Shown: positions 1-64,000 of the stretch, one piece after another
Numbering within the stretch: the first letter of the stretch is position 1
How the letters are laid out: each line of letters starts with the position of its first letter
DNA from: Alphaproteobacteria bacterium
GTDB lineage: Bacteria; Pseudomonadota; Alphaproteobacteria; UBA828
DNA length: 64,000 nucleotides
NCBI GenBank assembly: GCA_022820945.1
Contig: JAJEEP010000140.1
Span: 1 to 64,000 of the forward strand
Reading direction: 5' to 3'
The notes under the pieces: generated by a model
Databases searched by the model: none
The model's input: only the letters and a program-made list of their open reading frames with translations
Told to the model about the DNA's origin: nothing
Position numbers and translations under genes: made by a program

Positions 1-184
1 ATCGGGCAAACGCTTCGACGCACACTGTCGGCCGGACGGCGCCGCCCTTCGGGTCGCGCCCAGGCGCCCGCCCGCGGCGTCGCGGGCCTCAACCGTATTC
101 CCCGATACGCTTTTCGGCCCGCTCCTTGCGGATCGAACGCCTGGGCGCGACGCAGGCCGCGACTTTGGTGAGAAATGCGGGCTA
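1..184. repeat. Partial copy of a MITE-like structured repeat, truncated by the window edge
   Basis: Aligns without gaps to 38393..38576 with about 17 mismatches in 184 (hand count). Contains the 14-bp stem gtcgcgcccaggcg (53-66) / cgcctgggcgcgac (138-151) and inner hairpin gcccgcg-gcgt-cgcgggc (70-87). Confidence 0.85.
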
Positions 185-340
185 AAGCGCGCCTCTTCGC
201 GTCACCGCCGGACCGACCGAGCCTGCCGATCCGATCACCCCGACGCCCCGGACCATGGTGCGGTGCACGGAGCGCAGTTGCTGCGTCAGGGTGGCGCCAT
301 GCAGCGCACAAGCGAACCGCCCGCATCCCACGTCATTGCC

Positions 341-430
341 GCCGCTTGTCCCAGGGCATCCCGCTTGTCTCGGGGAATCCCACTCGTCCCGGAGAATCCC
401 GCTTGTCCCGGGAATCCCACTTAGTTCCCG
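341..430. repeat. Short degenerate tandem repeat, unit about 19 bp (cccgcttgtcccggggaat), about 4.5 copies
   Basis: Units read directly at 341-359, 360-378, 379-397, 398-415, with a partial unit after that. Confidence 0.8.
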
Positions 431-530
431 CGTTTCGCTCGATCCCTGCGTGTCCCGCATGAAATTAATGTGCGCCGCGGTGGGACGTGGAACCGGACCG
501 CGAACGCGGCAAGCAATTCGGATGAGTCGT

Positions 531-869
531 TCACCCTGTCAACGTCGCGAAGGGGTTGCGGCCTTCGGGGTCCTCGACCTCGACGATCCAGACGTCCGGG
601 TCGAAGTCGATCTCCCGCGTTAGCCGCGCCTCGGCCTCCTCCTCGGGAATCCAGCCCTCGCCGGTGGCGCGGCGCCAGGCGAGGTCGCCCTCGAGCGATT
701 GGGTCCGGGCGAAGACCGCCGCCGTGCCGTCGAGCCGGCTCACCTTGACTAGCAGCGCGCCCGCGTCGGCATCGCCGCGCCGGCGGAGCGCAGCGAACAG
801 CAACGCCTGCTGGCAATACCGGAAGCCCGCCTGCACTAGCACCTCGGTCTTGAGTTGCGCCGCGCTCAT
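531..869 (-). CDS. DUF1491 family protein
   Basis: ORF from internal ATG: MSAAQLKTEVLVQAGFRYCQQALLFAALRRRGDADAGALLVKVSRLDG...; characteristic DUF1491 pattern. Confidence 0.8.
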   Translation of the reverse strand: MSAAQLKTEVLVQAGFRYCQQALLFAALRRRGDADAGALLVKVSRLDGTAAVFARTQSLEGDLAWRRATGEGWIPEEEAEARLTREIDFDPDVWIVEVEDPEGRNPFATLTG

Positions 870-1339
870 GGCAGCTCGATCGACGGGTGGCGCAGGCGGT
901 CGCCGGGCGCGATGCCGAGGCGCCGGGCGGAGCCCGCGATCATCTCCAGCACGAAGCGGACCGGCTGGCCGGAGCGGATCCGCTTCTCCGAGAGCGGGGT
1001 GGTGCCCTCGGCGACGGTGACGATGCGGCCGTCGCTCTCGGCGAAGAACATGTCCAGCGAGATCAGCGTGTTCTTCATCCACATCGTGGCCGGCCGCGTG
1101 GTGCCGTAGTCGAAGAGCATGCCGCGATCGGGCGCGAGCTCGGTGCGGTGCATGAGGCCGATTGCGCGCTCCTCGGCCGTGCGCGCGACCTCGACCTGGA
1201 TGACGTGGACGCCCGCGGCGGTCTCGATGGTCAGCGGCTCGAGCGCGCCGGTCTCCGCCCGGCCCGTCGAGGCGAAGCCTGCGGCGACGAGCAGCGTCCC
1301 GAGCACGAGCGCAAGGACTGTCTTGCGGGTGGCGATCAT
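866..1339 (-). CDS. DUF192 family protein with signal peptide
   Basis: MIATRKTVLALVLGTLLVAAGFASTGRAE signal, then ...ERAIGLMHRTELAPDRGMLFDYGTTRPATMWMKNTLISLDMFF..., a DUF192 signature. Confidence 0.88.
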   Translation of the reverse strand: MIATRKTVLALVLGTLLVAAGFASTGRAETGALEPLTIETAAGVHVIQVEVARTAEERAIGLMHRTELAPDRGMLFDYGTTRPATMWMKNTLISLDMFFAESDGRIVTVAEGTTPLSEKRIRSGQPVRFVLEMIAGSARRLGIAPGDRLRHPSIELP

Positions 1340-2418
1340 CTTCGTGGCACGACCACGATGTTGCCGACGTAACGCTTGTCGATGAAGGCCTGCTGGGCGG
1401 CGCGCAGCTCGCGCAACGGATAGGTCGCCGCCAGCACCGGCTCGATCTCGCCCCGTTCGATGTAGCCGACCACGTCGCGAAAGACGTGGCTCGGGACCAC
1501 GGTGGAGCCGGTGAAGGTGAGGTCGCGCAGGTAGAAGGTGCGGAGGTCGAGCGCGACCATGGGCCCGGCGATGGCGCCGGAGCAGGTGTAGCGGCCGCCT
1601 GGCGTGAGCACGTCGATCAGCGTGGGCCAACTGGGCCCGCCCACGACGTCGGCGACGACCGTGATCCGCTCGCCCTCCAGCGTCTCGCGCAGGTTCTCCG
1701 GCGCGCGCGGCAGGATGCGGTCGGGGCCGAGCCTCGCCACATCGGCGTACTTGGCTTCGGCGGTCATCGCGATCACCCGCGCGCCGCGCCGCCTGGCAAG
1801 CTGGATCAGCGCGCCGCCCACGCCGCCCGAAGCGCCGGGGACGAGTACCGTGTCGCCCGCGCCCGCGTTCGCCCGGTTCAGCATGCCTTCGGCCGTGGTG
1901 TAGGAGCAGGAGAAGGTCGCGAGCTCGGCGTCCGTGAGCGCGGAGTCGACCACCGCCATGCTGCGCACGTCGCAGACGGTGTATTCGGCGAAGCCGCCGT
2001 CGACCTCCGATCCGAAGTAGACGGCCTTCTCCATGTTCTCGGGCTCGGACCAGTCGCGCTGCCAGCCGTCCACCATGACCCGCCTGCCGATCAGCGCGGG
2101 GTCGGCGCCCTCGCCCACGGCGGCCACTTCGCCTACCGCATCGGCGCCCTGGATGCGCGGAAAGCCGATGGGCCGCCCGCCCCAGGTCGGATCGCTGCCG
2201 TCCACCTCGGCGTGGACGGCGCCGGTCGTGGCTTCCGTCACGGTCTTGGAGTACCAGCCGGTGCGGGTGTTGACGTCGGTGTTGTTGAGCCCGCAGGCGC
2301 CGACCCTGACCAGCGCCTCCATCGGCCCCGGCTCGGGCATGGGCCAGTCCTCGCGCCAGGCGTACTTGTCGAGGCCGCCGTGGCCGGTCAGCACCATCGC
2401 CCTCATCACGCGGCTCAT
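1336..2418 (-). CDS. Zinc-type alcohol dehydrogenase / quinone oxidoreductase-like (MDR family)
   Basis: GAxGGVGGALIQLARRRGA nucleotide-binding motif; N-terminal ADH-like domain. Confidence 0.88.
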   Translation of the reverse strand: MSRVMRAMVLTGHGGLDKYAWREDWPMPEPGPMEALVRVGACGLNNTDVNTRTGWYSKTVTEATTGAVHAEVDGSDPTWGGRPIGFPRIQGADAVGEVAAVGEGADPALIGRRVMVDGWQRDWSEPENMEKAVYFGSEVDGGFAEYTVCDVRSMAVVDSALTDAELATFSCSYTTAEGMLNRANAGAGDTVLVPGASGGVGGALIQLARRRGARVIAMTAEAKYADVARLGPDRILPRAPENLRETLEGERITVVADVVGGPSWPTLIDVLTPGGRYTCSGAIAGPMVALDLRTFYLRDLTFTGSTVVPSHVFRDVVGYIERGEIEPVLAATYPLRELRAAQQAFIDKRYVGNIVVVPRR

Positions 2419-2541
2419 GCGCCGGTCACTCCTTCAACCGTGTGTCCTGTATGGACTTTTTGCTGGGCGATGGACAGCCGTTTCGCCTATCGTGGCCGGC
2501 GCCGCGTGCGCCGCATCGCCCGCCAGGGAGGATCGACGGGA

Positions 2542-3642
2542 ATGACCGGTCAAGACCCGCCAGCGCCCGTCCGTTCCCTCGCCGCACGCTACTACACCGA
2601 TCCGGCCATCTTCGAGAAGGAGCGCCGGGGCCTGCTCTCCCGCACCTGGCAGTTCGCCGGGCATGAGAGCCAGGCGCGCGAGCCGGGCGACTACTTTACG
2701 TGCGAGATCGCGGGCGATAGCCTGTTCTGCATTCGCGGGCGCGACGGCGTGCTGCGCGCCTTCTACAACGTGTGCCAGCACCGGGGACATCGGCTGGTGG
2801 AGGGCGCCGGCAACACGCGCGCGATCGTCTGCCCCTACCACGCCTGGTCCTACGAGCTGACCGGCGCGTTCCGCAACGGGCCGAACGTGGAGGCGGTGCC
2901 GGGGTTCGACGGTTCATCCATTCGCTTGACGGCGGTGCGGAGCGAGAGCCTGCACGGCTTCGTCTTCGCCAACCTAGACGACGACGCGGCGCCGATGGAT
3001 GCGTGGTATCCGGGCGTGCGGGAGGAACTCGCGGACTACGTGCCCGACATCGGCGCGCTCGCGCCGCTCGAATGGATCGAGGTTCCGGAGGCCTGCAACT
3101 GGAAGATCTCGGTCGAGAATCACTCCGAGTGCTACCACTGCGTGCTGCGCCATCCGACCTTCGCGACCGGCGTGATCCGGCCCGAGAGCTATGACATCCA
3201 GCCTTCAGGAGAGGGCTACGTTCTGCGCCACACGACCGAGTGCCAGGACCTGGAGCGGATGAGCTATCCCATCGACCTGTCGGTGCCCCGTGCAGGGGAG
3301 TACCGCACGTTCCTCCTCTGGCCGATGTTCTCGTTCCAGATCTATCCGGGCAACGTGCTGAACACTTACCACTGGCGTGCCCACGGCGTGGACGCCTGCA
3401 CCGTCTGGCGAGGCTGGTACACGCCGGGCGGTGCCGAGAGCGCGGTGATTCGGCAGCTCGCGGCGCAGGACCTGGAGACCACGGTCGCGGAGGATATCCG
3501 GCTGGTCGAGAGCGTGGCGCAGGGGCTGAAGAGCCGCGGCTACCGCCCCGGCCCTCTCGTGCTCGATCCCGAAGGCGGGCTGAACTCCGAGCACTCCATC
3601 CGGACGCTCCAGCAATGGATGCGGGAGGCCGTGGACGATTAG
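2542..3642 (+). CDS. Rieske [2Fe-2S] aromatic-ring-hydroxylating / betaine-type oxygenase alpha subunit
   Basis: CQHRGHRL...CPYHAW Rieske motif and NHSECYHCVLRHPTF mononuclear iron motif. Start taken at MTGQDPPAP within the longer ORF. Confidence 0.9.
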   Translation: MTGQDPPAPVRSLAARYYTDPAIFEKERRGLLSRTWQFAGHESQAREPGDYFTCEIAGDSLFCIRGRDGVLRAFYNVCQHRGHRLVEGAGNTRAIVCPYHAWSYELTGAFRNGPNVEAVPGFDGSSIRLTAVRSESLHGFVFANLDDDAAPMDAWYPGVREELADYVPDIGALAPLEWIEVPEACNWKISVENHSECYHCVLRHPTFATGVIRPESYDIQPSGEGYVLRHTTECQDLERMSYPIDLSVPRAGEYRTFLLWPMFSFQIYPGNVLNTYHWRAHGVDACTVWRGWYTPGGAESAVIRQLAAQDLETTVAEDIRLVESVAQGLKSRGYRPGPLVLDPEGGLNSEHSIRTLQQWMREAVDD

Positions 3643-3661
3643 CGCGGTGATCTCGCCGCGG

Positions 3662-4720
3662 TCAGTTGACGAAGCGCGTCTCGGTGTCTCCGGTACCGAA
3701 CTTCTCGCTGTCCTCGTCGCCCCACTCGCGGCCGCTCTCCTGGCTGGAGAATTTCTCGAGCATGTAGGCGCCGGCCGTGATCGGCGGGTACTTCGCCGGC
3801 TCCTCCTGGCTGTGGCAGGTCGGCAGACATTCGATCAGCGCGTCGTAGTTGGGCTCGATGAAGTGGCAGAAGGAGAGGCGGTCCCCGGACGCGTGCGGCG
3901 GATTGAGCACGCGATGCCGCGTGGATTTCCAGCGGTCATTGGTCCAGCGCATCAGGAAGTCGCCGATGTTGACCACGAACGAGCCGGGGATGGCGGGTAC
4001 GCTCACCCAGGTGCCGTCCGGGCCGCGCGCCTGCAGGCCGCCCGGCTTGTCCTCGATAAGGCAGATGGTGAGGTTGTCGTAGTCCGAGTGCTCGCCGGCG
4101 CGAAACTGCCCCTCCTTGGGCGCCGACTTCTGCTCGGGATAGTTCAGCACGCGGAGGATGCTGAACCCCCTTTCGAGCATGCCGTCGAAGTGATCCTCGG
4201 GCAGATCGAAGGCGATGGCCGCGAGCCGGTGCAGGTGCCAGCCCAACAGGTCCAGGGCCCGGATGTAGTCCTCGATGGTCTGGCGGAGCCCTGCCGGGTG
4301 CTGCGGATAGATATTGGGCGCGTAGCAGGGCGCGGCCGCCTCGGTGTGGCAGGATGGATGGTCCGGCACGTCAATCGGCCCGAAGGAGATCGATTCCTTC
4401 AGATCGGGCGGCGCCTCCACACCGATCGTCGCAGAAAGGTGCTCCGTGCCCACCGGCTCGTAGCCTCGCACCGCCAGATCGCCCTCCGGCTTCCTGATCG
4501 CCAGCTTCTCCTTCATCGGCAAGCCGAAGAACGCCACGGACTCACGGCGCGCGCGCTCGATCAGCGCCGGGTCGACCCCGTGGCCCAAGACCATGAAGAA
4601 ACCGATGCGCTCGCACGCCCGGCTGATCTCGTCCGCGACCCGCCTCTTGTCGGTGGGGTCTCCCGCGAAGTAGGGGCTGAGGTCGATGAGCGGAATCTCG
4701 GCGAGGGATCCGGTCGACAT
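3662..4720 (-). CDS. Isopenicillin N synthase-like 2OG-Fe(II) dioxygenase
   Basis: HSDYDNLTICLIEDKPGGLQ ... STRHRVLNPP (HxD...H); N-terminal IPLIDLSPYF. Confidence 0.92.
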   Translation of the reverse strand: MSTGSLAEIPLIDLSPYFAGDPTDKRRVADEISRACERIGFFMVLGHGVDPALIERARRESVAFFGLPMKEKLAIRKPEGDLAVRGYEPVGTEHLSATIGVEAPPDLKESISFGPIDVPDHPSCHTEAAAPCYAPNIYPQHPAGLRQTIEDYIRALDLLGWHLHRLAAIAFDLPEDHFDGMLERGFSILRVLNYPEQKSAPKEGQFRAGEHSDYDNLTICLIEDKPGGLQARGPDGTWVSVPAIPGSFVVNIGDFLMRWTNDRWKSTRHRVLNPPHASGDRLSFCHFIEPNYDALIECLPTCHSQEEPAKYPPITAGAYMLEKFSSQESGREWGDEDSEKFGTGDTETRFVN

Positions 4721-4807
4721 GGGGGCTCCTTTCGCTGCGCTTCGGTCCTTCTGCCGGCGGCCCCCCGGCGCAGGACGCAGGGCCGGCGGCGCGGTTCGTG
4801 CACTCGC

Positions 4808-5722
4808 CTAGTTTGCGGCGGGCGCGCCTTCGGTCGTGCCGTTGAAGGGATGCCGGCGTTTGAAGTCCTCGGCCATCTCCCGCATCGTGATCATGCGAAC
4901 GCCGGTGTGCGCCAGCATGTGGTCGAAGAGTCGCTCCAGCATCATCAGCACCTGCGGCTTGCCCGCGCAGTCCGGATGGATCACGCAGGTGTAGATCGCA
5001 TAGTCGTAGTGGCGGTAGATCCAGTCGAACTGGTCGCGCCAGATGTCCTCGACGTCCCTCGGATTGACCCAGCCGTGGCTGTTCGGGAAGGTCTTCACGA
5101 ACATCATGGGCGGCGCATCGTCGAGGTACCAGCTCGCCGGCAGTTCGACGAGATCCACCGCCTCCCCCGGCTGCCAGGGCTTCATCCAGGTCCTGGCCTC
5201 CTGGGTGTAGTCGATCTTGGTCCAGCTATCGCCACTGCGCAGGTAGTGCGGCGTGTAGTCGTCCTCCATGACGCTGCGGTCGTAGAGGAAGCCGCGCTCA
5301 AGCAGCAGGTCGATGGTGTTGGGGCTGAGTTCCCACCACGGCGCCACGTAGCCGACCGGGCGCACACCGCAAAGGTCGGTCACCAGCTCGATGCACTTGT
5401 CGAGCACGTCCGCCTCCTGCTGGCGGGACATGGCAAGCGGGTTCTCGTGGGTATAGCCGTGCACGCCCAGCTCGTGGCCGTACTTTACGATCAACTCCGA
5501 CTCTTTCGGAAAGCTCTCGATCGAATGCCCGGTGATGTCCCACGTGGTCTTGATGCCATAGCGGTCCATCATCTCGAGGATGCGTGGCACCCCCTGCCGC
5601 GCCGCGAAGACGCCGCGCGAGATGTCGCAGGGCGAATCGGCGCCGCCGAACGATCCGATCCAGAGCGAAACCGAATCGAAATGGGGATTGAAGCAAACCT
5701 GTATGTCTTTCTTCGTGGCCAT
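4808..5722 (-). CDS. Polysaccharide deacetylase / PuuE-like (allantoinase-type) protein
   Basis: TTWDITGHSIESFP...ELGVHGYTHENP NodB-fold motifs. Confidence 0.85.
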   Translation of the reverse strand: MATKKDIQVCFNPHFDSVSLWIGSFGGADSPCDISRGVFAARQGVPRILEMMDRYGIKTTWDITGHSIESFPKESELIVKYGHELGVHGYTHENPLAMSRQQEADVLDKCIELVTDLCGVRPVGYVAPWWELSPNTIDLLLERGFLYDRSVMEDDYTPHYLRSGDSWTKIDYTQEARTWMKPWQPGEAVDLVELPASWYLDDAPPMMFVKTFPNSHGWVNPRDVEDIWRDQFDWIYRHYDYAIYTCVIHPDCAGKPQVLMMLERLFDHMLAHTGVRMITMREMAEDFKRRHPFNGTTEGAPAAN

Positions 5723-5809
5723 GATTTCCCCCCTTTGGCGTTGCCGCGTCGCGGCGGTTGTCCGATGCCGATGCCTTCGCCTCAGCCGTCCGCGCGCCCT
5801 CTGAGCGCG

Positions 5810-7939
5810 TTATCCATCCGCGCGCTCTCTCAGCGCGACGATAGCGCCGAGCAGCACGAGTCCGTAGATGATACTGCGCACGGCCTCTGGCAGCATCGTT
5901 CCTGTCAGCAGCGAGCCGAGCGCCGTGAACAGCAAGGCGCCGCCCAGGATGCCGACGAAGTGGCCGCGCCCGCCGGTGATCAGCGTGCCGCCCAGCACCA
6001 CCACGGCGATGGATTGCAGCAGGAACGGATCCCCCATGCCGAAGAACGCCTGCCCGCTGAAGCCCGAGAGCAGGACGCCCACCAGCGCCGAGCAGAAGCC
6101 GCTCAGCATGTAGGCGCCGACGATGACGGAGCCGGTCCAGACGCCCGAAAGTCGCGCCACGGTGACGCTGTTGCCGACCGTGTAGAGCCTGCGCCCGAAG
6201 GCGGTCCGGTTGAGGAAGATCGTCGCAGTGATCGCAAACCCGATGAGGAACCAGCCGATGGGCGCGATACCGAGCAGCCGGCCGGACACGAACCAGCGCA
6301 GCACCGGCGGCGAGCCGCCGATGGGAGCGCCGTCGCTGAAGATGAGCGAGATACCTTCCAGCATGCCGGCCATCGCCAGCGTGACGATGATCGGTGACAT
6401 CCTGAAGAGCACGATCATGAGGCCGTTCAGACAACCGATGGCGAGCCCGATCGCGAGCGCCAGCGGCACCGCCCAGTAGGCGGGCCCGTTCTCGCCAAAG
6501 CAGAACGTGGTGACGACGATCGCGGGGAACGTGATCGCCCACGCGACCGAAAGATCGAGCCCGCCCGAGATGATGACCGCGCCCTGGCCCAAGCCCAGGA
6601 TCGCGAGGAAAGCAGTAAACAGGAGCAGGACGTTGAGATATTCGAGCGCCGACAGGTCCTCGCCGAAAATCACCACCGTGGCAATCACGATCACGGCGAA
6701 CATGACGTAGGTGGGGGAGATGTAGCGGAGCGTGGCCTGGTTGCGGGTGAACCAGCCTGCGGTCGGGCGGGTCAGGTCGGGGCCGCCGCGCGCGGCCGTT
6801 CGGCCCAGCAGGTCCTGCAGAAGCCCGTCGCCCCGAAGGCCGGCGGATGGCACGACCGGTGCCCGCCAGCGCGTGCGGAGCGCCTGCCGCCAGCCGCGCA
6901 CGACATCCACCACCGGAAGGTCCCGGCTCATAGAAAGCCCCAGCACGGCGAAGATCAGGATCGCGCCCTCTGCGAGCGGCACGTACCAGGTGCGCATGCC
7001 GAGCAGCAGGAAGATCGTCAGGATGATGGTGAGCGTCAGCGCGCCGAAGACTGTGCCGACACAGCCGCCGCGCCCGCCCCCGATCAGCGTTCCGCCGATG
7101 ACCACGGCGGCGAAAATCTTGAGCAGGAACTTGGCACCGATCAACGGGTCTCCGGCGCCGATCTGGGCAGTCATGAACATGCCGGCGGCGCCGTAGCAGA
7201 CGCCGGCGATGGTGTAAGTCCAGAACTTCGTCATCCGCACGTCGGTGCCGCTTGCCAGCGCCGACTTCTCGTCGCTGCCGATGGCGTAGATCCCGGTCCC
7301 GAGCCGCGAATTCCGCAGCGCCAGCCAGAGCACGATGACGACCGCGAGCACGATGATCGGCGCGGGGAGCACGCCGGCGATGGCCTCGCCGGTGAAGAAC
7401 ATGCTGAACTCCCACGGCGCCTCGCCACCCGCATGAGTCATCACCAGCAGCGCTGCGCCCTGCGCAATAAACATCGTGGCGAGAGTCACGACGATCGCCG
7501 ACAGACCGAGAAAGGCGATCAGGAAGCCGTTGATCGCTCCGATCGCCGCGCCCACTGCAAGCGCGAGCGCAAGCGCCGCTCCGATGAACTCGGCGCCGGA
7601 AAGCGCGGCGACATCGGAGGAGAACTCGGAACCCCCTCCGAGGAACTGAATGATCATTACGTTGACAAGCGAGATCACCGCGCCGGCCGAAAGATCGAAG
7701 CCGCCGGCCAGGATGACGATGGTCTCGCCCACGGCAGCGAGCGCGAGCGTCGTCGCGCCGGTAGTGATGGAGCTCACGTCGAAGTAGCTGATCCCCTCGC
7801 CCTTGACGAGCTGCAGGATGATCAGCATCACCAGGAACACGCCGACCGAGATCAGGAGGCCGCGCTGGCGCTGCCAATTCACGACCGGAAGGCTGGCGCG
7901 ATCGAATCGCGGCACAGGCAGCAGCGGTCTGCCGTTCAC
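5810..7939 (-). CDS. ABC transporter permease, two RbsC-like permease domains fused in one chain
   Basis: 709 aa. Two similar halves, each with a GGxDLS-type motif (ILAGGFDLSAGAVISLVNV and IISGGLDLSVAWAITFPAI) and a conserved late block (GGTLIGGGRGGCVGTVFGAL and GGTLITGGRGHFVGILGGAL). Confidence 0.9.
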   Translation of the reverse strand: MNGRPLLPVPRFDRASLPVVNWQRQRGLLISVGVFLVMLIILQLVKGEGISYFDVSSITTGATTLALAAVGETIVILAGGFDLSAGAVISLVNVMIIQFLGGGSEFSSDVAALSGAEFIGAALALALAVGAAIGAINGFLIAFLGLSAIVVTLATMFIAQGAALLVMTHAGGEAPWEFSMFFTGEAIAGVLPAPIIVLAVVIVLWLALRNSRLGTGIYAIGSDEKSALASGTDVRMTKFWTYTIAGVCYGAAGMFMTAQIGAGDPLIGAKFLLKIFAAVVIGGTLIGGGRGGCVGTVFGALTLTIILTIFLLLGMRTWYVPLAEGAILIFAVLGLSMSRDLPVVDVVRGWRQALRTRWRAPVVPSAGLRGDGLLQDLLGRTAARGGPDLTRPTAGWFTRNQATLRYISPTYVMFAVIVIATVVIFGEDLSALEYLNVLLLFTAFLAILGLGQGAVIISGGLDLSVAWAITFPAIVVTTFCFGENGPAYWAVPLALAIGLAIGCLNGLMIVLFRMSPIIVTLAMAGMLEGISLIFSDGAPIGGSPPVLRWFVSGRLLGIAPIGWFLIGFAITATIFLNRTAFGRRLYTVGNSVTVARLSGVWTGSVIVGAYMLSGFCSALVGVLLSGFSGQAFFGMGDPFLLQSIAVVVLGGTLITGGRGHFVGILGGALLFTALGSLLTGTMLPEAVRSIIYGLVLLGAIVALRERADG

Positions 7940-9474
7940 AGCGACCCGCCCTCACCGAGAGCCGCGCGCATCACGGCAGATTCCGAAAGCGCATCGCCGC
8001 TCAGCGTCGCCGCCGCGCGGCCGCGATAGACGACCTTCACCTCATCGCAGAGATTGACCAGCTCCGAGACGTCGGTGGAGTAGAACAGCACCGCGCCGCC
8101 TGCGCTCGCGTAGGCGCGGATCATCACGTAGATCTCGGCCTTGGTGCCGACATCGACGCCACGGGTCGGGTCGTACATGAGCAGGATGCGGTTCTCGGTC
8201 AGCAGCCACTTGGCGATGGCGAGCTTTTGCTGATTGCCGCCGCTGAAGACCTTGCAGGCGGTGTGGAGCGCGCGCCGGTCCACCTGCACCAGATCCAGGA
8301 CCCGGGCGACGGCCGCAGACTCCGCAGCCGTGTCGATGACCCCGAAGCGCCTGAACCGCTCGATGACCGGCAGCGAGACGTTCTCCCGCCCGGTCATCTC
8401 CAGCGCCAGCGCCTCGGTCTTGCGTTCCTCCGGCACCAGGCTGATGCCGATGTCGGCGCGCAGCGCGTCGCGCGGCGATTTCAGGGTGACCGGCTTGCCG
8501 TAGACCGAGACCGTGCCGGCCGTAGGTCTGATCATACCGAACAGCGCGAGGAACAGCTCTCGCTGGCCCATTCCTTCCAACCCGGCGACGCCGAGCACGT
8601 CGCCCGGCCGCAGCGCGAACGACAGGTCCTTGAGCCTGCCGCCCGCCGCGAGTCCCTCGGCCGAAAGAACCGGCTCCGCTGCCTCCCCGGTTGCGCGCGG
8701 CGGCTTCTCCGGGAAGGTCGCAGCCAGCGAGCGGCCGATCACCAGCGCGATAACCTCTTCCTCGGAAATGTCGGCGACCGCGAAGCTCCCCACGTTGGCA
8801 CCGTTGCGCAGCACGGTCAGGTTGTCGCAAAAGCGCCGGACCTCCTGCATGCGATGAGAAATGAACACTGTGGTCACGCCGCGCTCTCGCAGCGCATTGA
8901 CCTGGCCGTGCAGCCACTCGACATCCCTGCCAGAGAGTGCCGAGGTCGGCTCGTCCAGCAAGAGAATCCTCGGCTCGCGCGAGATGGCGCGGGCGATCTC
9001 GATCCGCTGCTGGGTGGAGAGATCGAGCGTCGCGACCTCCACGCGCGGGTCGATATCGTCCAGGCCGAGGTTCTGAAGAATCTCGCGCACCAGCTCTTCG
9101 GATCGCCGGCGACGCACCTGCCCGCCCGGGTGTGCGGGCTCGTAGGGCAGGAGCATGTTCTGCGTGACCGTGAGGTCTTTGATCAGCGAGATTTCCTGAT
9201 AGGCGGTCTGGATGCCGGAACGGTGCGCGGTGCGCGGATCGCCGAGCCGAGCGGGCTCGCCGAACAGATGGATGTCGCCGGCATCGGGCCGAATGAGACC
9301 GCTAAGAATTTTGACGAGCGTGGACTTGCCGGCGCCGTTCTCGCCGAGCAGCGCGTGAACGTCGCCCGACCCGACGGCCAGCGACACGTCATCCAGGGCA
9401 ATCGTGGCGCCGAAGTGCTTTCTTAGGCCGACGACCTCGAATGCGGCAGGCGCCTCGCTCCCGCTCTCGTCCAC
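7936..9474 (-). CDS. Sugar-type ABC transporter ATP-binding protein (tandem ABC domains, RbsA/MglA-like)
   Basis: Walker A GENGAGKSTLVKIL; signature LDLSTQQRIEIARAI; second domain FSGGNQQKLAIAKWL. Confidence 0.93.
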   Translation of the reverse strand: MDESGSEAPAAFEVVGLRKHFGATIALDDVSLAVGSGDVHALLGENGAGKSTLVKILSGLIRPDAGDIHLFGEPARLGDPRTAHRSGIQTAYQEISLIKDLTVTQNMLLPYEPAHPGGQVRRRRSEELVREILQNLGLDDIDPRVEVATLDLSTQQRIEIARAISREPRILLLDEPTSALSGRDVEWLHGQVNALRERGVTTVFISHRMQEVRRFCDNLTVLRNGANVGSFAVADISEEEVIALVIGRSLAATFPEKPPRATGEAAEPVLSAEGLAAGGRLKDLSFALRPGDVLGVAGLEGMGQRELFLALFGMIRPTAGTVSVYGKPVTLKSPRDALRADIGISLVPEERKTEALALEMTGRENVSLPVIERFRRFGVIDTAAESAAVARVLDLVQVDRRALHTACKVFSGGNQQKLAIAKWLLTENRILLMYDPTRGVDVGTKAEIYVMIRAYASAGGAVLFYSTDVSELVNLCDEVKVVYRGRAAATLSGDALSESAVMRAALGEGGSL

Positions 9475-9505
9475 GGCAGCGCGTCAGACCTGTCGGAGGC
9501 GTCCA

Positions 9506-9533
9506 TGCGGGACCCGCTTGCGCAGGTCCCGCA
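9506..9533 (-). terminator. Stem-loop between the binding-protein gene and the ATPase gene
   Basis: tgcgggacc (9506-9514) / ggtcccgca (9525-9533), 9-bp perfect stem. No strong T-tract. Confidence 0.4.
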
Positions 9534-9565
9534 CGGTAGAAGGTGCCTCCCTGTTAGGCCTTCTG

Positions 9566-10690
9566 CTACTGACCTTCCGGCACCTTGCCTTCGAGCGCTG
9601 AGAACAAGTCGAGCTCACTCACCCAGGGATGCCACACATCGACGAAGTAGTTCGGCGGCACCCCGAGATCGGGATGGTAGGTGTTGCAGTTGCGCGCCAG
9701 CAGCTCCTCGCGCGTCCCCTCGGTGCACACCACCACCTGGCCCGGCTCGACCAACGGCATCGGCACCTGGGTGAAGCGCGGCGGCTCCGCACCGCCATCG
9801 GCATAGGCGACGGCGATCTTGAGCGCGTAGGCACCGAGCCAGTTGGGCGAGCCCATGGAGCTGCTCTTCATGCCCAGCGCACCCGGCACCGTGCCGGGCT
9901 CGGCGATGGCGATGCGATGCCCGTTGGTGCCGTTACCGGCGCAGGGCACGAGCTGGTCCGCCCGGCCGGCTTCGACCTGGATCTGCGAGAACATGTAGCA
10001 GCCCACCTGGGTCCACAGTCCGTCGATGTTGTCCCAGCCGTGGGTGGCGACGATCTTGGTCAGCTCCTGCCTGGCGTGTGCGTTGTTCCAGTTGCTGTAG
10101 GCATGAACCAGGACCTCGATCTCGGGATATGCGGCGAAGACCTCCATGGCGCCGTCGGTGCGGGCGTGATCGATGTAGTGCCCGGGGTAGCCACCCATGA
10201 CGATGATGCTGCCCTTGCCGCCGAGCTCCTCGGCCAGATATTCCGCAGGCCCCGCACCAGCCCAGGTCTGATCCAAGCCGATATGGTAGGCGCAGGGCTC
10301 GGTCACCGATGCGTCGAAGGTCATCACGATGATGCCCCTCTGGCACGCCTGACGGATCGAGCGATTGAGCGCGGTGCGCGAGTTCGGCCACAGGATGATG
10401 ATGTCGGCATCGCCCTGGACCATGGCGTTGACCTGCTGGATCTGGGTCTGGATATCGGCCCGCGCCGATTGCATGTTGAGCTCCACCCGGTCCTTGAAGG
10501 CCTTGGTCTTGGCCATGGAGCGGATCAGGTTCTGCGCCGCATCCATCCAAGTGTTGCCCTCGAAGCCCACGCTGACGAAGACCTTGTACTTGTCCTCCTG
10601 GGCCGAAGCCGGCGATGGGCCGAAGATTCCCGTCACCGCCAGTGCCAGCGCAGCAGTTGCCAACACCGCGAGTCTCGCCCGTTTGATCAT
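9566..10690 (-). CDS. Periplasmic substrate-binding protein of a sugar-type ABC transporter
   Basis: Signal peptide MIKRARLAVLATAALALAVTGIFGPSPASAQ; Peripla_BP-like; upstream of the ATPase and permease. Confidence 0.88.
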   Translation of the reverse strand: MIKRARLAVLATAALALAVTGIFGPSPASAQEDKYKVFVSVGFEGNTWMDAAQNLIRSMAKTKAFKDRVELNMQSARADIQTQIQQVNAMVQGDADIIILWPNSRTALNRSIRQACQRGIIVMTFDASVTEPCAYHIGLDQTWAGAGPAEYLAEELGGKGSIIVMGGYPGHYIDHARTDGAMEVFAAYPEIEVLVHAYSNWNNAHARQELTKIVATHGWDNIDGLWTQVGCYMFSQIQVEAGRADQLVPCAGNGTNGHRIAIAEPGTVPGALGMKSSSMGSPNWLGAYALKIAVAYADGGAEPPRFTQVPMPLVEPGQVVVCTEGTREELLARNCNTYHPDLGVPPNYFVDVWHPWVSELDLFSALEGKVPEGQ

Positions 10691-10758
10691 GTCTACCTCC
10701 CCTGGTTTCGAGCCTTGAATCGGCTCCTTGGTCGTAGCTTGAAGCGCTCTCCGGCGCC

Positions 10759-11781
10759 TTATGGCTGATCGGACGCCCGCTGCCCCGAGGCGCCGATAGC
10801 GGTCATCATCAGGAACTTATCGAGCAAGTTCTTGCTTGTGGTGACCGGCGGGTACTTGGCCGGATTGTCCGCGCTCTGACAGGCCGGGAAGCATTCGATC
10901 ATGCAGTCGTAGTTCGTATAGAAGAAAAAGATCATCGACTGCCGGCGGCTGTCGTTCGCCTTGTCCCGCGGCGGATTGACGACCCGGTGCAGGGTGGAAA
11001 CCCACATGTCGTTGGTCCACATCTGCATCTGGTCGCCCAGATTGATGCTGAACGCGTTGGGCACCACAGGCACGTCCACCCACTCGCCGTCACGGTTCAT
11101 GGCCTGAAGACCGCCGGGCTTGTCCTCGATCGCGCAGATCGTACAGGCACCGAAATCCGAATGCGCGCTGGCACGAAACTGGTTGTCGAGCGGCGGGTCG
11201 GGCTGGTCCGGGTAGTTGAGCACCCGGAACTGGCTGACGTGCTTGTCGATCCGCGTCTCGAAATAGTCTTCACCGAGGTCGAGGGCGCAAGCAAAGATGC
11301 GCATCAGCGTGAAGGCAAGCTGCTCCATCGCGTCCCAATAGGCGATCCACGTCTCCTTCAACTCGGCGGGACGCGCCGGCCAGCGATTCTCGACGAAGTG
11401 CTGACCGGCCTCGGCGCAGTGATAGTAGGGCTCGTCCGGCACGAAGGGCGGGCCGATGGTCAGCGATTCCTTGAGATCGCCCGGACCCCGCTCGCCGCGG
11501 CTCTCGGCCAGGCATTCCTTGAGGGCTGGGCTGTACCCCCTGATGACGTCGTCCGCCCAGCGTTCGATCGTCATCTTCTCTTCCAGCGGACGATCGAAGA
11601 AGCGCCGGCTGACACCGTGGGTCGCCTCGGTGACTGCGGGATCGACGCCGTGGCCCGTGATGACGAAAAAGCCGATGTCTTCGCACGCCTGCTTGACCTC
11701 GGCCGCCACCCGCGCCTTGCCGTCGCGCTCTCCGCCGAGGAACGGCGCGATGTCGATAACGGGAACCTGCTGAAGGGTCAT
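10759..11781 (-). CDS. Isopenicillin N synthase-like 2OG-Fe(II) dioxygenase (second paralog)
   Basis: HSDFGACTICAIEDKPGGLQAMNRDGEWVDVPVVPNAFSINLGDQMQMWTND...LHRVVNPP. Confidence 0.92.
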   Translation of the reverse strand: MTLQQVPVIDIAPFLGGERDGKARVAAEVKQACEDIGFFVITGHGVDPAVTEATHGVSRRFFDRPLEEKMTIERWADDVIRGYSPALKECLAESRGERGPGDLKESLTIGPPFVPDEPYYHCAEAGQHFVENRWPARPAELKETWIAYWDAMEQLAFTLMRIFACALDLGEDYFETRIDKHVSQFRVLNYPDQPDPPLDNQFRASAHSDFGACTICAIEDKPGGLQAMNRDGEWVDVPVVPNAFSINLGDQMQMWTNDMWVSTLHRVVNPPRDKANDSRRQSMIFFFYTNYDCMIECFPACQSADNPAKYPPVTTSKNLLDKFLMMTAIGASGQRASDQP

Positions 11782-11869
11782 GGTTCTGCCTTCGCGCCCC
11801 GACAATTGCGGAAGCTTGCCCGTTCGCGTCTTAACCCGTCAAGGCGCAATCGTGCCGCAGTGGGGGCGG

Positions 11870-12730
11870 TCAATCGGTGTCGTTCTCGATTTGGGGTAAC
11901 GAGCGCACGTAGGCGAGGATCGCGCTGAGGTCTTGGCGATCCATCGTGTCGTAGCGCTCGTAAGGCATGGGCGGGCCGAGCTCGTCGCCATCGGGCCTGA
12001 GACCCTTGGTGATCGCGGTCCGCATCTTGCGGCTGTTCCAGCGGCCGAGCCCGGTGCCCCAGTCCGGCGTGATGTTGCGGGCCTCGGTCTCGCCCCACGG
12101 CCCCTCCATCTCGTGGCCGCCGGCGCCCAGCATGTTCTCGTAGTCCCGCCAGCCATCCTCAACCGGCGTATGGCAGTACGTGCAATTGGCGATCGGGCCC
12201 GCCAGATATTCGCCGTAGGCGCCCAGATCGTAGTACGCGACCTCGGGCACCTCACCGAGCGGCGGACCATAATCGGCAGGCAAGTCGATCTCGTACTCGG
12301 AAGTCGCCACTTCGTTCTTGATCGGCGGGATCGAGCGCAGATAGGCGACGATTGCCTGCACGTCCCGATCCGAGAGGCCGCGGTAGAGCCTGATCGGCAT
12401 GGCCGGGCCGATGATCGAGCCGTCCGGCCGCTTGCCTTCGCGAATTGCGACGATGATCTGCTCGTCGGTCCAGTTGCCTATGCCGGTCTCAGGATCGGGC
12501 GTGATGTTGGACGCGTAGGCCGTGTAATCGTCCTCCTCGAACATCAGGCCACCGGCGAGATGCATGTCGGCGATCTGGCCGTCCTCTTCCCACGGCGTGT
12601 GACAGACCGGGCAGGCGGCGACGCTCTCCATCAGATAGGTGCCCCGTTCGAGGAGGCCCTCGGCGGCGCTCGTGCCGGCGAGCAGCACCGTCGCCAGGAT
12701 GACCGAAAGGGTCGCTGGTATCGTCTTCAT
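11870..12730 (-). CDS. Diheme c-type cytochrome, periplasmic
   Basis: Signal peptide MKTIPATLSVILATVLLAGTSAAEG; two heme sites CPVCH and CTYCH; two cytochrome-c-like halves. Confidence 0.9.
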   Translation of the reverse strand: MKTIPATLSVILATVLLAGTSAAEGLLERGTYLMESVAACPVCHTPWEEDGQIADMHLAGGLMFEEDDYTAYASNITPDPETGIGNWTDEQIIVAIREGKRPDGSIIGPAMPIRLYRGLSDRDVQAIVAYLRSIPPIKNEVATSEYEIDLPADYGPPLGEVPEVAYYDLGAYGEYLAGPIANCTYCHTPVEDGWRDYENMLGAGGHEMEGPWGETEARNITPDWGTGLGRWNSRKMRTAITKGLRPDGDELGPPMPYERYDTMDRQDLSAILAYVRSLPQIENDTD

Positions 12731-13006
12731 GGCGGCCTCCGACCGGTGGAGCCGCGTCCCCGCTTCTTGGGGAAGCGGCACGTCCCAACGTCGCAACGGT
12801 AGCACGAGAGCACTGCTGGCGGCTTGTACGCATCCACGTTGGAGAGCGCGCGCCGCTGGCAGGTCCAAACGATCCGCTGCATTCTTTCCGCCTTCTCTTG
12901 CCTCGACCGCCGCGCTATTCTCCGGTGGCAACGAATTCGACCGGCTCGTTCGTGCGGCAAGAACAAGCGATCAATTCACACGACGAGACCCTGCAGGAGG
13001 CGATCG

Positions 13007-14098
13007 ATGACCAAGCCAGTGCTTAACCTGACCGGCGATCCCAGGGATCGTGGCCGCGCCCACGGCGAGATCATGTCGAAGGAAATTTCGCAAAATCTCG
13101 AGCGCTATCTCAAGCGCTTCCAAATCTTGGGCTTCGAGAAAGATGCGCTGATGGCAGAATCGACCCGGTGGGCCGAGGCGCTGAGGCCCAAGGACCCGAT
13201 CTTCTGGGACGAAATCGACGGCGTGGTCGAAGGCTCGGGCCGCAGCCTGGAGGAGATCACCCTCCTCAACGTGCGCTATGAAATGCTCGTCAACATGATG
13301 AAGAGCGACGCGCAGGCGCAGTTCCAGCCCACCGCGATGGATGCCTGCACCTCGTTTGCCGTGCTGCCCGAGCGCTCGAAGAACGGCGACACCATGATCG
13401 GCCAGAACTGGGACTGGGTGAAGGACATCAACACCGTGGTCTCGCGGGTGCAGCGGGACGACGGGCCGGACTTCATCCACATCGGCGAAGTCGGCACCAT
13501 CGGCGGTCTCCAGGGCGTCAACGAGAACGGCATCGGCGTGGTCATCAACGCGCTGCTGACCCCGGAGGACGGCAAGTACGAATACGAGAAGCCCTACCGC
13601 ATGCGGGTGCGCGACATTCTGAACGCCCGCAACATGCAGGAGGCCATCCTCGGCGTCTGCGGCACCAACCGCTCGGTATCGATGAACTTCCTCATCGCGC
13701 ACGAGGACGGCATTGCCATCGACATCGAGACCAGCCCGGACAAGGAGGCATTCATCTACCCGGATGACGGTCTGCTCACTCACTCCAACCACTTCTGTGA
13801 GCTGGATGTGGAGTCCGAGGTCGTGAAGCTCTGGCCCAACACCATGTACCGCCATGTGCGGCTGGAGCGGCTGCTGCGTCAATCGCAGGAGCTCGATTCG
13901 GAGACCATCAAATCGGCAATGGCGGACCACTTCGCCTATCCGCACTCGATTTGCGCGCACTATGACGAGGACGAGGCGGAGACGCTGAGGCTGCAGAGCA
14001 ACCACTCCATCATGATCTCCCTGAAGCAGCGGACGCTCCACATTACCGACACGCATCCCTGCGAGTCCGCGTACGAGGAATATCCCCTCGCCGCGTAG
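13007..14098 (+). CDS. C45 family autoproteolytic acyltransferase/hydrolase (AAT-like)
   Basis: AMDACTSFAVLPE (Ntn nucleophile Cys) ... GQNWDW ... GLQGVNENGIGVVINAL. Confidence 0.88.
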   Translation: MTKPVLNLTGDPRDRGRAHGEIMSKEISQNLERYLKRFQILGFEKDALMAESTRWAEALRPKDPIFWDEIDGVVEGSGRSLEEITLLNVRYEMLVNMMKSDAQAQFQPTAMDACTSFAVLPERSKNGDTMIGQNWDWVKDINTVVSRVQRDDGPDFIHIGEVGTIGGLQGVNENGIGVVINALLTPEDGKYEYEKPYRMRVRDILNARNMQEAILGVCGTNRSVSMNFLIAHEDGIAIDIETSPDKEAFIYPDDGLLTHSNHFCELDVESEVVKLWPNTMYRHVRLERLLRQSQELDSETIKSAMADHFAYPHSICAHYDEDEAETLRLQSNHSIMISLKQRTLHITDTHPCESAYEEYPLAA

Positions 14099-14241
14099 GA
14101 AACCTCTATCGATCCGGCATCGGCGGTATCGGCCGGTGCCGGAGCAGCTGCGCTGACCGGGTCCACGGCCCGGTACTTTCGAAACGCTTACCTCGCCGGA
14201 CGCGTGCTCCAGCCGGCGACCCCAAGATACGGAGACGGCCC

Positions 14242-15702
14242 GTGATGGACGATGCCAGCAGCAGACCCGATAACGGCGGCAGCGAGAGCGCCGCGCCCAT
14301 CAGCAAGCCGAACTCCCTCGGCGCGCGCAACGTGGCCCACGTCGCCCACGGATACGGCAATCTCGACTCGCTGGAGCGGACGCCGCCGATGGTGGTCACC
14401 CGCGGCAACGGTGTCTCCATTATCGACGAGGAAGGCCGCGACTACATCGAAGGCGTCGCCGGCATGTGGTGCGCCAACTTCGGCTTCAGCGAGAGCGCGC
14501 TGGTCGACGCCGCCATCGAGCAGTTCAAGGCGCTGCCCTACTACCACTCGCTGATCGACAAGACGACCGAGCCCATGGGCCGGCTCGCGGAACGGCTCAA
14601 GGCGTCCACCCATGTGCCGATGGCCAGGGTCTTCTTCGCCAACTCGGGCTCGGAAGCCAACGACACGCTGGTCAAGCTCGCCTGGTACTACCACAACGCC
14701 ATCGGCAAGCCGGAGAAGAAGAAGATCGTCTCCCGCTTCATGGGCTTCCACGGCGTGACCTGCGGCGCGGCCAGCGTCACCGGCATCCCGCAGATGCACG
14801 CCGACTTCGACCTGCCGGTCAACGACCTCTTCCTCAAGACCGACTGCCCGCACTTCTACCGCTACGGCGAGCCGGGCGAGAGCGAGGAGGACTACGCAAC
14901 CCGGCTCGCCAGAAATCTCGAAGAGCTGATCGTGCGGGAGGGGCCGGAGACCGTCGCGGCCTTCTTCGCCGAGCCCGTGATGGGCGGCGGCGGCTGCATC
15001 GTGCCGCCCAGGACCTACTTCGAGAAGGTGCAGGCCGTCCTCGACAAGTACGAGATCCTGTTCTTCGCCGACGAGGTCATCACCGGCTCGGGCCGCACCG
15101 GCAACTGGCTGGGGTCTGAGACCTTCAACATCAGGCCGGACGGCCTCTCGCTCGCCAAGGGGCTGGCCAGCGCCTATCAGCCGATCTCGGCGGTGATGAT
15201 CAACCAGAAGCTCTACGACGCCATGCTGGCCGAGAGCCGCAAGCTCGGCTTCTTCGCGCACGCCTTCACCACCACCGGCCACCCGGTCGCGGTCGCGGTC
15301 GCGCTCCGCTGCCAGGAGTTGATGGAGGAGCGCGACGTGCTCGGCAACGTCCGCCGCGTCGGCGCCCTGCTGCAGGAGCGCATCCGGGGCTTCGCCGATC
15401 ACCCGCTGGTGGGGACTACGCGCGGCGTCGGCATGATGGGCGCCATCGAGCTGGTGGCGGACAAGGAGACCCGGCGCTCCTTCGACCCCTCCTTCGGCGT
15501 GAAGACCTACGCGGTAGACCGCGCCCGCGAGCACGGCCTCATCATCAGGAGCGCGCTCGCCGGCGACAGCCTCGCCTTCGCCCCGCCCCTGGTGATGACC
15601 GAGTCCGAGGTCGAGGAGATGATGCGCCGCTTCACCCTGGCCCTCGACGACACCACCCGCTGGATCGAGGAGAACGGCTTCAAGTCGAAGCAGGCGGCGT
15701 AA
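14242..15702 (+). CDS. Class III PLP-dependent aminotransferase
   Basis: NSGSEANDTLVKLAWYYHN; LFFADEVITGSGRTG; SLAKGLASAYQPISAV. Confidence 0.94.
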   Translation: MMDDASSRPDNGGSESAAPISKPNSLGARNVAHVAHGYGNLDSLERTPPMVVTRGNGVSIIDEEGRDYIEGVAGMWCANFGFSESALVDAAIEQFKALPYYHSLIDKTTEPMGRLAERLKASTHVPMARVFFANSGSEANDTLVKLAWYYHNAIGKPEKKKIVSRFMGFHGVTCGAASVTGIPQMHADFDLPVNDLFLKTDCPHFYRYGEPGESEEDYATRLARNLEELIVREGPETVAAFFAEPVMGGGGCIVPPRTYFEKVQAVLDKYEILFFADEVITGSGRTGNWLGSETFNIRPDGLSLAKGLASAYQPISAVMINQKLYDAMLAESRKLGFFAHAFTTTGHPVAVAVALRCQELMEERDVLGNVRRVGALLQERIRGFADHPLVGTTRGVGMMGAIELVADKETRRSFDPSFGVKTYAVDRAREHGLIIRSALAGDSLAFAPPLVMTESEVEEMMRRFTLALDDTTRWIEENGFKSKQAA

Positions 15703-15744
15703 CGGCCGGCACCTTTCGAGCCGGACGCCATCTGGCGGACAGGA

Positions 15745-15960
15745 TCACGCGTCGTCTTCAGGCGGGAGCCGTTCGAACTCCTCCTCGATCAATTCGAGGA
15801 CGCGGCGGTTATCGTCCGCTAAGTCGGAGAGCGCTCCGAAGCCAGCCACCCACGGCGGCTCTTCACTGCTGGCACTCCCACTGCGTCTGCGTTGCTGGAG
15901 CTTTTCTTCGAGTGCGTCGGCGATATTTCTCCTCGATGTGATGCTGCTGGCAGCGGCCCG
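15745..15960 (-). pseudogene. Probable antitoxin C-terminal remnant (VapB/RHH-like); no ATG found
   Basis: Open frame ...RRNIADALEEKLQQRRRSGSASSEEPPWVAGFGALSDLADDNRRVLELIEEEFERLPPEDDA*; the tail resembles type II antitoxin tails. Confidence 0.4.
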
Positions 15961-15976
15961 TGCGTGCGCCGTTCGC

Positions 15977-17389
15977 TCAAGCCGCCGGGCTGAAGCCGTA
16001 CTCCGACTTGAGGTCGGCCGTCAGCTTGTCGAGGCCGCGGGAGAAGCGGTCGATCACGTCGTCCACCTGATCCGGCGTGATCGAGAGCGGCGGCGCGAAC
16101 GAGGTCGAGTTGTGGCCAAAGAAGCCCCGCGTGATCAGCTTCTCCTCAAGGCAGAGATCGAAGAGCCGGTGTGAGCAGTCCCACTCCAGGTTGAGCTCTT
16201 CCTTCGTCTCCTTGTTCGCCACCAGCTCGATCGCGAGCATCAGGCCGTCGCCACGAATCTCTCCCATCAGCGGGTGCGGGCCGACACGCTCCTCGAGCTG
16301 CTGCTTGAAGTAGGCGCCGGTGGAGGCCGCGTTCCCCACCATGTCCTCCTGCTCCATCAACGCGAGGTTGGCGTTGGCGGCGGCGCAGGCAAGCGGGTGG
16401 GCGCTCGCGGTGTGCCCGTGGGCGAAGATCGGGATGTCCTTCGAGCCCTCGTGCAGCACTTCCCACACGCGGTCCGAGATCACCGAGGCCGACAGCGGCA
16501 CGTAGGCGCTGGTGATGCCCTTGGAGAGCGTCATCAGGTCGGGGTCGAGGCCGTACTTCTCGGTCGCGAACCAGGAGCCCAGCCGGCCGAAGCCGGTAAT
16601 CACCTCGTCGGCGATGAAGAGCACGTCGTGGCGCTTGAGCACCGCCTGGATCTCCTCGAAGTAGCCTTCGGGCGGCGAGACGCAGGCGGCGGCTCCCATC
16701 ACCGGCTCCGCGATGAAGGCACAGACGGTCTCCGGCCCCTCCTGGACGATCAGCTCTTCCAGCGCGGCGGCCATGCGCTTGGAGAAGTCCCGCTCGCTCT
16801 CGCCAGGCTCGCCCTCCCAGAAGTAGTGCCCCTTCTCGGTATGCAGGAAGCCCGGCAGCGGCAGCCCGAAGGCCTCGTGCATCAGCGGCAGGCCGGAGAG
16901 GTTGGTCGCGATCCCGGTGACGCCGTGATAGCCCATGCTCCGCGCAATCATCTTGCGCTTCTCGGGCTTGCCGCGGCAGCGCTGATACATCCAGGCGAGC
17001 TTGACGTTGGCGTCGTTCGCTTCCGAGCCCGAGCTTGCGTAGAGCAGCCGGCTCATGTTGTCCGGCAGCAGATCCATGAGCCGGTCGCTCAGCCTGATCT
17101 GCTGCTCGTTGGCATGGCCCGCCATGGTGTGGAAGTAGGGGAAGCTCCGCGCCTGATCGGCGATCGCCTCGCCGATCTCGCTCCGCCCGTAGCCCGCGTT
17201 GACGCAGAAGAGCGAGGCCATCGCGTCGATATAGGTGTCGCCCTTGTTGTCGGTGACGTAGATGCCGTCGCCTTCGGTGATTATATGTGGGCCGGATTTC
17301 TCGTGCTCGTGGATGGGGGTAAAGGCGTGGAGCGTCGTCTCCACGTCCATCTGTTCGAGGCTGAGATTGGTTACGGCGTGCCCTTCCAT
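15977..17389 (-). CDS. Class III PLP-dependent aminotransferase (paralog of 14242..15702)
   Basis: SSGSEANDANVKLAWMYQ; VLFIADEVITGFGRLG; TLSKGITSAYVPLSA. Confidence 0.94.
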   Translation of the reverse strand: MEGHAVTNLSLEQMDVETTLHAFTPIHEHEKSGPHIITEGDGIYVTDNKGDTYIDAMASLFCVNAGYGRSEIGEAIADQARSFPYFHTMAGHANEQQIRLSDRLMDLLPDNMSRLLYASSGSEANDANVKLAWMYQRCRGKPEKRKMIARSMGYHGVTGIATNLSGLPLMHEAFGLPLPGFLHTEKGHYFWEGEPGESERDFSKRMAAALEELIVQEGPETVCAFIAEPVMGAAACVSPPEGYFEEIQAVLKRHDVLFIADEVITGFGRLGSWFATEKYGLDPDLMTLSKGITSAYVPLSASVISDRVWEVLHEGSKDIPIFAHGHTASAHPLACAAANANLALMEQEDMVGNAASTGAYFKQQLEERVGPHPLMGEIRGDGLMLAIELVANKETKEELNLEWDCSHRLFDLCLEEKLITRGFFGHNSTSFAPPLSITPDQVDDVIDRFSRGLDKLTADLKSEYGFSPAA

Positions 17390-17616
17390 GGGTCCCTCCC
17401 TTCCGCGCTCGGCGCCCATCCGCCGCGCGGGTCGGCGCCGATGCTAACCGACACGCCACACCGAGTCATGGCGGCATCGTCGATCGGTCTCACCGCTGGT
17501 TGCGATTCGAGGCGTCGGCGGCATAGCCTTGGCTCGTTGCGACAGCCAGAGATGCAACGCGAATCGACGCGGCCGCTCATGCGCCATCCCCTGAACACGA
17601 ACGCTGCGTCGAGCCG

Positions 17617-18447
17617 ATGGAGACGAAACCCGTAACGGTCTTCGAAGGATCGGGATTTCTGGGCCACCAGATCGTCAAGTGCTTGACGGAGGCGGGATAC
17701 GGCGCGCGTGTGGCCATGCGTCACCCGGACTGAGCCACGTCCCTCGCAAGGCCTGGCCCGGACGGCCGGATCGAGCTCGTGCAGGCCGACGTTTGGAACG
17801 AGGCGACGGTCGCGCGTGCCGTGGAAGGATCAGCCTCGGTCGTCAATACCGTCGGTCATTACGTCGAGAAGAGCGGTGCGACGTTCGACAGAGTCCACGG
17901 CCAGGGAGCCCTGCGTGTCGCCCGACAGGCGAAGCAGGCGGGGACCAAGCGGCTGGTCCACATCTCGGGAGTGGGCGCAGACCCAGGATCGCCGTCGCGC
18001 TACGTTCGCGCCCGGGGGATCGGAGAAACGCTCGTCCAGGACGCGTTCGACGGCGTCACGATCCTGCGTCCCAGCGTGATATTCGGTCCGGGCGATTCCT
18101 TCCTCGACACGCTCGCTCGCATGACGTAGCGATCTCCGGTCATGCCCCTGTTCGGTATGGGCGGCACCAGACTACAGCCCGTCTTCGTGGGCAACGTCGC
18201 CGAAGCGTGTGTGCGGGCCCTGGCCGATCCCTCCTCGCGGGGCAAGGTGTACGAGCTCGGGGGACCAAGGATCTACACATACAGGGAGCTGGTGCGATTG
18301 GTGCGCGAACGGGTGGCCGGGTGGGCGCTCATGGTCCCGTGCTCCTTCCTTGTCTGGGAAATTTTGGCGGCCATGATGGCGCTGCATCCCGAGCCACCGC
18401 TAACCCGCGATCAGGTGATGCTGATGAAGCCGGACGATACGAGATAA
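17617..18447 (+). pseudogene. NAD(P)-dependent epimerase/dehydrogenase (NDUFA9-like atypical SDR), two in-frame stops
   Basis: METKPVTVFEGSGFLGHQIVKCLTEAGYGARVAMRHPD*ATSLARPGPDGRIELVQADVW...DSFLDTLARMT*RSPVMPLFGMGGTRLQPVFVGNVAEACVRAL...; one frame throughout with TGA at 17731 and TAG at 18127. Confidence 0.85.
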
Positions 18448-18527
18448 GGCGGACATGCCGGGATACCGCGCAACCCCTCGGCTCGGGGCTGCGAGACCGC
18501 CCGCGAGGCCCCGCATCGGCCGGTACC

Positions 18528-19829
18528 CTAATCAGTCGGCTTGTAGGTCAACGCCACGCTGTTCGGCCGCCCCGGCACCAAAAGCTCCGTCACGGTCGCA
18601 GGCGTGCGCGCCACCACCTCACCGCGCCGGATCACCGCGAGCCGCGTCGCCCTCAGACGGATTGCCTCCAGCGGGTCTGCGGCCTGGAGCACGACCATGT
18701 CGGCATGGCAGCCGGGCGCCAGCCCGTAGCCTTCAAGCTGCATCATCCTGGCGGGGTTCACGGTGATCGCGTCGAAGCAGGCCCGCACCTCGTCGGCCCC
18801 GAACATGGCCGCCACGTGCGAGCCCATGTGCGCGACCTCCAGCATGTCGGCGCAGCCGTAGACGTACCACGGGTCCATCACGCAATCCTGGCCGAAGGCC
18901 AGCGTGATGCCGGCCTCTCTCAGCTCCGGCACGCGCGTCATGCCGCGCCACTTGGGGTAGCTGCCGTTGTTGTGCCCCCACGCTGCGATGTTGGTGAGGG
19001 GATTGGGGGTCACGCCGATCTCCGACTCCGCGATCAGCGGGATCAACTTGCTCACATAGTAGTTGTCCATGACGTGCATGGAGGCCAGGTGCGAGGCCGT
19101 CACCCGCCCCTGCAGGCCGAGGCGATGGGTCTCCCTCGCCAGCGTCTCGATGTGGCGCGACATCGGGTCGTCGGTCTCGTCGCAATGCATGTCGACCAGG
19201 AGCCCGCGCTCCGCCGCAATCTCCATGAGCTCAGTCACGGATTCGGTGCCCTCGGCCATCGAGCGCTCGAAATGCGGGATGCCGCCGACCACCTCGACGC
19301 CCATGTCGAGCGCCCGGCGCAGGTGGTCCTGCGCGCCGGGGTAGCGGTAATAGCCCATCTGCGGAAAGGCGATGAGCTGCAGGTCGATGTACGGCGCGAC
19401 CCGGCGCTTGACCTCGAGCAGCGCCTCGACCCCCGTCAGCCTCTCGTCGCAGACGTCCACATGGCTGCGGATCGCCTGGATTCCCTGGGCGATCGCCATG
19501 TCGCAATAGGTCATCGCCCGCTCGGCGACCGCCTCCGGGGTCAGCTGCTTCTTCAGCTCATCCCACAGGTAGATGCCCTCAAAGAGGAGGCCGGCCTGGT
19601 CGGGCCGCGGCAGAGCGTCGGTAAGCGCACGCGCGAGCGTCGCATCCATGTGGAAGTGAGCGTCGATGAAGGGCGGCGAGACCAGCCGGTCCGTGGCGTC
19701 GATCTCCTGCCCGGCCTCGGCCTTCAGTGCCGGCTCCACGGCAACGATGCGCCCGTCCTGCACGCCGATGTCCACGCCAACCCGCCCGTCGGGCAGATTG
19801 GCGCCACGCACGATCAAGTCCATCGCCAT
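18528..19829 (-). CDS. Amidohydrolase, cytosine deaminase-like
   Basis: DAHFHMDATLARAL; IRSHVDVCD; LVDMHCDETDDP; LAFGQDCVMDPWY. Confidence 0.88.
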   Translation of the reverse strand: MAMDLIVRGANLPDGRVGVDIGVQDGRIVAVEPALKAEAGQEIDATDRLVSPPFIDAHFHMDATLARALTDALPRPDQAGLLFEGIYLWDELKKQLTPEAVAERAMTYCDMAIAQGIQAIRSHVDVCDERLTGVEALLEVKRRVAPYIDLQLIAFPQMGYYRYPGAQDHLRRALDMGVEVVGGIPHFERSMAEGTESVTELMEIAAERGLLVDMHCDETDDPMSRHIETLARETHRLGLQGRVTASHLASMHVMDNYYVSKLIPLIAESEIGVTPNPLTNIAAWGHNNGSYPKWRGMTRVPELREAGITLAFGQDCVMDPWYVYGCADMLEVAHMGSHVAAMFGADEVRACFDAITVNPARMMQLEGYGLAPGCHADMVVLQAADPLEAIRLRATRLAVIRRGEVVARTPATVTELLVPGRPNSVALTYKPTD

Positions 19830-20141
19830 GTCGTCTCTCCCGTTTCCGCTTCGCCACGCCTGTTGCGCGCGCGAGACATCGAGGCCGGCCGCCTGCCTCG
19901 CGGCACTCCTGCCGACGAATGCCACCGGAAGCCAGTATATCCCGGTTCGATGTCGGTTATGGGTGTGTGCGGTCCTGACGTGTCGAAGTGCGCATCCCTT
20001 TTCCCTCTCCTGCCCCTTGCGCCGAGAGGCCCGGGAGCCAAGCGAGCGCCCGACGCTTGAGGGAAACGAAATCGAACATAATTCGGGCTACGCGACCTGC
20101 TCCAGGGAGTGCTTTACGCGGCACTCACGGCCAAGGATAAA

Positions 20142-20326
20142 GGCGCCGGCCTCGGCGGCCTTGGCCTCGCGCTCCTGCAGGAAGCGCAGCACGCGCCGGT
20201 TAAACTCCGGCGGCTTGGGCGGCGCGAGCTCGGTCTCCTCCGGGCAACGCGCGCGGAGCTCCTCGACGGTGCCGCCCCGATCGAAGAGCTACACCTCGCC
20301 GCGCGCAGCACGGAGCTTGTCGCGCA
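20142..20326 (-). pseudogene. Duplicated 3' fragment of hyuB-like gene
   Basis: 185 bp aligned gaplessly to 21397..21581 with about 14 mismatches. In the HyuB frame it reads ...GEV*LFDRGGTVEELR...PPKPPEFNRRVLRFLQEREAKAAEAG; CAG to TAG creates a stop. Confidence 0.88.
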
Positions 20327-20410
20327 AGCTGGGTGCACCCATTGAAAATGGTGAAGTATTGGACATAATGTTATCAGAGCAGCGCCACTCCCAGTTCGGC
20401 GTGAACTCCT

Positions 20411-21241
20411 ATGGCACTTGAGCAGCAGACGATAGCATTGATCGGCGTCGGCGTGGTGATCATCGGCGTCACTGTTGGCTTGCACTCCATCACTCAGGCT
20501 GACATTCGCGCTTTGGGCACGAGCGTCGACAGTTTGCGCGGCGACGTTGCCGACGTTGGTCAGCGTGTAGCTGTGCTTGAGCCGAAGGTTGGCAGTATCG
20601 ACCAGACCCTCGCGCGCCTGGAAGAGCGCGTTGACGGGTTTGACCAGCGCATCTCTACGGTGGACCAGCATCTCGGTGGTATCAATCAACGCCTCACCCG
20701 TGTGGAGACCAGCCTCGATACCGTTCTTGCGCTCAGTGGAGGACTCGAGCCATCTAGCTACGTGTTTCAGGGTCTCCCGACAGATGAACAGTCCGGTCTC
20801 GACGCGATGGCTGTCGTACCAGACTCGCAGCCCGAAGATGTCGCGGTCGTCGCCACAGTGGATGTCGCAGAAGTAGTGGCGGAAGCGCCCTCAGAGTTAC
20901 TCTCCGACAATGGTGACGAGTCACCTATGGTCTATGTCCTCGTGAAGGAGAACGACAACTCCTTCGGCCAGGTCCGCCGGCGCGTCACGCTGGAGATAGA
21001 AATACCCGGCGCCGATCCGACGTCTCGGACCGCAGTCAAGACCATGATGCGGGCGGCTTACGATCGGCTTCAAGTCGACCGGCCCGACGCCGTGTCAGTG
21101 CGGCTGTGGCGTTCCTATGAGGACGATTCCAACGCCCAGAACAGTGTCGTCTATGCACCGGACGGCTGCGGCTGGTCTGGCGATAGCTGCACGGGCGAGT
21201 TGTGGACCGACCTTCTCCAGGGCGATCTGCCGACCGGCTAG
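20411..21241 (+). CDS. Membrane-anchored coiled-coil protein with C-terminal domain of unknown function
   Basis: N-terminal TM (TIALIGVGVVIIGVTVGL), heptad-like D/Q/R-rich helix (residues about 30-110), C-terminal globular part ending VVYAPDGCGWSGDSCTGELWTDLL. Confidence 0.75.
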   Translation: MALEQQTIALIGVGVVIIGVTVGLHSITQADIRALGTSVDSLRGDVADVGQRVAVLEPKVGSIDQTLARLEERVDGFDQRISTVDQHLGGINQRLTRVETSLDTVLALSGGLEPSSYVFQGLPTDEQSGLDAMAVVPDSQPEDVAVVATVDVAEVVAEAPSELLSDNGDESPMVYVLVKENDNSFGQVRRRVTLEIEIPGADPTSRTAVKTMMRAAYDRLQVDRPDAVSVRLWRSYEDDSNAQNSVVYAPDGCGWSGDSCTGELWTDLLQGDLPTG

Positions 21242-21332
21242 AAGTCCACCGGCTTCGCCGACTTCCTGTTTGGCAAAGCCCGACCGGATACACTCCTTCT
21301 GTCAGTTTAACTTTGTGATTCCTATAGAAAGA

Positions 21333-21350
21333 GGGGGCCGCGTGGCCCCC
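21333..21350. terminator. GC-rich hairpin between convergent genes
   Basis: gggggcc-gcgt-ggccccc; only a weak T-rich tail. Confidence 0.35.
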
Positions 21351-21384
21351 CCGATCCGTTTGAAATCGGAGTAGCGCAGGCGCG

Positions 21385-23310
21385 CTACTCCGCAGCGGCG
21401 CCGGCCTCGGCGGCCTTGGCCTCGCGCTCCTGCAGGAAGCGCAGGACGCGCCGGTTGAACTCCGGCGGCTTGGGCGGGGCAAGCTCGGTCTCCGCCAGGC
21501 AGCGCTCGCGCAACTCCTCGACGGTGCCGCCGCGATCGAAGAGCTGCACCTCGCCGCGCGCAGCGCGGAGCTTTTCGCGCAGCGCGGTGGTGGCCTCCTC
21601 GTCGACCATCAGGTCGTCGCGCAGCACCACGCCGTAGCGCTCGGCGCCCGCGCGCGTGACCAGCCCGCGCTCGACCTCCAGCGCCACCAGGGCGGCATCG
21701 CGCTCAAGCGGATCGCCCCAGCCGCCGCCGCCCCAGGTCTTGAAGAGCAGCAGGTCGCCGGCCTCGACCTTCACGTGGTCGCACTTCGACGGCAGCACCT
21801 CGAACGAGCCGTCGGCGCGGTGGATTTCCTTCCGGCTGCGCCCGCCCGGCAGGCCGCCGTTGACGCCCCAGGGGTAGGTGAGCCAGCGGTCGTCGTGCAG
21901 CGACATCTCGCCGGGCTCGAGCGCCCGGTAGCCGATGGTGACGCCGTTGCCGCCGCGATGGAGGCCGGGCCCGCCGGAATCCGCGATGGTCTCGTAGACC
22001 TCGATGCGGAGCGGGAAGTAGGCCTCCAGGAACTCGTTGGGGACGTTGGTGAACGAGGGCCAGAGGGAGTGCCCGTCCGGGCCGTCGCCTGCCGGCCGGC
22101 CGGGGATGCCGCCGAAGCCGATCTGGTAGAGCTGATACCACTCGCCTTCGCTGGAATAACCCGAATACATGAAGTGCGGGCTGTCGGAGAAGCCGGCCGC
22201 CACCATGAGGTTGGGCGCGCGCTGGCCGAGCAGGCCGCCGAGCACGTCGAAGATGCGGCCCAAGGCGTGGGTGCGGGAGGAGAGCGCCGCGGGCTTCAGC
22301 GGCTTGAGCAGCGTGCCCGGCGGGATCTTCACGTCGACATGGTCGTAGAAGCCGTCGTTGAACATGATCTGCGGATCGAAGACGTTGATCATGTAAACGC
22401 CGACGAACATCTTGAACATTTCTTCGTTGAGGAAGAAGTTGATCGAGCTTTCCGACTGCGGATCGGTGCCATCGAAGTCGAACACCAGGACGTCGCCGTC
22501 GCGCCACATCTTGCAGGCCATCTTGTAGGGGCCCATGCCGAGGCCGTCGTCGCAGATGTAGTCCTCGAAGTAGAGGGTCTCGTCCTCGCCCACGGTGTTG
22601 CGGATCAGGTGCAGCATCGCGCGGCGGTTGCGCTCCAGCAGTTCGTCCATCGCCGCGATCACGGTATCGACGCCAAAACGATCGCAGAGCTCGTGAATGC
22701 GCTTCTCGGCAAGGCGCACGGCCGCGATCAGCGCGTTGAAATCGCTCCGGTTCCACTGCGGCATCCTGCACTGGTGCAGGATCACCTTGAGCACGTCTTC
22801 CTGCAGCTCGTCGTTCTTGTAGATCTTGACGATGGGGATGACGACGCCTTCCTCGTAGATCTGGTTGGCGTCGGTGGGCAGGCTCCCCGGCACCTTGCCG
22901 CCGACATCGGTCATGTGACCGAACATCGAGGCGTAGGCGATGAGGCGGCCATCACGATAGACCGGGCGCAGGATGAGCCAGTCCGGCGCATGGCTGATGG
23001 CGCCGGCGCAGCTGTAGGGATCGGAGGTGAGGAAGATGTCGCCTTCCTCGATGGTGCCGTCGTACTCGCGCTTGAAGCCGTGGATGAAGGAGCCGAACTG
23101 GCCGACGACCATCTTGCCGTCGGGGTTGGCGATCATCGGGAACTCGTCATGCTGCTCGCGGATGCCCGGAGACATGGCGGTGCGGTAGAGCACGGCGTCC
23201 ATCTCGTAGCGGGCGCTGCGCAGCGCGCTCTCGATGATGTCGAGAGTGATCGGGTCCATGTCGACTGGCTCGAACGGCGCGTCGTTGGTCTGGACGATGG
23301 TGACTGGCAT
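21385..23310 (-). CDS. hyuB: Hydantoinase B / oxoprolinase family protein
   Basis: MDPITLDIIESALRSARYEMDAVLYRTAMSPGIREQHDEFP...; GGGGWGDPLERD. Confidence 0.93.
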   Translation of the reverse strand: MPVTIVQTNDAPFEPVDMDPITLDIIESALRSARYEMDAVLYRTAMSPGIREQHDEFPMIANPDGKMVVGQFGSFIHGFKREYDGTIEEGDIFLTSDPYSCAGAISHAPDWLILRPVYRDGRLIAYASMFGHMTDVGGKVPGSLPTDANQIYEEGVVIPIVKIYKNDELQEDVLKVILHQCRMPQWNRSDFNALIAAVRLAEKRIHELCDRFGVDTVIAAMDELLERNRRAMLHLIRNTVGEDETLYFEDYICDDGLGMGPYKMACKMWRDGDVLVFDFDGTDPQSESSINFFLNEEMFKMFVGVYMINVFDPQIMFNDGFYDHVDVKIPPGTLLKPLKPAALSSRTHALGRIFDVLGGLLGQRAPNLMVAAGFSDSPHFMYSGYSSEGEWYQLYQIGFGGIPGRPAGDGPDGHSLWPSFTNVPNEFLEAYFPLRIEVYETIADSGGPGLHRGGNGVTIGYRALEPGEMSLHDDRWLTYPWGVNGGLPGGRSRKEIHRADGSFEVLPSKCDHVKVEAGDLLLFKTWGGGGWGDPLERDAALVALEVERGLVTRAGAERYGVVLRDDLMVDEEATTALREKLRAARGEVQLFDRGGTVEELRERCLAETELAPPKPPEFNRRVLRFLQEREAKAAEAGAAAE

Positions 23311-23327
23311 GTCGCTTCTCCCCCGCC

Positions 23328-25382
23328 TCAGTGGCCGATCGGGTTGATGATGATGTTGCCGTAGCCGTCGACCACGCCGACGTGGCCCGGCAGGATCACC
23401 GTGGTCGAGTCCATCTCGGTCACGATCGCCGGCCCCTCGATCCGGTTGCCGGCCTGGAGCCTAGCGCGGTCGTAGATCGCGGCCTCCCGGTCGCGATTGT
23501 CGACGTAAACCGTGCCGCTCGCAACCTTGGCCCCCGACGGATCGGCGCCGCCCTCGGCCACGTGACCGGCCTCGACGAAGGTCTCGGCACCGCGCATGAT
23601 CGCGCGCAGCGTCACGATCTCGTGCTCGGCATCCAGAGCGAAGGTGAAGAGCTGGGTGTGCTCGTCGTCGAACTGCTTCGCGAGCCAGCCGAGCCCTTCC
23701 CGCTCGAACTCGTCTGCGGTGAAGCTCACGGGCAACTGCAGGCCCTGGCCGTGGTAACGTAGGTCGACCTCGTACTGCACGGTCTGGTCCTCGCGCGCGA
23801 TGCCCTCGGCATCGAGCTCCTGCCTGGCGCGGGCCTCCAGATCGTCGAGGATGCCGCGCACTTCCGCGTCCGAAGTCTCGGAGAAGCGCCGCACGAAGCT
23901 CATCGACGCCTCGTCGGTCACCCGGGTGGTGGCATCGCCGTAGGCGCAGAGCACGCCGGGCGAGGGCGGGATGATGACTGGCCACGAGTTCATCAGCTTG
24001 GCGAGTGCGTTGGCGTGCAGCGGCCCGGCCCCGCCGAAGGCGATCAGCGCGAAGTCGCGCGGATCGAAGCCCTGCTGCACCGAGACCAGCCGGAGCGCGC
24101 CGAACATGTTCTCGTTGACGATATCGATGATTCCGGCCGCAGCCCGCTTGAGGTCGAGGCCGAGCGCCGTGGCGACCGTCTGCACTGCGGTGACGGAGGC
24201 ATCGATGTCCAGCTTCATCTCGCCGCCGATCAGCTCGCTCGGCAGATAGCCGAGCACCACGTTGGCATCGGTGACGGTGGGCTGATCGCCGCCCATCCCG
24301 TAGGCCGCAGGCCCCGGATCGGCGCCTGCGCTCTGCGGCCCGACCCGGAGCGCCTTGGTGATCTCGGGCACGTGGGCAATCGAGCCGCCGCCCGCGCCCA
24401 CGGTGCGAACGTCGAGCGAGGGCGCGCGCACGGTGACGTCGCCCACCGTGGTCTCGCGCCGCTTGCGGGGCACGCCGTCGAGGATCAGCGCGACGTCGGT
24501 GGAGGTCCCGCCCATGTCGAGGGTGAGCAGGTTCCGGTAGCCGGCCTGCTTGGCGATCCAGAGCGCCCCGGCGACGCCGCCGGCAGGCCCGCTCATCAGC
24601 ACGTTCACCGGCGAGTTCCGGCTCGCCTCGACCGAGGCAAGCCCGCCGTCCGAACGCAGGATGTGAAGGTGCGCGTCGATCTTGCGCTGCTTCAGCTCCT
24701 GCTCGAGGTTGCGGACGTAGACCTGGACCACCGGTGCCACGTAGGAGTTGGCGACCGTGGTGATCGCGCGCTCGTACTCGTACATCTCCGGCAGGACCTC
24801 GGAGGAAATCGAGACCGGCACGCCCGGCATCACCTCCTGGGCGATCTCGCGGATCCGCTCCTCGTGGATGCCGCCGGCGTAGGCGTTCATCAGGCAGACC
24901 GTCAGCGCCTCGATCCCTTTCGTCTTGAGATGGGTGAGCTTCTCGCGCAGGTCGTCCTCGTTCAGCTCGCGGACCACGTCGCCCCGCGCGCCGGTGCGCT
25001 CCTTCGCCTCGACTGTGAGATCCAGCGGGGCCAGCGGCTCAGGCTTGGGCCAGATGATCCAGCCGGCGAGGATGCCGGGAACGAAGGAGCGGGCGATCTG
25101 CAGCATCTGCCCGTATCCCTCGGTGGTCACGATGCCGACGCGGGCGCCCTTCCCTTCCAGGATGGTGTTGGTCGCGACCGTGGTGCCGTGCATCACGTGT
25201 GTGATCTGGGCGGGCTCGACGCCCGCGTTGTCGCACACCCGCTCGATGCCGTTGAGCACGCCGATCGACGAATCCTGCGGGGTGGACGGCACCTTCGCGC
25301 GATAGGTACCGCCGCTCGATTCGTCGATCAGCAGGAGATCGGTGAACGTCCCGCCGACGTCCACCCCTAAGCGATAAGCCAT
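23328..25382 (-). CDS. hyuA: Hydantoinase A / oxoprolinase family protein
   Basis: YRLGVDVGGTFTDLLLID; MLTLDMGGTSTDVALI-type motif (NLLTLDMGGTSTDVALILDG). Confidence 0.94.
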   Translation of the reverse strand: MAYRLGVDVGGTFTDLLLIDESSGGTYRAKVPSTPQDSSIGVLNGIERVCDNAGVEPAQITHVMHGTTVATNTILEGKGARVGIVTTEGYGQMLQIARSFVPGILAGWIIWPKPEPLAPLDLTVEAKERTGARGDVVRELNEDDLREKLTHLKTKGIEALTVCLMNAYAGGIHEERIREIAQEVMPGVPVSISSEVLPEMYEYERAITTVANSYVAPVVQVYVRNLEQELKQRKIDAHLHILRSDGGLASVEASRNSPVNVLMSGPAGGVAGALWIAKQAGYRNLLTLDMGGTSTDVALILDGVPRKRRETTVGDVTVRAPSLDVRTVGAGGGSIAHVPEITKALRVGPQSAGADPGPAAYGMGGDQPTVTDANVVLGYLPSELIGGEMKLDIDASVTAVQTVATALGLDLKRAAAGIIDIVNENMFGALRLVSVQQGFDPRDFALIAFGGAGPLHANALAKLMNSWPVIIPPSPGVLCAYGDATTRVTDEASMSFVRRFSETSDAEVRGILDDLEARARQELDAEGIAREDQTVQYEVDLRYHGQGLQLPVSFTADEFEREGLGWLAKQFDDEHTQLFTFALDAEHEIVTLRAIMRGAETFVEAGHVAEGGADPSGAKVASGTVYVDNRDREAAIYDRARLQAGNRIEGPAIVTEMDSTTVILPGHVGVVDGYGNIIINPIGH

Positions 25383-25484
25383 TCTTCATCCTCCCGATCA
25401 CCGGGTCTGTTCACAACCGGGCCGGCGCGCAGCAGCGGCCGGCAGCCGGCCTCTGCCGGCACCGGCCCGCGCCCGCGGCCCGCC

Positions 25485-26363
25485 TTAACTGCTATCCGCC
25501 GCCTTTGCGGCCTTCCGGGCGATGCCCAAGCCAGCGCCGGTCCGCCGCTTCTGGATGATGTAGACGGCGACGAAGCTCGCGAAAATGACCAGGAGCGAGA
25601 ACAGCGTCGTCATCGTTCCGATCGCGTAGATGACAGGTGTCGCGGCGATATTGATCGTGTTCATCACCTCGACCGGCAGCGTGTTGAATTCGCCCACGAT
25701 GGTCGAGGTGCGCGGGTATTCGTCATAGGAGAGCGTGAAGCCGAACAACGCCACGCCGATCAGGCCGGGCAACGTAATCGGAACGATCACATTGCGCAGA
25801 GTCTGCCATTCGGTTGCGCCCTGGTCGCGCGCGGCCTCCTCCAGCGACGGGTCGAGGCGACTGAAGATCGCCAGCATGATCAGGACGCCGAACGGCAAGG
25901 TCCAGCTCAGATGCGCGCCGAGGGCACCGGTATACCACTGGCTCTGCAGGCCGAGTTCGTTGAACCCGAGCCCGATGCCCAGGCTGATCAAGGCAGACGG
26001 CGCGATCAGACTCGCCACCACGATGTAGAAGACGACGATGTTGCCCGTGAAGCTCTTGCGGAACGCCAATCCGGCCAGGAACGAAAGCCCCATCGTCAGG
26101 ATCATGACGATGATGGCGAGGATGAGCGAGCGCACGAAGGGCATGCGAAAATCCTGGCGGCTGAAGCCGCCCGGATCGACCACCTCGCTGAACCAGTGAA
26201 GAGAGAGCCCCTGCATCGGGAACGTCATCGAGGCCAGCGGTCCCTGGAAGGACAGCACGGCGATAATCAGAATCGGCCCGTAAAGGAACAACAGGTAAAG
26301 ATAGAAAAAGATCGCGCGCGGCCAGTAGCCAGGAGCCCGGCGGATTTGGGTCGACCGTCTCAA
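25485..26363 (-). CDS. ABC transporter permease (PotC-like); TTG start inferred
   Basis: IFFYLYLLFLYGPILIIAVLSF...; EEAARDQGATEWQTLRNVIVPITLPGLIGV EAA motif. TTG at 26361-26363 overlaps the stop of the upstream gene. Confidence 0.88.
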   Translation of the reverse strand: MRRSTQIRRAPGYWPRAIFFYLYLLFLYGPILIIAVLSFQGPLASMTFPMQGLSLHWFSEVVDPGGFSRQDFRMPFVRSLILAIIVMILTMGLSFLAGLAFRKSFTGNIVVFYIVVASLIAPSALISLGIGLGFNELGLQSQWYTGALGAHLSWTLPFGVLIMLAIFSRLDPSLEEAARDQGATEWQTLRNVIVPITLPGLIGVALFGFTLSYDEYPRTSTIVGEFNTLPVEVMNTINIAATPVIYAIGTMTTLFSLLVIFASFVAVYIIQKRRTGAGLGIARKAAKAADSS

Positions 26364-27226
26364 AGCTGCTTCCTCACATCGACGACGCGCATGATCCCAC
26401 CCACGATCAGGAGAACAACCAACAACAAGATAACTCCCGTCGCGCTGCTGGGGGGATACTGCGCCATGTTCATCTGAATGATCATGGAAATCGAAACGGT
26501 GCCGACACGCTGCCCGCCGAGGAGGCTGACCGCCGCGAAATCGCTGGCCACCAGGCTGACGACGAAGATCGTGCCGATAGCGATGCCGGGCTTGCAGAGC
26601 GGGATAATCACGTGCCACAGGATTTGAATCCCGGAGGCACCGTTATCCCTTGCCGCCTCGATCAGGTCGCGGTTGATCCGCGCCATGACGTTGAAGAGCG
26701 GCGCCATCATGAACAGCGTGAAGATCTGGATATAGGAGAGGAATACAGCGAACTCGGAAAACAGCAGGAACTGGAGCGGCTCTGAGGAAATGCCGGTCCA
26801 GAGCACGAACTTGTTGATGATGCCTTCCTTGCCGAGGAACGGGACCCACGCCACCATCCGAATGACGCTGGAGGTCCAGAACGGCACCACGCAGAGCAGG
26901 AACAGCAGCAGCTTCGTTCGCAACTCGACAAGGTCGAAGACCAGGAAATAGGCCAAGGTGAAACCGAGGACCAGGGTCACCACCCAGGTGATCCCGACCA
27001 TCTTCAGGGTCTGCAGGTAATTGATGCCCGTCAGGCTTGAGGTGAACAGTTCGATGTAATTCTCGAGTGTGGCGTCCGGGACGGTCATGAACCCGGTGAA
27101 TTCGTAGAAGCTCATGATCATGATCATGATCACGGGCCCAACGAGGAAGAACAGCAGCGCCAGGCTGAGCGGCGAGATCTGCAGCGCAGCGCGATATCGC
27201 AACACTGAAGTGATCACGCGCACCAT
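26360..27226 (-). CDS. ABC transporter permease (PotB-like)
   Basis: Six TM segments; DLIEAARDNGASGIQILWHVIIPLCKPGI EAA motif. Confidence 0.9.
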   Translation of the reverse strand: MVRVITSVLRYRAALQISPLSLALLFFLVGPVIMIMIMSFYEFTGFMTVPDATLENYIELFTSSLTGINYLQTLKMVGITWVVTLVLGFTLAYFLVFDLVELRTKLLLFLLCVVPFWTSSVIRMVAWVPFLGKEGIINKFVLWTGISSEPLQFLLFSEFAVFLSYIQIFTLFMMAPLFNVMARINRDLIEAARDNGASGIQILWHVIIPLCKPGIAIGTIFVVSLVASDFAAVSLLGGQRVGTVSISMIIQMNMAQYPPSSATGVILLLVVLLIVGGIMRVVDVRKQL

Positions 27227-27280
27227 CGAACAGCTCTCATCGGCATTGAAGGCCTGTCAGGGGGCAATGCAGGAAAAGGA

Positions 27281-27308
27281 GTGTGGGGCGTCCGGAGACG
27301 CCCCACAC
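27281..27308 (-). terminator. Strong intercistronic stem-loop / attenuator
   Basis: gtgtggggcgtc-cgga-gacgccccacac, 12-bp perfect stem; on the minus strand followed by tccttttcc. Confidence 0.75.
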
Positions 27309-27321
27309 CTCGATCCAAACG

Positions 27322-28629
27322 CTACGCGGCGATGAATTCCGCCCACCGCTTGGTCAGGTACTTGTTCTCGTCCATGGTGGAGTTCCAGATGGCGACACGG
27401 CCCATGCGGTTCTTGTACGAGCCGCCGTCGCGGATCGTGCCGGGCTTCTCCATCAGGTTGCCGAACGGATCGTAGATGTCGACCGTTGCCGGCTTGCCCT
27501 CGTACCAGAAGTCCCATTCGGCCTCGGGCAGCACCTTCCTGGTGTTCTCGGGCGTAACCACGTAGTAGCCCTGCCTGGCGAACATCGCACCAACCGGACC
27601 CGAGTGGTACCAGGTCACGTAGTCGTAAGCTGCGCCGATCATCTTGCCCTCGAGATGGTTGGGCAGGACGTGGCCCGTGGTCCAGGAGCGATACCCTTCC
27701 TTCAGATCCTGATAAATGCAGGGCACGCCTTGCGCCCGCACGGCGGTGACCGCCGGCGACCACATGGACTGGATCACTACCTCGCCGTTGACCATGAGCT
27801 GGACCGACTCGTTGAAGGCCGACCAAAGCGCACGCCAGTGGCCGTCGTTCTTGAGCTGGATCAGACGGTCGACGCTGTAGTCGATCTCCTCCTGGGTCAT
27901 GTTGCCCTTGTCACCGTACGTGAGTTCGCCGGCGGCCTCGAAGGCGGTCGCCGCGTCCATCAGGCCGATGGTCGGGAAGCTCACCAGCGCCGCCTTGCCG
28001 GCGAATTCCGGATTGATCAGCTCGGCCCAGGAATCGATGGGCCGGCCAATCAGGTCTGGCCGGATACCTAGCGTGTCGGCGTTGTGCAGCACCGGATGGG
28101 CCGTCAGCCACTGCGTGGAGCCGGGCTCCACGAAGTCCCTGCCGTCGGGCCCCGACGTATAGGACACGGTGCTCGGGTTCTGCCCCTGGCCGAACCATGC
28201 ATCGGGCCAGATCTTGCCCGGCCCCTTGTAGAGATCGACCACCTTGTCCCACTCGGGCAGCTTGGTGGTGTCCCAAGGCATGAACTTGCCGGTGGGCCAG
28301 AAAAACTTCATCTGCAGATAGGCCGGCTCGAACAGGTCGGACGACCCGGTCTGGGTCAGTCCCCGCTTCTGAATCTCGTCGAGTCCGACGGGGGTGAGCT
28401 GGACCGTAAAGTCGAGGGCCTCGTTGGCCATGTTTTCCAAAAGCTGGAAATGCGACCACGGCCCGCCGGTCGACCGGAGGGTGAGGTCCTTGATGTCCTG
28501 CGACCATACGGTCGGGAAGCCCCCGCTAAGCTGGGTCGCCGCGGCAACACCGGCCACGGCCGCCGTCCCCTTGAGGAGCGTGCGGCGGCTCACACCCGTC
28601 TTGCTCTTGTCGCTACTGGTCTTGCGCAT
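27322..28629 (-). CDS. Extracellular solute-binding protein (PotD-like), Tat-type signal
   Basis: SRRTLLKGTAAVAGVAAA signal; located between the permease and ATPase genes. Confidence 0.9.
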   Translation of the reverse strand: MRKTSSDKSKTGVSRRTLLKGTAAVAGVAAATQLSGGFPTVWSQDIKDLTLRSTGGPWSHFQLLENMANEALDFTVQLTPVGLDEIQKRGLTQTGSSDLFEPAYLQMKFFWPTGKFMPWDTTKLPEWDKVVDLYKGPGKIWPDAWFGQGQNPSTVSYTSGPDGRDFVEPGSTQWLTAHPVLHNADTLGIRPDLIGRPIDSWAELINPEFAGKAALVSFPTIGLMDAATAFEAAGELTYGDKGNMTQEEIDYSVDRLIQLKNDGHWRALWSAFNESVQLMVNGEVVIQSMWSPAVTAVRAQGVPCIYQDLKEGYRSWTTGHVLPNHLEGKMIGAAYDYVTWYHSGPVGAMFARQGYYVVTPENTRKVLPEAEWDFWYEGKPATVDIYDPFGNLMEKPGTIRDGGSYKNRMGRVAIWNSTMDENKYLTKRWAEFIAA

Positions 28630-28739
28630 GCTTTCCTCCCTCGCCTGCGTTCCTCGAATGATCGCCCTCTCGCCGGCCTGGGCGATGTTCCTCGGTCGAT
28701 GCAGTGCGACGGCTGCCGGCGGCCGCCAGTGAATTCGCG

Positions 28740-29921
28740 TTAGTCGAAGCTCTCTCCGATCAGGTTCTGGGCGCCACTGGCGCGTTCCATCACGCGCACG
28801 TCCTCGCTCGCCCAGGTGACGGTAACCTGGTCGCCCACCTTGGTCGGGTTGGCGAAATACTCACGGTCCTCGATCACCGCGACGAGGTCCCGCTTCTGCT
28901 CCCGGGTCATGGTGAGCTTGACCCAGTTGCCCTGATATTCGATGGCGTGGACCGTGCCGCCAAGAGTGTTGCCACGATCCAGCTCGATGCTTCCGCCTGC
29001 CAAATGCACCTTGTCGCGGCGGACGCCGAAGTTCACTTCCTCGCCCACTTGGTGACCGTTGCTTGGCAGGTGGAAATTGTCGCCTTCGATGCCCGCGACC
29101 GTCGCCACATTGTTCTCGACGCCAGACACCTTACCGGCGAACACGTTCCAGCCGCCCATGAATTCGGCAACGTAGGTGGTGCGCGGCTCGTCGTAGATCT
29201 CAGGCCCCGTCGCCGCCTGCTCGATGCGGCCGGTGTCCATCACCACGACCATGTCGGCAATCGCCAGCGCCTCCGGCTGAGTATGGGTGACGTGGATGAA
29301 GGTGATGCCGAGGTCGATCTGAATGAACTTCAGCTCGGCGCGCATCTGCAGGCGCAGGAACTCGTCCAGCGCCGAGAGCGGCTCGTCGAGCAGCAGCACC
29401 TTGGGGTTGGTGATCAGCGAGCGGGCGAGCGCGACGCGCTGCTGCTGCCCGCCCGAGAGCTGCGCCGGCATGCGGTCGGCCAGCGGGTCAAGTTGCACGC
29501 GCTTCAGCACCTCGTAGGCGCGCTCGCGGCGCTCGCCCTTGGCAACCCTCTTCATCTTCAGGCTGAAGGCGACATTGTCCAACACGGTCAGATGGGGGAA
29601 GAGCGCGTAGCTCTGGAACATCATCGACGTGCCGCGCTGACCGGTGGGCTTGCCGATTACCGATTCGCCGCCGATCGACACGTCGCCCTCGGTCGGCACC
29701 TCGTGACCCGCAATGATGCGGAGCAGGGTCGTCTTGCCGCAGCCGCTCGGCCCGAGCAGACAACAATAGGAGCCGTCGGGAATCGTGAGGTTTATGTCCT
29801 CGACGGCAACCGTGGGGCCGAACCGCTTGGTCACGCCCCTGATTTCTACATCGCCACGTTCCGCCATGCCCGCCAACGTCCCTTCTGCCTGTACGGGGGT
29901 CTCGTCGCTCCCTTGGGGCAA
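28740..29921 (-). CDS. ABC transporter ATP-binding protein (PotA-like)
   Basis: LLGPSGCGKTTLLRIIAG; LSGGQQQRVALARSL; C-terminal TOBE-like region. Confidence 0.93.
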   Translation of the reverse strand: MPQGSDETPVQAEGTLAGMAERGDVEIRGVTKRFGPTVAVEDINLTIPDGSYCCLLGPSGCGKTTLLRIIAGHEVPTEGDVSIGGESVIGKPTGQRGTSMMFQSYALFPHLTVLDNVAFSLKMKRVAKGERRERAYEVLKRVQLDPLADRMPAQLSGGQQQRVALARSLITNPKVLLLDEPLSALDEFLRLQMRAELKFIQIDLGITFIHVTHTQPEALAIADMVVVMDTGRIEQAATGPEIYDEPRTTYVAEFMGGWNVFAGKVSGVENNVATVAGIEGDNFHLPSNGHQVGEEVNFGVRRDKVHLAGGSIELDRGNTLGGTVHAIEYQGNWVKLTMTREQKRDLVAVIEDREYFANPTKVGDQVTVTWASEDVRVMERASGAQNLIGESFD

Positions 29922-30042
29922 ACGTCGTCTATTCCAAGACAGATTGACATACCGCCCACGCGGCGCAGCCTCAAGTATTTTCTCGATCAGGCCAGCGGGA
30001 TATGCTCGCCGCCCACACGACCAAGGACCGGAGTTTATTGCG

Positions 30043-31212
30043 ATGGCGAACCATGCCGAGACCGTGGACCAGGAACAGGAAGCGCTGATTCTCGACGGAA
30101 TCGAGCGATTCCTGGACCGCGACGTCCGCCCTCACGTCGCCGCGCTCGAGCATGACGACATCTATCCGGAAGACATCGTCGAGAAGATGAAGGAGATGGG
30201 GCTGTTCGGCGCCACCATCTCCGAAGAATTCGGCGGCCTCGGCCTGCCGATCACGACCTACGCCAAGATCATCGAGCGGCTCTCCCACGCCTGGATGTCG
30301 GTGAGCGGGCTGATCAACTCCCACCTCATCATGGCCGCCGCCGTCGAGCGCTTCGGCACCGACGAGCAGCGGGACTCCTACCTGCCCCGCTTCGCGAGCG
30401 GCGAGCTGCGCGGCGGGCTCGCGCTCACGGAGCCGGACTGCGGCACCGACCTGCAGGCGATCCGCACCACGGCCAGGCGCGAGGGCAACAACGCCTACGT
30501 CATCAACGGCGCCAAGACCTGGATCACCAACAGCATCCACGGCTCCTGCCTCGCGCTGCTGGTCAAGACCGACCCCAATGCCGAGCCCAGGCACAAGGGC
30601 ATGAGCCTCTTCCTCGCGGAGAAGGGCGAGGGCTTCCGGGTCAGCCGCAAGCTCCAGAAGCTCGGCTATCGCGGGATCGACACGGCCGAGCTTGCCTTCG
30701 AGGACTACCGGGTCGATGCCGACAAGCTGATCGGCGGGGTCGAGGGCAAGGGCCTCCAGCACGCGCTGAGCGGCCTGGAGCTCGGCCGCATCAACGTTGC
30801 CGCACGCGGAGTCGGCGTCGCCCAGTCGTGCCTCGACGAGGCGGTGCGCTACTCCCAGGAGCGCAAGACCTTCGGCAAGCCGATCGCCCAGCACCAGGCA
30901 ATCCAGATCAAGCTCGCCGACATGGTGACCCGCACCGAGGCCGCACGGCTGCTCACCGAGCGCGCGGCGCTCGCCTACGAGACCGGCCAGCGCTGCGACA
31001 TGGAGGCCGGGATCGCCAAGCTCTTCGCCACCGAGGCCGCGCTCGAGAACAGCATCGAAGCGATGCGCATCCACGGCGGCTACGGCTACTCCAAGGAGTT
31101 CCCCATCGAGCGGATGTACCGCGATGCGCCGCTGCTCTGCATCGGCGAGGGCACCAACGAGATCCAGCGGCTGATCATCGCGCGTCAGCTGATCGAGCGA
31201 AATCCGGCGTGA
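30043..31212 (+). CDS. Acyl-CoA dehydrogenase
   Basis: ALTEPDCGTDLQAIRTTA; MRIHGGYGYSKEFPIERMYRDAPLLCIGEGTNEIQRLIIARQL. Confidence 0.95.
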   Translation: MANHAETVDQEQEALILDGIERFLDRDVRPHVAALEHDDIYPEDIVEKMKEMGLFGATISEEFGGLGLPITTYAKIIERLSHAWMSVSGLINSHLIMAAAVERFGTDEQRDSYLPRFASGELRGGLALTEPDCGTDLQAIRTTARREGNNAYVINGAKTWITNSIHGSCLALLVKTDPNAEPRHKGMSLFLAEKGEGFRVSRKLQKLGYRGIDTAELAFEDYRVDADKLIGGVEGKGLQHALSGLELGRINVAARGVGVAQSCLDEAVRYSQERKTFGKPIAQHQAIQIKLADMVTRTEAARLLTERAALAYETGQRCDMEAGIAKLFATEAALENSIEAMRIHGGYGYSKEFPIERMYRDAPLLCIGEGTNEIQRLIIARQLIERNPA

Positions 31213-32450
31213 GCGACGACGCCACTGCGGCGCCTTCCGCCGGCCCGGTCCGGCCGCTCGAAGGGCTCACCGTCGTCTCTATAGAGCAGTACGGCGCCGC
31301 CCCCTTCGGCACCATGTACCTCGCCGACCTCGGCGCGGACGTCATCAAGATCGAGAACCACAAGGCCGGCGGCGAGATGGGCCGCCACGTGCTGCCCTAC
31401 GCCGAGGACGGCGACAGCCTCTTCTTCCAGACCTTCAGCTGCAACAAGCGCTGCATCGCGCTGGACCTGAAGAAGCCCCGCGGCCGGGAGATTCTGGAGC
31501 GGCTGGCGGGACGCGCCGACGCCCTGATCAACAACCTGCGGGGCGACCTGCCGGGCACACTCGGGCTCGACCACAAGAGCCTGAAGGCGGCCAACCCGCG
31601 CCTCGTCTGCGTGCACCTCTCCGCTTACGGCCGCGACAACGAGCGCGCCGCCTGGCCCGGCCTCGACTACGTGATGCAGGCGGAGGCCGGTTACCTCTCC
31701 ATGACCGGGGAGCCGGACAGCGTGCCGACCCGCTTCGGGCTCTCGGTGGTCGATTTCATGGGCGGGCTGACCGCGGCGCTCGCGCTGGTCTCGGGCGTCA
31801 TGCGGGCGCGTGCGACCGGCCAGGGCATGGACATCGACACCCCGCTCTACGACGTGGCGATGAACAATCTGAGCTATCCCGCGACCTGGCACCTCAACGA
31901 GGGCTTCGAGCCGAGACGCGTGGCGCGCTCGGGCCATCCCTCGCTGGTGCCGAGCGAACTCTACCGCACCGCCGACGGCTGGATCTTCGTGATGGCCAAC
32001 AAGGCGAACTTCTGGCCCGCGCTCTGCCAGGCCATGGAGCGGCCCGAGTGGATCGACGATCCCCTGATGCGGGGTTTTGCGGCGCGCTACGAGAACCGGG
32101 ACGAGGTGATGCGGCGGCTGGAGGCGGTGTTCCTGACCCGCACCACGGAGGCGTGGCTGGAGCGGCTCGCCGGGGTCCTCCCCTGCGCGCCGGTCAACGA
32201 CGTGGCGGGCGCGCTCGCGAGCGACTTCGCCGAGCGGCGGCGCATGGTGCAGGAGGTGGCGCATCCCGAACGCGGCACCATGCGCATGGTGCGCCAGCCG
32301 ATCACGGTGGACGGCGCGGTCATGCCCCGCAGCGCGGCGCCTGCGCTCGGCGCGGATACCGCCGCCATTCTCGCCGACCTGGGCTACACGCCCGACGAGA
32401 TCGAGGCGCTGGAGGCCGACGGCACGATCCACCGTGCCAGTGGCTCATAG
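31209..32450 (+). CDS. CaiB/BaiF family CoA transferase
   Basis: PLEGLTVVSIEQYGAAPFGTMYLADLGADVIKIENHKAGGEMGR; GTG start overlaps the preceding TGA. Confidence 0.93.
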   Translation: MSDDATAAPSAGPVRPLEGLTVVSIEQYGAAPFGTMYLADLGADVIKIENHKAGGEMGRHVLPYAEDGDSLFFQTFSCNKRCIALDLKKPRGREILERLAGRADALINNLRGDLPGTLGLDHKSLKAANPRLVCVHLSAYGRDNERAAWPGLDYVMQAEAGYLSMTGEPDSVPTRFGLSVVDFMGGLTAALALVSGVMRARATGQGMDIDTPLYDVAMNNLSYPATWHLNEGFEPRRVARSGHPSLVPSELYRTADGWIFVMANKANFWPALCQAMERPEWIDDPLMRGFAARYENRDEVMRRLEAVFLTRTTEAWLERLAGVLPCAPVNDVAGALASDFAERRRMVQEVAHPERGTMRMVRQPITVDGAVMPRSAAPALGADTAAILADLGYTPDEIEALEADGTIHRASGS

Positions 32451-32459
32451 CGCCGGTTG

Positions 32460-32801
32460 CTACGAAGGCTCTTCCGGGACCAGATCTTCGAGCTGGGCGA
32501 TGAGGCGGGGAATGTCCTGCTCCACCGTCTCCCACACACGCACCAGGTTGATGTCGAAATAGCCGTGTACAAGCCGATTCCGCATTCCGACAATTTCCGC
32601 CCAGGGGATGTCGGGGTGCGCTTGCTTGGTATCGGCACCGATGCGTGACGCTGCCTCCCCGACGATCTCCACCGCCTTCATGATCGCAAGTTGCAAAGTC
32701 CGGCTCTGCTTGAAGTCAGAGAGCGTCGCCCCCCGCGCCATGTCGTGCGCTTCGCGCGCGGCCATCAACATGTCGAGCAACAGGGCATTCTCATGCCGCA
32801 T
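32460..32801 (-). CDS. hepT: HepT-like HEPN ribonuclease toxin (DUF86)
   Basis: MRNRLVHGYFDINL (HEPN RxxxxxH) with partner nucleotidyltransferase directly upstream. Confidence 0.9.
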   Translation of the reverse strand: MRHENALLLDMLMAAREAHDMARGATLSDFKQSRTLQLAIMKAVEIVGEAASRIGADTKQAHPDIPWAEIVGMRNRLVHGYFDINLVRVWETVEQDIPRLIAQLEDLVPEEPS

Positions 32802-33102
32802 AGATGGTCTCGGCCGACTGGAGAATGGCCTTGCGGCGTATGTAGTTCCTGCTCGTCTCGATCCCTGCGCGTTCGGCCAGGTCCACCTCGCGTCCGAAGA
32901 GCGATTTGAGTTCCCCTTCCATGCGGACCATGTCGAAGAGCGTGTGCCGGGCCGCGTCGTCGAACGAGACCAGCACGTCGATGTCGCTGTCCGGGCCGAA
33001 ATCGTCGCGCAGCACGGAGCCGAAGAGCGCAAGCTCCGTCACCTGCCAGCGCTCGCAGAAGGCGGCGATTCCGTCGGCAGGAATGGCGATGCGGGCGGTC
33101 AT
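32791..33102 (-). CDS. mntA: MntA-like minimal nucleotidyltransferase antitoxin
   Basis: ALFGSVLRDDFGPDSDIDVLVSF (GSx10DxD). Confidence 0.9.
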   Translation of the reverse strand: MTARIAIPADGIAAFCERWQVTELALFGSVLRDDFGPDSDIDVLVSFDDAARHTLFDMVRMEGELKSLFGREVDLAERAGIETSRNYIRRKAILQSAETIYAA

Positions 33103-33128
33103 GCCGGAATGGCCGAGAGTTGCCCCGG

Positions 33129-34553
33129 TCAGGCGAGGCTGAGCAGCGCCGCGACCTCCGCCGGCGTGGAGTCGCCGTCGAGCGCCATCACCGCGTCCAG
33201 CGCGCGCTCGGCCCGGTCGGGCGCGAGCGTCATCGCCGCGTTGTCGCGGAACTTGGCGACGATCTCGTCGGCGCTGAGCGGGCGGGTGTCGGCGCCGCGG
33301 TTGACCTGCTCGCGGTGGCGGAGCGTGCGGCCGTCCGTGGTGCGGATGACCACCTCGCCCGAGTAGTAGGTCGGGAACGCGGAATTGGGATCGACCCGGT
33401 AGGCGATCTTGTCGCAGAGCGCGAGCGCCGCCGGGTCGGTGTAGGCCTCCGATTCCAGCTCGGCGAGTGTGAAACGCCCGCGCGAGAGCACGCTCGCGAT
33501 CATGTAGTGGGCGCTGAACTGCGCCTCGTAGGCGCTCGCCGGGCGGCGCTTGGCGGCCTCGGGCTCGCACACCACGCTGACGCAGCCCTCGCCGATGAGC
33601 GCGTCCACGCTCTCGACATCTGCGGGCGTGAGCCCGTGCTCGTCGCGCAGCGCCTGCGCTGCATCGCCCAGCGCATGGACCAGGTGGCAGGCCGGATAGG
33701 GCTTGATACCGATGCGCAGCATCTCCCAGTCCTCGCAGAGGCCGGCGGTGCACATCGCCCAGTCGATCTCCGCATCGGGTGCGCCGTAGAGCGCGTAGAG
33801 GCCGAAGCGCCCTTCGTAGGGCTCGGCCGGGCCCTGGAACCCCTGCTGGGCGAGGGCCGCGGCGCTGATGCCGGCGAGCGCCGCCCAGCCGGGGTGCATC
33901 CGCTTGGTCCAGGCGCCGTCGTCCAGGAACTGCAGGCTGCCGGCGGCCATGCTGAGCGCGATGCCCTGGGCGTGGGCAAGCTGGGCTTCGGTCATGCCCG
34001 CGAGCCGTCCGGCGGCGAGTGCCGCGCCGAACACGCCGACCATGCCTGTGGGATGGAAGCCCAAGCGATGGAAGCCGCCTTGCGCCGCGGCGGCGATGCG
34101 GGCCGCGCCCTCGATCGCCACGAGATAGGCTTCCAGCATCTCCCGACCCGAGGCGCCGTGCCGCTGCCCTGCGGCCAGCACCGTCGGCACCGCGCTGGTC
34201 GTGGCGTGAATCACGCCGCCGACATGGGTGTCGTCGTAGTCGAGGCCGTGGATGAGGAAGCCGTTCATCTGCGCGGCATCGCGCAGCGGCAGACTGGCCG
34301 GCATCCCGATGACCGGATAGGGCCCGTCGCCGGCCAGGCCGTGGATGGCGGTCAGCGTCTTGTGGCTGAAGTCGTAGCGCGACGCCGCGAGGCCGATGCC
34401 CACCGCATCGAGGATGTGCAGCTTGGCGCGCTCCACCACGGCCTCCGGCACGTCCTCCAGGGTGAGCGCGCGGGCGAAGCGCGCGAGCGTGCGCGCGATC
34501 GGCTCGCTCGGCGCGGGTTCGGATAGCGGGGCGGTCGCTTCGGCGAGGGCCAT
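33129..34553 (-). CDS. MmgE/PrpD family protein
   Basis: HGLDYDDTHVGGVIHATTSAVPTVLA; AARIAAAAQGGFHRLGFHPTGMVGVFGAALAAGRL. Confidence 0.93.
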   Translation of the reverse strand: MALAEATAPLSEPAPSEPIARTLARFARALTLEDVPEAVVERAKLHILDAVGIGLAASRYDFSHKTLTAIHGLAGDGPYPVIGMPASLPLRDAAQMNGFLIHGLDYDDTHVGGVIHATTSAVPTVLAAGQRHGASGREMLEAYLVAIEGAARIAAAAQGGFHRLGFHPTGMVGVFGAALAAGRLAGMTEAQLAHAQGIALSMAAGSLQFLDDGAWTKRMHPGWAALAGISAAALAQQGFQGPAEPYEGRFGLYALYGAPDAEIDWAMCTAGLCEDWEMLRIGIKPYPACHLVHALGDAAQALRDEHGLTPADVESVDALIGEGCVSVVCEPEAAKRRPASAYEAQFSAHYMIASVLSRGRFTLAELESEAYTDPAALALCDKIAYRVDPNSAFPTYYSGEVVIRTTDGRTLRHREQVNRGADTRPLSADEIVAKFRDNAAMTLAPDRAERALDAVMALDGDSTPAEVAALLSLA

Positions 34554-34678
34554 CGGGAGTCTCTGTCGTCGTGGGGGAACAGTTGATCCCCACTTTAGCA
34601 CGGCAGCCCGCCACTTTGGACGCCGCCCCCGCTGTGCCATGGTGAGCGCGCCACGCACCGCAGCCCGGAAAGGACGCC

Positions 34679-35365
34679 ATGACCGCGCAACTCATCACGC
34701 CTGCCCTCTTCGACTTCCTGCGCGAGCTCGGGGCCAACAACGAGCGGCCGTGGTTCGAGGAGAACAAGGCGCGCTACCAGGCCGAAGTGCGCGACCCCAT
34801 GCTCGACTTCATCCAGGCCTTCGCGGAGCCGCTGGCGGAGATCAGTCCGCACTTCCGCGCCGACCCCAGGGCCAACGGCGGCTCGCTCTTCCGCATCTAT
34901 CGGGACACGCGGTTCTCCAAGGACAAGACGCCCTACAAGACCAACGTGGGGGCGCACTTCCGCCACGAGGCAGGCAAGGACGCGCACGCGCCGGGCTTCT
35001 ACCTGCACCTGGAGCCCGGCATGTGCTTCGCCGGCTGCGGCGTCTGGCATCCGGACAGTCCCACGCTCGGCCGGATCCGCGATGCCATCGTCGAGAAGCC
35101 GGAGGAATGGACGCGGATCACCACGGGCGCCGACTTCTGCCGGACCTTCCGGCTGGCGGGCGAGGCGCTCAAGCGCCCGCCGCGCGGCTACGACCCCGAG
35201 CATTCCCTGATCGAGGACCTCAAGCGCAAGGACTTCGTGGTGATCGCGGACGTGGAGGAGGCCGAAGCGGTCCGTCCCGACTTCCTCGACCGCTTCGCGG
35301 CGATCGCGCGCGCGGGCGGCGAGTTCACCGACTTCCTGTGCAAGGCGGTCGGCGTGCCGTTCTAG
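34679..35365 (+). CDS. DUF2461 domain-containing protein (TIGR02453-like)
   Basis: LRELGANNERPWFEENKARY...DTRFSKDKTPYKTNVGAHFRH...PGFYLHLEPG. Confidence 0.92.
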   Translation: MTAQLITPALFDFLRELGANNERPWFEENKARYQAEVRDPMLDFIQAFAEPLAEISPHFRADPRANGGSLFRIYRDTRFSKDKTPYKTNVGAHFRHEAGKDAHAPGFYLHLEPGMCFAGCGVWHPDSPTLGRIRDAIVEKPEEWTRITTGADFCRTFRLAGEALKRPPRGYDPEHSLIEDLKRKDFVVIADVEEAEAVRPDFLDRFAAIARAGGEFTDFLCKAVGVPF

Positions 35366-35379
35366 CTCGCGCGCGGCGC

Positions 35380-36753
35380 TCAGAGCCGGGCGACGGTCTC
35401 GGAGAACCGGGCCCGCCTGAGCAGCCGGCCGCGGCCGGGCGAGGCCAGAACCCGGCCACGGTCAACCACCACCTCCCCGCGCGAGAGCGTCAGGCGCGGC
35501 CATCCCTGGACCTCCCAGCCTTCGAAGGGGTCCCAGTCCGCCGCCGAGTGCATGTCTTCCGCACGGATGGTCTTCCTGGCCTCGGGATCGAACGCCACGA
35601 TGTCCGCATCTGCGCCGATGGCGATGGTGCCCTTGCGGGGATAGAGCCCGAAGAGCCGAGCCGGGTTGGTCGCCGTGACCTCGACCATGCGGTTGAGGCT
35701 GAGCCGCCGCTTCAGCACGCCCTGCGAATAGAGCAGCGGGACCATGGTCTCCAGCCCGGCCATGCCGGCGAGAATCTCGTCCACCTTGTCGAAGGTCTTC
35801 TTCTGCTGAAACGACCAGCCGTCATGGTCGGTGGCGACGGTCTGCAGGACCCCACTCTCCAGCCCCTGCCATAGGATCTCCATCTGGTCGGCCTCGCGGA
35901 GAGGAGGCCAGCCGGCGTAGAGGATGCCGTCCTCTTCCTCCATCCGGGCGCGCGAGAAGTGGAGGTAGCAGGGCCGGGTCTCGCCGTAGACCGTGTGGCC
36001 CCTGCCGCGTGCATTGGCGAGGCTCTCCAAGCTTTCCTCGCAGGAGAGGTGGACGAGGTAGGCCGGCACCTCCGCCACCTGCGCCATGCCGATGCCCCGC
36101 ATGGCGGCGATGCCTTCCGCGGCGCGCGGCCTGGATTCGGCGAAGTAAGCGGCGCCGTACTTGCCGTCCGCGTTGAAGCGGCGGGCCAGGTATTCCAGGC
36201 AGCAGGCGTCCTCGACGTGCAGGTTGACCAGCCCGCCGTGGCGGCCGACCTGCGCCATCATCCGCATGAAGCCGCCGATGTTCTGCTCGAACGTCCCCAT
36301 CATGAAGATCTTGAAGCTGGTGTGGCCGTCCGCGATGACGTCGGGGATCTGCTGGATCGTGGCGTCGTCGGGCTCGAAGACGGCGACATGAAAGCCGTAG
36401 TCGATGACGGCCTTGTCGCGGGCCTTGGCGTGCCACGCCTGGATCGTCTCCAGCGGGGTCTGGCCGGGGCCGGGCAGGGCGTAGTCGATGAGCGTGGTGA
36501 CACCGCCGCAGGCCGCCGCGACAGTGCCGCTATGGAAATCCTCGACCGATTGCAGGCCCTGGAACTCCACGTCGACGTGGGTGTGCACGTCGACGGCGCC
36601 CGGCAGCAGATAGAGGTCCGAAACGTCGATCTCGCGGGCCGCCGGGCCGAGGCCGAAGCCGAGGCGGACGATCCTGCCGCCTTCGATGCCGACGTCGGCG
36701 TCAAAGGTGTCACCGGCCGTCACGACCGTGCCGCCGCGCAGGATCAGGTCCAT
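35380..36753 (-). CDS. Dihydropyrimidinase / D-hydantoinase-like amidohydrolase
   Basis: GAVDVHTHVDVEFQGLQSVEDFHSGTVAAACGGVTTLIDYA; SFKIFMMGTF; VHLSCEESLE. Confidence 0.92.
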   Translation of the reverse strand: MDLILRGGTVVTAGDTFDADVGIEGGRIVRLGFGLGPAAREIDVSDLYLLPGAVDVHTHVDVEFQGLQSVEDFHSGTVAAACGGVTTLIDYALPGPGQTPLETIQAWHAKARDKAVIDYGFHVAVFEPDDATIQQIPDVIADGHTSFKIFMMGTFEQNIGGFMRMMAQVGRHGGLVNLHVEDACCLEYLARRFNADGKYGAAYFAESRPRAAEGIAAMRGIGMAQVAEVPAYLVHLSCEESLESLANARGRGHTVYGETRPCYLHFSRARMEEEDGILYAGWPPLREADQMEILWQGLESGVLQTVATDHDGWSFQQKKTFDKVDEILAGMAGLETMVPLLYSQGVLKRRLSLNRMVEVTATNPARLFGLYPRKGTIAIGADADIVAFDPEARKTIRAEDMHSAADWDPFEGWEVQGWPRLTLSRGEVVVDRGRVLASPGRGRLLRRARFSETVARL

Positions 36754-36782
36754 CTCAATCCCTCCCTTCCGGCCGCTCCCGT

Positions 36783-37772
36783 TCAGGTATCGAGGCGGAC
36801 GACGCCATTCTCCACCAGCACGCGGTCGTCGAGGCGGACGGTGGGGCGGTAGATGACCATGTCGAGGTGGACGCGGCAGCGCACCGTGCCGCCGTAATAA
36901 ATGTTGTCACCGAACGCGATGTGGACGTTGCCGCGCGCCTTCTTCTCCTCCTGGAAGCTGCCGTTGCGGAGGCACGCGCCGTTGAGGCCGATGCCGAACT
37001 CCGCGATGTTGTCGGCGTCGGGCACCGTCTCCAGGATGTGGCGAAGATGTGCGGCTTCGGGCCCCTCCCCGCTCACGCTCACGGCCCGTCCGCCCCTCAC
37101 CTCGACCCGGATCGGCGTCGCCGGCCGGGCGATGCCGGTGCCAGGCCCGTCGATCGCGATCACGCCCTCGGCCTTGCCTTCGAGCGGGCGGGAGGATACC
37201 TCGCCGTCGGAGAATGCGGCGTTCTTGCCCGCCTCGGTGGCGTAGCCGCACTCCACGACCACCGTGTCGGAGCCGATGGGCGCCGCGATATCGGTGCCGG
37301 CCTCCGTCGTGATACGCATGGTGTGCCCGGCCGCCCAGATCGCCGCCAGCGCCTGGCCTTCGGCGTAGAGCGCGCGGTAATCGGCGAGCGCGCCGCCGCT
37401 GGTAAAGTTGTCGAGGCTGCGCATCACCATGGACATGGTACGGATGCGCTTCTCCGTCAGAAGCTCCTTGACGCGGGCGGCATAGGCCGGCGCGCCGCCG
37501 GAGCCGGTCAGGCTGATCAGCACGTCGGTCCGCTCGAAGGCCGCCTCGACCATCGGGCTGAGCTCGTTCTTCCGCTCGGGCGGGCGCGAGGGCTGATGCA
37601 GGATGGCCCACTCCGCGCCGACCGAGGCTGCCACGTCGGCCAGCGCACGGACCATCGCCATCGCGCTGTGATCGTCGATGACGATCGCCACCGTCTCGCC
37701 GGCCTTGATCGCGAGCAGCTCACGCCCGACGAGGCGAGCGCTCTCGACCACGTCGATGGTCGCCAGCGCCAC
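36783..37772 (-). CDS. M29 aminopeptidase-like / NicX (2,5-dihydroxypyridine dioxygenase)-like protein
   Basis: Overall M29-like pattern; EFGIGLNGACLRNGSFQEEKKARGNVHIAFGDNIYYGGTVRCRVHLDMV. Confidence 0.75.
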   Translation of the reverse strand: MALATIDVVESARLVGRELLAIKAGETVAIVIDDHSAMAMVRALADVAASVGAEWAILHQPSRPPERKNELSPMVEAAFERTDVLISLTGSGGAPAYAARVKELLTEKRIRTMSMVMRSLDNFTSGGALADYRALYAEGQALAAIWAAGHTMRITTEAGTDIAAPIGSDTVVVECGYATEAGKNAAFSDGEVSSRPLEGKAEGVIAIDGPGTGIARPATPIRVEVRGGRAVSVSGEGPEAAHLRHILETVPDADNIAEFGIGLNGACLRNGSFQEEKKARGNVHIAFGDNIYYGGTVRCRVHLDMVIYRPTVRLDDRVLVENGVVRLDT

Positions 37773-37802
37773 GGCTGGAGTCTCCGGCGGGGTGGCCCGT
37801 CC

Positions 37803-38237
37803 CTAGCGCGCTTTCGCTGGCGGCGGAGAGCCCTTATCGAACGCGGGCAGGCCGTCCGGGAACCGGACCCAGGGATGCCGGCTCTCGTTCCAGACCACGC
37901 GAGAGGGCGCGCCGAAGCCGGGCGCGCCGAAGCAGCCAACGGCCACGCCGAAATGGTCGGGGCGAAGCTCGGCAAACCAGTAGACGCTGGTGCCGCACGA
38001 GGGGCAGAAGTTGATCGAGACCGTCAGCCCCGAATCCGCCACCCGCGTGTAGTTGCCCGCCGCGCCCTCCGCCGAGACCGCCTCCTTGCGGAAGTAGGCG
38101 CCGACGCCGAAGGGGCTGCCGGTGCGGCGCTGGCAGGCGATGCAGCTGCAAGCGACGACGAGGTCCGGATCGCCGGTCGTCGTCACCCGCAGCCCGCCGC
38201 AGCCGCATGTCGCCCGGTGAGTGTCTTGGCCGGTCAT
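37803..38237 (-). CDS. GFA family (glutathione-dependent formaldehyde-activating-like) protein
   Basis: CGCGGLRV...CSCIACQRRTGSPFGVGAYF...FCPSCGTSVYW. Confidence 0.9.
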   Translation of the reverse strand: MTGQDTHRATCGCGGLRVTTTGDPDLVVACSCIACQRRTGSPFGVGAYFRKEAVSAEGAAGNYTRVADSGLTVSINFCPSCGTSVYWFAELRPDHFGVAVGCFGAPGFGAPSRVVWNESRHPWVRFPDGLPAFDKGSPPPAKAR

Positions 38238-38308
38238 GGGAGCCTCCGCCGCTCGATTCGATCAGTCCACCTTAGCCGCCCGGTTGGCGCTCGCATACCG
38301 CGCGGTTG

Positions 38309-38574
38309 GCCCGCATGTCTCACCGTGGTCATGGTCTGCGCGGCGCCATCCGGCCGACAGGGCAGGAAAGGCGCGCAGCGCGATGCGGGGACATCGGGCA
38401 AGCGCCTTGACGAACCCTGTCGGCCGGAGGGCACCGCCCTTCGGGTCGCGCCCAGGCGTCCGCCCGCGGTTTCGCGGGCCTCAACCGTATTCCCCGACAC
38501 GCTTTTCGGCCCGCTCCTTGCGGATCGAACGCCTGGGCGCGACGTAGGCCGTGACCACGGTGAGACATGCGGGC
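38309..38574. mobile_element. MITE-like / structured palindromic repeat element, 266 bp
   Basis: Perfect 23-bp TIRs gcccgcatgtctcaccgtggtca (38309-38331) / tgaccacggtgagacatgcgggc (38552-38574). Nested stems ccggccgacaggg (38350-38362) / ccctgtcggccgg (38415-38427) and gtcgcgcccaggcg (38445-38458) / cgcctgggcgcgac (38530-38543). Second copy at 1..184. Confidence 0.85.
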
Positions 38575-38589
38575 TAGGGTTCTCGCATC

Positions 38590-40671
38590 ATGCGCCCGGC
38601 GATCCTCAATCCGCTGTTCGCGCCGGCGACGGTGCTGCCGGGGGTCGGCGCCCGCACGGCCACGGCCTACGAGAAGCTGGCCGGGCCGCTGGTGGTGCAC
38701 CTGCTCTGGCACCTGCCGTCCGGGCTGATCGACCGGCGCCACGCGCCGAAGGTGGCCAAGGCCGAGGCCGGCGCCACAGCGACGCTCACCGTGCGCGTCG
38801 ATCGCCACCAGCCCTCGCCGGACCGCAGGCGCCCCACCAAGGTCTACTGCTCCGACGAGACGGGATCGCTCACGCTGGTCTTCTTCCACGCAAAGGGCGA
38901 CTGGCTGCGGCAACGGCTGCCCGAAGGCTCGGTGCGGGTGGTGAGCGGGCGCGTCGAGCACTACGGCAGCGAAATCCAGATGGCGCATCCGGATCACATC
39001 GCACCGCTGGATCAGCGCGAGAGCGTGCAGACGGTCGAGCCGATCTATCCGCTGACGGCAGGCGTCACGCTGAAGCCGATGACCCGCGCGGTGCGCGCCG
39101 CTCTGGCGCGGGCGCCGGCGGTGCCGGAATGGATCGAGCCCCGCCTGGTCGAGGCGCGCGGTTGGCCGGCGTGGAACGAGGCGCTCGCGGCCGCGCACGC
39201 GCCCGAGAACGCCGCCGACCTGGAGCCCGACACCCCGGTGCGCTCCCGCCTCGCCTACGACGAGCTGCTGGCGAACCAACTCGCGCTGGCGCTGGTTCGG
39301 CGCTCCGCCAGAGGCGGACGCGGCCGTGCCATCGAGGGCGACGGCCGGCTCCGCCGCGCGGTGGAGGCGGCCCTCCCCTTCACCCTGACCGAAAGCCAGC
39401 GCGCCGCCGCCGGCGAAATCGCAGACGACCTCGCGAAGGAGCGCCGCATGCTTCGCCTGCTGCAGGGCGATGTCGGCAGCGGCAAGACCGTGGTGGCGCT
39501 CTACGCCATGCTGGTCGCGGTGGAGGCCGGCGCGCAGGCCGCGCTGATGGTGCCGACCGAGCTGCTGGCGAACCAGCACGCGGAAACGCTCGGCGCGCTG
39601 CTGGAAGGCAGCGGCGTCGCGCTTGCCCTGCTCACGGGACGGGAGAAGGGGCGCGCCCGCGAGCGGACCCTGGCGGCGCTCGCCGCCGGCGAGGTCGATA
39701 TCCTGGTCGGCACACACGCGCTGTTTCAGAAGGGGGTAGACTTCAAGGACCTCGCGCTGGCCGTGGTCGACGAGCAGCACCGCTTCGGCGTTCACCAGCG
39801 CATGTTGCTCGCGCGCAAGGGGCCGGCGGCGGACCTGCTGGTGATGACCGCGACCCCGATCCCGCGCTCGCTGGTGCTCACCGCCTACGGCGACATGGAC
39901 GTCTCGCGCATCGAAGGGCGGCTGCCGGGCCGGGCCGCCGTCGCCACCCGCGCCATGCCGCTGGAGCGGCTGGAGGAGGTCGTCGCCGCCGTGCGCCGTG
40001 CGCGCGGCGCCGGCGCCAAGGTCTACTGGGTCTGCCCGCTGGTGGAGGACTCGGAGGCCGTGGACCTCGCCGCCGCGACCGACCGTCACGCCAGGCTGGC
40101 CGAGGCCTTCGGCGCCCGCGTCGCGCTGATCCACGGCCGCATGAAGGGGCCGGAGAAGGACGCCGCCATGGCCGCCTTCGCGGGCGACGGCGCCGACATC
40201 CTGGTGGCGACGACGGTGGTCGAGGTGGGCGTGGACGTGGCCGCGGCCACCATCATGATCGTCGAGCACGCGGAGCGATTCGGCCTCGCCCAGCTGCACC
40301 AGTTGCGCGGGCGGGTCGGGCGCGGGGCGAAGCCGGGCACCTGCCTGCTGCTCTACGCAGCACCCCTGGGCGAGACCGCGCGGGCGCGGCTCAACATCCT
40401 GCGCGAGACCGACGACGGCTTTCGCATCGCCGAGGAGGACCTGCGGCTCCGGGGCGCCGGCGAGCTGCTAGGCACACGCCAGAGCGGGATGCCGGCCTTC
40501 CACCTCGCCGATCTCGCGGTGCACGAAGAGCTGCTCGCGGTCGCGCGCGACGACGTGCGCCTGGTGCTGGAGCGCGACCCGGAGCTGGAAGCCGAGCGCG
40601 GCCAGGCGCTGCGCACGCTGCTCTACCTGTTCGAGCGCGACATGGCGGTGCGCTACCTGCGCTCGGGCTAG
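38590..40671 (+). CDS. recG: ATP-dependent DNA helicase RecG
   Basis: LLQGDVGSGKTVVALYAML; VVDEQHRFGVHQR; MTATPIPRSL; QLRGRVGRG. Confidence 0.96.
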   Translation: MRPAILNPLFAPATVLPGVGARTATAYEKLAGPLVVHLLWHLPSGLIDRRHAPKVAKAEAGATATLTVRVDRHQPSPDRRRPTKVYCSDETGSLTLVFFHAKGDWLRQRLPEGSVRVVSGRVEHYGSEIQMAHPDHIAPLDQRESVQTVEPIYPLTAGVTLKPMTRAVRAALARAPAVPEWIEPRLVEARGWPAWNEALAAAHAPENAADLEPDTPVRSRLAYDELLANQLALALVRRSARGGRGRAIEGDGRLRRAVEAALPFTLTESQRAAAGEIADDLAKERRMLRLLQGDVGSGKTVVALYAMLVAVEAGAQAALMVPTELLANQHAETLGALLEGSGVALALLTGREKGRARERTLAALAAGEVDILVGTHALFQKGVDFKDLALAVVDEQHRFGVHQRMLLARKGPAADLLVMTATPIPRSLVLTAYGDMDVSRIEGRLPGRAAVATRAMPLERLEEVVAAVRRARGAGAKVYWVCPLVEDSEAVDLAAATDRHARLAEAFGARVALIHGRMKGPEKDAAMAAFAGDGADILVATTVVEVGVDVAAATIMIVEHAERFGLAQLHQLRGRVGRGAKPGTCLLLYAAPLGETARARLNILRETDDGFRIAEEDLRLRGAGELLGTRQSGMPAFHLADLAVHEELLAVARDDVRLVLERDPELEAERGQALRTLLYLFERDMAVRYLRSG

Positions 40672-40854
40672 CAGTCTGTCGGACTTTGGGGTCGGATTGC
40701 GACTATGAGCGATGTGGCCGTCGTTTGCCGGCGGCACGCTTGAGGTTGGATGAGACGGCGGGCTTGCGGTTGGGGTGATCGCCGGAACGTCGTTCTCCGG
40801 TACTGCCGGGCTGTGTCGACGCATTTACATCGAGACAACGGGCCAGAAACGCCG

Positions 40855-41307
40855 TCATGACGCCAGGGACAGCGTCAGCTTGTGCAGGCGCTTGCAGTTG
40901 TAGGCCAGCGCCACCAGGTCCCACTCGCCCGCCACCTTGGCGAGGCCGCGCAGCGAGAAGCGGGTGAAGCCGAGAACCGCCTTGATGACGCCGAACACCG
41001 GCTCGACGGTTTGCCGGCGCAGCTTATAGAGAGCACGGCTCTCTTCGCTGGCCAGCTTCTCCGCCATCGTCTTCAACCACTCGGCCTTGGGCTCCCTCGG
41101 CGCCGCCGGCTTGGCCGGGCGGAAGTCGTGGCGCCACCGCCGGCCTTCCGAAGCCGTCGCCGCCAGAACCGTCTCGGGCCGGCCCAGTTCGGCCGCGATC
41201 GCCGCGATGTCTGCCACCAACTCGTTGCGGTCGCTGGCGCAGGTGCCGACCCGCGCCCCCACGATCAGCTGAGAGCCCTCAGCATCCACCACCGCTTGCG
41301 CATAATT
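40855..41307 (-). pseudogene. IS1182-like transposase C-terminal remnant
   Basis: NYAQAVVDAEGSQLIVG...YKLRRQTVEPVFGVIKAVLGFTRFSLRGLAKVAGEWDLVALAYNCKRLHKL. N-terminus missing and apparent internal deletion; IS-end-like cagtctgtcggactt abuts the recG stop at 40672. Confidence 0.8.
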
Positions 41308-41416
41308 TGAGTGGCGCAACTTGGGCCTAGCAGGTGCATGAGCGCGCGGAGCAGGCCGCGTTCGCAGTGGAACTTCGGGTTGGAGGGTGGTGGCGGTTCT
41401 GCGTTCGCCGACGCGC

Positions 41417-42154
41417 TTACGCCGGTCCGCCCCGGCCAGAGAGAGGCACGACCGTCGTGGAGATCGCCTCGGCGGAGTCATCCTCTTCGGCGTCTTCGGC
41501 GATATCGGTCGCGTCTCCGTCGTCCTCCTCAACCGGCAACTGAACGGGCGCCTCGTCTTGCCCTTCCGCTGCCGGATCAACGCTGTCGAGGAGTCCTGCA
41601 GCCTCCAGCTCGTCGACGCCGGGAAGGTCGTCCAGGCTCTCCAGCCCGAAGTGCTCCATGAATGCCGACGTGGTCACCCAGGTGACCGGGCGCCCGGGCG
41701 TGCGGCGGCGGCCTTTCGGCGCGATCCAACCCGCGTCCAGCAGGATGTCGAGCGTGCCTCGCCCCAGGTGGACGCCGCGAATCTCCTCCACCTCCGCCCG
41801 CGTCACCGGCTGGTGATAGGCGATGATCGCAAGGGTCTCCAGGGCCGCCCGCGACAAACGCCGGCGGACGACCCGGTGTACGGCCAAATGATCGGCCAGG
41901 TCCGCCGCGGTTCGGAAGGTCCAGCCGCCGGCGACCTTCACGAGCCGGATTCCGCGGTGCTCGTAGTATGCCGCGAGCGTGGCGAGCTCCCCCTCGACAT
42001 CGGTGCCCGCCGGCACCTGAGCCGCGAGTGTCGCGGCATCAATCGGCCCGCCCGCCGCGAAGATCATCGCCTCCATGATGCGGCGGGCCTGGGCCGCGCG
42101 CTCCCCGTCCTCAGTGGGCTCTGCGGACGGTGACAACTCGGGTGATTCGGTCAT
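41417..42154 (-). CDS. scpB: Segregation and condensation protein B
   Basis: RIMEAMIFAAGGPIDAATLAAQVP...RAALETLAIIAYHQPVTRAEVEEIRGV. Confidence 0.95.
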   Translation of the reverse strand: MTESPELSPSAEPTEDGERAAQARRIMEAMIFAAGGPIDAATLAAQVPAGTDVEGELATLAAYYEHRGIRLVKVAGGWTFRTAADLADHLAVHRVVRRRLSRAALETLAIIAYHQPVTRAEVEEIRGVHLGRGTLDILLDAGWIAPKGRRRTPGRPVTWVTTSAFMEHFGLESLDDLPGVDELEAAGLLDSVDPAAEGQDEAPVQLPVEEDDGDATDIAEDAEEDDSAEAISTTVVPLSGRGGPA

Positions 42155-42972
42155 GTCTCTTCCCGCCTCCGACGGAGGTAGATCGGGCCGAACGGTTCCA
42201 ACTGGCGAAGCTGCAACTGGCCCTCGCGCGCAAGCTCCAGCGATGCGGCCAGTGTGCTCGCCACACCCGAGCGTGCGGCTGCATCGCTTTCCGGGCCGGA
42301 GCCGCGAGGCAGAAAGCGCTCCAGTATCTCCCAGTCCGGCGTGCTGCCCAGCAACTGAGTCAGCCGCTTGTAGGCGTCTTCCATCGAGTGATAGGCGCTG
42401 AGCTCGATCAGCAGGCCGCGAGGCTTGCGGCGGATGCGGTGGGCAGCGTACGCCCGCAACAGCTCGACGAGCGTGCCTTCGTGGAGCGCTTCCTCACGCA
42501 CGGGCAGGCCCTCGGCCGCACCGGCGGCGAAGACGTCCCGCCCGAGCTGCGGGCGGTCCATCAGCCTCGCCGCAGCGTCGCGCATCGCAGACAGACGACG
42601 CAGCCTGAGGGCGAGCGCGGCGGCCATCTCTGGGCCGCTCGGCTCCTCGTCATTGGTCTCCTCGTCGGGCAGGAGCAGGCGCGACTTGAGGTAGGCGAGC
42701 CACGCCGCCATGACCAGATAGTTGGCCGCAAGCTCCAGGCGAAGCCGGCGCGCCTGGGCGACGTAGTCCAGATACTGCTCGGCCAGCGCCAATATCGAGA
42801 TGCGGGCGAGATCGACCTTCTGAGTGCGTGCAAGCGTGAGCAGCAAATCGAGCGGCCCCTCGAACCCGTCGAGATTGACGATCAGCGTGGGCTCGTCGCC
42901 TGCAACACCGGGTTTGCGCGCGGCCGGGCCCTCCGCACTCGCGTCGTCTTCGAACGGTGTCAGATGAGCCAT
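42151..42972 (-). CDS. scpA: Segregation and condensation protein A
   Basis: LIVNLDGFEGPLDLLLTLARTQKVDLARISILALAEQYLDYV. Confidence 0.95.
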   Translation of the reverse strand: MAHLTPFEDDASAEGPAARKPGVAGDEPTLIVNLDGFEGPLDLLLTLARTQKVDLARISILALAEQYLDYVAQARRLRLELAANYLVMAAWLAYLKSRLLLPDEETNDEEPSGPEMAAALALRLRRLSAMRDAAARLMDRPQLGRDVFAAGAAEGLPVREEALHEGTLVELLRAYAAHRIRRKPRGLLIELSAYHSMEDAYKRLTQLLGSTPDWEILERFLPRGSGPESDAAARSGVASTLAASLELAREGQLQLRQLEPFGPIYLRRRREET

Positions 42973-43664
42973 GACACCAACGCCTCCACGCCGAATACGC
43001 CGACGATCAACTCGAAACCTGCCGCCGTCGGCGGCAGGATGATCGCCGCCAGCGGGTTGAACGCGCTGCCAAACTCGGCCGCCAACAGCGGCACGAGAAA
43101 GAACGCGACCAGCACGGCAATTATACCGAAGCGCTCGAGTCGCGCGAAACGCTCGGCATGGCGCGGCGGGAGCAGCCCGTGCACCACACGGCCGCCGTCG
43201 AGCGGCGGCACCGGCAGCATGTTGAAGATGGCCAGCACGAGGTTGATGACGATGCCGAGGGTGAACGTCGCCTGCCACCATTCCGCCAGCGACGCCGGAA
43301 GGGCCGGTGCCACGTGAAGCAGCAACGCCGAGAGACAGGCCAGCAGGATGTTCATCCCGGGCCCCGCGAGCGCCACCAGGACCATGCCGCCCCTGGGGTT
43401 GCGTAGCCTCGCCGGGTTGACCGGCACCGGCTTCGCGAAGCCGAAGACGAAGGGCGCGCCAACGGCGATGAGTGCGCCCGGCAGCAGGATCGTGCCCACC
43501 GGATGAACATGCTTGATCGGATTGAGTGTGACGCGGCCAAGCCTCTTCGCCGTGTCATCGCCGAGCCTGAGGGCAGCCCAACCGTGGGCGGCCTCGTGCA
43601 AGGTGATGGCGAACAGCACCGGTATCACCCAGACCGATGCGGCCAGGATCCACGCCTCGATCAC
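42960..43664 (-). CDS. Site-2 protease family (M50) membrane protein
   Basis: FAITLHEAAHGWAALRLGD (HExxH); FNMLPVPPLDGGRVVHGLLP. Confidence 0.93.
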   Translation of the reverse strand: MIEAWILAASVWVIPVLFAITLHEAAHGWAALRLGDDTAKRLGRVTLNPIKHVHPVGTILLPGALIAVGAPFVFGFAKPVPVNPARLRNPRGGMVLVALAGPGMNILLACLSALLLHVAPALPASLAEWWQATFTLGIVINLVLAIFNMLPVPPLDGGRVVHGLLPPRHAERFARLERFGIIAVLVAFFLVPLLAAEFGSAFNPLAAIILPPTAAGFELIVGVFGVEALVSWLI

Positions 43665-44695
43665 GGGGGAGTCACTCGGGCCAGCAGGGCGTCCAGCTCA
43701 CGTCGGCCGGCGACTTCGTCGAAGAGGTCGGGTTCGTGCCGCGATTCCAGCATGAGGTCGAATCGCTCCCGAGCGCGGCCTTCGAGCCGGGGTACAGCCG
43801 CCGCGACATCCTCCATCTCGTCGCGGTTTCCGTTGCAGTGAAGGGCTAGATCGCAGCCGGCCGCGAGCGCGGCACGGGCTCGTTCGCCGATCGGCCCGGT
43901 CAAGGCGCCCATGGAAAGATCGTCGCTGATGAGCAGGCCGTCGAAGCCGATCGCGCCCCGCACGACCTCCTCGATCACGGTCTTGGACAGTGTGCCGGGC
44001 TGCTCGGGGTCGAGTGCCTCGTAGCATACATGGGCCGTGATTCCCGCCGGCGTGTCGCGAAGCGCGCGAAAGGGCACGAAATCGGAGACGTGCTGCGCCT
44101 CGAACGACGCGCTCACGCGCGGCAATACCGCGTGGCTGTCGGCAGCCGCCCGTCCGTGCCCGGGCATGTGCTTTATGGCCGGCACGATGCCGCCGGCGTT
44201 CAGACCGTCCGCGACCGCGCGGCCCAATCGTGCCACCGAGTGCGGATCGGCACCGAGCGAGCGATCGCCGATGGCGTTGCCGGCGTGGCCGAAGTGGAGG
44301 TCCAGTACCGGCGCGCAATTGACTGTGATCCTGAGTGGATGCAGGTCGGCCGCCACCAGACGGGCATTGAGCCAGGCCGCGCGCGCGCCAGCGGTCTCGT
44401 CGAGCCTGGCCAGCGCGCCGAGCAGCGCCGGCGCCGGCGGCGTCCGCCAGTGCGGGGCGCCGAGGCGGGCTACACGGCCGCCTTCCTGATCGATCAACAC
44501 CGGCGCGTCGGGTCGAGCGATGGCCTCACGAAGCGCCGCGATAAGCTTCCGAACCTGCTCCGGCCGCTCGCAATTGCGCTTGAACAGGATGAATCCTGCC
44601 GGATCGGCATCAGCCAGCAAGCGGCGTTCGTCGGCGTCGAGCACCGGGCCCGCGCAGCCGAGAATAGCCGCCCGCGGCTGGGCGCGCGGAATCAC
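43661..44695 (-). CDS. nagZ: Beta-N-acetylhexosaminidase (GH3)
   Basis: LIDQEGGRVARL; GIVPAIKHMPGHGRAAADSHAVLP; GLLISDDLSMGAL. Confidence 0.95.
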   Translation of the reverse strand: MIPRAQPRAAILGCAGPVLDADERRLLADADPAGFILFKRNCERPEQVRKLIAALREAIARPDAPVLIDQEGGRVARLGAPHWRTPPAPALLGALARLDETAGARAAWLNARLVAADLHPLRITVNCAPVLDLHFGHAGNAIGDRSLGADPHSVARLGRAVADGLNAGGIVPAIKHMPGHGRAAADSHAVLPRVSASFEAQHVSDFVPFRALRDTPAGITAHVCYEALDPEQPGTLSKTVIEEVVRGAIGFDGLLISDDLSMGALTGPIGERARAALAAGCDLALHCNGNRDEMEDVAAAVPRLEGRARERFDLMLESRHEPDLFDEVAGRRELDALLARVTPP

Positions 44696-44702
44696 ACCGT
44701 CC

Positions 44703-45944
44703 TCAATCGCGCGCCACGAAGCACTCGCGTCCGCGTGCTTTCAGCCGCTCGCAGACCCTCTGCGCCGCAGCCACGTCGGTGAGCGGGCCGGCGCGCAGCC
44801 GGTAGAAGATGCCGTTGTCGCCGCGATCGACCGGCATGATCAACGGACTCAGGCCGGTGAGCGCATCGTCGTGGCGGCGACGGAGCGTCTCCCAGAGCGT
44901 CTCCAGTGGGCTTCTGGCGTTCGCAGTGCCGAGCTGAACGTAACGCCAGGCGCGGGGTTGATCCGTTGCCGGTGAGGGAAGCGATTCGCGAGCCGGCTCG
45001 GCCCGCGCCAGGCGGACCGGCTTGTAAGGGGGTAACGGCACCGGGTCTTCGCCTTCGGCCTGCGGGGGCGCAACAGATGCCGCGGGGTCTCGCTGTAGCA
45101 CTTCTTCGACCAGGGCCATCGTTTCGGCCTCCAGCTCCGGCAATTCCTCGGCTGCAGGCGGTGGCTGGGGTTCCCGTATGGGGACTTCGGCCGAGGCCGG
45201 CTCATCGAGCTCAGACAGTCGCGCCTCCTCGGCCAGCATGGCCGCAAGCGTCCCTGGCTTGGGCGGAGCAGGTAGCGGAACCGTCTCACTGTCCGAAATC
45301 TCGAGTTCGAGCGGTGGCGCCTCCTGGACCGAGTCGGGCTCCGTCGGCCTTTCGGGTTCTATCGGGAGTGCTTCCTCAACAACGACGGGCTCGGGTGCCT
45401 CGGGCTCCGCCGGGGTCGCCTCCGGTGCACGCACAGGTTTTTCAACTTCACTTGCATCGGGTTGCAAGGCGGCCACCGCAGGATCTGCGCCGGACCCCGC
45501 CACCGCGAGCGCTTCGGCGCTGTCGGGCTCGGGTTGCGGCGGGCTCAGCGGCTCCTCCGGCGGCGGCAGGACTCGCTCCGGCGCCTCCTCGGGCTCGGCC
45601 GTCGTCAGCGTCTCGTAGATCAGCGTGCCCTGGTTGGGGATTTTCAATCCGCCCGGATCATCGGGACGCACCTTCCAGGGCTCCGCTGACGCGGTGATGA
45701 GCGGCACCGAAACCTCGTCGGAAGGCGGCCCTTCGCCGCCGCCCATGCGCTCCGTCACCGCCCAGGCGCCGCCCGCGAGCACCGCAGCACCCAGAAGTAT
45801 CCACACCGGAAGCAAACGGGGGCGCCCACTCTCCGCCCGACCCTCGTCGGCTTGCTCGACTGGCTCCTGAGGTACCGCTGGCGTCTCCGAGTCCGGTAAC
45901 TCAGGCGCGGGCGGAGTCTCGGGGCCGTCTTCGCCGCCGCTCAT
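44703..45944 (-). CDS. SPOR domain protein with long Pro/Glu-rich linker
   Basis: Single TM ([18 protein letters not shown]), long E/P-rich linker, C-terminal [33 protein letters not shown]...[30 protein letters not shown]. Confidence 0.85.
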
Positions 45945-47695
45945 CGCATCTCCTGCACCGGCTCGACTCCGAACAGTGCCAGCCCCTCCGCAATAACGAT
46001 CTTGACGGCGCTGATCAACGCAAGGCGCGCGCGCGTTTCATCTGGCCGCTCCGCGTCGACGATGCGAAGCCGCGAATCGTCCTTTCCCCTGGTCCAGAAC
46101 AGGTGAAAGTCAGCCGAAAGCTCCTGCAGATGGAACGCAATTCGGTGCGGCTCATGGGCCAAAGTCGCGCCCGCCAGCACCCGAGGCCACTGGCAGAGCC
46201 GCCGGATCAGGTCGAGCTCGGCCGGATCGTCCAAGCACGTGAGATCGGCGCCGGCGAGAGCGGCAGGCGTGAGCTCGGTCTCGGGCACGATCTCGGCCCC
46301 GCGACGCAGTGCGGAACACGCCCTGGCGTGGGCGTACTGGACGTAGAAGACCGGGTTGTCCCGCGACTGCTCCAGGACCTTGCGAAGGTCGAACTCGAGC
46401 GGCGCGTCATTCCGGCGGGTGAGCATGATGAAGCGCACCACGTCGCGCCCGACCTCGTCGACAACATCGCGCAGCGTCACGAAGCGCCCGGCGCGCTTCG
46501 ACATCGCCACGGGCTCGCCGTCGTCGAGCAGCTTCACCATTTGACAGATCTTGACGTCGAGGGTCGCCGAATCGTTGGAAATCGCCGCAACGGCAGCCTT
46601 CATCCGCTTGACGTAACCGCCGTGGTCGGCCCCCCATACGTCGATCAGATCGGCGAAGCCGCGCTCGATCTTGTCGCGGTGATAGGCGATGTCGGTGGCG
46701 AAGTAGGTCCAGGTGCCGTCCGCCTTCCTCAGCGGCCGGTCAGTGTCGTCGCCGAAGTCGGTGGCGCGGAAAAGGCTCTGCTCGCGAGGCTCCCAGTCGT
46801 CGTCGCGCTTGCCCTTGGGCGGTTCCAGCACGCCGCTGTAGATGAGCCCGTCGCCCTCCAATGCCGCGTACGCGTCCTCGACCCGGCCTTCGCCGACCAG
46901 CGCGCGCTCCGAGCGAAAGAGATCGTGCCGCACGCCGAGCGCTTCGAGATCTTCGCGCACGAGGTCCATCATGGCATCGATGGCGAAGCTGCGGACCTCC
47001 GGCAGCCAGACCGATTCCGGCTCTTCCAACCAGCGCCGGCCATCGCGGACCGCGAGCGCCTCGCCCACAGGAACCAGATAGTCCCCCGGATAGAGCCCCT
47101 CGGGAATGTCCCCGATCGCCTCCCCGCACGCCTCGCGGTAGCGGGCATGGACGGAGCGAGCGAGGGTGTCCACCTGCGCGCCGGCGTCGTTCACGTAGTA
47201 TTCCCGCGTCACGGCAAAGCCCATGTGGGCGAGCAAGTTCGCGAGCGCGTCGCCCACGACCGCGCCTCTGGCATGCCCGACGTGGAGAGGCCCCGTGGGG
47301 TTGGCGGAAACGTATTCCACGTTGATGCACCGACCTTGACCCAGGTCATCGGCACCGTATCCGGGCCCGGTGGTGAGCAACTCGACCAGCCGCGCCCACC
47401 AGAAATCGTCGGTCAGCCGCAAGTTGACGAAGCCGGGGCCGGCCACCTCGACCGAGCGAAGTTCCGCGCGCTCGCGCAATCGCTCCGCCAGATTCTCGGC
47501 GATCTCGCGCGGTTTGCGGCGCGCCTGCTTGGCTAGGACCAGCGCCGCATTGCAGGCCGCATCGCCGTGTTCCGCCTCGCGAGGCGGCTCCACCAGGACG
47601 GCCGAGAGATCGAGACCGGCGGGCAGTACGCCGGCATCGCACATTCCCTCGATTTCTTCGTGAATAACTTCTGACAAGTAACTGAAAACATTCAT
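45941..47695 (-). CDS. argS: Arginyl-tRNA synthetase
   Basis: [30 protein letters not shown] (HIGH); [15 protein letters not shown]. Confidence 0.95.
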
Positions 47696-48903
47696 CTCCA
47701 CAGCACCGTATCGAAGAGATTTCGATGTTCCTGAATGGCGAAGCGATCCGTCATCCCGGCGACGTAGTCGGCAACCACGCGCGCCGTGCCCAGCGTTCGC
47801 GGGCCGTCGCACCTGGCCTGCCACTCCTCGGGCAAGCATTGCGGTTCGTCGATGAAGACCTCGAAGAGCTGGCGTACGGTTCGGCGCGCCTTGCTGGCCA
47901 TGCGGTTGACTCTGTGATGACGATACATGCGCTCGCGCAGGAACGCCTTCAACCCCTCGCCGTGGGCCTGCATGGTGACCGAGAAGGCGATCAGCGGAGC
48001 GCCGTGGTGGCGAATGGCCTCGACATTCGCCGGCATCGACTCCTCCAAGCGCTGCCGGCTGGCATCGATCACGTCTTCGACCATCGCACCGATCATGCGC
48101 CGAACCGTCTCGTGAATGCGGCGGCTCTCCTCGCCGCCCGGGTGATCGGCAGCCACCTCATCCAGAATTTTGCCTGCCAGTGAGACGCCCTTCAGATCGT
48201 CGACGGTGAAGAGGCCCGCGCGCAGCCCATCGTCCACATCGTGATTGTTGTATGCGATATCGTCCGCCAGTGCAGCGATCTGAGCCTCCAGGCCGGCGTG
48301 GGTGTGAAGCTCCAGGTCGTGCTGCGCCGAATAGGCCTCGATGGCGCCGGGCGCGGCAGCGGTCGAACGAGGCCCGTTATGCTTCGCCACTCCTTCCAGG
48401 GCCTCCCAGGTCAGGTTGAGCCCGTCGAAGCCGTTATAGCGCTGCTCCAGTGCGGTCAGAATGCGGAGCGTCTGCGCGTTGTGGTCGAAACCGCCGTAGG
48501 GTTCCATCGCCTGATCGAGCGCACTCTCGCCCGCATGGCCAAAGGGCGGGTGCCCTAGATCGTGGGCCAATGCCAGCGCCTCGGCGAGGTCCTCATCCAC
48601 CCCGAGAACACGGCTGATCGAGCGCGCAATCTGCGCCACCTCCAGGCTGTGAGTGAGGCGCGTGCGGTAGTGATCCCCCTCGTGATAGACGAAGACCTGG
48701 GTCTTGTGCTGGAGGCGGCGAAACGCCGCGCAGTGGATTATGCGGTCACGGTCGCGCTGAAAGCCCGTCCGCGTGCGGCTTTCCGGTTCCGGGTAGAGAC
48801 GCCCGCGGCTGCTCTCGGGAAACGAGGCGTAGGGTGCGCGCGCGAACCTCGAGGCAGGCGTCGTCACGCCCGGCACAGTAACTTTGCTGGTGCTCACGCT
48901 CAC
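47692..48903 (-). CDS. dGTPase-like triphosphohydrolase (HD domain); GTG start inferred
   Basis: [59 protein letters not shown]. Confidence 0.93.
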
Positions 48904-49424
48904 ATCTCGCCCGCAGGTCCGCGAATGGCGTGGAGCCGCTTCGTCGGCAGCAGAAGCGGCGGCGGCACTGCGTAGAAGTTGTTGGCCCCTGTCGCTTCCT
49001 CCTCCGGTGCGTCCACGTCGCTGCCCTCTTCCGCCCTGCGGATCACCACGTCGTGGCCAGAGCGCCGCGTCTCGCGCATGACCGATTGAAGCCGCTGGGC
49101 TGCCGCCTGGTCCCACGGCAGTGCAAAAAAGCGGGGCGTCCCCTCGATTGAAAGCCAGAGATAGATCGCCTCGTCCTCGCGCAATGCGGCTGAGAGGACC
49201 CGCGCTCCGGACACGTCCATCATGTCCAGTGAAAGCGGCTTCGGCCGTGAAAGCAGCATGGAATAGCTGAAATAGCCGATGACTACGAGAGCGGCGAGCA
49301 GGCCGACGGCGGCAGCCTTCCACTGCGCCCTGCGTCTAGCCCAGACCGCGATGCTGGCGAGAGCGGCCCCCACCAGTGCCAGCGCGACGTACAGATAGGC
49401 GAAACTATCCACCCGGCCGCTCAT
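48900..49424 (-). CDS. Membrane protein of unknown function, third gene of the ExbB-like cluster
   Basis: Two N-terminal TM segments; gene ends overlap with neighbours on both sides. Confidence 0.65.
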   Translation of the reverse strand: MSGRVDSFAYLYVALALVGAALASIAVWARRRAQWKAAAVGLLAALVVIGYFSYSMLLSRPKPLSLDMMDVSGARVLSAALREDEAIYLWLSIEGTPRFFALPWDQAAAQRLQSVMRETRRSGHDVVIRRAEEGSDVDAPEEEATGANNFYAVPPPLLLPTKRLHAIRGPAGEM

Positions 49425-50049
49425 CGAGCAGACGGTTGTGGGCCCGGGCGTACTCCATGATGAGGGAGTGTTTAATGTCGTTGACGCTGCCGTGCACGAG
49501 CGCGCCCTTGCCGGTCAGCCCGAAGCGGAACACGGTCAGCTCGTGGCGGAGGAAGCGCAACTCGACCTCCTTCTCCAAGATTGGTGTGGGCCTGTCCTCA
49601 CCCTCGCGTTTGACGCTGACCACGACCTGGACCGGGACCGGCGTCGGCTGAATTGGGTCCTCAAGCCGGTAGGCCTGGACGTTGACGATCCATTCGCCCG
49701 GCACGATGCCACGACTGTAGACAATCTCGTAATTGATGTCGGTAAGGTCTTGAAATAAGCCGAGATCGTCGCGTAGCAAATTGACCACCTCGTTACCCTT
49801 GTTGGGAAAACCCACGGGCACCCGCTCCGGCGCCTTGACCCACAGATCGATGTCGGCATCGCGGTCCGACGCCCACAGGAGCTCGATGATCACGTTGCCC
49901 GGATCGCTAATTCCGTCGGTCTCGCTCTCGACCTCGGCACCGGGGTTGAGGAACGGCAGCAGCATGAGCACCATCGCGACGAAAGCGGAGAGCGCGAGCA
50001 GCGTGACGTCGCGAAAGATCGTGCCGCTGTCGTCGTCAAACTCGTCCAT
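49405..50049 (-). CDS. Single-TM protein with extracytoplasmic domain, in the ExbD position but not ExbD-like at the C-terminus
   Basis: TIFRDVTLLALSAFVAMVLMLLPFLNP, then WASDRDADIDLWVKAPERVPVGFPNKGNEVVNLLRDDLG...GEWIVNVQAYR. Confidence 0.7.
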   Translation of the reverse strand: MDEFDDDSGTIFRDVTLLALSAFVAMVLMLLPFLNPGAEVESETDGISDPGNVIIELLWASDRDADIDLWVKAPERVPVGFPNKGNEVVNLLRDDLGLFQDLTDINYEIVYSRGIVPGEWIVNVQAYRLEDPIQPTPVPVQVVVSVKREGEDRPTPILEKEVELRFLRHELTVFRFGLTGKGALVHGSVNDIKHSLIMEYARAHNRLLDERPGG

Positions 50050-50680
50050 TGGCCGCGAGCAGCTCGCTGTAGAGGGTGGAAGTGCCGGTCGCCAGCATAC
50101 GGTAGTTGACGGTCAGCCAGAGGCCCAATATGGCGCCTTCGAGTGTCGTATAGAGCGCCACCGACATGCCGCTGATGAGGGTCGAGATCATCGGCTGCAC
50201 GGCGGCGAGGGTGCCGGCCTCCTCCGCCGAGACGCCGGAGAGCGCGATGATGAAGCCTGCCACCGTGCCGATCAGCCCGAGCACCACCAGTGCAGCCGCG
50301 ATTTGTCGTACCACCGCGATACGGCTGAAGAGCCGTGCCTTGAGCGCCTCGGCCATCAACTCCGGGCGCACGGACGCACGGGTCCAGTCGGGAGGAAGGT
50401 CCACCGCCCTGCCCTCCTCCAGCCTGTTGAGGGCGGCGCTCGTCTTGAACAGGCGGTAACCGCAGAGTGCGAGACCCACCGCGAAGACACCGAAAATGAC
50501 GAAGACGAGACCGGTGGGGTCCGCCTCGGCGATCCGCGCAATCCAGCCCTGCGCGCCAGCGAGCCCGAGCAGCGCCGCGCCCACGATATTGACGATCAGG
50601 AACCGGTAGAGGAGCAGATAGCGGCGCAACCGGTCGACTCCTGGGTCGTGGCGGCGGCCTGGCCCGTGCGCGGTGCTCAC
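50036..50680 (-). CDS. MotA/TolQ/ExbB-like proton channel family protein
   Basis: LVVLGLIGTVAGFIIALSGVSAEEAG...ISGMSVALYTTLEGAILGLWLTVNYRMLATGTSTLYSEL. Confidence 0.82.
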   Translation of the reverse strand: MSTAHGPGRRHDPGVDRLRRYLLLYRFLIVNIVGAALLGLAGAQGWIARIAEADPTGLVFVIFGVFAVGLALCGYRLFKTSAALNRLEEGRAVDLPPDWTRASVRPELMAEALKARLFSRIAVVRQIAAALVVLGLIGTVAGFIIALSGVSAEEAGTLAAVQPMISTLISGMSVALYTTLEGAILGLWLTVNYRMLATGTSTLYSELLAANGRV

Positions 50681-50790
50681 GCTGGCCCACCGCGCCCAAG
50701 CGACTGTTTCCGACCGTCTATCGAACGCCGGCGCCTGTCAATGGCGGTGTCCTAGTCCAGCGAACGATGGAGGAAGAGGAGGCCCGGTTA

Positions 50791-51078
50791 TCAGGCCGCA
50801 GCGAAACGCTCCACCGTGATTTGCTGAGCACGATCGCGCGCCTGCCAAAGATCGTAGGCCATTTGCATACCAAGCCAGGTCTCGGGCGTGGAGCCGAACG
50901 CCTTCGACAACCGTATTGCCATGTCGACCGAAATGCCCGTGCGCTCGTTCACGAGTTCGGAAAGCGCCTGTCGCGTGACCCCAAGCCCCTGAGCGGCCCG
51001 CGTCACGGTGAGCCCCAGGGGCTCCAGACATTGCCGCTTCACGATCCCACCCGGATGCGGCGGATTGTGCATCGCCAT
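50791..51078 (-). CDS. higA: HigA-type antitoxin (XRE family)
   Basis: MHNPPHPGGIVKRQCLEPLGLTVTRAAQGLGVTRQALSELVNERTGISVDMAIRLSKAFGSTPETWLGMQMAYDLW. Confidence 0.93.
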   Translation of the reverse strand: MAMHNPPHPGGIVKRQCLEPLGLTVTRAAQGLGVTRQALSELVNERTGISVDMAIRLSKAFGSTPETWLGMQMAYDLWQARDRAQQITVERFAAA

Positions 51079-51089
51079 GACCCGTCTCC

Positions 51090-51150
51090 TCAGTGATAGT
51101 CGACATAATCGCCACAGGTCGCCAGCCTGTGCCTCCGGGCGGCGGGACAG
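51090..51150 (-). pseudogene. Possible HigB toxin C-terminal tail
   Basis: Minus-strand reading ...GDYVDYH* ends just upstream of higA, resembling HigB tails; no room for an intact toxin before the divergent gene at 51190. Confidence 0.45.
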
Positions 51151-51189
51151 TCTATCATTCCCCAATCCCCAGTTACCGGAGAAACCCGA

Positions 51190-52329
51190 ATGATTGAGGC
51201 CGACGCCTTCCTGGAGCCCGCGCGGGATCGCGGGTTCTCGTTCTACACTGGCGTCCCCTGCTCCTTCCTGACCCCGCTGATCAATCGGGTGATCTCCGAC
51301 CCCGCTCTCGCCTATGTCGGCGCGGCGAGCGAAGGCGAGGCGGTCGCGTTAGCGGCGGGCGCCTGGCTCGCGGGCAAGCGCACAGTCGTGATGTGCCAGA
51401 ACTCCGGCCTCGGCAATACAGTCAATCCGCTGACCTCGCTCAACTATCCCTTCCGTATTCCGACACTCATGATCGTCACTTGGCGCGGGCAGCCGGGGCT
51501 CAAGGACGAGCCACAACATGCGCTCATGGGCAAGGTGACGGGAACGCTCCTGGAAACCATCGCCATCGGCCATGCCGGCTTCCCCAGGGAGGTCCAAGCC
51601 GTGCCCGCGACACTCGACCGGGCCGAGCAGGCCATGGAGGCCGACGAGTTGCCCTTTGCGCTCATCATGGAGAAGGGCAGCGTGCGCGACGATGGCCTCG
51701 ATCAGCCGAACCAACCCATCCGCCCGCGCGGCCGAATCGAAGACCTGCGCGAGGGCGGCGAGCGCCCGGCTCGGATCGAACTCCTACGCTGCGTTCAGGC
51801 GCTGGTGCCGGCGGAAACCCCCGTAGTCGCGACCACCGGCAAGACCGGGCGCGAACTCTTCACGCTCGAAGACCGCGCCCAGCAGCTCTACCAAGTGGGC
51901 TCCATGGGTTGTGCCTCGGCGATGGGCCTCGGCATTTCACTCAACACGACCCGCACCGTGCTGGTGCTGGACGGCGACGGCGCTGCGCTGATGAAGCTCG
52001 GCACCATGGCGACCATCGGCGCCAACGCCACCGCCAATCTGATCCATGTCCTGCTGGACAACGGTGTGCACGATTCGACCGGCGGCCAGGCGACCGTCTC
52101 ACCCAACGTGGATTTCGCCGCCGTTGCCCAGGCCTGCGGCTATCCCAGGACCTACCGCTCAGATACCGAAATAGGTTTCGCCCAAGCCCTGGAGGCCGCC
52201 GTCGCCGATGGCGCGAGGCCGGTGCTGATCCATGCGCAGATTGCGCCCGGCTCCCTCGCCGAGCTGGGCCGGCCCACGATATCGCCCCGCGATGTGGCAC
52301 GGCGCTTCCGCACCTTCTTGGCGGGATGA
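51190..52329 (+). CDS. Phosphonopyruvate decarboxylase-like TPP enzyme
   Basis: FYTGVPCSFLTPLINRVI...VGAASEGEAVALAAGAWLAGKRTVVMCQNSGLGNTVNPLTSLNYPFRIPTLMIVTWRGQPGLKDEPQH; TPP motif LDGDGAALMKLGTMATIGANATANLIHVLLDN. Confidence 0.92.
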   Translation: MIEADAFLEPARDRGFSFYTGVPCSFLTPLINRVISDPALAYVGAASEGEAVALAAGAWLAGKRTVVMCQNSGLGNTVNPLTSLNYPFRIPTLMIVTWRGQPGLKDEPQHALMGKVTGTLLETIAIGHAGFPREVQAVPATLDRAEQAMEADELPFALIMEKGSVRDDGLDQPNQPIRPRGRIEDLREGGERPARIELLRCVQALVPAETPVVATTGKTGRELFTLEDRAQQLYQVGSMGCASAMGLGISLNTTRTVLVLDGDGAALMKLGTMATIGANATANLIHVLLDNGVHDSTGGQATVSPNVDFAAVAQACGYPRTYRSDTEIGFAQALEAAVADGARPVLIHAQIAPGSLAELGRPTISPRDVARRFRTFLAG

Positions 52330-52341
52330 GCCAAGCCGGTG

Positions 52342-52358
52342 TGACAGGTAAACTGTCA
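52342..52358. promoter_or_regulatory. Palindrome tgacag-gtaaa-ctgtca, candidate operator
   Basis: Perfect 6-bp inverted repeat upstream of a TATAAT box and a transporter gene. Confidence 0.4.
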
Positions 52359-52382
52359 TCATGTATCCGGCCAGCGTTGGCG

Positions 52383-52388
52383 TATAAT
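52383..52388 (+). promoter_or_regulatory. Consensus -10 hexamer TATAAT upstream of the TAXI binding-protein gene
   Basis: cgTATAATgtgcc 33 bp before the ATG at 52422; no convincing -35. Confidence 0.4.
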
Positions 52389-52421
52389 GTGCCGATGTTG
52401 AACTCATAGGGAGGACAGATC

Positions 52422-53420
52422 ATGACGCTACTCAGACTCACGACGTGCGCGCTGGCCGCCGTTGCCCTCATGGGCGCGACCTTCAGCGCTGCCAACGAGG
52501 CGAGCGCGCAGGAGAAGAAGTTCATCTCCATCGGTACCGGTGGACCCACCGGCGTCTATTTCGTGGTCGGCAACTCGGTTTGCCGCATGGTCCACAAGGA
52601 GGCCGCCGAGGGCCGCAAAGAGGGCCGCAAGCACGGCATCCGCTGCGCCGCGCCCTCCACCGGCGGCTCGACCTACAACATCGGCCAGATCTGCCAGGGC
52701 GAGCTCGACTTCGGCGTCGCCCAGTCCGACTGGCAGTTCCACGCGGTCAACGGCAGCTCCGACAAGGTCACGAACTGCCCCGGCCTGCGTGCGGTCTTCT
52801 CGGTGCACGGCGAGCCCTTCCACCTGATTGCCGGCGCGGACACGGAGATCGGCTCCTTCACCGAGACGAAAGGCAAGCGGTTGAACATCGGCAACCCCGG
52901 CTCCGGCCAGCGCGGCACGACCGAGGTGCTGATGGAAGGCTACGGCCTGACCACCGACGACTTCGCGGCGGCGACTGAGCTGACCTCGACCGAGCAGTCT
53001 CAGGCCCTCTGCGACGGCAAGATCGACGCCTACGGCTATACGGTCGGCGTGCCCAATGCCGGCGTTTCCGTGGCAACCGACGGCTGTGGTGCCTACATCG
53101 TCAACCTGAACGGCGAGGTCGAGCAGAAGCTGGTGGCCGAGAATCCGTACTATGCCTTCACCACAATCCCGGCCGGCACCTATAAGACCACGACCAGCGA
53201 CGTGACGACGTTCGGCGTGATGGCGACCTTCGTCAGCCACGAGAACGTGCCCGAGGATGTGGTCTACGAGGTCACGCGGGCAGTGATGGAGAACCTGGAC
53301 GACTTCAGGTCTTTACATCCCGCCTTCGCCAACCTCGATCCCGCGAACATGATCAAGAACGGTCTGTCCGCGCCGCTTCATGCGGGTGCGGCCAAGTACT
53401 ACGCTGAACAGGGCTGGTAA
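52422..53420 (+). CDS. TAXI family TRAP transporter solute-binding protein
   Basis: Signal peptide, then KKFISIGTGGPTGVYFVVGNSVCRMVHKEA...CAAPSTGGSTYNIGQICQGELDFGVAQSDWQFHA. Confidence 0.95.
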   Translation: MTLLRLTTCALAAVALMGATFSAANEASAQEKKFISIGTGGPTGVYFVVGNSVCRMVHKEAAEGRKEGRKHGIRCAAPSTGGSTYNIGQICQGELDFGVAQSDWQFHAVNGSSDKVTNCPGLRAVFSVHGEPFHLIAGADTEIGSFTETKGKRLNIGNPGSGQRGTTEVLMEGYGLTTDDFAAATELTSTEQSQALCDGKIDAYGYTVGVPNAGVSVATDGCGAYIVNLNGEVEQKLVAENPYYAFTTIPAGTYKTTTSDVTTFGVMATFVSHENVPEDVVYEVTRAVMENLDDFRSLHPAFANLDPANMIKNGLSAPLHAGAAKYYAEQGW

Positions 53421-53437
53421 GAGTCCTCGCGATCATG

Positions 53438-53476
53438 ACGGCCGGCACCCCTGAACGGGTGCCGGCCGTTCGTTTT
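53438..53476 (+). terminator. Rho-independent terminator/attenuator between TAXI and TRAP permease genes
   Basis: acggccggcaccc-ctgaac-gggtgccggccgt, then tcgtttt. Confidence 0.8.
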
Positions 53477-53532
53477 CAGATTGTTCCGAGGCGAACAACA
53501 CAAAGGGGCGCACGCGCCGGACAGGGGCGCCC

Positions 53533-55908
53533 GTGACGAATAGCGAGCCGAGCGCGGCGGCCACGCCCGCCGACGTTCAAGAGACCCTGGAGAAGGTCGA
53601 GTACCAGGGGCGCCGGCAGGGGCCGCGCCTGGCACTGCTCGTCAGCCTGCTTTGCTTCCTGTGGTCGGTCTACCAGCTCTGGATCGCCTCGCCCCTGCCC
53701 TTCATGTTCGACTTCGCAATCATCGGCGACGTGCCGGCGCGCGGCATTCATCTGTCGTTCGCACTGCTGCTCTGCTTCCTGATGTACCCGCTGACGCGCC
53801 GCTGGAGCGAGCGCGGACTGCCACCGTGGGACATCCTCTGCGCACTCGCCGGCTGCGCCGCGGCCCTCTACCTGTTCTTCGGTTGGGACGGCCTCGTCTC
53901 CCGTCACGGGCTCCTCTACGTCTGGAATGGCATTCCGGTCGAAGCCATCCTCGGCGGCGTCGGCATCCTGCTGCTGTTGGACGCGACGCGGCGCGCCATC
54001 GGGATACCGCTCGTCATTGTCTGCGCGGTCTTCCTTGTCTACTCGATCTTCGGCCAGTCGATGCCGGACGTCATCTCGCACAAGGGGCTGAGCCTGAACC
54101 GGCTGATCGGTTATCAGTGGCTCACGGGCGAGGCGATTTTCGGCATACCGCTCAGCGTCTCGGTCAGCTTTGTGTTCCTGTTCGTTCTGTTCGGCGCGTT
54201 GCTCGACAAGGCAGGCGCCGGGCAGTACTTCCTCGCGCTCTCCTTCGCCATGGTGGGACGCTTTACCGGCGGGCCGGCCAAGGCGGCAATTCTAGCATCG
54301 GGCATGACCGGCATGGTCTCCGGTTCGTCGATCGCCAATGTCGTCACGACGGGGACCTTCACCATTCCCGTCATGCGGCGAATCGGCATGCCCGCGGTGA
54401 AGGCCGGTGCCATCGAGGTGGCAGCGTCGACCAACGGCCAGATCATGCCGCCGATCATGGGAGCGGCCGCCTTTATCATCGCCGAGTTCATCGGTATCTC
54501 CTATTTCGACGTGGTGGCGGCGGCAGCGATTCCGGCCGTGCTCAGCTATCTCGCGCTGCTCTACATCTCCCACCTGGAGGCCAAGAAGCTCGGGCTCAAG
54601 GGCCTACCGCGGGTCGAGATTCCGCCGTTTCGGAAGACCTTTCTCAGCGGCGCCCATCACCTGATACCCATCTTCATTCTGGTCTATCTGCTGATGGTCG
54701 AGCGCTGGAGCGCGCACAGCGCGGTCTTCTATTCGATTCTCTCGGTGATGGGGATCATCGTCGTCAGGCGGATCATCGCGTCGGTCCGCGGCGGCGATCA
54801 ACCCATGGGCGAGGCGGTGCGCGACGGCTTCACCGAGGTCTACATCGGCATGGTCGCAGGCGCGCGGAACATGATCGGCATCGCCGTTGCCGTCGCCGCT
54901 GCAGGCATCATCGTGGGTGCTGTCTCCTCCACAGGCCTCAACAACGCTATGGTGGGCGTCGTCGAGGCGATCGCCGGCGGCAACGTCTACATCCTGCTCG
55001 GGCTGACTGCGATCCTCTGCATCATTCTCGGCATGGGCCTGCCGACCACCGCCAACTACCTGGTCGTCGCCTCGCTGCTGGCCGGCGTGCTGGTGGAGCT
55101 GGGCAATGCAGCGGGGCTCGTCCTGCCGCTCATCGCCATCCACCTCTATGTCTTCTATTACGGCTTGCTGGCGGATTCGACGCCACCCGTCTGCCTTGCC
55201 GCCTTCGCGGCCTCGGCCATATCGAGGGCGGATCCGCTGAAGACCGGCGTGCAGTCCTTCATGTACGACATCCGCACGGCCATCCTGCCGCTGGTCTTCC
55301 TGTTCAACACGGAGCTGCTGCTGATCGGTGTCGAGAGCATCTGGCACGGGGCGCTGGTCGCGGTCATGTCGCTGCTCGCGATCCTTGCCTTCAGCTCGCT
55401 CACCCAGGGTTGGATGTTCGTCAAGGTACGCTGGTACGAGGCGATTCTGCTCGCCGCGGCCTGCTTCATGCTGTTCCGCCCCGGCTTCTTCATGGACCAT
55501 ATCGCGCCGCCCTTCGAACCGGTCGCGTTCCAGTCCTTCATCTCCAGCACGTTCACGCCGGAGCCAGGCCGCCAGGTTCGCCTGCACGTGACGCGGGAGA
55601 CCGACTACGGCGAGCGTTACAAACTGTTCGTGCTGGAAACCCCGGTGGAACAGGCAACGACGCCGGCGGAGACCTTCGGCGTCGGGCTCGAGCGGGAGGA
55701 GGACGGCCGCTACGCCGTGGTCGACCTCGCCTGGAACGGGCTGGCGGAGCAGGCGGGCCTGGACTGGGGCGACTACGTCACGGACGTGGACGTGGAGCAG
55801 ACCGACCTGCCGCCCAAGGAGCTCATCTATCCTGTCGGCCTCGCGTTGCTGGGCCTAGTCTTCCTGTCGCAACTCGTGCGCGGAAGGCGTGCCGCGCGGG
55901 CGTCATAG
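53533..55908 (+). CDS. Fused TRAP transporter permease (4TM/12TM) with C-terminal DUF3394/PDZ-like extension
   Basis: Multi-TM; GMTGMVSGSSIANVVTTGTFTIPVMRRIGMPAVKAGAIEVAASTNGQIMPPIMGAAAFIIAEF; tail VVDLAWNGLAEQAGLDWGDYVTDVDVEQ. Confidence 0.93.
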   Translation: MTNSEPSAAATPADVQETLEKVEYQGRRQGPRLALLVSLLCFLWSVYQLWIASPLPFMFDFAIIGDVPARGIHLSFALLLCFLMYPLTRRWSERGLPPWDILCALAGCAAALYLFFGWDGLVSRHGLLYVWNGIPVEAILGGVGILLLLDATRRAIGIPLVIVCAVFLVYSIFGQSMPDVISHKGLSLNRLIGYQWLTGEAIFGIPLSVSVSFVFLFVLFGALLDKAGAGQYFLALSFAMVGRFTGGPAKAAILASGMTGMVSGSSIANVVTTGTFTIPVMRRIGMPAVKAGAIEVAASTNGQIMPPIMGAAAFIIAEFIGISYFDVVAAAAIPAVLSYLALLYISHLEAKKLGLKGLPRVEIPPFRKTFLSGAHHLIPIFILVYLLMVERWSAHSAVFYSILSVMGIIVVRRIIASVRGGDQPMGEAVRDGFTEVYIGMVAGARNMIGIAVAVAAAGIIVGAVSSTGLNNAMVGVVEAIAGGNVYILLGLTAILCIILGMGLPTTANYLVVASLLAGVLVELGNAAGLVLPLIAIHLYVFYYGLLADSTPPVCLAAFAASAISRADPLKTGVQSFMYDIRTAILPLVFLFNTELLLIGVESIWHGALVAVMSLLAILAFSSLTQGWMFVKVRWYEAILLAAACFMLFRPGFFMDHIAPPFEPVAFQSFISSTFTPEPGRQVRLHVTRETDYGERYKLFVLETPVEQATTPAETFGVGLEREEDGRYAVVDLAWNGLAEQAGLDWGDYVTDVDVEQTDLPPKELIYPVGLALLGLVFLSQLVRGRRAARAS

Positions 55909-55949
55909 AGACGGGCGCGGCCCGCACAGCTGCGCCCCTGCTCCACCCT

Positions 55950-58013
55950 CTACAAAGTCCGGCACAGGCGGAACGCGTCGAGCACGGCGGCGTAGATGTT
56001 GCGGCTGGAGACCGCGTCGCCGATACGGAAGAGCACGAAGCCGTCGCTCTCGCTTTCCGGTTGCGGTGCGCCCGACAGCAGAGCCTGCTGATCGACCACG
56101 CCCCGGTTTGACGCGCGATCTGCCAGCCCGCGATAGAGGGCGTCTGCGGGGCGCGTCCCGTGCTCGACCACGATGCGGCCGGTCTCGTGCTCCTCCGCCT
56201 CATCGGTCAATTCGTTGCGGAAGGTCACGCGCAGCCGGTTGCCGTCACGTTCGACCCGCTCAAGCCGCCGGTCCAGCCTGGACTCGATGCCGAGCTCGTA
56301 GGTGCGCCGGCGCCAGATGACCTGCTCCGCGTAGGACATCTCCATCGCGAGATGGCCGTCGAGGCCGAAGAACGCGACTTCCCCGCCCGCCTGCCGGATC
56401 GCCTCCGCAGCCGTGAGCGCCGCGTGGCGGCCGGTCCCGTCGTAGACGATGGAGTCTTCGGCAGCTCTGGCAGCGCCAGAGAGGACATCCCAGACGCTGG
56501 TGCAGTGCTCCGCGCCTTCGATCCAGTCAAGATCGGGCGCGCCGCCCGTAGCGACGATGACGACATCAACGCCGTCCAAGGCAATCCTGCCGGGTTCGAT
56601 CGGTGAGTTGAGACGTACGTCGACACCAAGCCGCTCCAACTCGCAGGCTCGCCACTCGACAATCCCCGCTAGTTGGCCGCGCCAGCTTGCCTGCGCCGCC
56701 AGCAGCACCTGTCCGCCGAGCCTCCCCGTCGCCTCGCAAAGCCGCACGTCGTGGCCCCGCTCGGCGCAGACTCGCGCGGCCTCCAACCCGGCCGGCCCGC
56801 CACCCGCAACCAGCACACGCCGCTTCGTCGCCGCCGGCGCGATTGCGTGCGGCAACGCCGCCTCGTGGCCGGTGGAGGGATTGTGAATGCAGGTCGGGCG
56901 CAGCGGACTCATGCAATGGGTCGCGCCCACGCAGGGCCGCACACGCGCCTCCTCGCCGCGCGCGAGCTTCGTCACCAGCTCGGGGTCCGCAATGTGTGCG
57001 CGGGTCATCGACACCATGTCGAGCAGGCCGTCGCGAATCGCGCGCCGCGCCGTCTCCAGCGACGTGATGCGAGTCGCATGGAAGACCGGGAGCCCTACCG
57101 CCTGCTTGAAGGCGCCGGCGCGGGCCAGGAACGGTGCTTCGGGCGAGGCCATGCCCGGCATGCAGTCCGCCGCGAGCTTGTACTCCGTGTCGATGCGGCC
57201 ATAGATCGCATTGAAGAAGTCGATGGTGCCGGACGCCTCGAAGGTAGCGGCGATCTTCAGGCCGTCCTCGAAGGTGAGATGGTGCGGGCCCGCTTCGTCG
57301 ATCACGAAGCGGATGCCGACGATGAAGTCGTCGCCGACGCGCTTGCGGATCGCCTCGTGCACCATCAGCCCGAAGCGGCAGCGGTTCTCGACCGAACCGC
57401 CGAAGCTGTCGCCGCGCCGATTGGTGGCCGGCGAGAGGAACTGGCCGATGAGGTGAGCGCCGGCGAAGGTCTCGATGCCGTCGAGCCCGCCCTCCCTGCA
57501 GCGCGTCGCCGCCTCGCCGAAGTCGTTCGCGACGCGCGCAATGTCGTGCTCGTCCATCTCCTTCGCAAAGGCTCGATGCAGGGTCTCGCGCACGGGCGAC
57601 GGGCCGATGGGCGCAAGCGCCGCCCCGGCGTAAGGCTCGGCCCGCCCGCCGACGTGGCTCACCTGGCACATCAGGGCGGCGCCGTGGGCGTGGATGCGCC
57701 GCGAGAACTGCTGGAGGTGCTCGACCACGCGCTCGTCGTAGAGGTTGATCTGCGGCAGGCTCCACGCGGACTCGGGCGAGACGTTCGATGAGCCGCCGAA
57801 CATGGTGAGCGCCAGCCCGCCCCGCGCCTTGGCCTCGTGGTAGCGCTGGTAGCGCTCACTCGGCATGCCGTCCTCGACCAGTCCGCACGCGTGGCTGGTG
57901 CTCATGATGCGGTTCTTGAGGGTGAGGTGCTTCAGCCTGAAGGGCTGGAGCAGAGGATCGCTCGCGGAGTCATGGGATACCGGCACCGTCTCGGCCATGT
58001 TCCTGCTCTCCAC
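55950..58013 (-). CDS. Old-yellow-enzyme / 2,4-dienoyl-CoA reductase-type NADH:flavin oxidoreductase
   Basis: FMN TIM-barrel N-terminal half (LTLKNRIMSTSHACGL); 4Fe-4S cluster C-x-HCMSPLRPTC-like; FAD/NAD half VLVAGGGPAGLEAARVCAERGHDVRLCEATGRLGGQ. Confidence 0.92.
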   Translation of the reverse strand: MESRNMAETVPVSHDSASDPLLQPFRLKHLTLKNRIMSTSHACGLVEDGMPSERYQRYHEAKARGGLALTMFGGSSNVSPESAWSLPQINLYDERVVEHLQQFSRRIHAHGAALMCQVSHVGGRAEPYAGAALAPIGPSPVRETLHRAFAKEMDEHDIARVANDFGEAATRCREGGLDGIETFAGAHLIGQFLSPATNRRGDSFGGSVENRCRFGLMVHEAIRKRVGDDFIVGIRFVIDEAGPHHLTFEDGLKIAATFEASGTIDFFNAIYGRIDTEYKLAADCMPGMASPEAPFLARAGAFKQAVGLPVFHATRITSLETARRAIRDGLLDMVSMTRAHIADPELVTKLARGEEARVRPCVGATHCMSPLRPTCIHNPSTGHEAALPHAIAPAATKRRVLVAGGGPAGLEAARVCAERGHDVRLCEATGRLGGQVLLAAQASWRGQLAGIVEWRACELERLGVDVRLNSPIEPGRIALDGVDVVIVATGGAPDLDWIEGAEHCTSVWDVLSGAARAAEDSIVYDGTGRHAALTAAEAIRQAGGEVAFFGLDGHLAMEMSYAEQVIWRRRTYELGIESRLDRRLERVERDGNRLRVTFRNELTDEAEEHETGRIVVEHGTRPADALYRGLADRASNRGVVDQQALLSGAPQPESESDGFVLFRIGDAVSSRNIYAAVLDAFRLCRTL

Positions 58014-58157
58014 TACAAGGCGCGTGCCCGTCGTCTATGGGCGCGTGCAGGATAGCCGCGCCGGGTTCCGGCAGCGACAGTGGAGCCTCAGGAATCCTGT
58101 TGCGCGCGTTCGATAGCCGTGCGCCAAATGCGCCGCCTTCTCTCCGGAGCCTGACGC

Positions 58158-59498
58158 ATGGAACGGTATCTCGGGCGCCTGGGCGCCGCCGCCTTCGAGG
58201 ACGTGCCGCACTTCGGGCACTACGACGTGGCGGTCGTCGGCGGTGGGCCGGCCGGGATCGCCGCGTCTACCACCGTCGCCGAGTTGGGCCACAAGACGCT
58301 CCTGATCGAGCGTCTGGGCTATTGCGGCGGCGCTGCGGTCTCCGGCATGTCGGGCACCGTTTGCGGGCTCTACATGACCGTGGACGAGCCGCGCATGGCG
58401 CAGCCCCAGCAGGTGATCTTCGGCTTTGCCGAACGCTTCCGCGCGGCGCTCGAGGCCGAGGGCGGCGTCACCCGGCCGCAGATCTACGGCAAGACCTGGG
58501 TCGTTACGCACGACTGCGCCACCTACAAGCGCGTCGCCACAGATCTCGTACGCGCCGCCGGCGTGGATGCCCTCTATCACACGCAGATGATCGACGTGAT
58601 CGTCGAGGACGACGCCCTCGCCGGTCTCGTGCTTCACACCAAGTCCGGCTACACCAAGGTAACGGCCGAGCGGTTCGTCGACGCCAGCGGCGATGCCGAT
58701 GCCGTCTACAAGATGGGTCTGCACACGACCAAAGGGAACAACGGCGTCATCCAGAACCCGACGATGATGTTCAAGATCGGCAATGTCGATGTTGAGCGCT
58801 ATCTCGACTACTGGGGCGAGGATACGATCTCGCCGCCCAAGGTCATCTCCATGCTGGAAGCGCGCGACGAGCTGGTGCGCAAGAAAGTTTGGCTGTTCCC
58901 TACCGTCAACCCGCGCGAACTCCTGGTCAATGCGACCAAGATTACCGGCTTCGATGGGCGCGCGCTCGACGTGACCGACCCGGTCGATCATACCGAAGCC
59001 GAGCAGTTCTCGATCTATCAGGCCCGTGCATTCTTCGATTTCCTCAAGGAAAATATTCCCGGTTGCGAAGACGCCTATTTCATCGACTACGGCGCCGAGG
59101 TCGGCGTGCGCCAGACCCGCTCAATCGACGGGATGGCACGCCTCATGAACGCCGATGTCGTGGGCACGAGCAAGCGGGCCGACGCCGTCGCCCGCTCAAG
59201 CTGGCCCATCGAGCTGCACTACGGCGCCAAGCCCAAGACCGAGTGGCTGGTCGACGACTACTACGAGGTGCCGTTCGGCACCCTGGTACCCAGCGAGGGC
59301 CGCAACGTCATCGTCGCCGGCCGGTGCCTCAGCGCGGAACACGAAGCCCTGGCGAGCTGCCGCGTCACCGCACAGTGCTTCGAGTACGGTCGCGCTGCCG
59401 CGATCGCGGCCGACATTTCGATCAGGGACGACCTGACCTTCCAGGAGATCGATGGTGTCGCAGTCGCCGAGCGGATGAAGGCGGGAACGTTCGGGTAG
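58158..59498 (+). CDS. FAD-dependent oxidoreductase (FAD_oxidored-like)
   Basis: YDVAVVGGGPAGIAASTTVAELGHKTLLIERLGYCGGAAVSGM; FVDASGDADAVYK; NVIVAGRCLSAEHEALASCRVTAQCFEYGRAAAIAAD. Confidence 0.9.
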   Translation: MERYLGRLGAAAFEDVPHFGHYDVAVVGGGPAGIAASTTVAELGHKTLLIERLGYCGGAAVSGMSGTVCGLYMTVDEPRMAQPQQVIFGFAERFRAALEAEGGVTRPQIYGKTWVVTHDCATYKRVATDLVRAAGVDALYHTQMIDVIVEDDALAGLVLHTKSGYTKVTAERFVDASGDADAVYKMGLHTTKGNNGVIQNPTMMFKIGNVDVERYLDYWGEDTISPPKVISMLEARDELVRKKVWLFPTVNPRELLVNATKITGFDGRALDVTDPVDHTEAEQFSIYQARAFFDFLKENIPGCEDAYFIDYGAEVGVRQTRSIDGMARLMNADVVGTSKRADAVARSSWPIELHYGAKPKTEWLVDDYYEVPFGTLVPSEGRNVIVAGRCLSAEHEALASCRVTAQCFEYGRAAAIAADISIRDDLTFQEIDGVAVAERMKAGTFG

Positions 59499-59500
59499 AG

Positions 59501-59537
59501 AGAAAGTTTTGTATATAAGTTTGTTACATAACTTTCT
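59501..59537. promoter_or_regulatory. AT-rich nested inverted repeat, operator or terminator candidate
   Basis: agaaagtt (59501-59508) / aactttct (59530-59537), with inner tgta (59510-59513) / taca (59525-59528), in an otherwise very GC-rich window. Confidence 0.5.
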
Positions 59538-59558
59538 TCATTCTATGAGATAGCATCA

Positions 59559-60683
59559 ATGCCCTCTGTAATCGTCGAACGAATCGAGTTGCTGGCGATC
59601 GGGCCCGATGGCGAGCGGGTGACGTGGTCGTCGCATCTCGGGCCCGTGTACGAGGCGCTGATCGTCGCGCGGCTTTCCCTCTCCAATGGTGTCGAAGCGA
59701 TTGCCGGGACCACGACCTATACCGAGCACGAGTTCGACCGGACGACATTTCACGCGGCGGCCTTGATGGCGCCGTTTGTGCTGGAGCGCGATGCCTTCGA
59801 CACTCGCGCTGCCTACGCGGACATGCGCAAGCGCTACGTTCCGCTCGGTCATTTGGCGACATCGCTCTTCGACATTGCACTGCATGACGGCAAGGCCAAA
59901 TCGGAAGACCTTCCGCTATACCGAGTGCTCGGTAATGCTCGGCACAACGTCCCCGCCTATGCGTCGAGCCCGTTACTGCCGACGGATCAGGCCTATGTCG
60001 ACTACTGCCACGACATGCTGAAGCTCGGCTATCGAGCGATCAAAATTCATCCCTATTGTGTGTTCGATGACGACGTGCGTTTGGTGAAGCACCTTGTCGA
60101 AGAATTCGCAGAAAAGGAAACTAAATTTAGCCTGGACGTGGACGGCATGTACTCGTTCGATCAGGCGCTCCGTATGGGGAAAACTCTGGACGAAGCAGGT
60201 TGGGAATTCTTCGAGGCGCCGCTCCCCGACACCGATTTATCCGGCTACAAAAGGCTCGCAGATGCACTCGATCTCGACGTGATCTGCGGCGGAAACACCC
60301 TCCCCCACCCACAACTCATTGAGTTCGCGTTGGAGATGGGCGCATGGGACCGCAGCCGCTTCGACGTAACCGGCATCGGCGGCTTCACGGGCGCCGGTGA
60401 AGTGGCAGAGCTCACCAAAGCTCACGGTAAGACCTGCGAAGTGCAAGGCTGGGGCTACACGCTCACGCAGGCGGCGAACCTGCACTTCATGCTCGCCCAT
60501 CTGCACTGCACCAATTTCGAGCAGGCCACGCCGTTCCAAAAATACGAGTTCGGCGCTCGGCAGGTCATCCGCCCGGACGCGAACGGCTTCGTCCGCCCGA
60601 GTGAGTTGCCGGGACTGGGAGTCGAGATGGACTGGGACCGGATCGAGCCCTTCGTCTACGCCCGGCGGGTATTCTCACCATGA
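59559..60683 (+). CDS. Mandelate racemase / muconate lactonizing enzyme family (enolase superfamily)
   Basis: GYRAIKIHPYCVFDDD (KxH); FSLDVDGMYSFDQAL; FEAPLPDTDLSGYKRLADALDLDVICGGN. Confidence 0.88.
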   Translation: MPSVIVERIELLAIGPDGERVTWSSHLGPVYEALIVARLSLSNGVEAIAGTTTYTEHEFDRTTFHAAALMAPFVLERDAFDTRAAYADMRKRYVPLGHLATSLFDIALHDGKAKSEDLPLYRVLGNARHNVPAYASSPLLPTDQAYVDYCHDMLKLGYRAIKIHPYCVFDDDVRLVKHLVEEFAEKETKFSLDVDGMYSFDQALRMGKTLDEAGWEFFEAPLPDTDLSGYKRLADALDLDVICGGNTLPHPQLIEFALEMGAWDRSRFDVTGIGGFTGAGEVAELTKAHGKTCEVQGWGYTLTQAANLHFMLAHLHCTNFEQATPFQKYEFGARQVIRPDANGFVRPSELPGLGVEMDWDRIEPFVYARRVFSP

Positions 60684-61837
60684 CCGTGACCGTCGAGCGG
60701 GTGGAGGTCCTCTGTCTGCAGGACCCGCAAGCCGCCTACTACCGCTTCGAGGGCAGCTATCGGAACGTTGTCGTCCTCGTGCATGGCGACAATGGGCTCA
60801 CGGGCATCAGCGAGAGCGACGCGCCGCCCGAGATCGTGAAGGCCCTGATCGAGATGCCGCCTTACAACCAGCGCTCCGAGGGGCTGGCCGACATCGTCGC
60901 CGGGCAGGCGGTGGACGACCCGCGCCGCCTCTGGGACGAAATGTACGCGCGCACGCAGTGGCACGGCCGGCGTGGTGCCGCGATGCACGCAATCAGCGCG
61001 CTAGATATCGCCATCTGGGACCTCTTCGCCCAATCGCAGGGCATCCCGGTCTCCGAGGCTCTGGGCGGCTCTCGTCACGCCCGCCTCCCCGCCTACGCGA
61101 CCATCTATCCCCTCGAGGACACGCCCGCGCGTATCGAGGCACAAGTCGTGCCGCTGCTGGAGCGGGGCTTCCGCCACTTCAAGGTCTGTGTCGAGCCGTG
61201 GTGGAGCGAGCCGAACCGGGTGCGGCGAAACCTGACACACCTGCGCGATCTGGCGGGGCCGGCGCGCACTCTGATGCTCGATGTCGCGCAGGAGTACACC
61301 CGCTTCGAGCAGCTCGAACCCTTTCTCGACCTGCTGGCCGCGCTGGACTTCGCCTGGATCGAGGCCCCCTTCCCCCTCGACAATGTGGAGGACCACGCGC
61401 GCCTCCGCGCCGCCACGCGCATCCCCATCGGTGTCGGCGATCTGGGCCTTACCACCTGCAAGGAGTTCGAGTCCTTCCTTGCGGCCGACGCGTTCGATAT
61501 TGCGCAGCCGGATCTCACCAATTTCGGCGGCTTCACCGAGGCGCTTCGGCTCGCGCAGATGCTGGACGGCACCGATCGGCGCATCGTGCCCCACGCCTAC
61601 AACACGGACATCACCATCGCGGCTAACCTTCACTTCCTGGCCGCGCAGCCGGATCCTGAACTCGTCGAGTATTCGACGAGCCCATCGCACTTGCGCCAGA
61701 GCCTGGCGCGAGGACTCGCGCCGATCGACGCCGACGGGATGATCCCGGTCCCTACCGCTCCCGGCCTCGGCGTGACGCTGAACGCCGATGCGGTCGCAGA
61801 ATTTGCGCTCAGTCGCGCCGCTGAAGCATCCCGTTGA
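60680..61837 (+). CDS. Mandelate racemase / muconate lactonizing enzyme family (enolase superfamily), second gene
   Basis: MHAISALDIAIWDLFAQSQGIPVSEALGG; GFRHFKVCVEP; LMLDVAQEYTRFEQ; IEAPFPLDNVEDHARLRAATRIPIGVGD. Confidence 0.9.
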   Translation: MTVTVERVEVLCLQDPQAAYYRFEGSYRNVVVLVHGDNGLTGISESDAPPEIVKALIEMPPYNQRSEGLADIVAGQAVDDPRRLWDEMYARTQWHGRRGAAMHAISALDIAIWDLFAQSQGIPVSEALGGSRHARLPAYATIYPLEDTPARIEAQVVPLLERGFRHFKVCVEPWWSEPNRVRRNLTHLRDLAGPARTLMLDVAQEYTRFEQLEPFLDLLAALDFAWIEAPFPLDNVEDHARLRAATRIPIGVGDLGLTTCKEFESFLAADAFDIAQPDLTNFGGFTEALRLAQMLDGTDRRIVPHAYNTDITIAANLHFLAAQPDPELVEYSTSPSHLRQSLARGLAPIDADGMIPVPTAPGLGVTLNADAVAEFALSRAAEASR

Positions 61838-62606
61838 TGGTGAGCCCGACCGCGAGAACAATTCCGCCGAGCACGACCGTGATAAGCCCGACCGCCGGCA
61901 CCATCGGCGTATACCCGCCGATCATCTTGCCGTAGAGCCATTCGGGCACGGTGACATCGGCCCCGCTGGTGAAGTAGGCGAGCGGGAAGTTGCCCCACGA
62001 GAGCAGCACCGCGAACAGGAAGCCTGCGAAGATGCCGGGGCCCAGCAGGGGCAGCGTGATGGTTCGGAAGATCTGCCAGCGCGAGGCGCCGAGGTCGTAG
62101 GCCGCCTCCTCCACCGCCGAATCGTAGCCGTAGGCCTGGATCGCGATCACCAGCGTGACGATCGGCACGATCCAGACGAGCTGGGCGAACACCGTTGACT
62201 GCCAAGACATCTGGATGCCGATGGAGTTGAACCAGAGCTGCAGCGCAAGCCCCAGCACCGCCTGGGGGAAGAAGATCGGGATCAGCAGCACCTGCTGAAA
62301 GAGCTTGCGCCCGCGCCAGTCGTAGCGCGCGTAAGCAAGCGCGCCGAAGAAGGCCAGGATCACCGAGATTAGCGCGACGCAGACGGCAATGGTCAACGAC
62401 GTGAGGAAGCTCTCGTGCACCTGCAGCGAGTCCCACGTCATCTCGTACCACTTGGCGGAGGTCCGCCGCATGGGGAAGAGGAAGAAGCGCGACTTGGAGA
62501 TCGACGCCAGCCCGACGATCACCATCGGGACGTACATGATCACCAGAATGACGGCGATGTAGGCAGCCAGCAGCCGGCGCGTGAGCAGCCTGTCGATGGT
62601 GCCCAC
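61809..62606 (-). CDS. ABC transporter permease (PotC-like)
   Basis: VEEAAYDLGASRWQIFRTITLPLLGPGIFAG EAA motif. Confidence 0.92.
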   Translation of the reverse strand: MGTIDRLLTRRLLAAYIAVILVIMYVPMVIVGLASISKSRFFLFPMRRTSAKWYEMTWDSLQVHESFLTSLTIAVCVALISVILAFFGALAYARYDWRGRKLFQQVLLIPIFFPQAVLGLALQLWFNSIGIQMSWQSTVFAQLVWIVPIVTLVIAIQAYGYDSAVEEAAYDLGASRWQIFRTITLPLLGPGIFAGFLFAVLLSWGNFPLAYFTSGADVTVPEWLYGKMIGGYTPMVPAVGLITVVLGGIVLAVGLTINGMLQRRD

Positions 62607-62609
62607 GGC

Positions 62610-63518
62610 CTAGCGTCTTCCCAGCATGCGGTCGAGGTTCACCCGTCGCATCGCGAGCCACACGGCGGACCCCGCCAGCACGATCATCAGCACCGAGAGC
62701 GCGGAGCCGCGCGGCCAGTTCTGCCCGAATGTGAAGGCCGACTCGATGTCCTGTGCGACGGTGACGATCACCCCCTTGCCGAGGAACTTGGCCTCGTTGA
62801 AGGCGCCGAGCGAGATCACGAAGCAGAGCAGCGAGCCGATCAGGATGCCCGGCATCGCCAGCGGCAGCTCGATGTCCCGGAAGACCCGCCAGCGCGATCC
62901 GCCCAGGTCGTAGGCCGCCTCGCGCGCCTCCCTGGGCACGTTGCCGAGCCCCAGCAGGATCGGGAACAGCATGAAGGGCAGGTAGATGTAGCAAATGCCG
63001 AAGACGATGGCCGGCACGTTGTTGACCAAGCTCCCGGTCTCCAGCCCCGTTACCACCTTGAGCGCACCGTCGAGGAAGCCGCCCTTGTCGAAGAAGAGCA
63101 CCCAGCCCTGCAGCCGGATGTTCTCGGCGACGAAGAGCGGCGCCACGATCAGCAGCGTCAGCAGGTGAGCCCGGCGCCCCTTGATGCGCCTCAGCGCCAC
63201 CGCCAGCGGGTAGCAGACGACGAGCAGGATCACCACACTGATGAACGCGAGGAAGAGCGACCAGGCGAAGGAGATGTAGAAGTCCTGCTCGACGATATCG
63301 ACGTAGTTCTCGAGCGACGGCGACGCCGGGATGGAGAAGCTGCCGCGCGGCATGAAGCTGTAGATCAGCACCAGCGCCATCGGGCCGATGAAGCCGATGA
63401 ACAGAAGAATGATGATCGGCAGCGCCGCGACGAAGCCTTCGGACACCTTCAAGGGGAGTAGCCTTAGCCGCGGGCGCTCCGGCTCCTCCGCCAGGGTCTC
63501 GATCGCCGCGTCGGTCAT
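62610..63518 (-). CDS. ABC transporter permease (PotB-like)
   Basis: REAAYDLGGSRWRVFRDIELPLAMPGILIG; ATG overlaps the ATPase stop. Confidence 0.92.
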   Translation of the reverse strand: MTDAAIETLAEEPERPRLRLLPLKVSEGFVAALPIIILLFIGFIGPMALVLIYSFMPRGSFSIPASPSLENYVDIVEQDFYISFAWSLFLAFISVVILLVVCYPLAVALRRIKGRRAHLLTLLIVAPLFVAENIRLQGWVLFFDKGGFLDGALKVVTGLETGSLVNNVPAIVFGICYIYLPFMLFPILLGLGNVPREAREAAYDLGGSRWRVFRDIELPLAMPGILIGSLLCFVISLGAFNEAKFLGKGVIVTVAQDIESAFTFGQNWPRGSALSVLMIVLAGSAVWLAMRRVNLDRMLGRR

Positions 63519-64000
63519 TCCGGGAAGACCATCGAATCGCCCGGCTGCCACGAAAGCGTCACCTTCGCGCCCGGAATGCGGGCCACGGCATCGGCACGCA
63601 GCTCCTCGATGAGGAAGACCATCGCGCCGCTTCTCACCTGGTACTGGATGCGCGAGCCGAGCAAATACTCGTTGAAGAGCTCGCCCCGAATCAGGTTCCT
63701 TCCCGTCGCCGATGCGGCATCGTCGGAGATCGCGACGTTCTCGGGCCGGACGATCAGCACGCCGCGGCTGAATTCCGGCGGCATTTCGGCGGGCGGCTCG
63801 AAGCTGGCGTCAAGCGCCTCGCAGTGGAGCCTGCCGTCATCGGCGAGCTGCACGGGGAGCGAATTCACCTCGCCCATGAACTCGGTGACGAAGCGGTTCT
63901 CCGGCTGGGTGTAGATTGTCGCCGGACTGCCGACCTGCGAAAGCTTGCCCTCTCGCATAACGCCGATGCGGTCGGACATCACCATCGCCTCCTCGAGGGA
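63515..64000 (-). CDS. ABC transporter ATP-binding protein (PotA-like), C-terminal part, truncated by window edge
   Basis: LEEAMVMSDRIGVMREGKLSQVGSPATIYTQPENRFVTEFMGEVN... then TOBE-like region; frame open to 64000. Confidence 0.9.
   Translation of the reverse strand, partial: SLEEAMVMSDRIGVMREGKLSQVGSPATIYTQPENRFVTEFMGEVNSLPVQLADDGRLHCEALDASFEPPAEMPPEFSRGVLIVRPENVAISDDAASATGRNLIRGELFNEYLLGSRIQYQVRSGAMVFLIEELRADAVARIPGAKVTLSWQPGDSMVFPE

Follow-up and report, generated by a model that had tools for sequence, protein, structure and literature searches.

A mobile non-coding element with conserved twin arms and varying ends upstream of recG in an alphaproteobacterium

We found that a 266-bp sequence just upstream of recG, in the 64,000-nucleotide stretch of DNA which was analysed as a whole (the window), is very likely a mobile element. 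Our overall explanation, to which we give a probability of roughly 0.78, is that it represents a mobile non-coding element of about 266 bp with conserved twin arms and exchanged ends, for which the transposase is supplied elsewhere and in which the arms are kept as a folded strand. Under this explanation a transposase encoded elsewhere (here of IS1380 type) would recognise the terminal inverted repeats (TIRs) and move the element, the core would have been passed between transposases by acquiring new ends and, as the part of which we are less sure, the arms would be under selection for folding as a single strand, probably of RNA.

Results and discussion

The initial annotation had described perfect 23-bp TIRs and nested stems at 38309–38574, and our repeat, stem and folding analysis agrees. 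The 23-bp TIR, GCCCGCATGTCTCACCGTGGTCA, lies at 38309–38331 and 38552–38574, no match to it is expected in shuffled sequence, and the pairing of the two ends reaches 39 nt at 87% identity. From left to right we find the left TA target duplication, which now reads TG (38307–38308) and is TA in the empty site of relatives; the left TIR, of IS1380 type (38309–38339, + strand); arm A, a folded module of ~98 nt with its sense on the + strand (38340–38437); a 7-nt linker (38438–38444); arm B, a homologous folded module which is inverted and has its sense on the − strand (38445–38543); the right TIR (38544–38574, − strand); and the right TA target duplication (38575–38576), identified by empty-site comparison. 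The internal stems pair 38340–38362 with 38415–38437 and 38445–38462 with 38526–38543, and folding energies on the two strands gave z = −12.6 and −14.7 against dinucleotide shuffles. The absence of any ORF or transposase inside was likewise borne out: no reading frame stays open in all of the 39 full-length copies (264–319 bp) which we extracted from eight genomes of the genus, so the element is non-coding. A second copy, the 5′ part of which is missing at the contig start, occupies positions 1–184 (+ strand) with 91% identity to element positions 85–266, its arm B lying at 53–151 (− strand).

The element fills the gap between recG (38590–40671, + strand; NCBIfam RecG equivalog, 1047 bits) and a divergent gene with a GFA domain (37803–38237, − strand; Pfam PF04828), and 15 nt separate its end from the ATG of recG at 38590, confirming the position just upstream of recG that was first reported. 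The site was empty in 7/7 relatives, with the empty sequence reading GCGCGG-A-TA-GGGT and the filled one GCGCGG-T-TG-[266]-TA-GGGT. Insertion, confined to this species, took place at a TA 13–15 bp before recG and duplicated it, and the 15 nt adjoining the ATG were retained. Lying 15 nt from the ATG and folding very strongly, the element could be taken for a cis-regulatory leader RNA that is conserved at recG, but we regard this as extremely improbable and have ruled out a conserved leader, as the element is missing upstream of recG in all seven relatives, other copies sit at other places and there is no match in Rfam. Promoter and terminator consensus sequences were looked for and none were found; the element may, as the initial annotation proposed, carry or disrupt the recG leader, and may have an incidental effect on recG expression. 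Just downstream of recG, the window also contains the remnant of a DDE transposase (PF13751, PF01609; 40855–41580, − strand).

By BLAST, the genome from which the window comes contains at least seven full-length copies of the element and several partial ones, and several of its contigs end within copies. Together with the 39 copies from eight genomes, which have their TIRs in common, this supports the mobile-element reading of the initial annotation. TA flanks were found on the left of 31 and on the right of 32 of the 39 copies (~80% on both flanks), with a target preference of Y-TA-R. Searches with the joined flanks as queries turned up empty orthologous sites for 14 additional copies, in 51 loci, making 15 copies including the one at recG. 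At conserved targets the empty site holds a single TA (for example at copies L073, L064, L076, L062, L047 and L078), and we therefore conclude that the element moves and duplicates TA; at 7/15 sites the relatives show no TA in register. The target duplication and the empty sites which the initial annotation had proposed as checks were thus both found. Six diverged empty sites had at first suggested that the TA belongs to the element and is no duplication, an idea which was dropped after more sites had been compared.

Some copies deserve separate mention. One (L008, G000:C172:123276-123541) lies four bases past an ATG from which the relatives continue reading (MLEVIDGGLRT...), so that a gene is probably interrupted there at its start. 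In genomes of the genus, truncated copies and full ones are of similar frequency, and G006 and other genus genomes (L135–L154) carry many solo ends, which consist of one TIR and 20–45 bp of the element followed by unrelated sequence.

The interior of the element consists of two homologous folded arms of ~98 nt, inverted to each other and 7 nt apart. Read inward from each end, arms A and B align without gaps in their apical part (CAGGAG..GCG..CGG..GACGC), which makes the element an inverted dimer. Compensatory change in the stems across homologs, which the initial annotation had named as a check, was found: in the whole-element fold within the genus, double changes occur in 24/98 pairs; when arms A and B are aligned, pairing holds in 97% of cells and double changes occur in 23/29 pairs, much of this signal being the single contrast of A against B; and in the alignment behind a covariance model of 61 arms (R2), 28/29 pairs have double changes, this alignment (A3) having been fitted to the model structure. 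A first model, R1, was built from arms of the genus only. With both models drawing on the genus of the window copy, arm A scores 104.1 bits with R1 and 101.1 bits with R2, arm B scores 91.9 bits with R1 and arm B of the second window copy scores 100.2 bits with R1.

R1 also finds twin arms, a plus match followed by a minus match 5–12 nt away in most cases, in other genera and families, with matches in 40/385 alphaproteobacterial genomes. Of 399 genomes of the phylum, 30 gave R2 matches, and half of these lie outside Alphaproteobacteria. These searches show that conservation of the arm sequence and its predicted structure reaches across Alphaproteobacteria and beyond, to other classes. One named carrier is Terrarubrum flagellatum 7MK25, where two glucitol PTS genes on plasmid unnamed3 have the element between them. 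Elements with the same TIR in Gammaproteobacteria and Acidobacteria gave weak arm matches of 27–29 bits (32.5 bits for L271), which is roughly what true arms score in antisense matches. The apical CCGAAGAGCGTAG....CTACGGTCGAGG of one Acidobacteria element (L243) is identical to that of a Defluviicoccus element (L220) except in the loop, and this makes it probable that the arms in these elements are homologous to the alphaproteobacterial core.

A separate class of ~180 bp has the same TIRs (L190, L192, L194, L196, L222, L224, L271, L277, L278, L281 and others). Its interior is homologous between Gammaproteobacteria, Acidobacteria, Fermentibacteria and Deltaproteobacteria, suggesting that this class has been transferred between phyla.

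In a position-by-position comparison the window TIR agrees with the ends of IS1380 elements of the genus at 18/22 positions. These elements, from G000 and G002, carry a PF13701 transposase, are assigned to the IS1380 family by NCBIfam and have the ends TARCCCGSATTTCTCACGA with TA on both sides. The element therefore resembles the IS1380 family (NF033539, PF13701) in near-identical ends (TARCCCGSATTTCTCACSA) and TA flanks within the same genus, but differs in having neither a transposase gene, as it is non-coding, nor a common interior, and in duplicating TA. For IS1247, a published IS1380 member, a target duplication of 5 bp is listed (PMC3281130). The element and the IS1380 elements of the genus have TA only and not a duplication of 4–5 bp as in IS1247, so the IS1380 clade of the genus differs in this respect.

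At least 119 contig stretches, from diverse phyla, contain the exact end TAGCCCGNATTTCTCACCA, often as pairs 50–350 bp apart with no gene between them. A PF13701 transposase lies within some of these pairs (L260 from Nannocystis, 1754 bp, and L285). Among the PF13701 elements of the genus, L293 is intact, with a length of ~1.65 kb. Among 385 alphaproteobacterial genomes, PF13701 was present in 18/23 with the TIR and 58/362 without it (p = 5e−10), an association which is partly trivial, since the IS itself carries the TIR, and for which IS load is a confounder. Taken with the shared ends, it is likely that an IS1380 transposase moves the element in trans. In G006, which has many copies, no IS1380 transposase was detected, consistent with loss. 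Two other origins were rejected: simple internal deletion of an IS1380 element of the genus, since the interior of these IS gives no arm match and intact IS1380 elements are without arms, and IS630 as the source of the window element's own ends, since IS630 (DDE_3) loci are without that TIR.

The core-bearing relatives have a total length of ~266–280 bp, and in most of them 31–35 nt (up to ~40 nt) lie between the start of the TIR and the arm. Judged from the sequences compared, the layout of the superfamily is fixed: TA, a TIR of ~33 nt, an arm of ~98 nt, a linker of ~7 nt, an inverted arm of the same kind, a TIR and TA. The TIRs themselves differ (TAGAGCATGATCTTCTCAGATTGAA, TAGCACCCACTATCAGGATTGG, TATACCAAGTCTCGATGATAGG, CTAGAGCGCGATGACGTGGG and more), and two genomes, G022 and G028, contain two TIR types each, showing that TIR sequences vary between lineages, and even within one genome, over a core whose predicted form is constant. 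IS630 elements of the genus are 1054 bp long, are flanked by TA and have the ends TAGAGCGCGATCCTATCTGATTGAA; the IS630 family (NF033545, PF13358) duplicates TA as the element does, and its ends (TAGAGC..GATC..) resemble the TIRs of core-bearing relatives such as that of G013. The G013 TIR agrees with IS630 ends at 17/22 positions and with IS1380 ends at 8/22, whereas the window TIR is of the other type and agrees with IS630 ends at only 8/22. Several other TIR types match the ends of neither family.

A conserved twin-arm core with exchanged ends is well supported by these comparisons, and the simplest reading would be that the core has been re-equipped with the ends of different transposons. 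The TIRs could instead have diverged gradually within one transposase family with no exchange of ends; many of them begin with TA-GAGC or TA-G, and the types which can be assigned to neither IS family would fit such a history. We consider this unlikely, though it keeps appreciable weight, as the IS1380-type and IS630-like sets are bimodal (17–18/22 against 8/22) and two TIR types occur in one genome. The wider proposal built on exchange of ends, that there is a class of mobile element defined by its structured core, an orientation-independent functional RNA which persists by borrowing the ends of at least two unrelated transposase families (IS1380 and IS630) and has spread across classes and possibly phyla, is more tentative and in our judgement falls somewhat short of an even chance.

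The form in which the arms might act was approached through departures from Watson–Crick pairing. Within the genus and with both strands pooled, G.T and A.C departures were equal (65:65). When each arm was read in its sense across genera, the inner helices contained 35 G.U and 5 A.C, counts which are not independent and come from 14 and 5 column types respectively, and the overall ratio was 84:30. This bias suggests that what is selected is a single strand in folded form, probably as RNA, although we are less sure of this point. Since the dimer is inverted, a transcript entering from either side meets a sense arm first, and an RNA function would therefore not depend on the orientation of insertion. 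A single RNA from one strand over the whole element was rejected, as the genus is strand-symmetric and the asymmetry appears only per arm in its sense orientation. Kissing loops between the arm tips, where CGGGGA and UCCCCG seem complementary, were also rejected, as changes in the loops do not covary.

The arms could alternatively act as DNA, with hairpins extruded at each end helping the transposase or a host factor to assemble both ends. The sense of each arm is carried by the strand that has its 5′ end at that end of the element, and a symmetric layout which places a single arm at either end, always ~33 nt from the start of the TIR, would suit such a role. We think it improbable, if still worth serious consideration, because elements with the same TIR and one arm or none exist and intact IS1380 elements have no arms. 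Minimal elements of ~50–58 bp, which are almost just two TIRs back to back, were found in several phyla (L171, L186, L206, L208, L211). As these TIR-only elements of ~52 bp exist, the arms seem to be dispensable for transposition and look like cargo.

That the ends suffice also fits an ordinary MITE. This would be a palindromic leftover which the IS1380 transposase carries passively, with a functionless interior in which palindrome correction at the DNA level (template switching, conversion) maintains the pairing. The strand symmetry of G.T and A.C in the genus and the many truncated copies and solo ends would be expected of such debris. However, the core is conserved across genera and the ends are not, spacing and total length are fixed, and unpaired letters of the internal loops (AGGA, GCG/CGG, ACGC) are kept where palindrome correction would erase mismatches; we therefore rate an ordinary MITE as distinctly unlikely, and below a role of the arms as DNA. 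Our preferred reading is still of arms selected in folded form. The initial annotation had offered a mobile element or a structured ncRNA family as alternatives, and both halves found support; as mobility and structure both apply, the choice between them was too narrow. That the interior is an inverted dimer of one folded arm, and that this core is kept while the TIRs change, goes beyond what could be read from the window sequence by itself.

Prokaryotic MITEs are short, multicopy, without a transposase gene, and have TIRs, a target duplication and a strong stem-loop fold (PMC10969869). The element is alike in all of this, with TIRs, target duplication, empty sites and no coding capacity, but its interior, an inverted dimer of one module, is conserved across genera and classes while the TIRs change. 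MITEs are usually regarded as debris and are defined by their ends. In this family it is the interior that is conserved and covarying, and the ends are exchangeable, which would mean that the core does something that is selected, and this raises the testable question of whether a non-coding element can parasitise several transposases in turn. Many copies occur per genome, where they break assemblies at contig ends and adjoin housekeeping genes. The family is missing from Rfam: neither the window nor the relatives gave a match at gathering score, nor anything meaningful at E ≤ 10. In the open-access literature we found no paper with this TIR, an IS1380-linked MITE, such a structured core or a matching intergenic repeat, in keeping with the first impression that no named family could be recognised. 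It is thus a large bacterial family which is apparently undescribed, and the covariance models make it searchable. REP/BIME, ERIC, Br-REP and RIME are, like the element, palindromic intergenic repeats, RIME and ERIC being compared by description. Rhizobial mosaic (RIME) repeats have two palindromes, and one TIR subtype may have an older name, for example among these mosaic elements. Consensus sequences of Br-REP (PMC5082802) are unlike the element.

Other small palindromic repeats were seen in and beside copies. Seven copies of 292–319 bp from the genus (L064, L065, L066, L067, L073, L082 and L049) carry an extra GC-rich hairpin of ~27–30 nt, GCGCGTCGCGCG...CGCGCGACGCG, at an arm tip, which is that of arm A in most carriers and of arm B in L049 and L066; this may be a second small palindromic repeat which lands in hairpin tips. 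The right flank of copy L031 (G005:C133), GGGCGTATCCGTTTCACACGGATACGCCC, is a multicopy palindromic repeat in G005 and its relatives.
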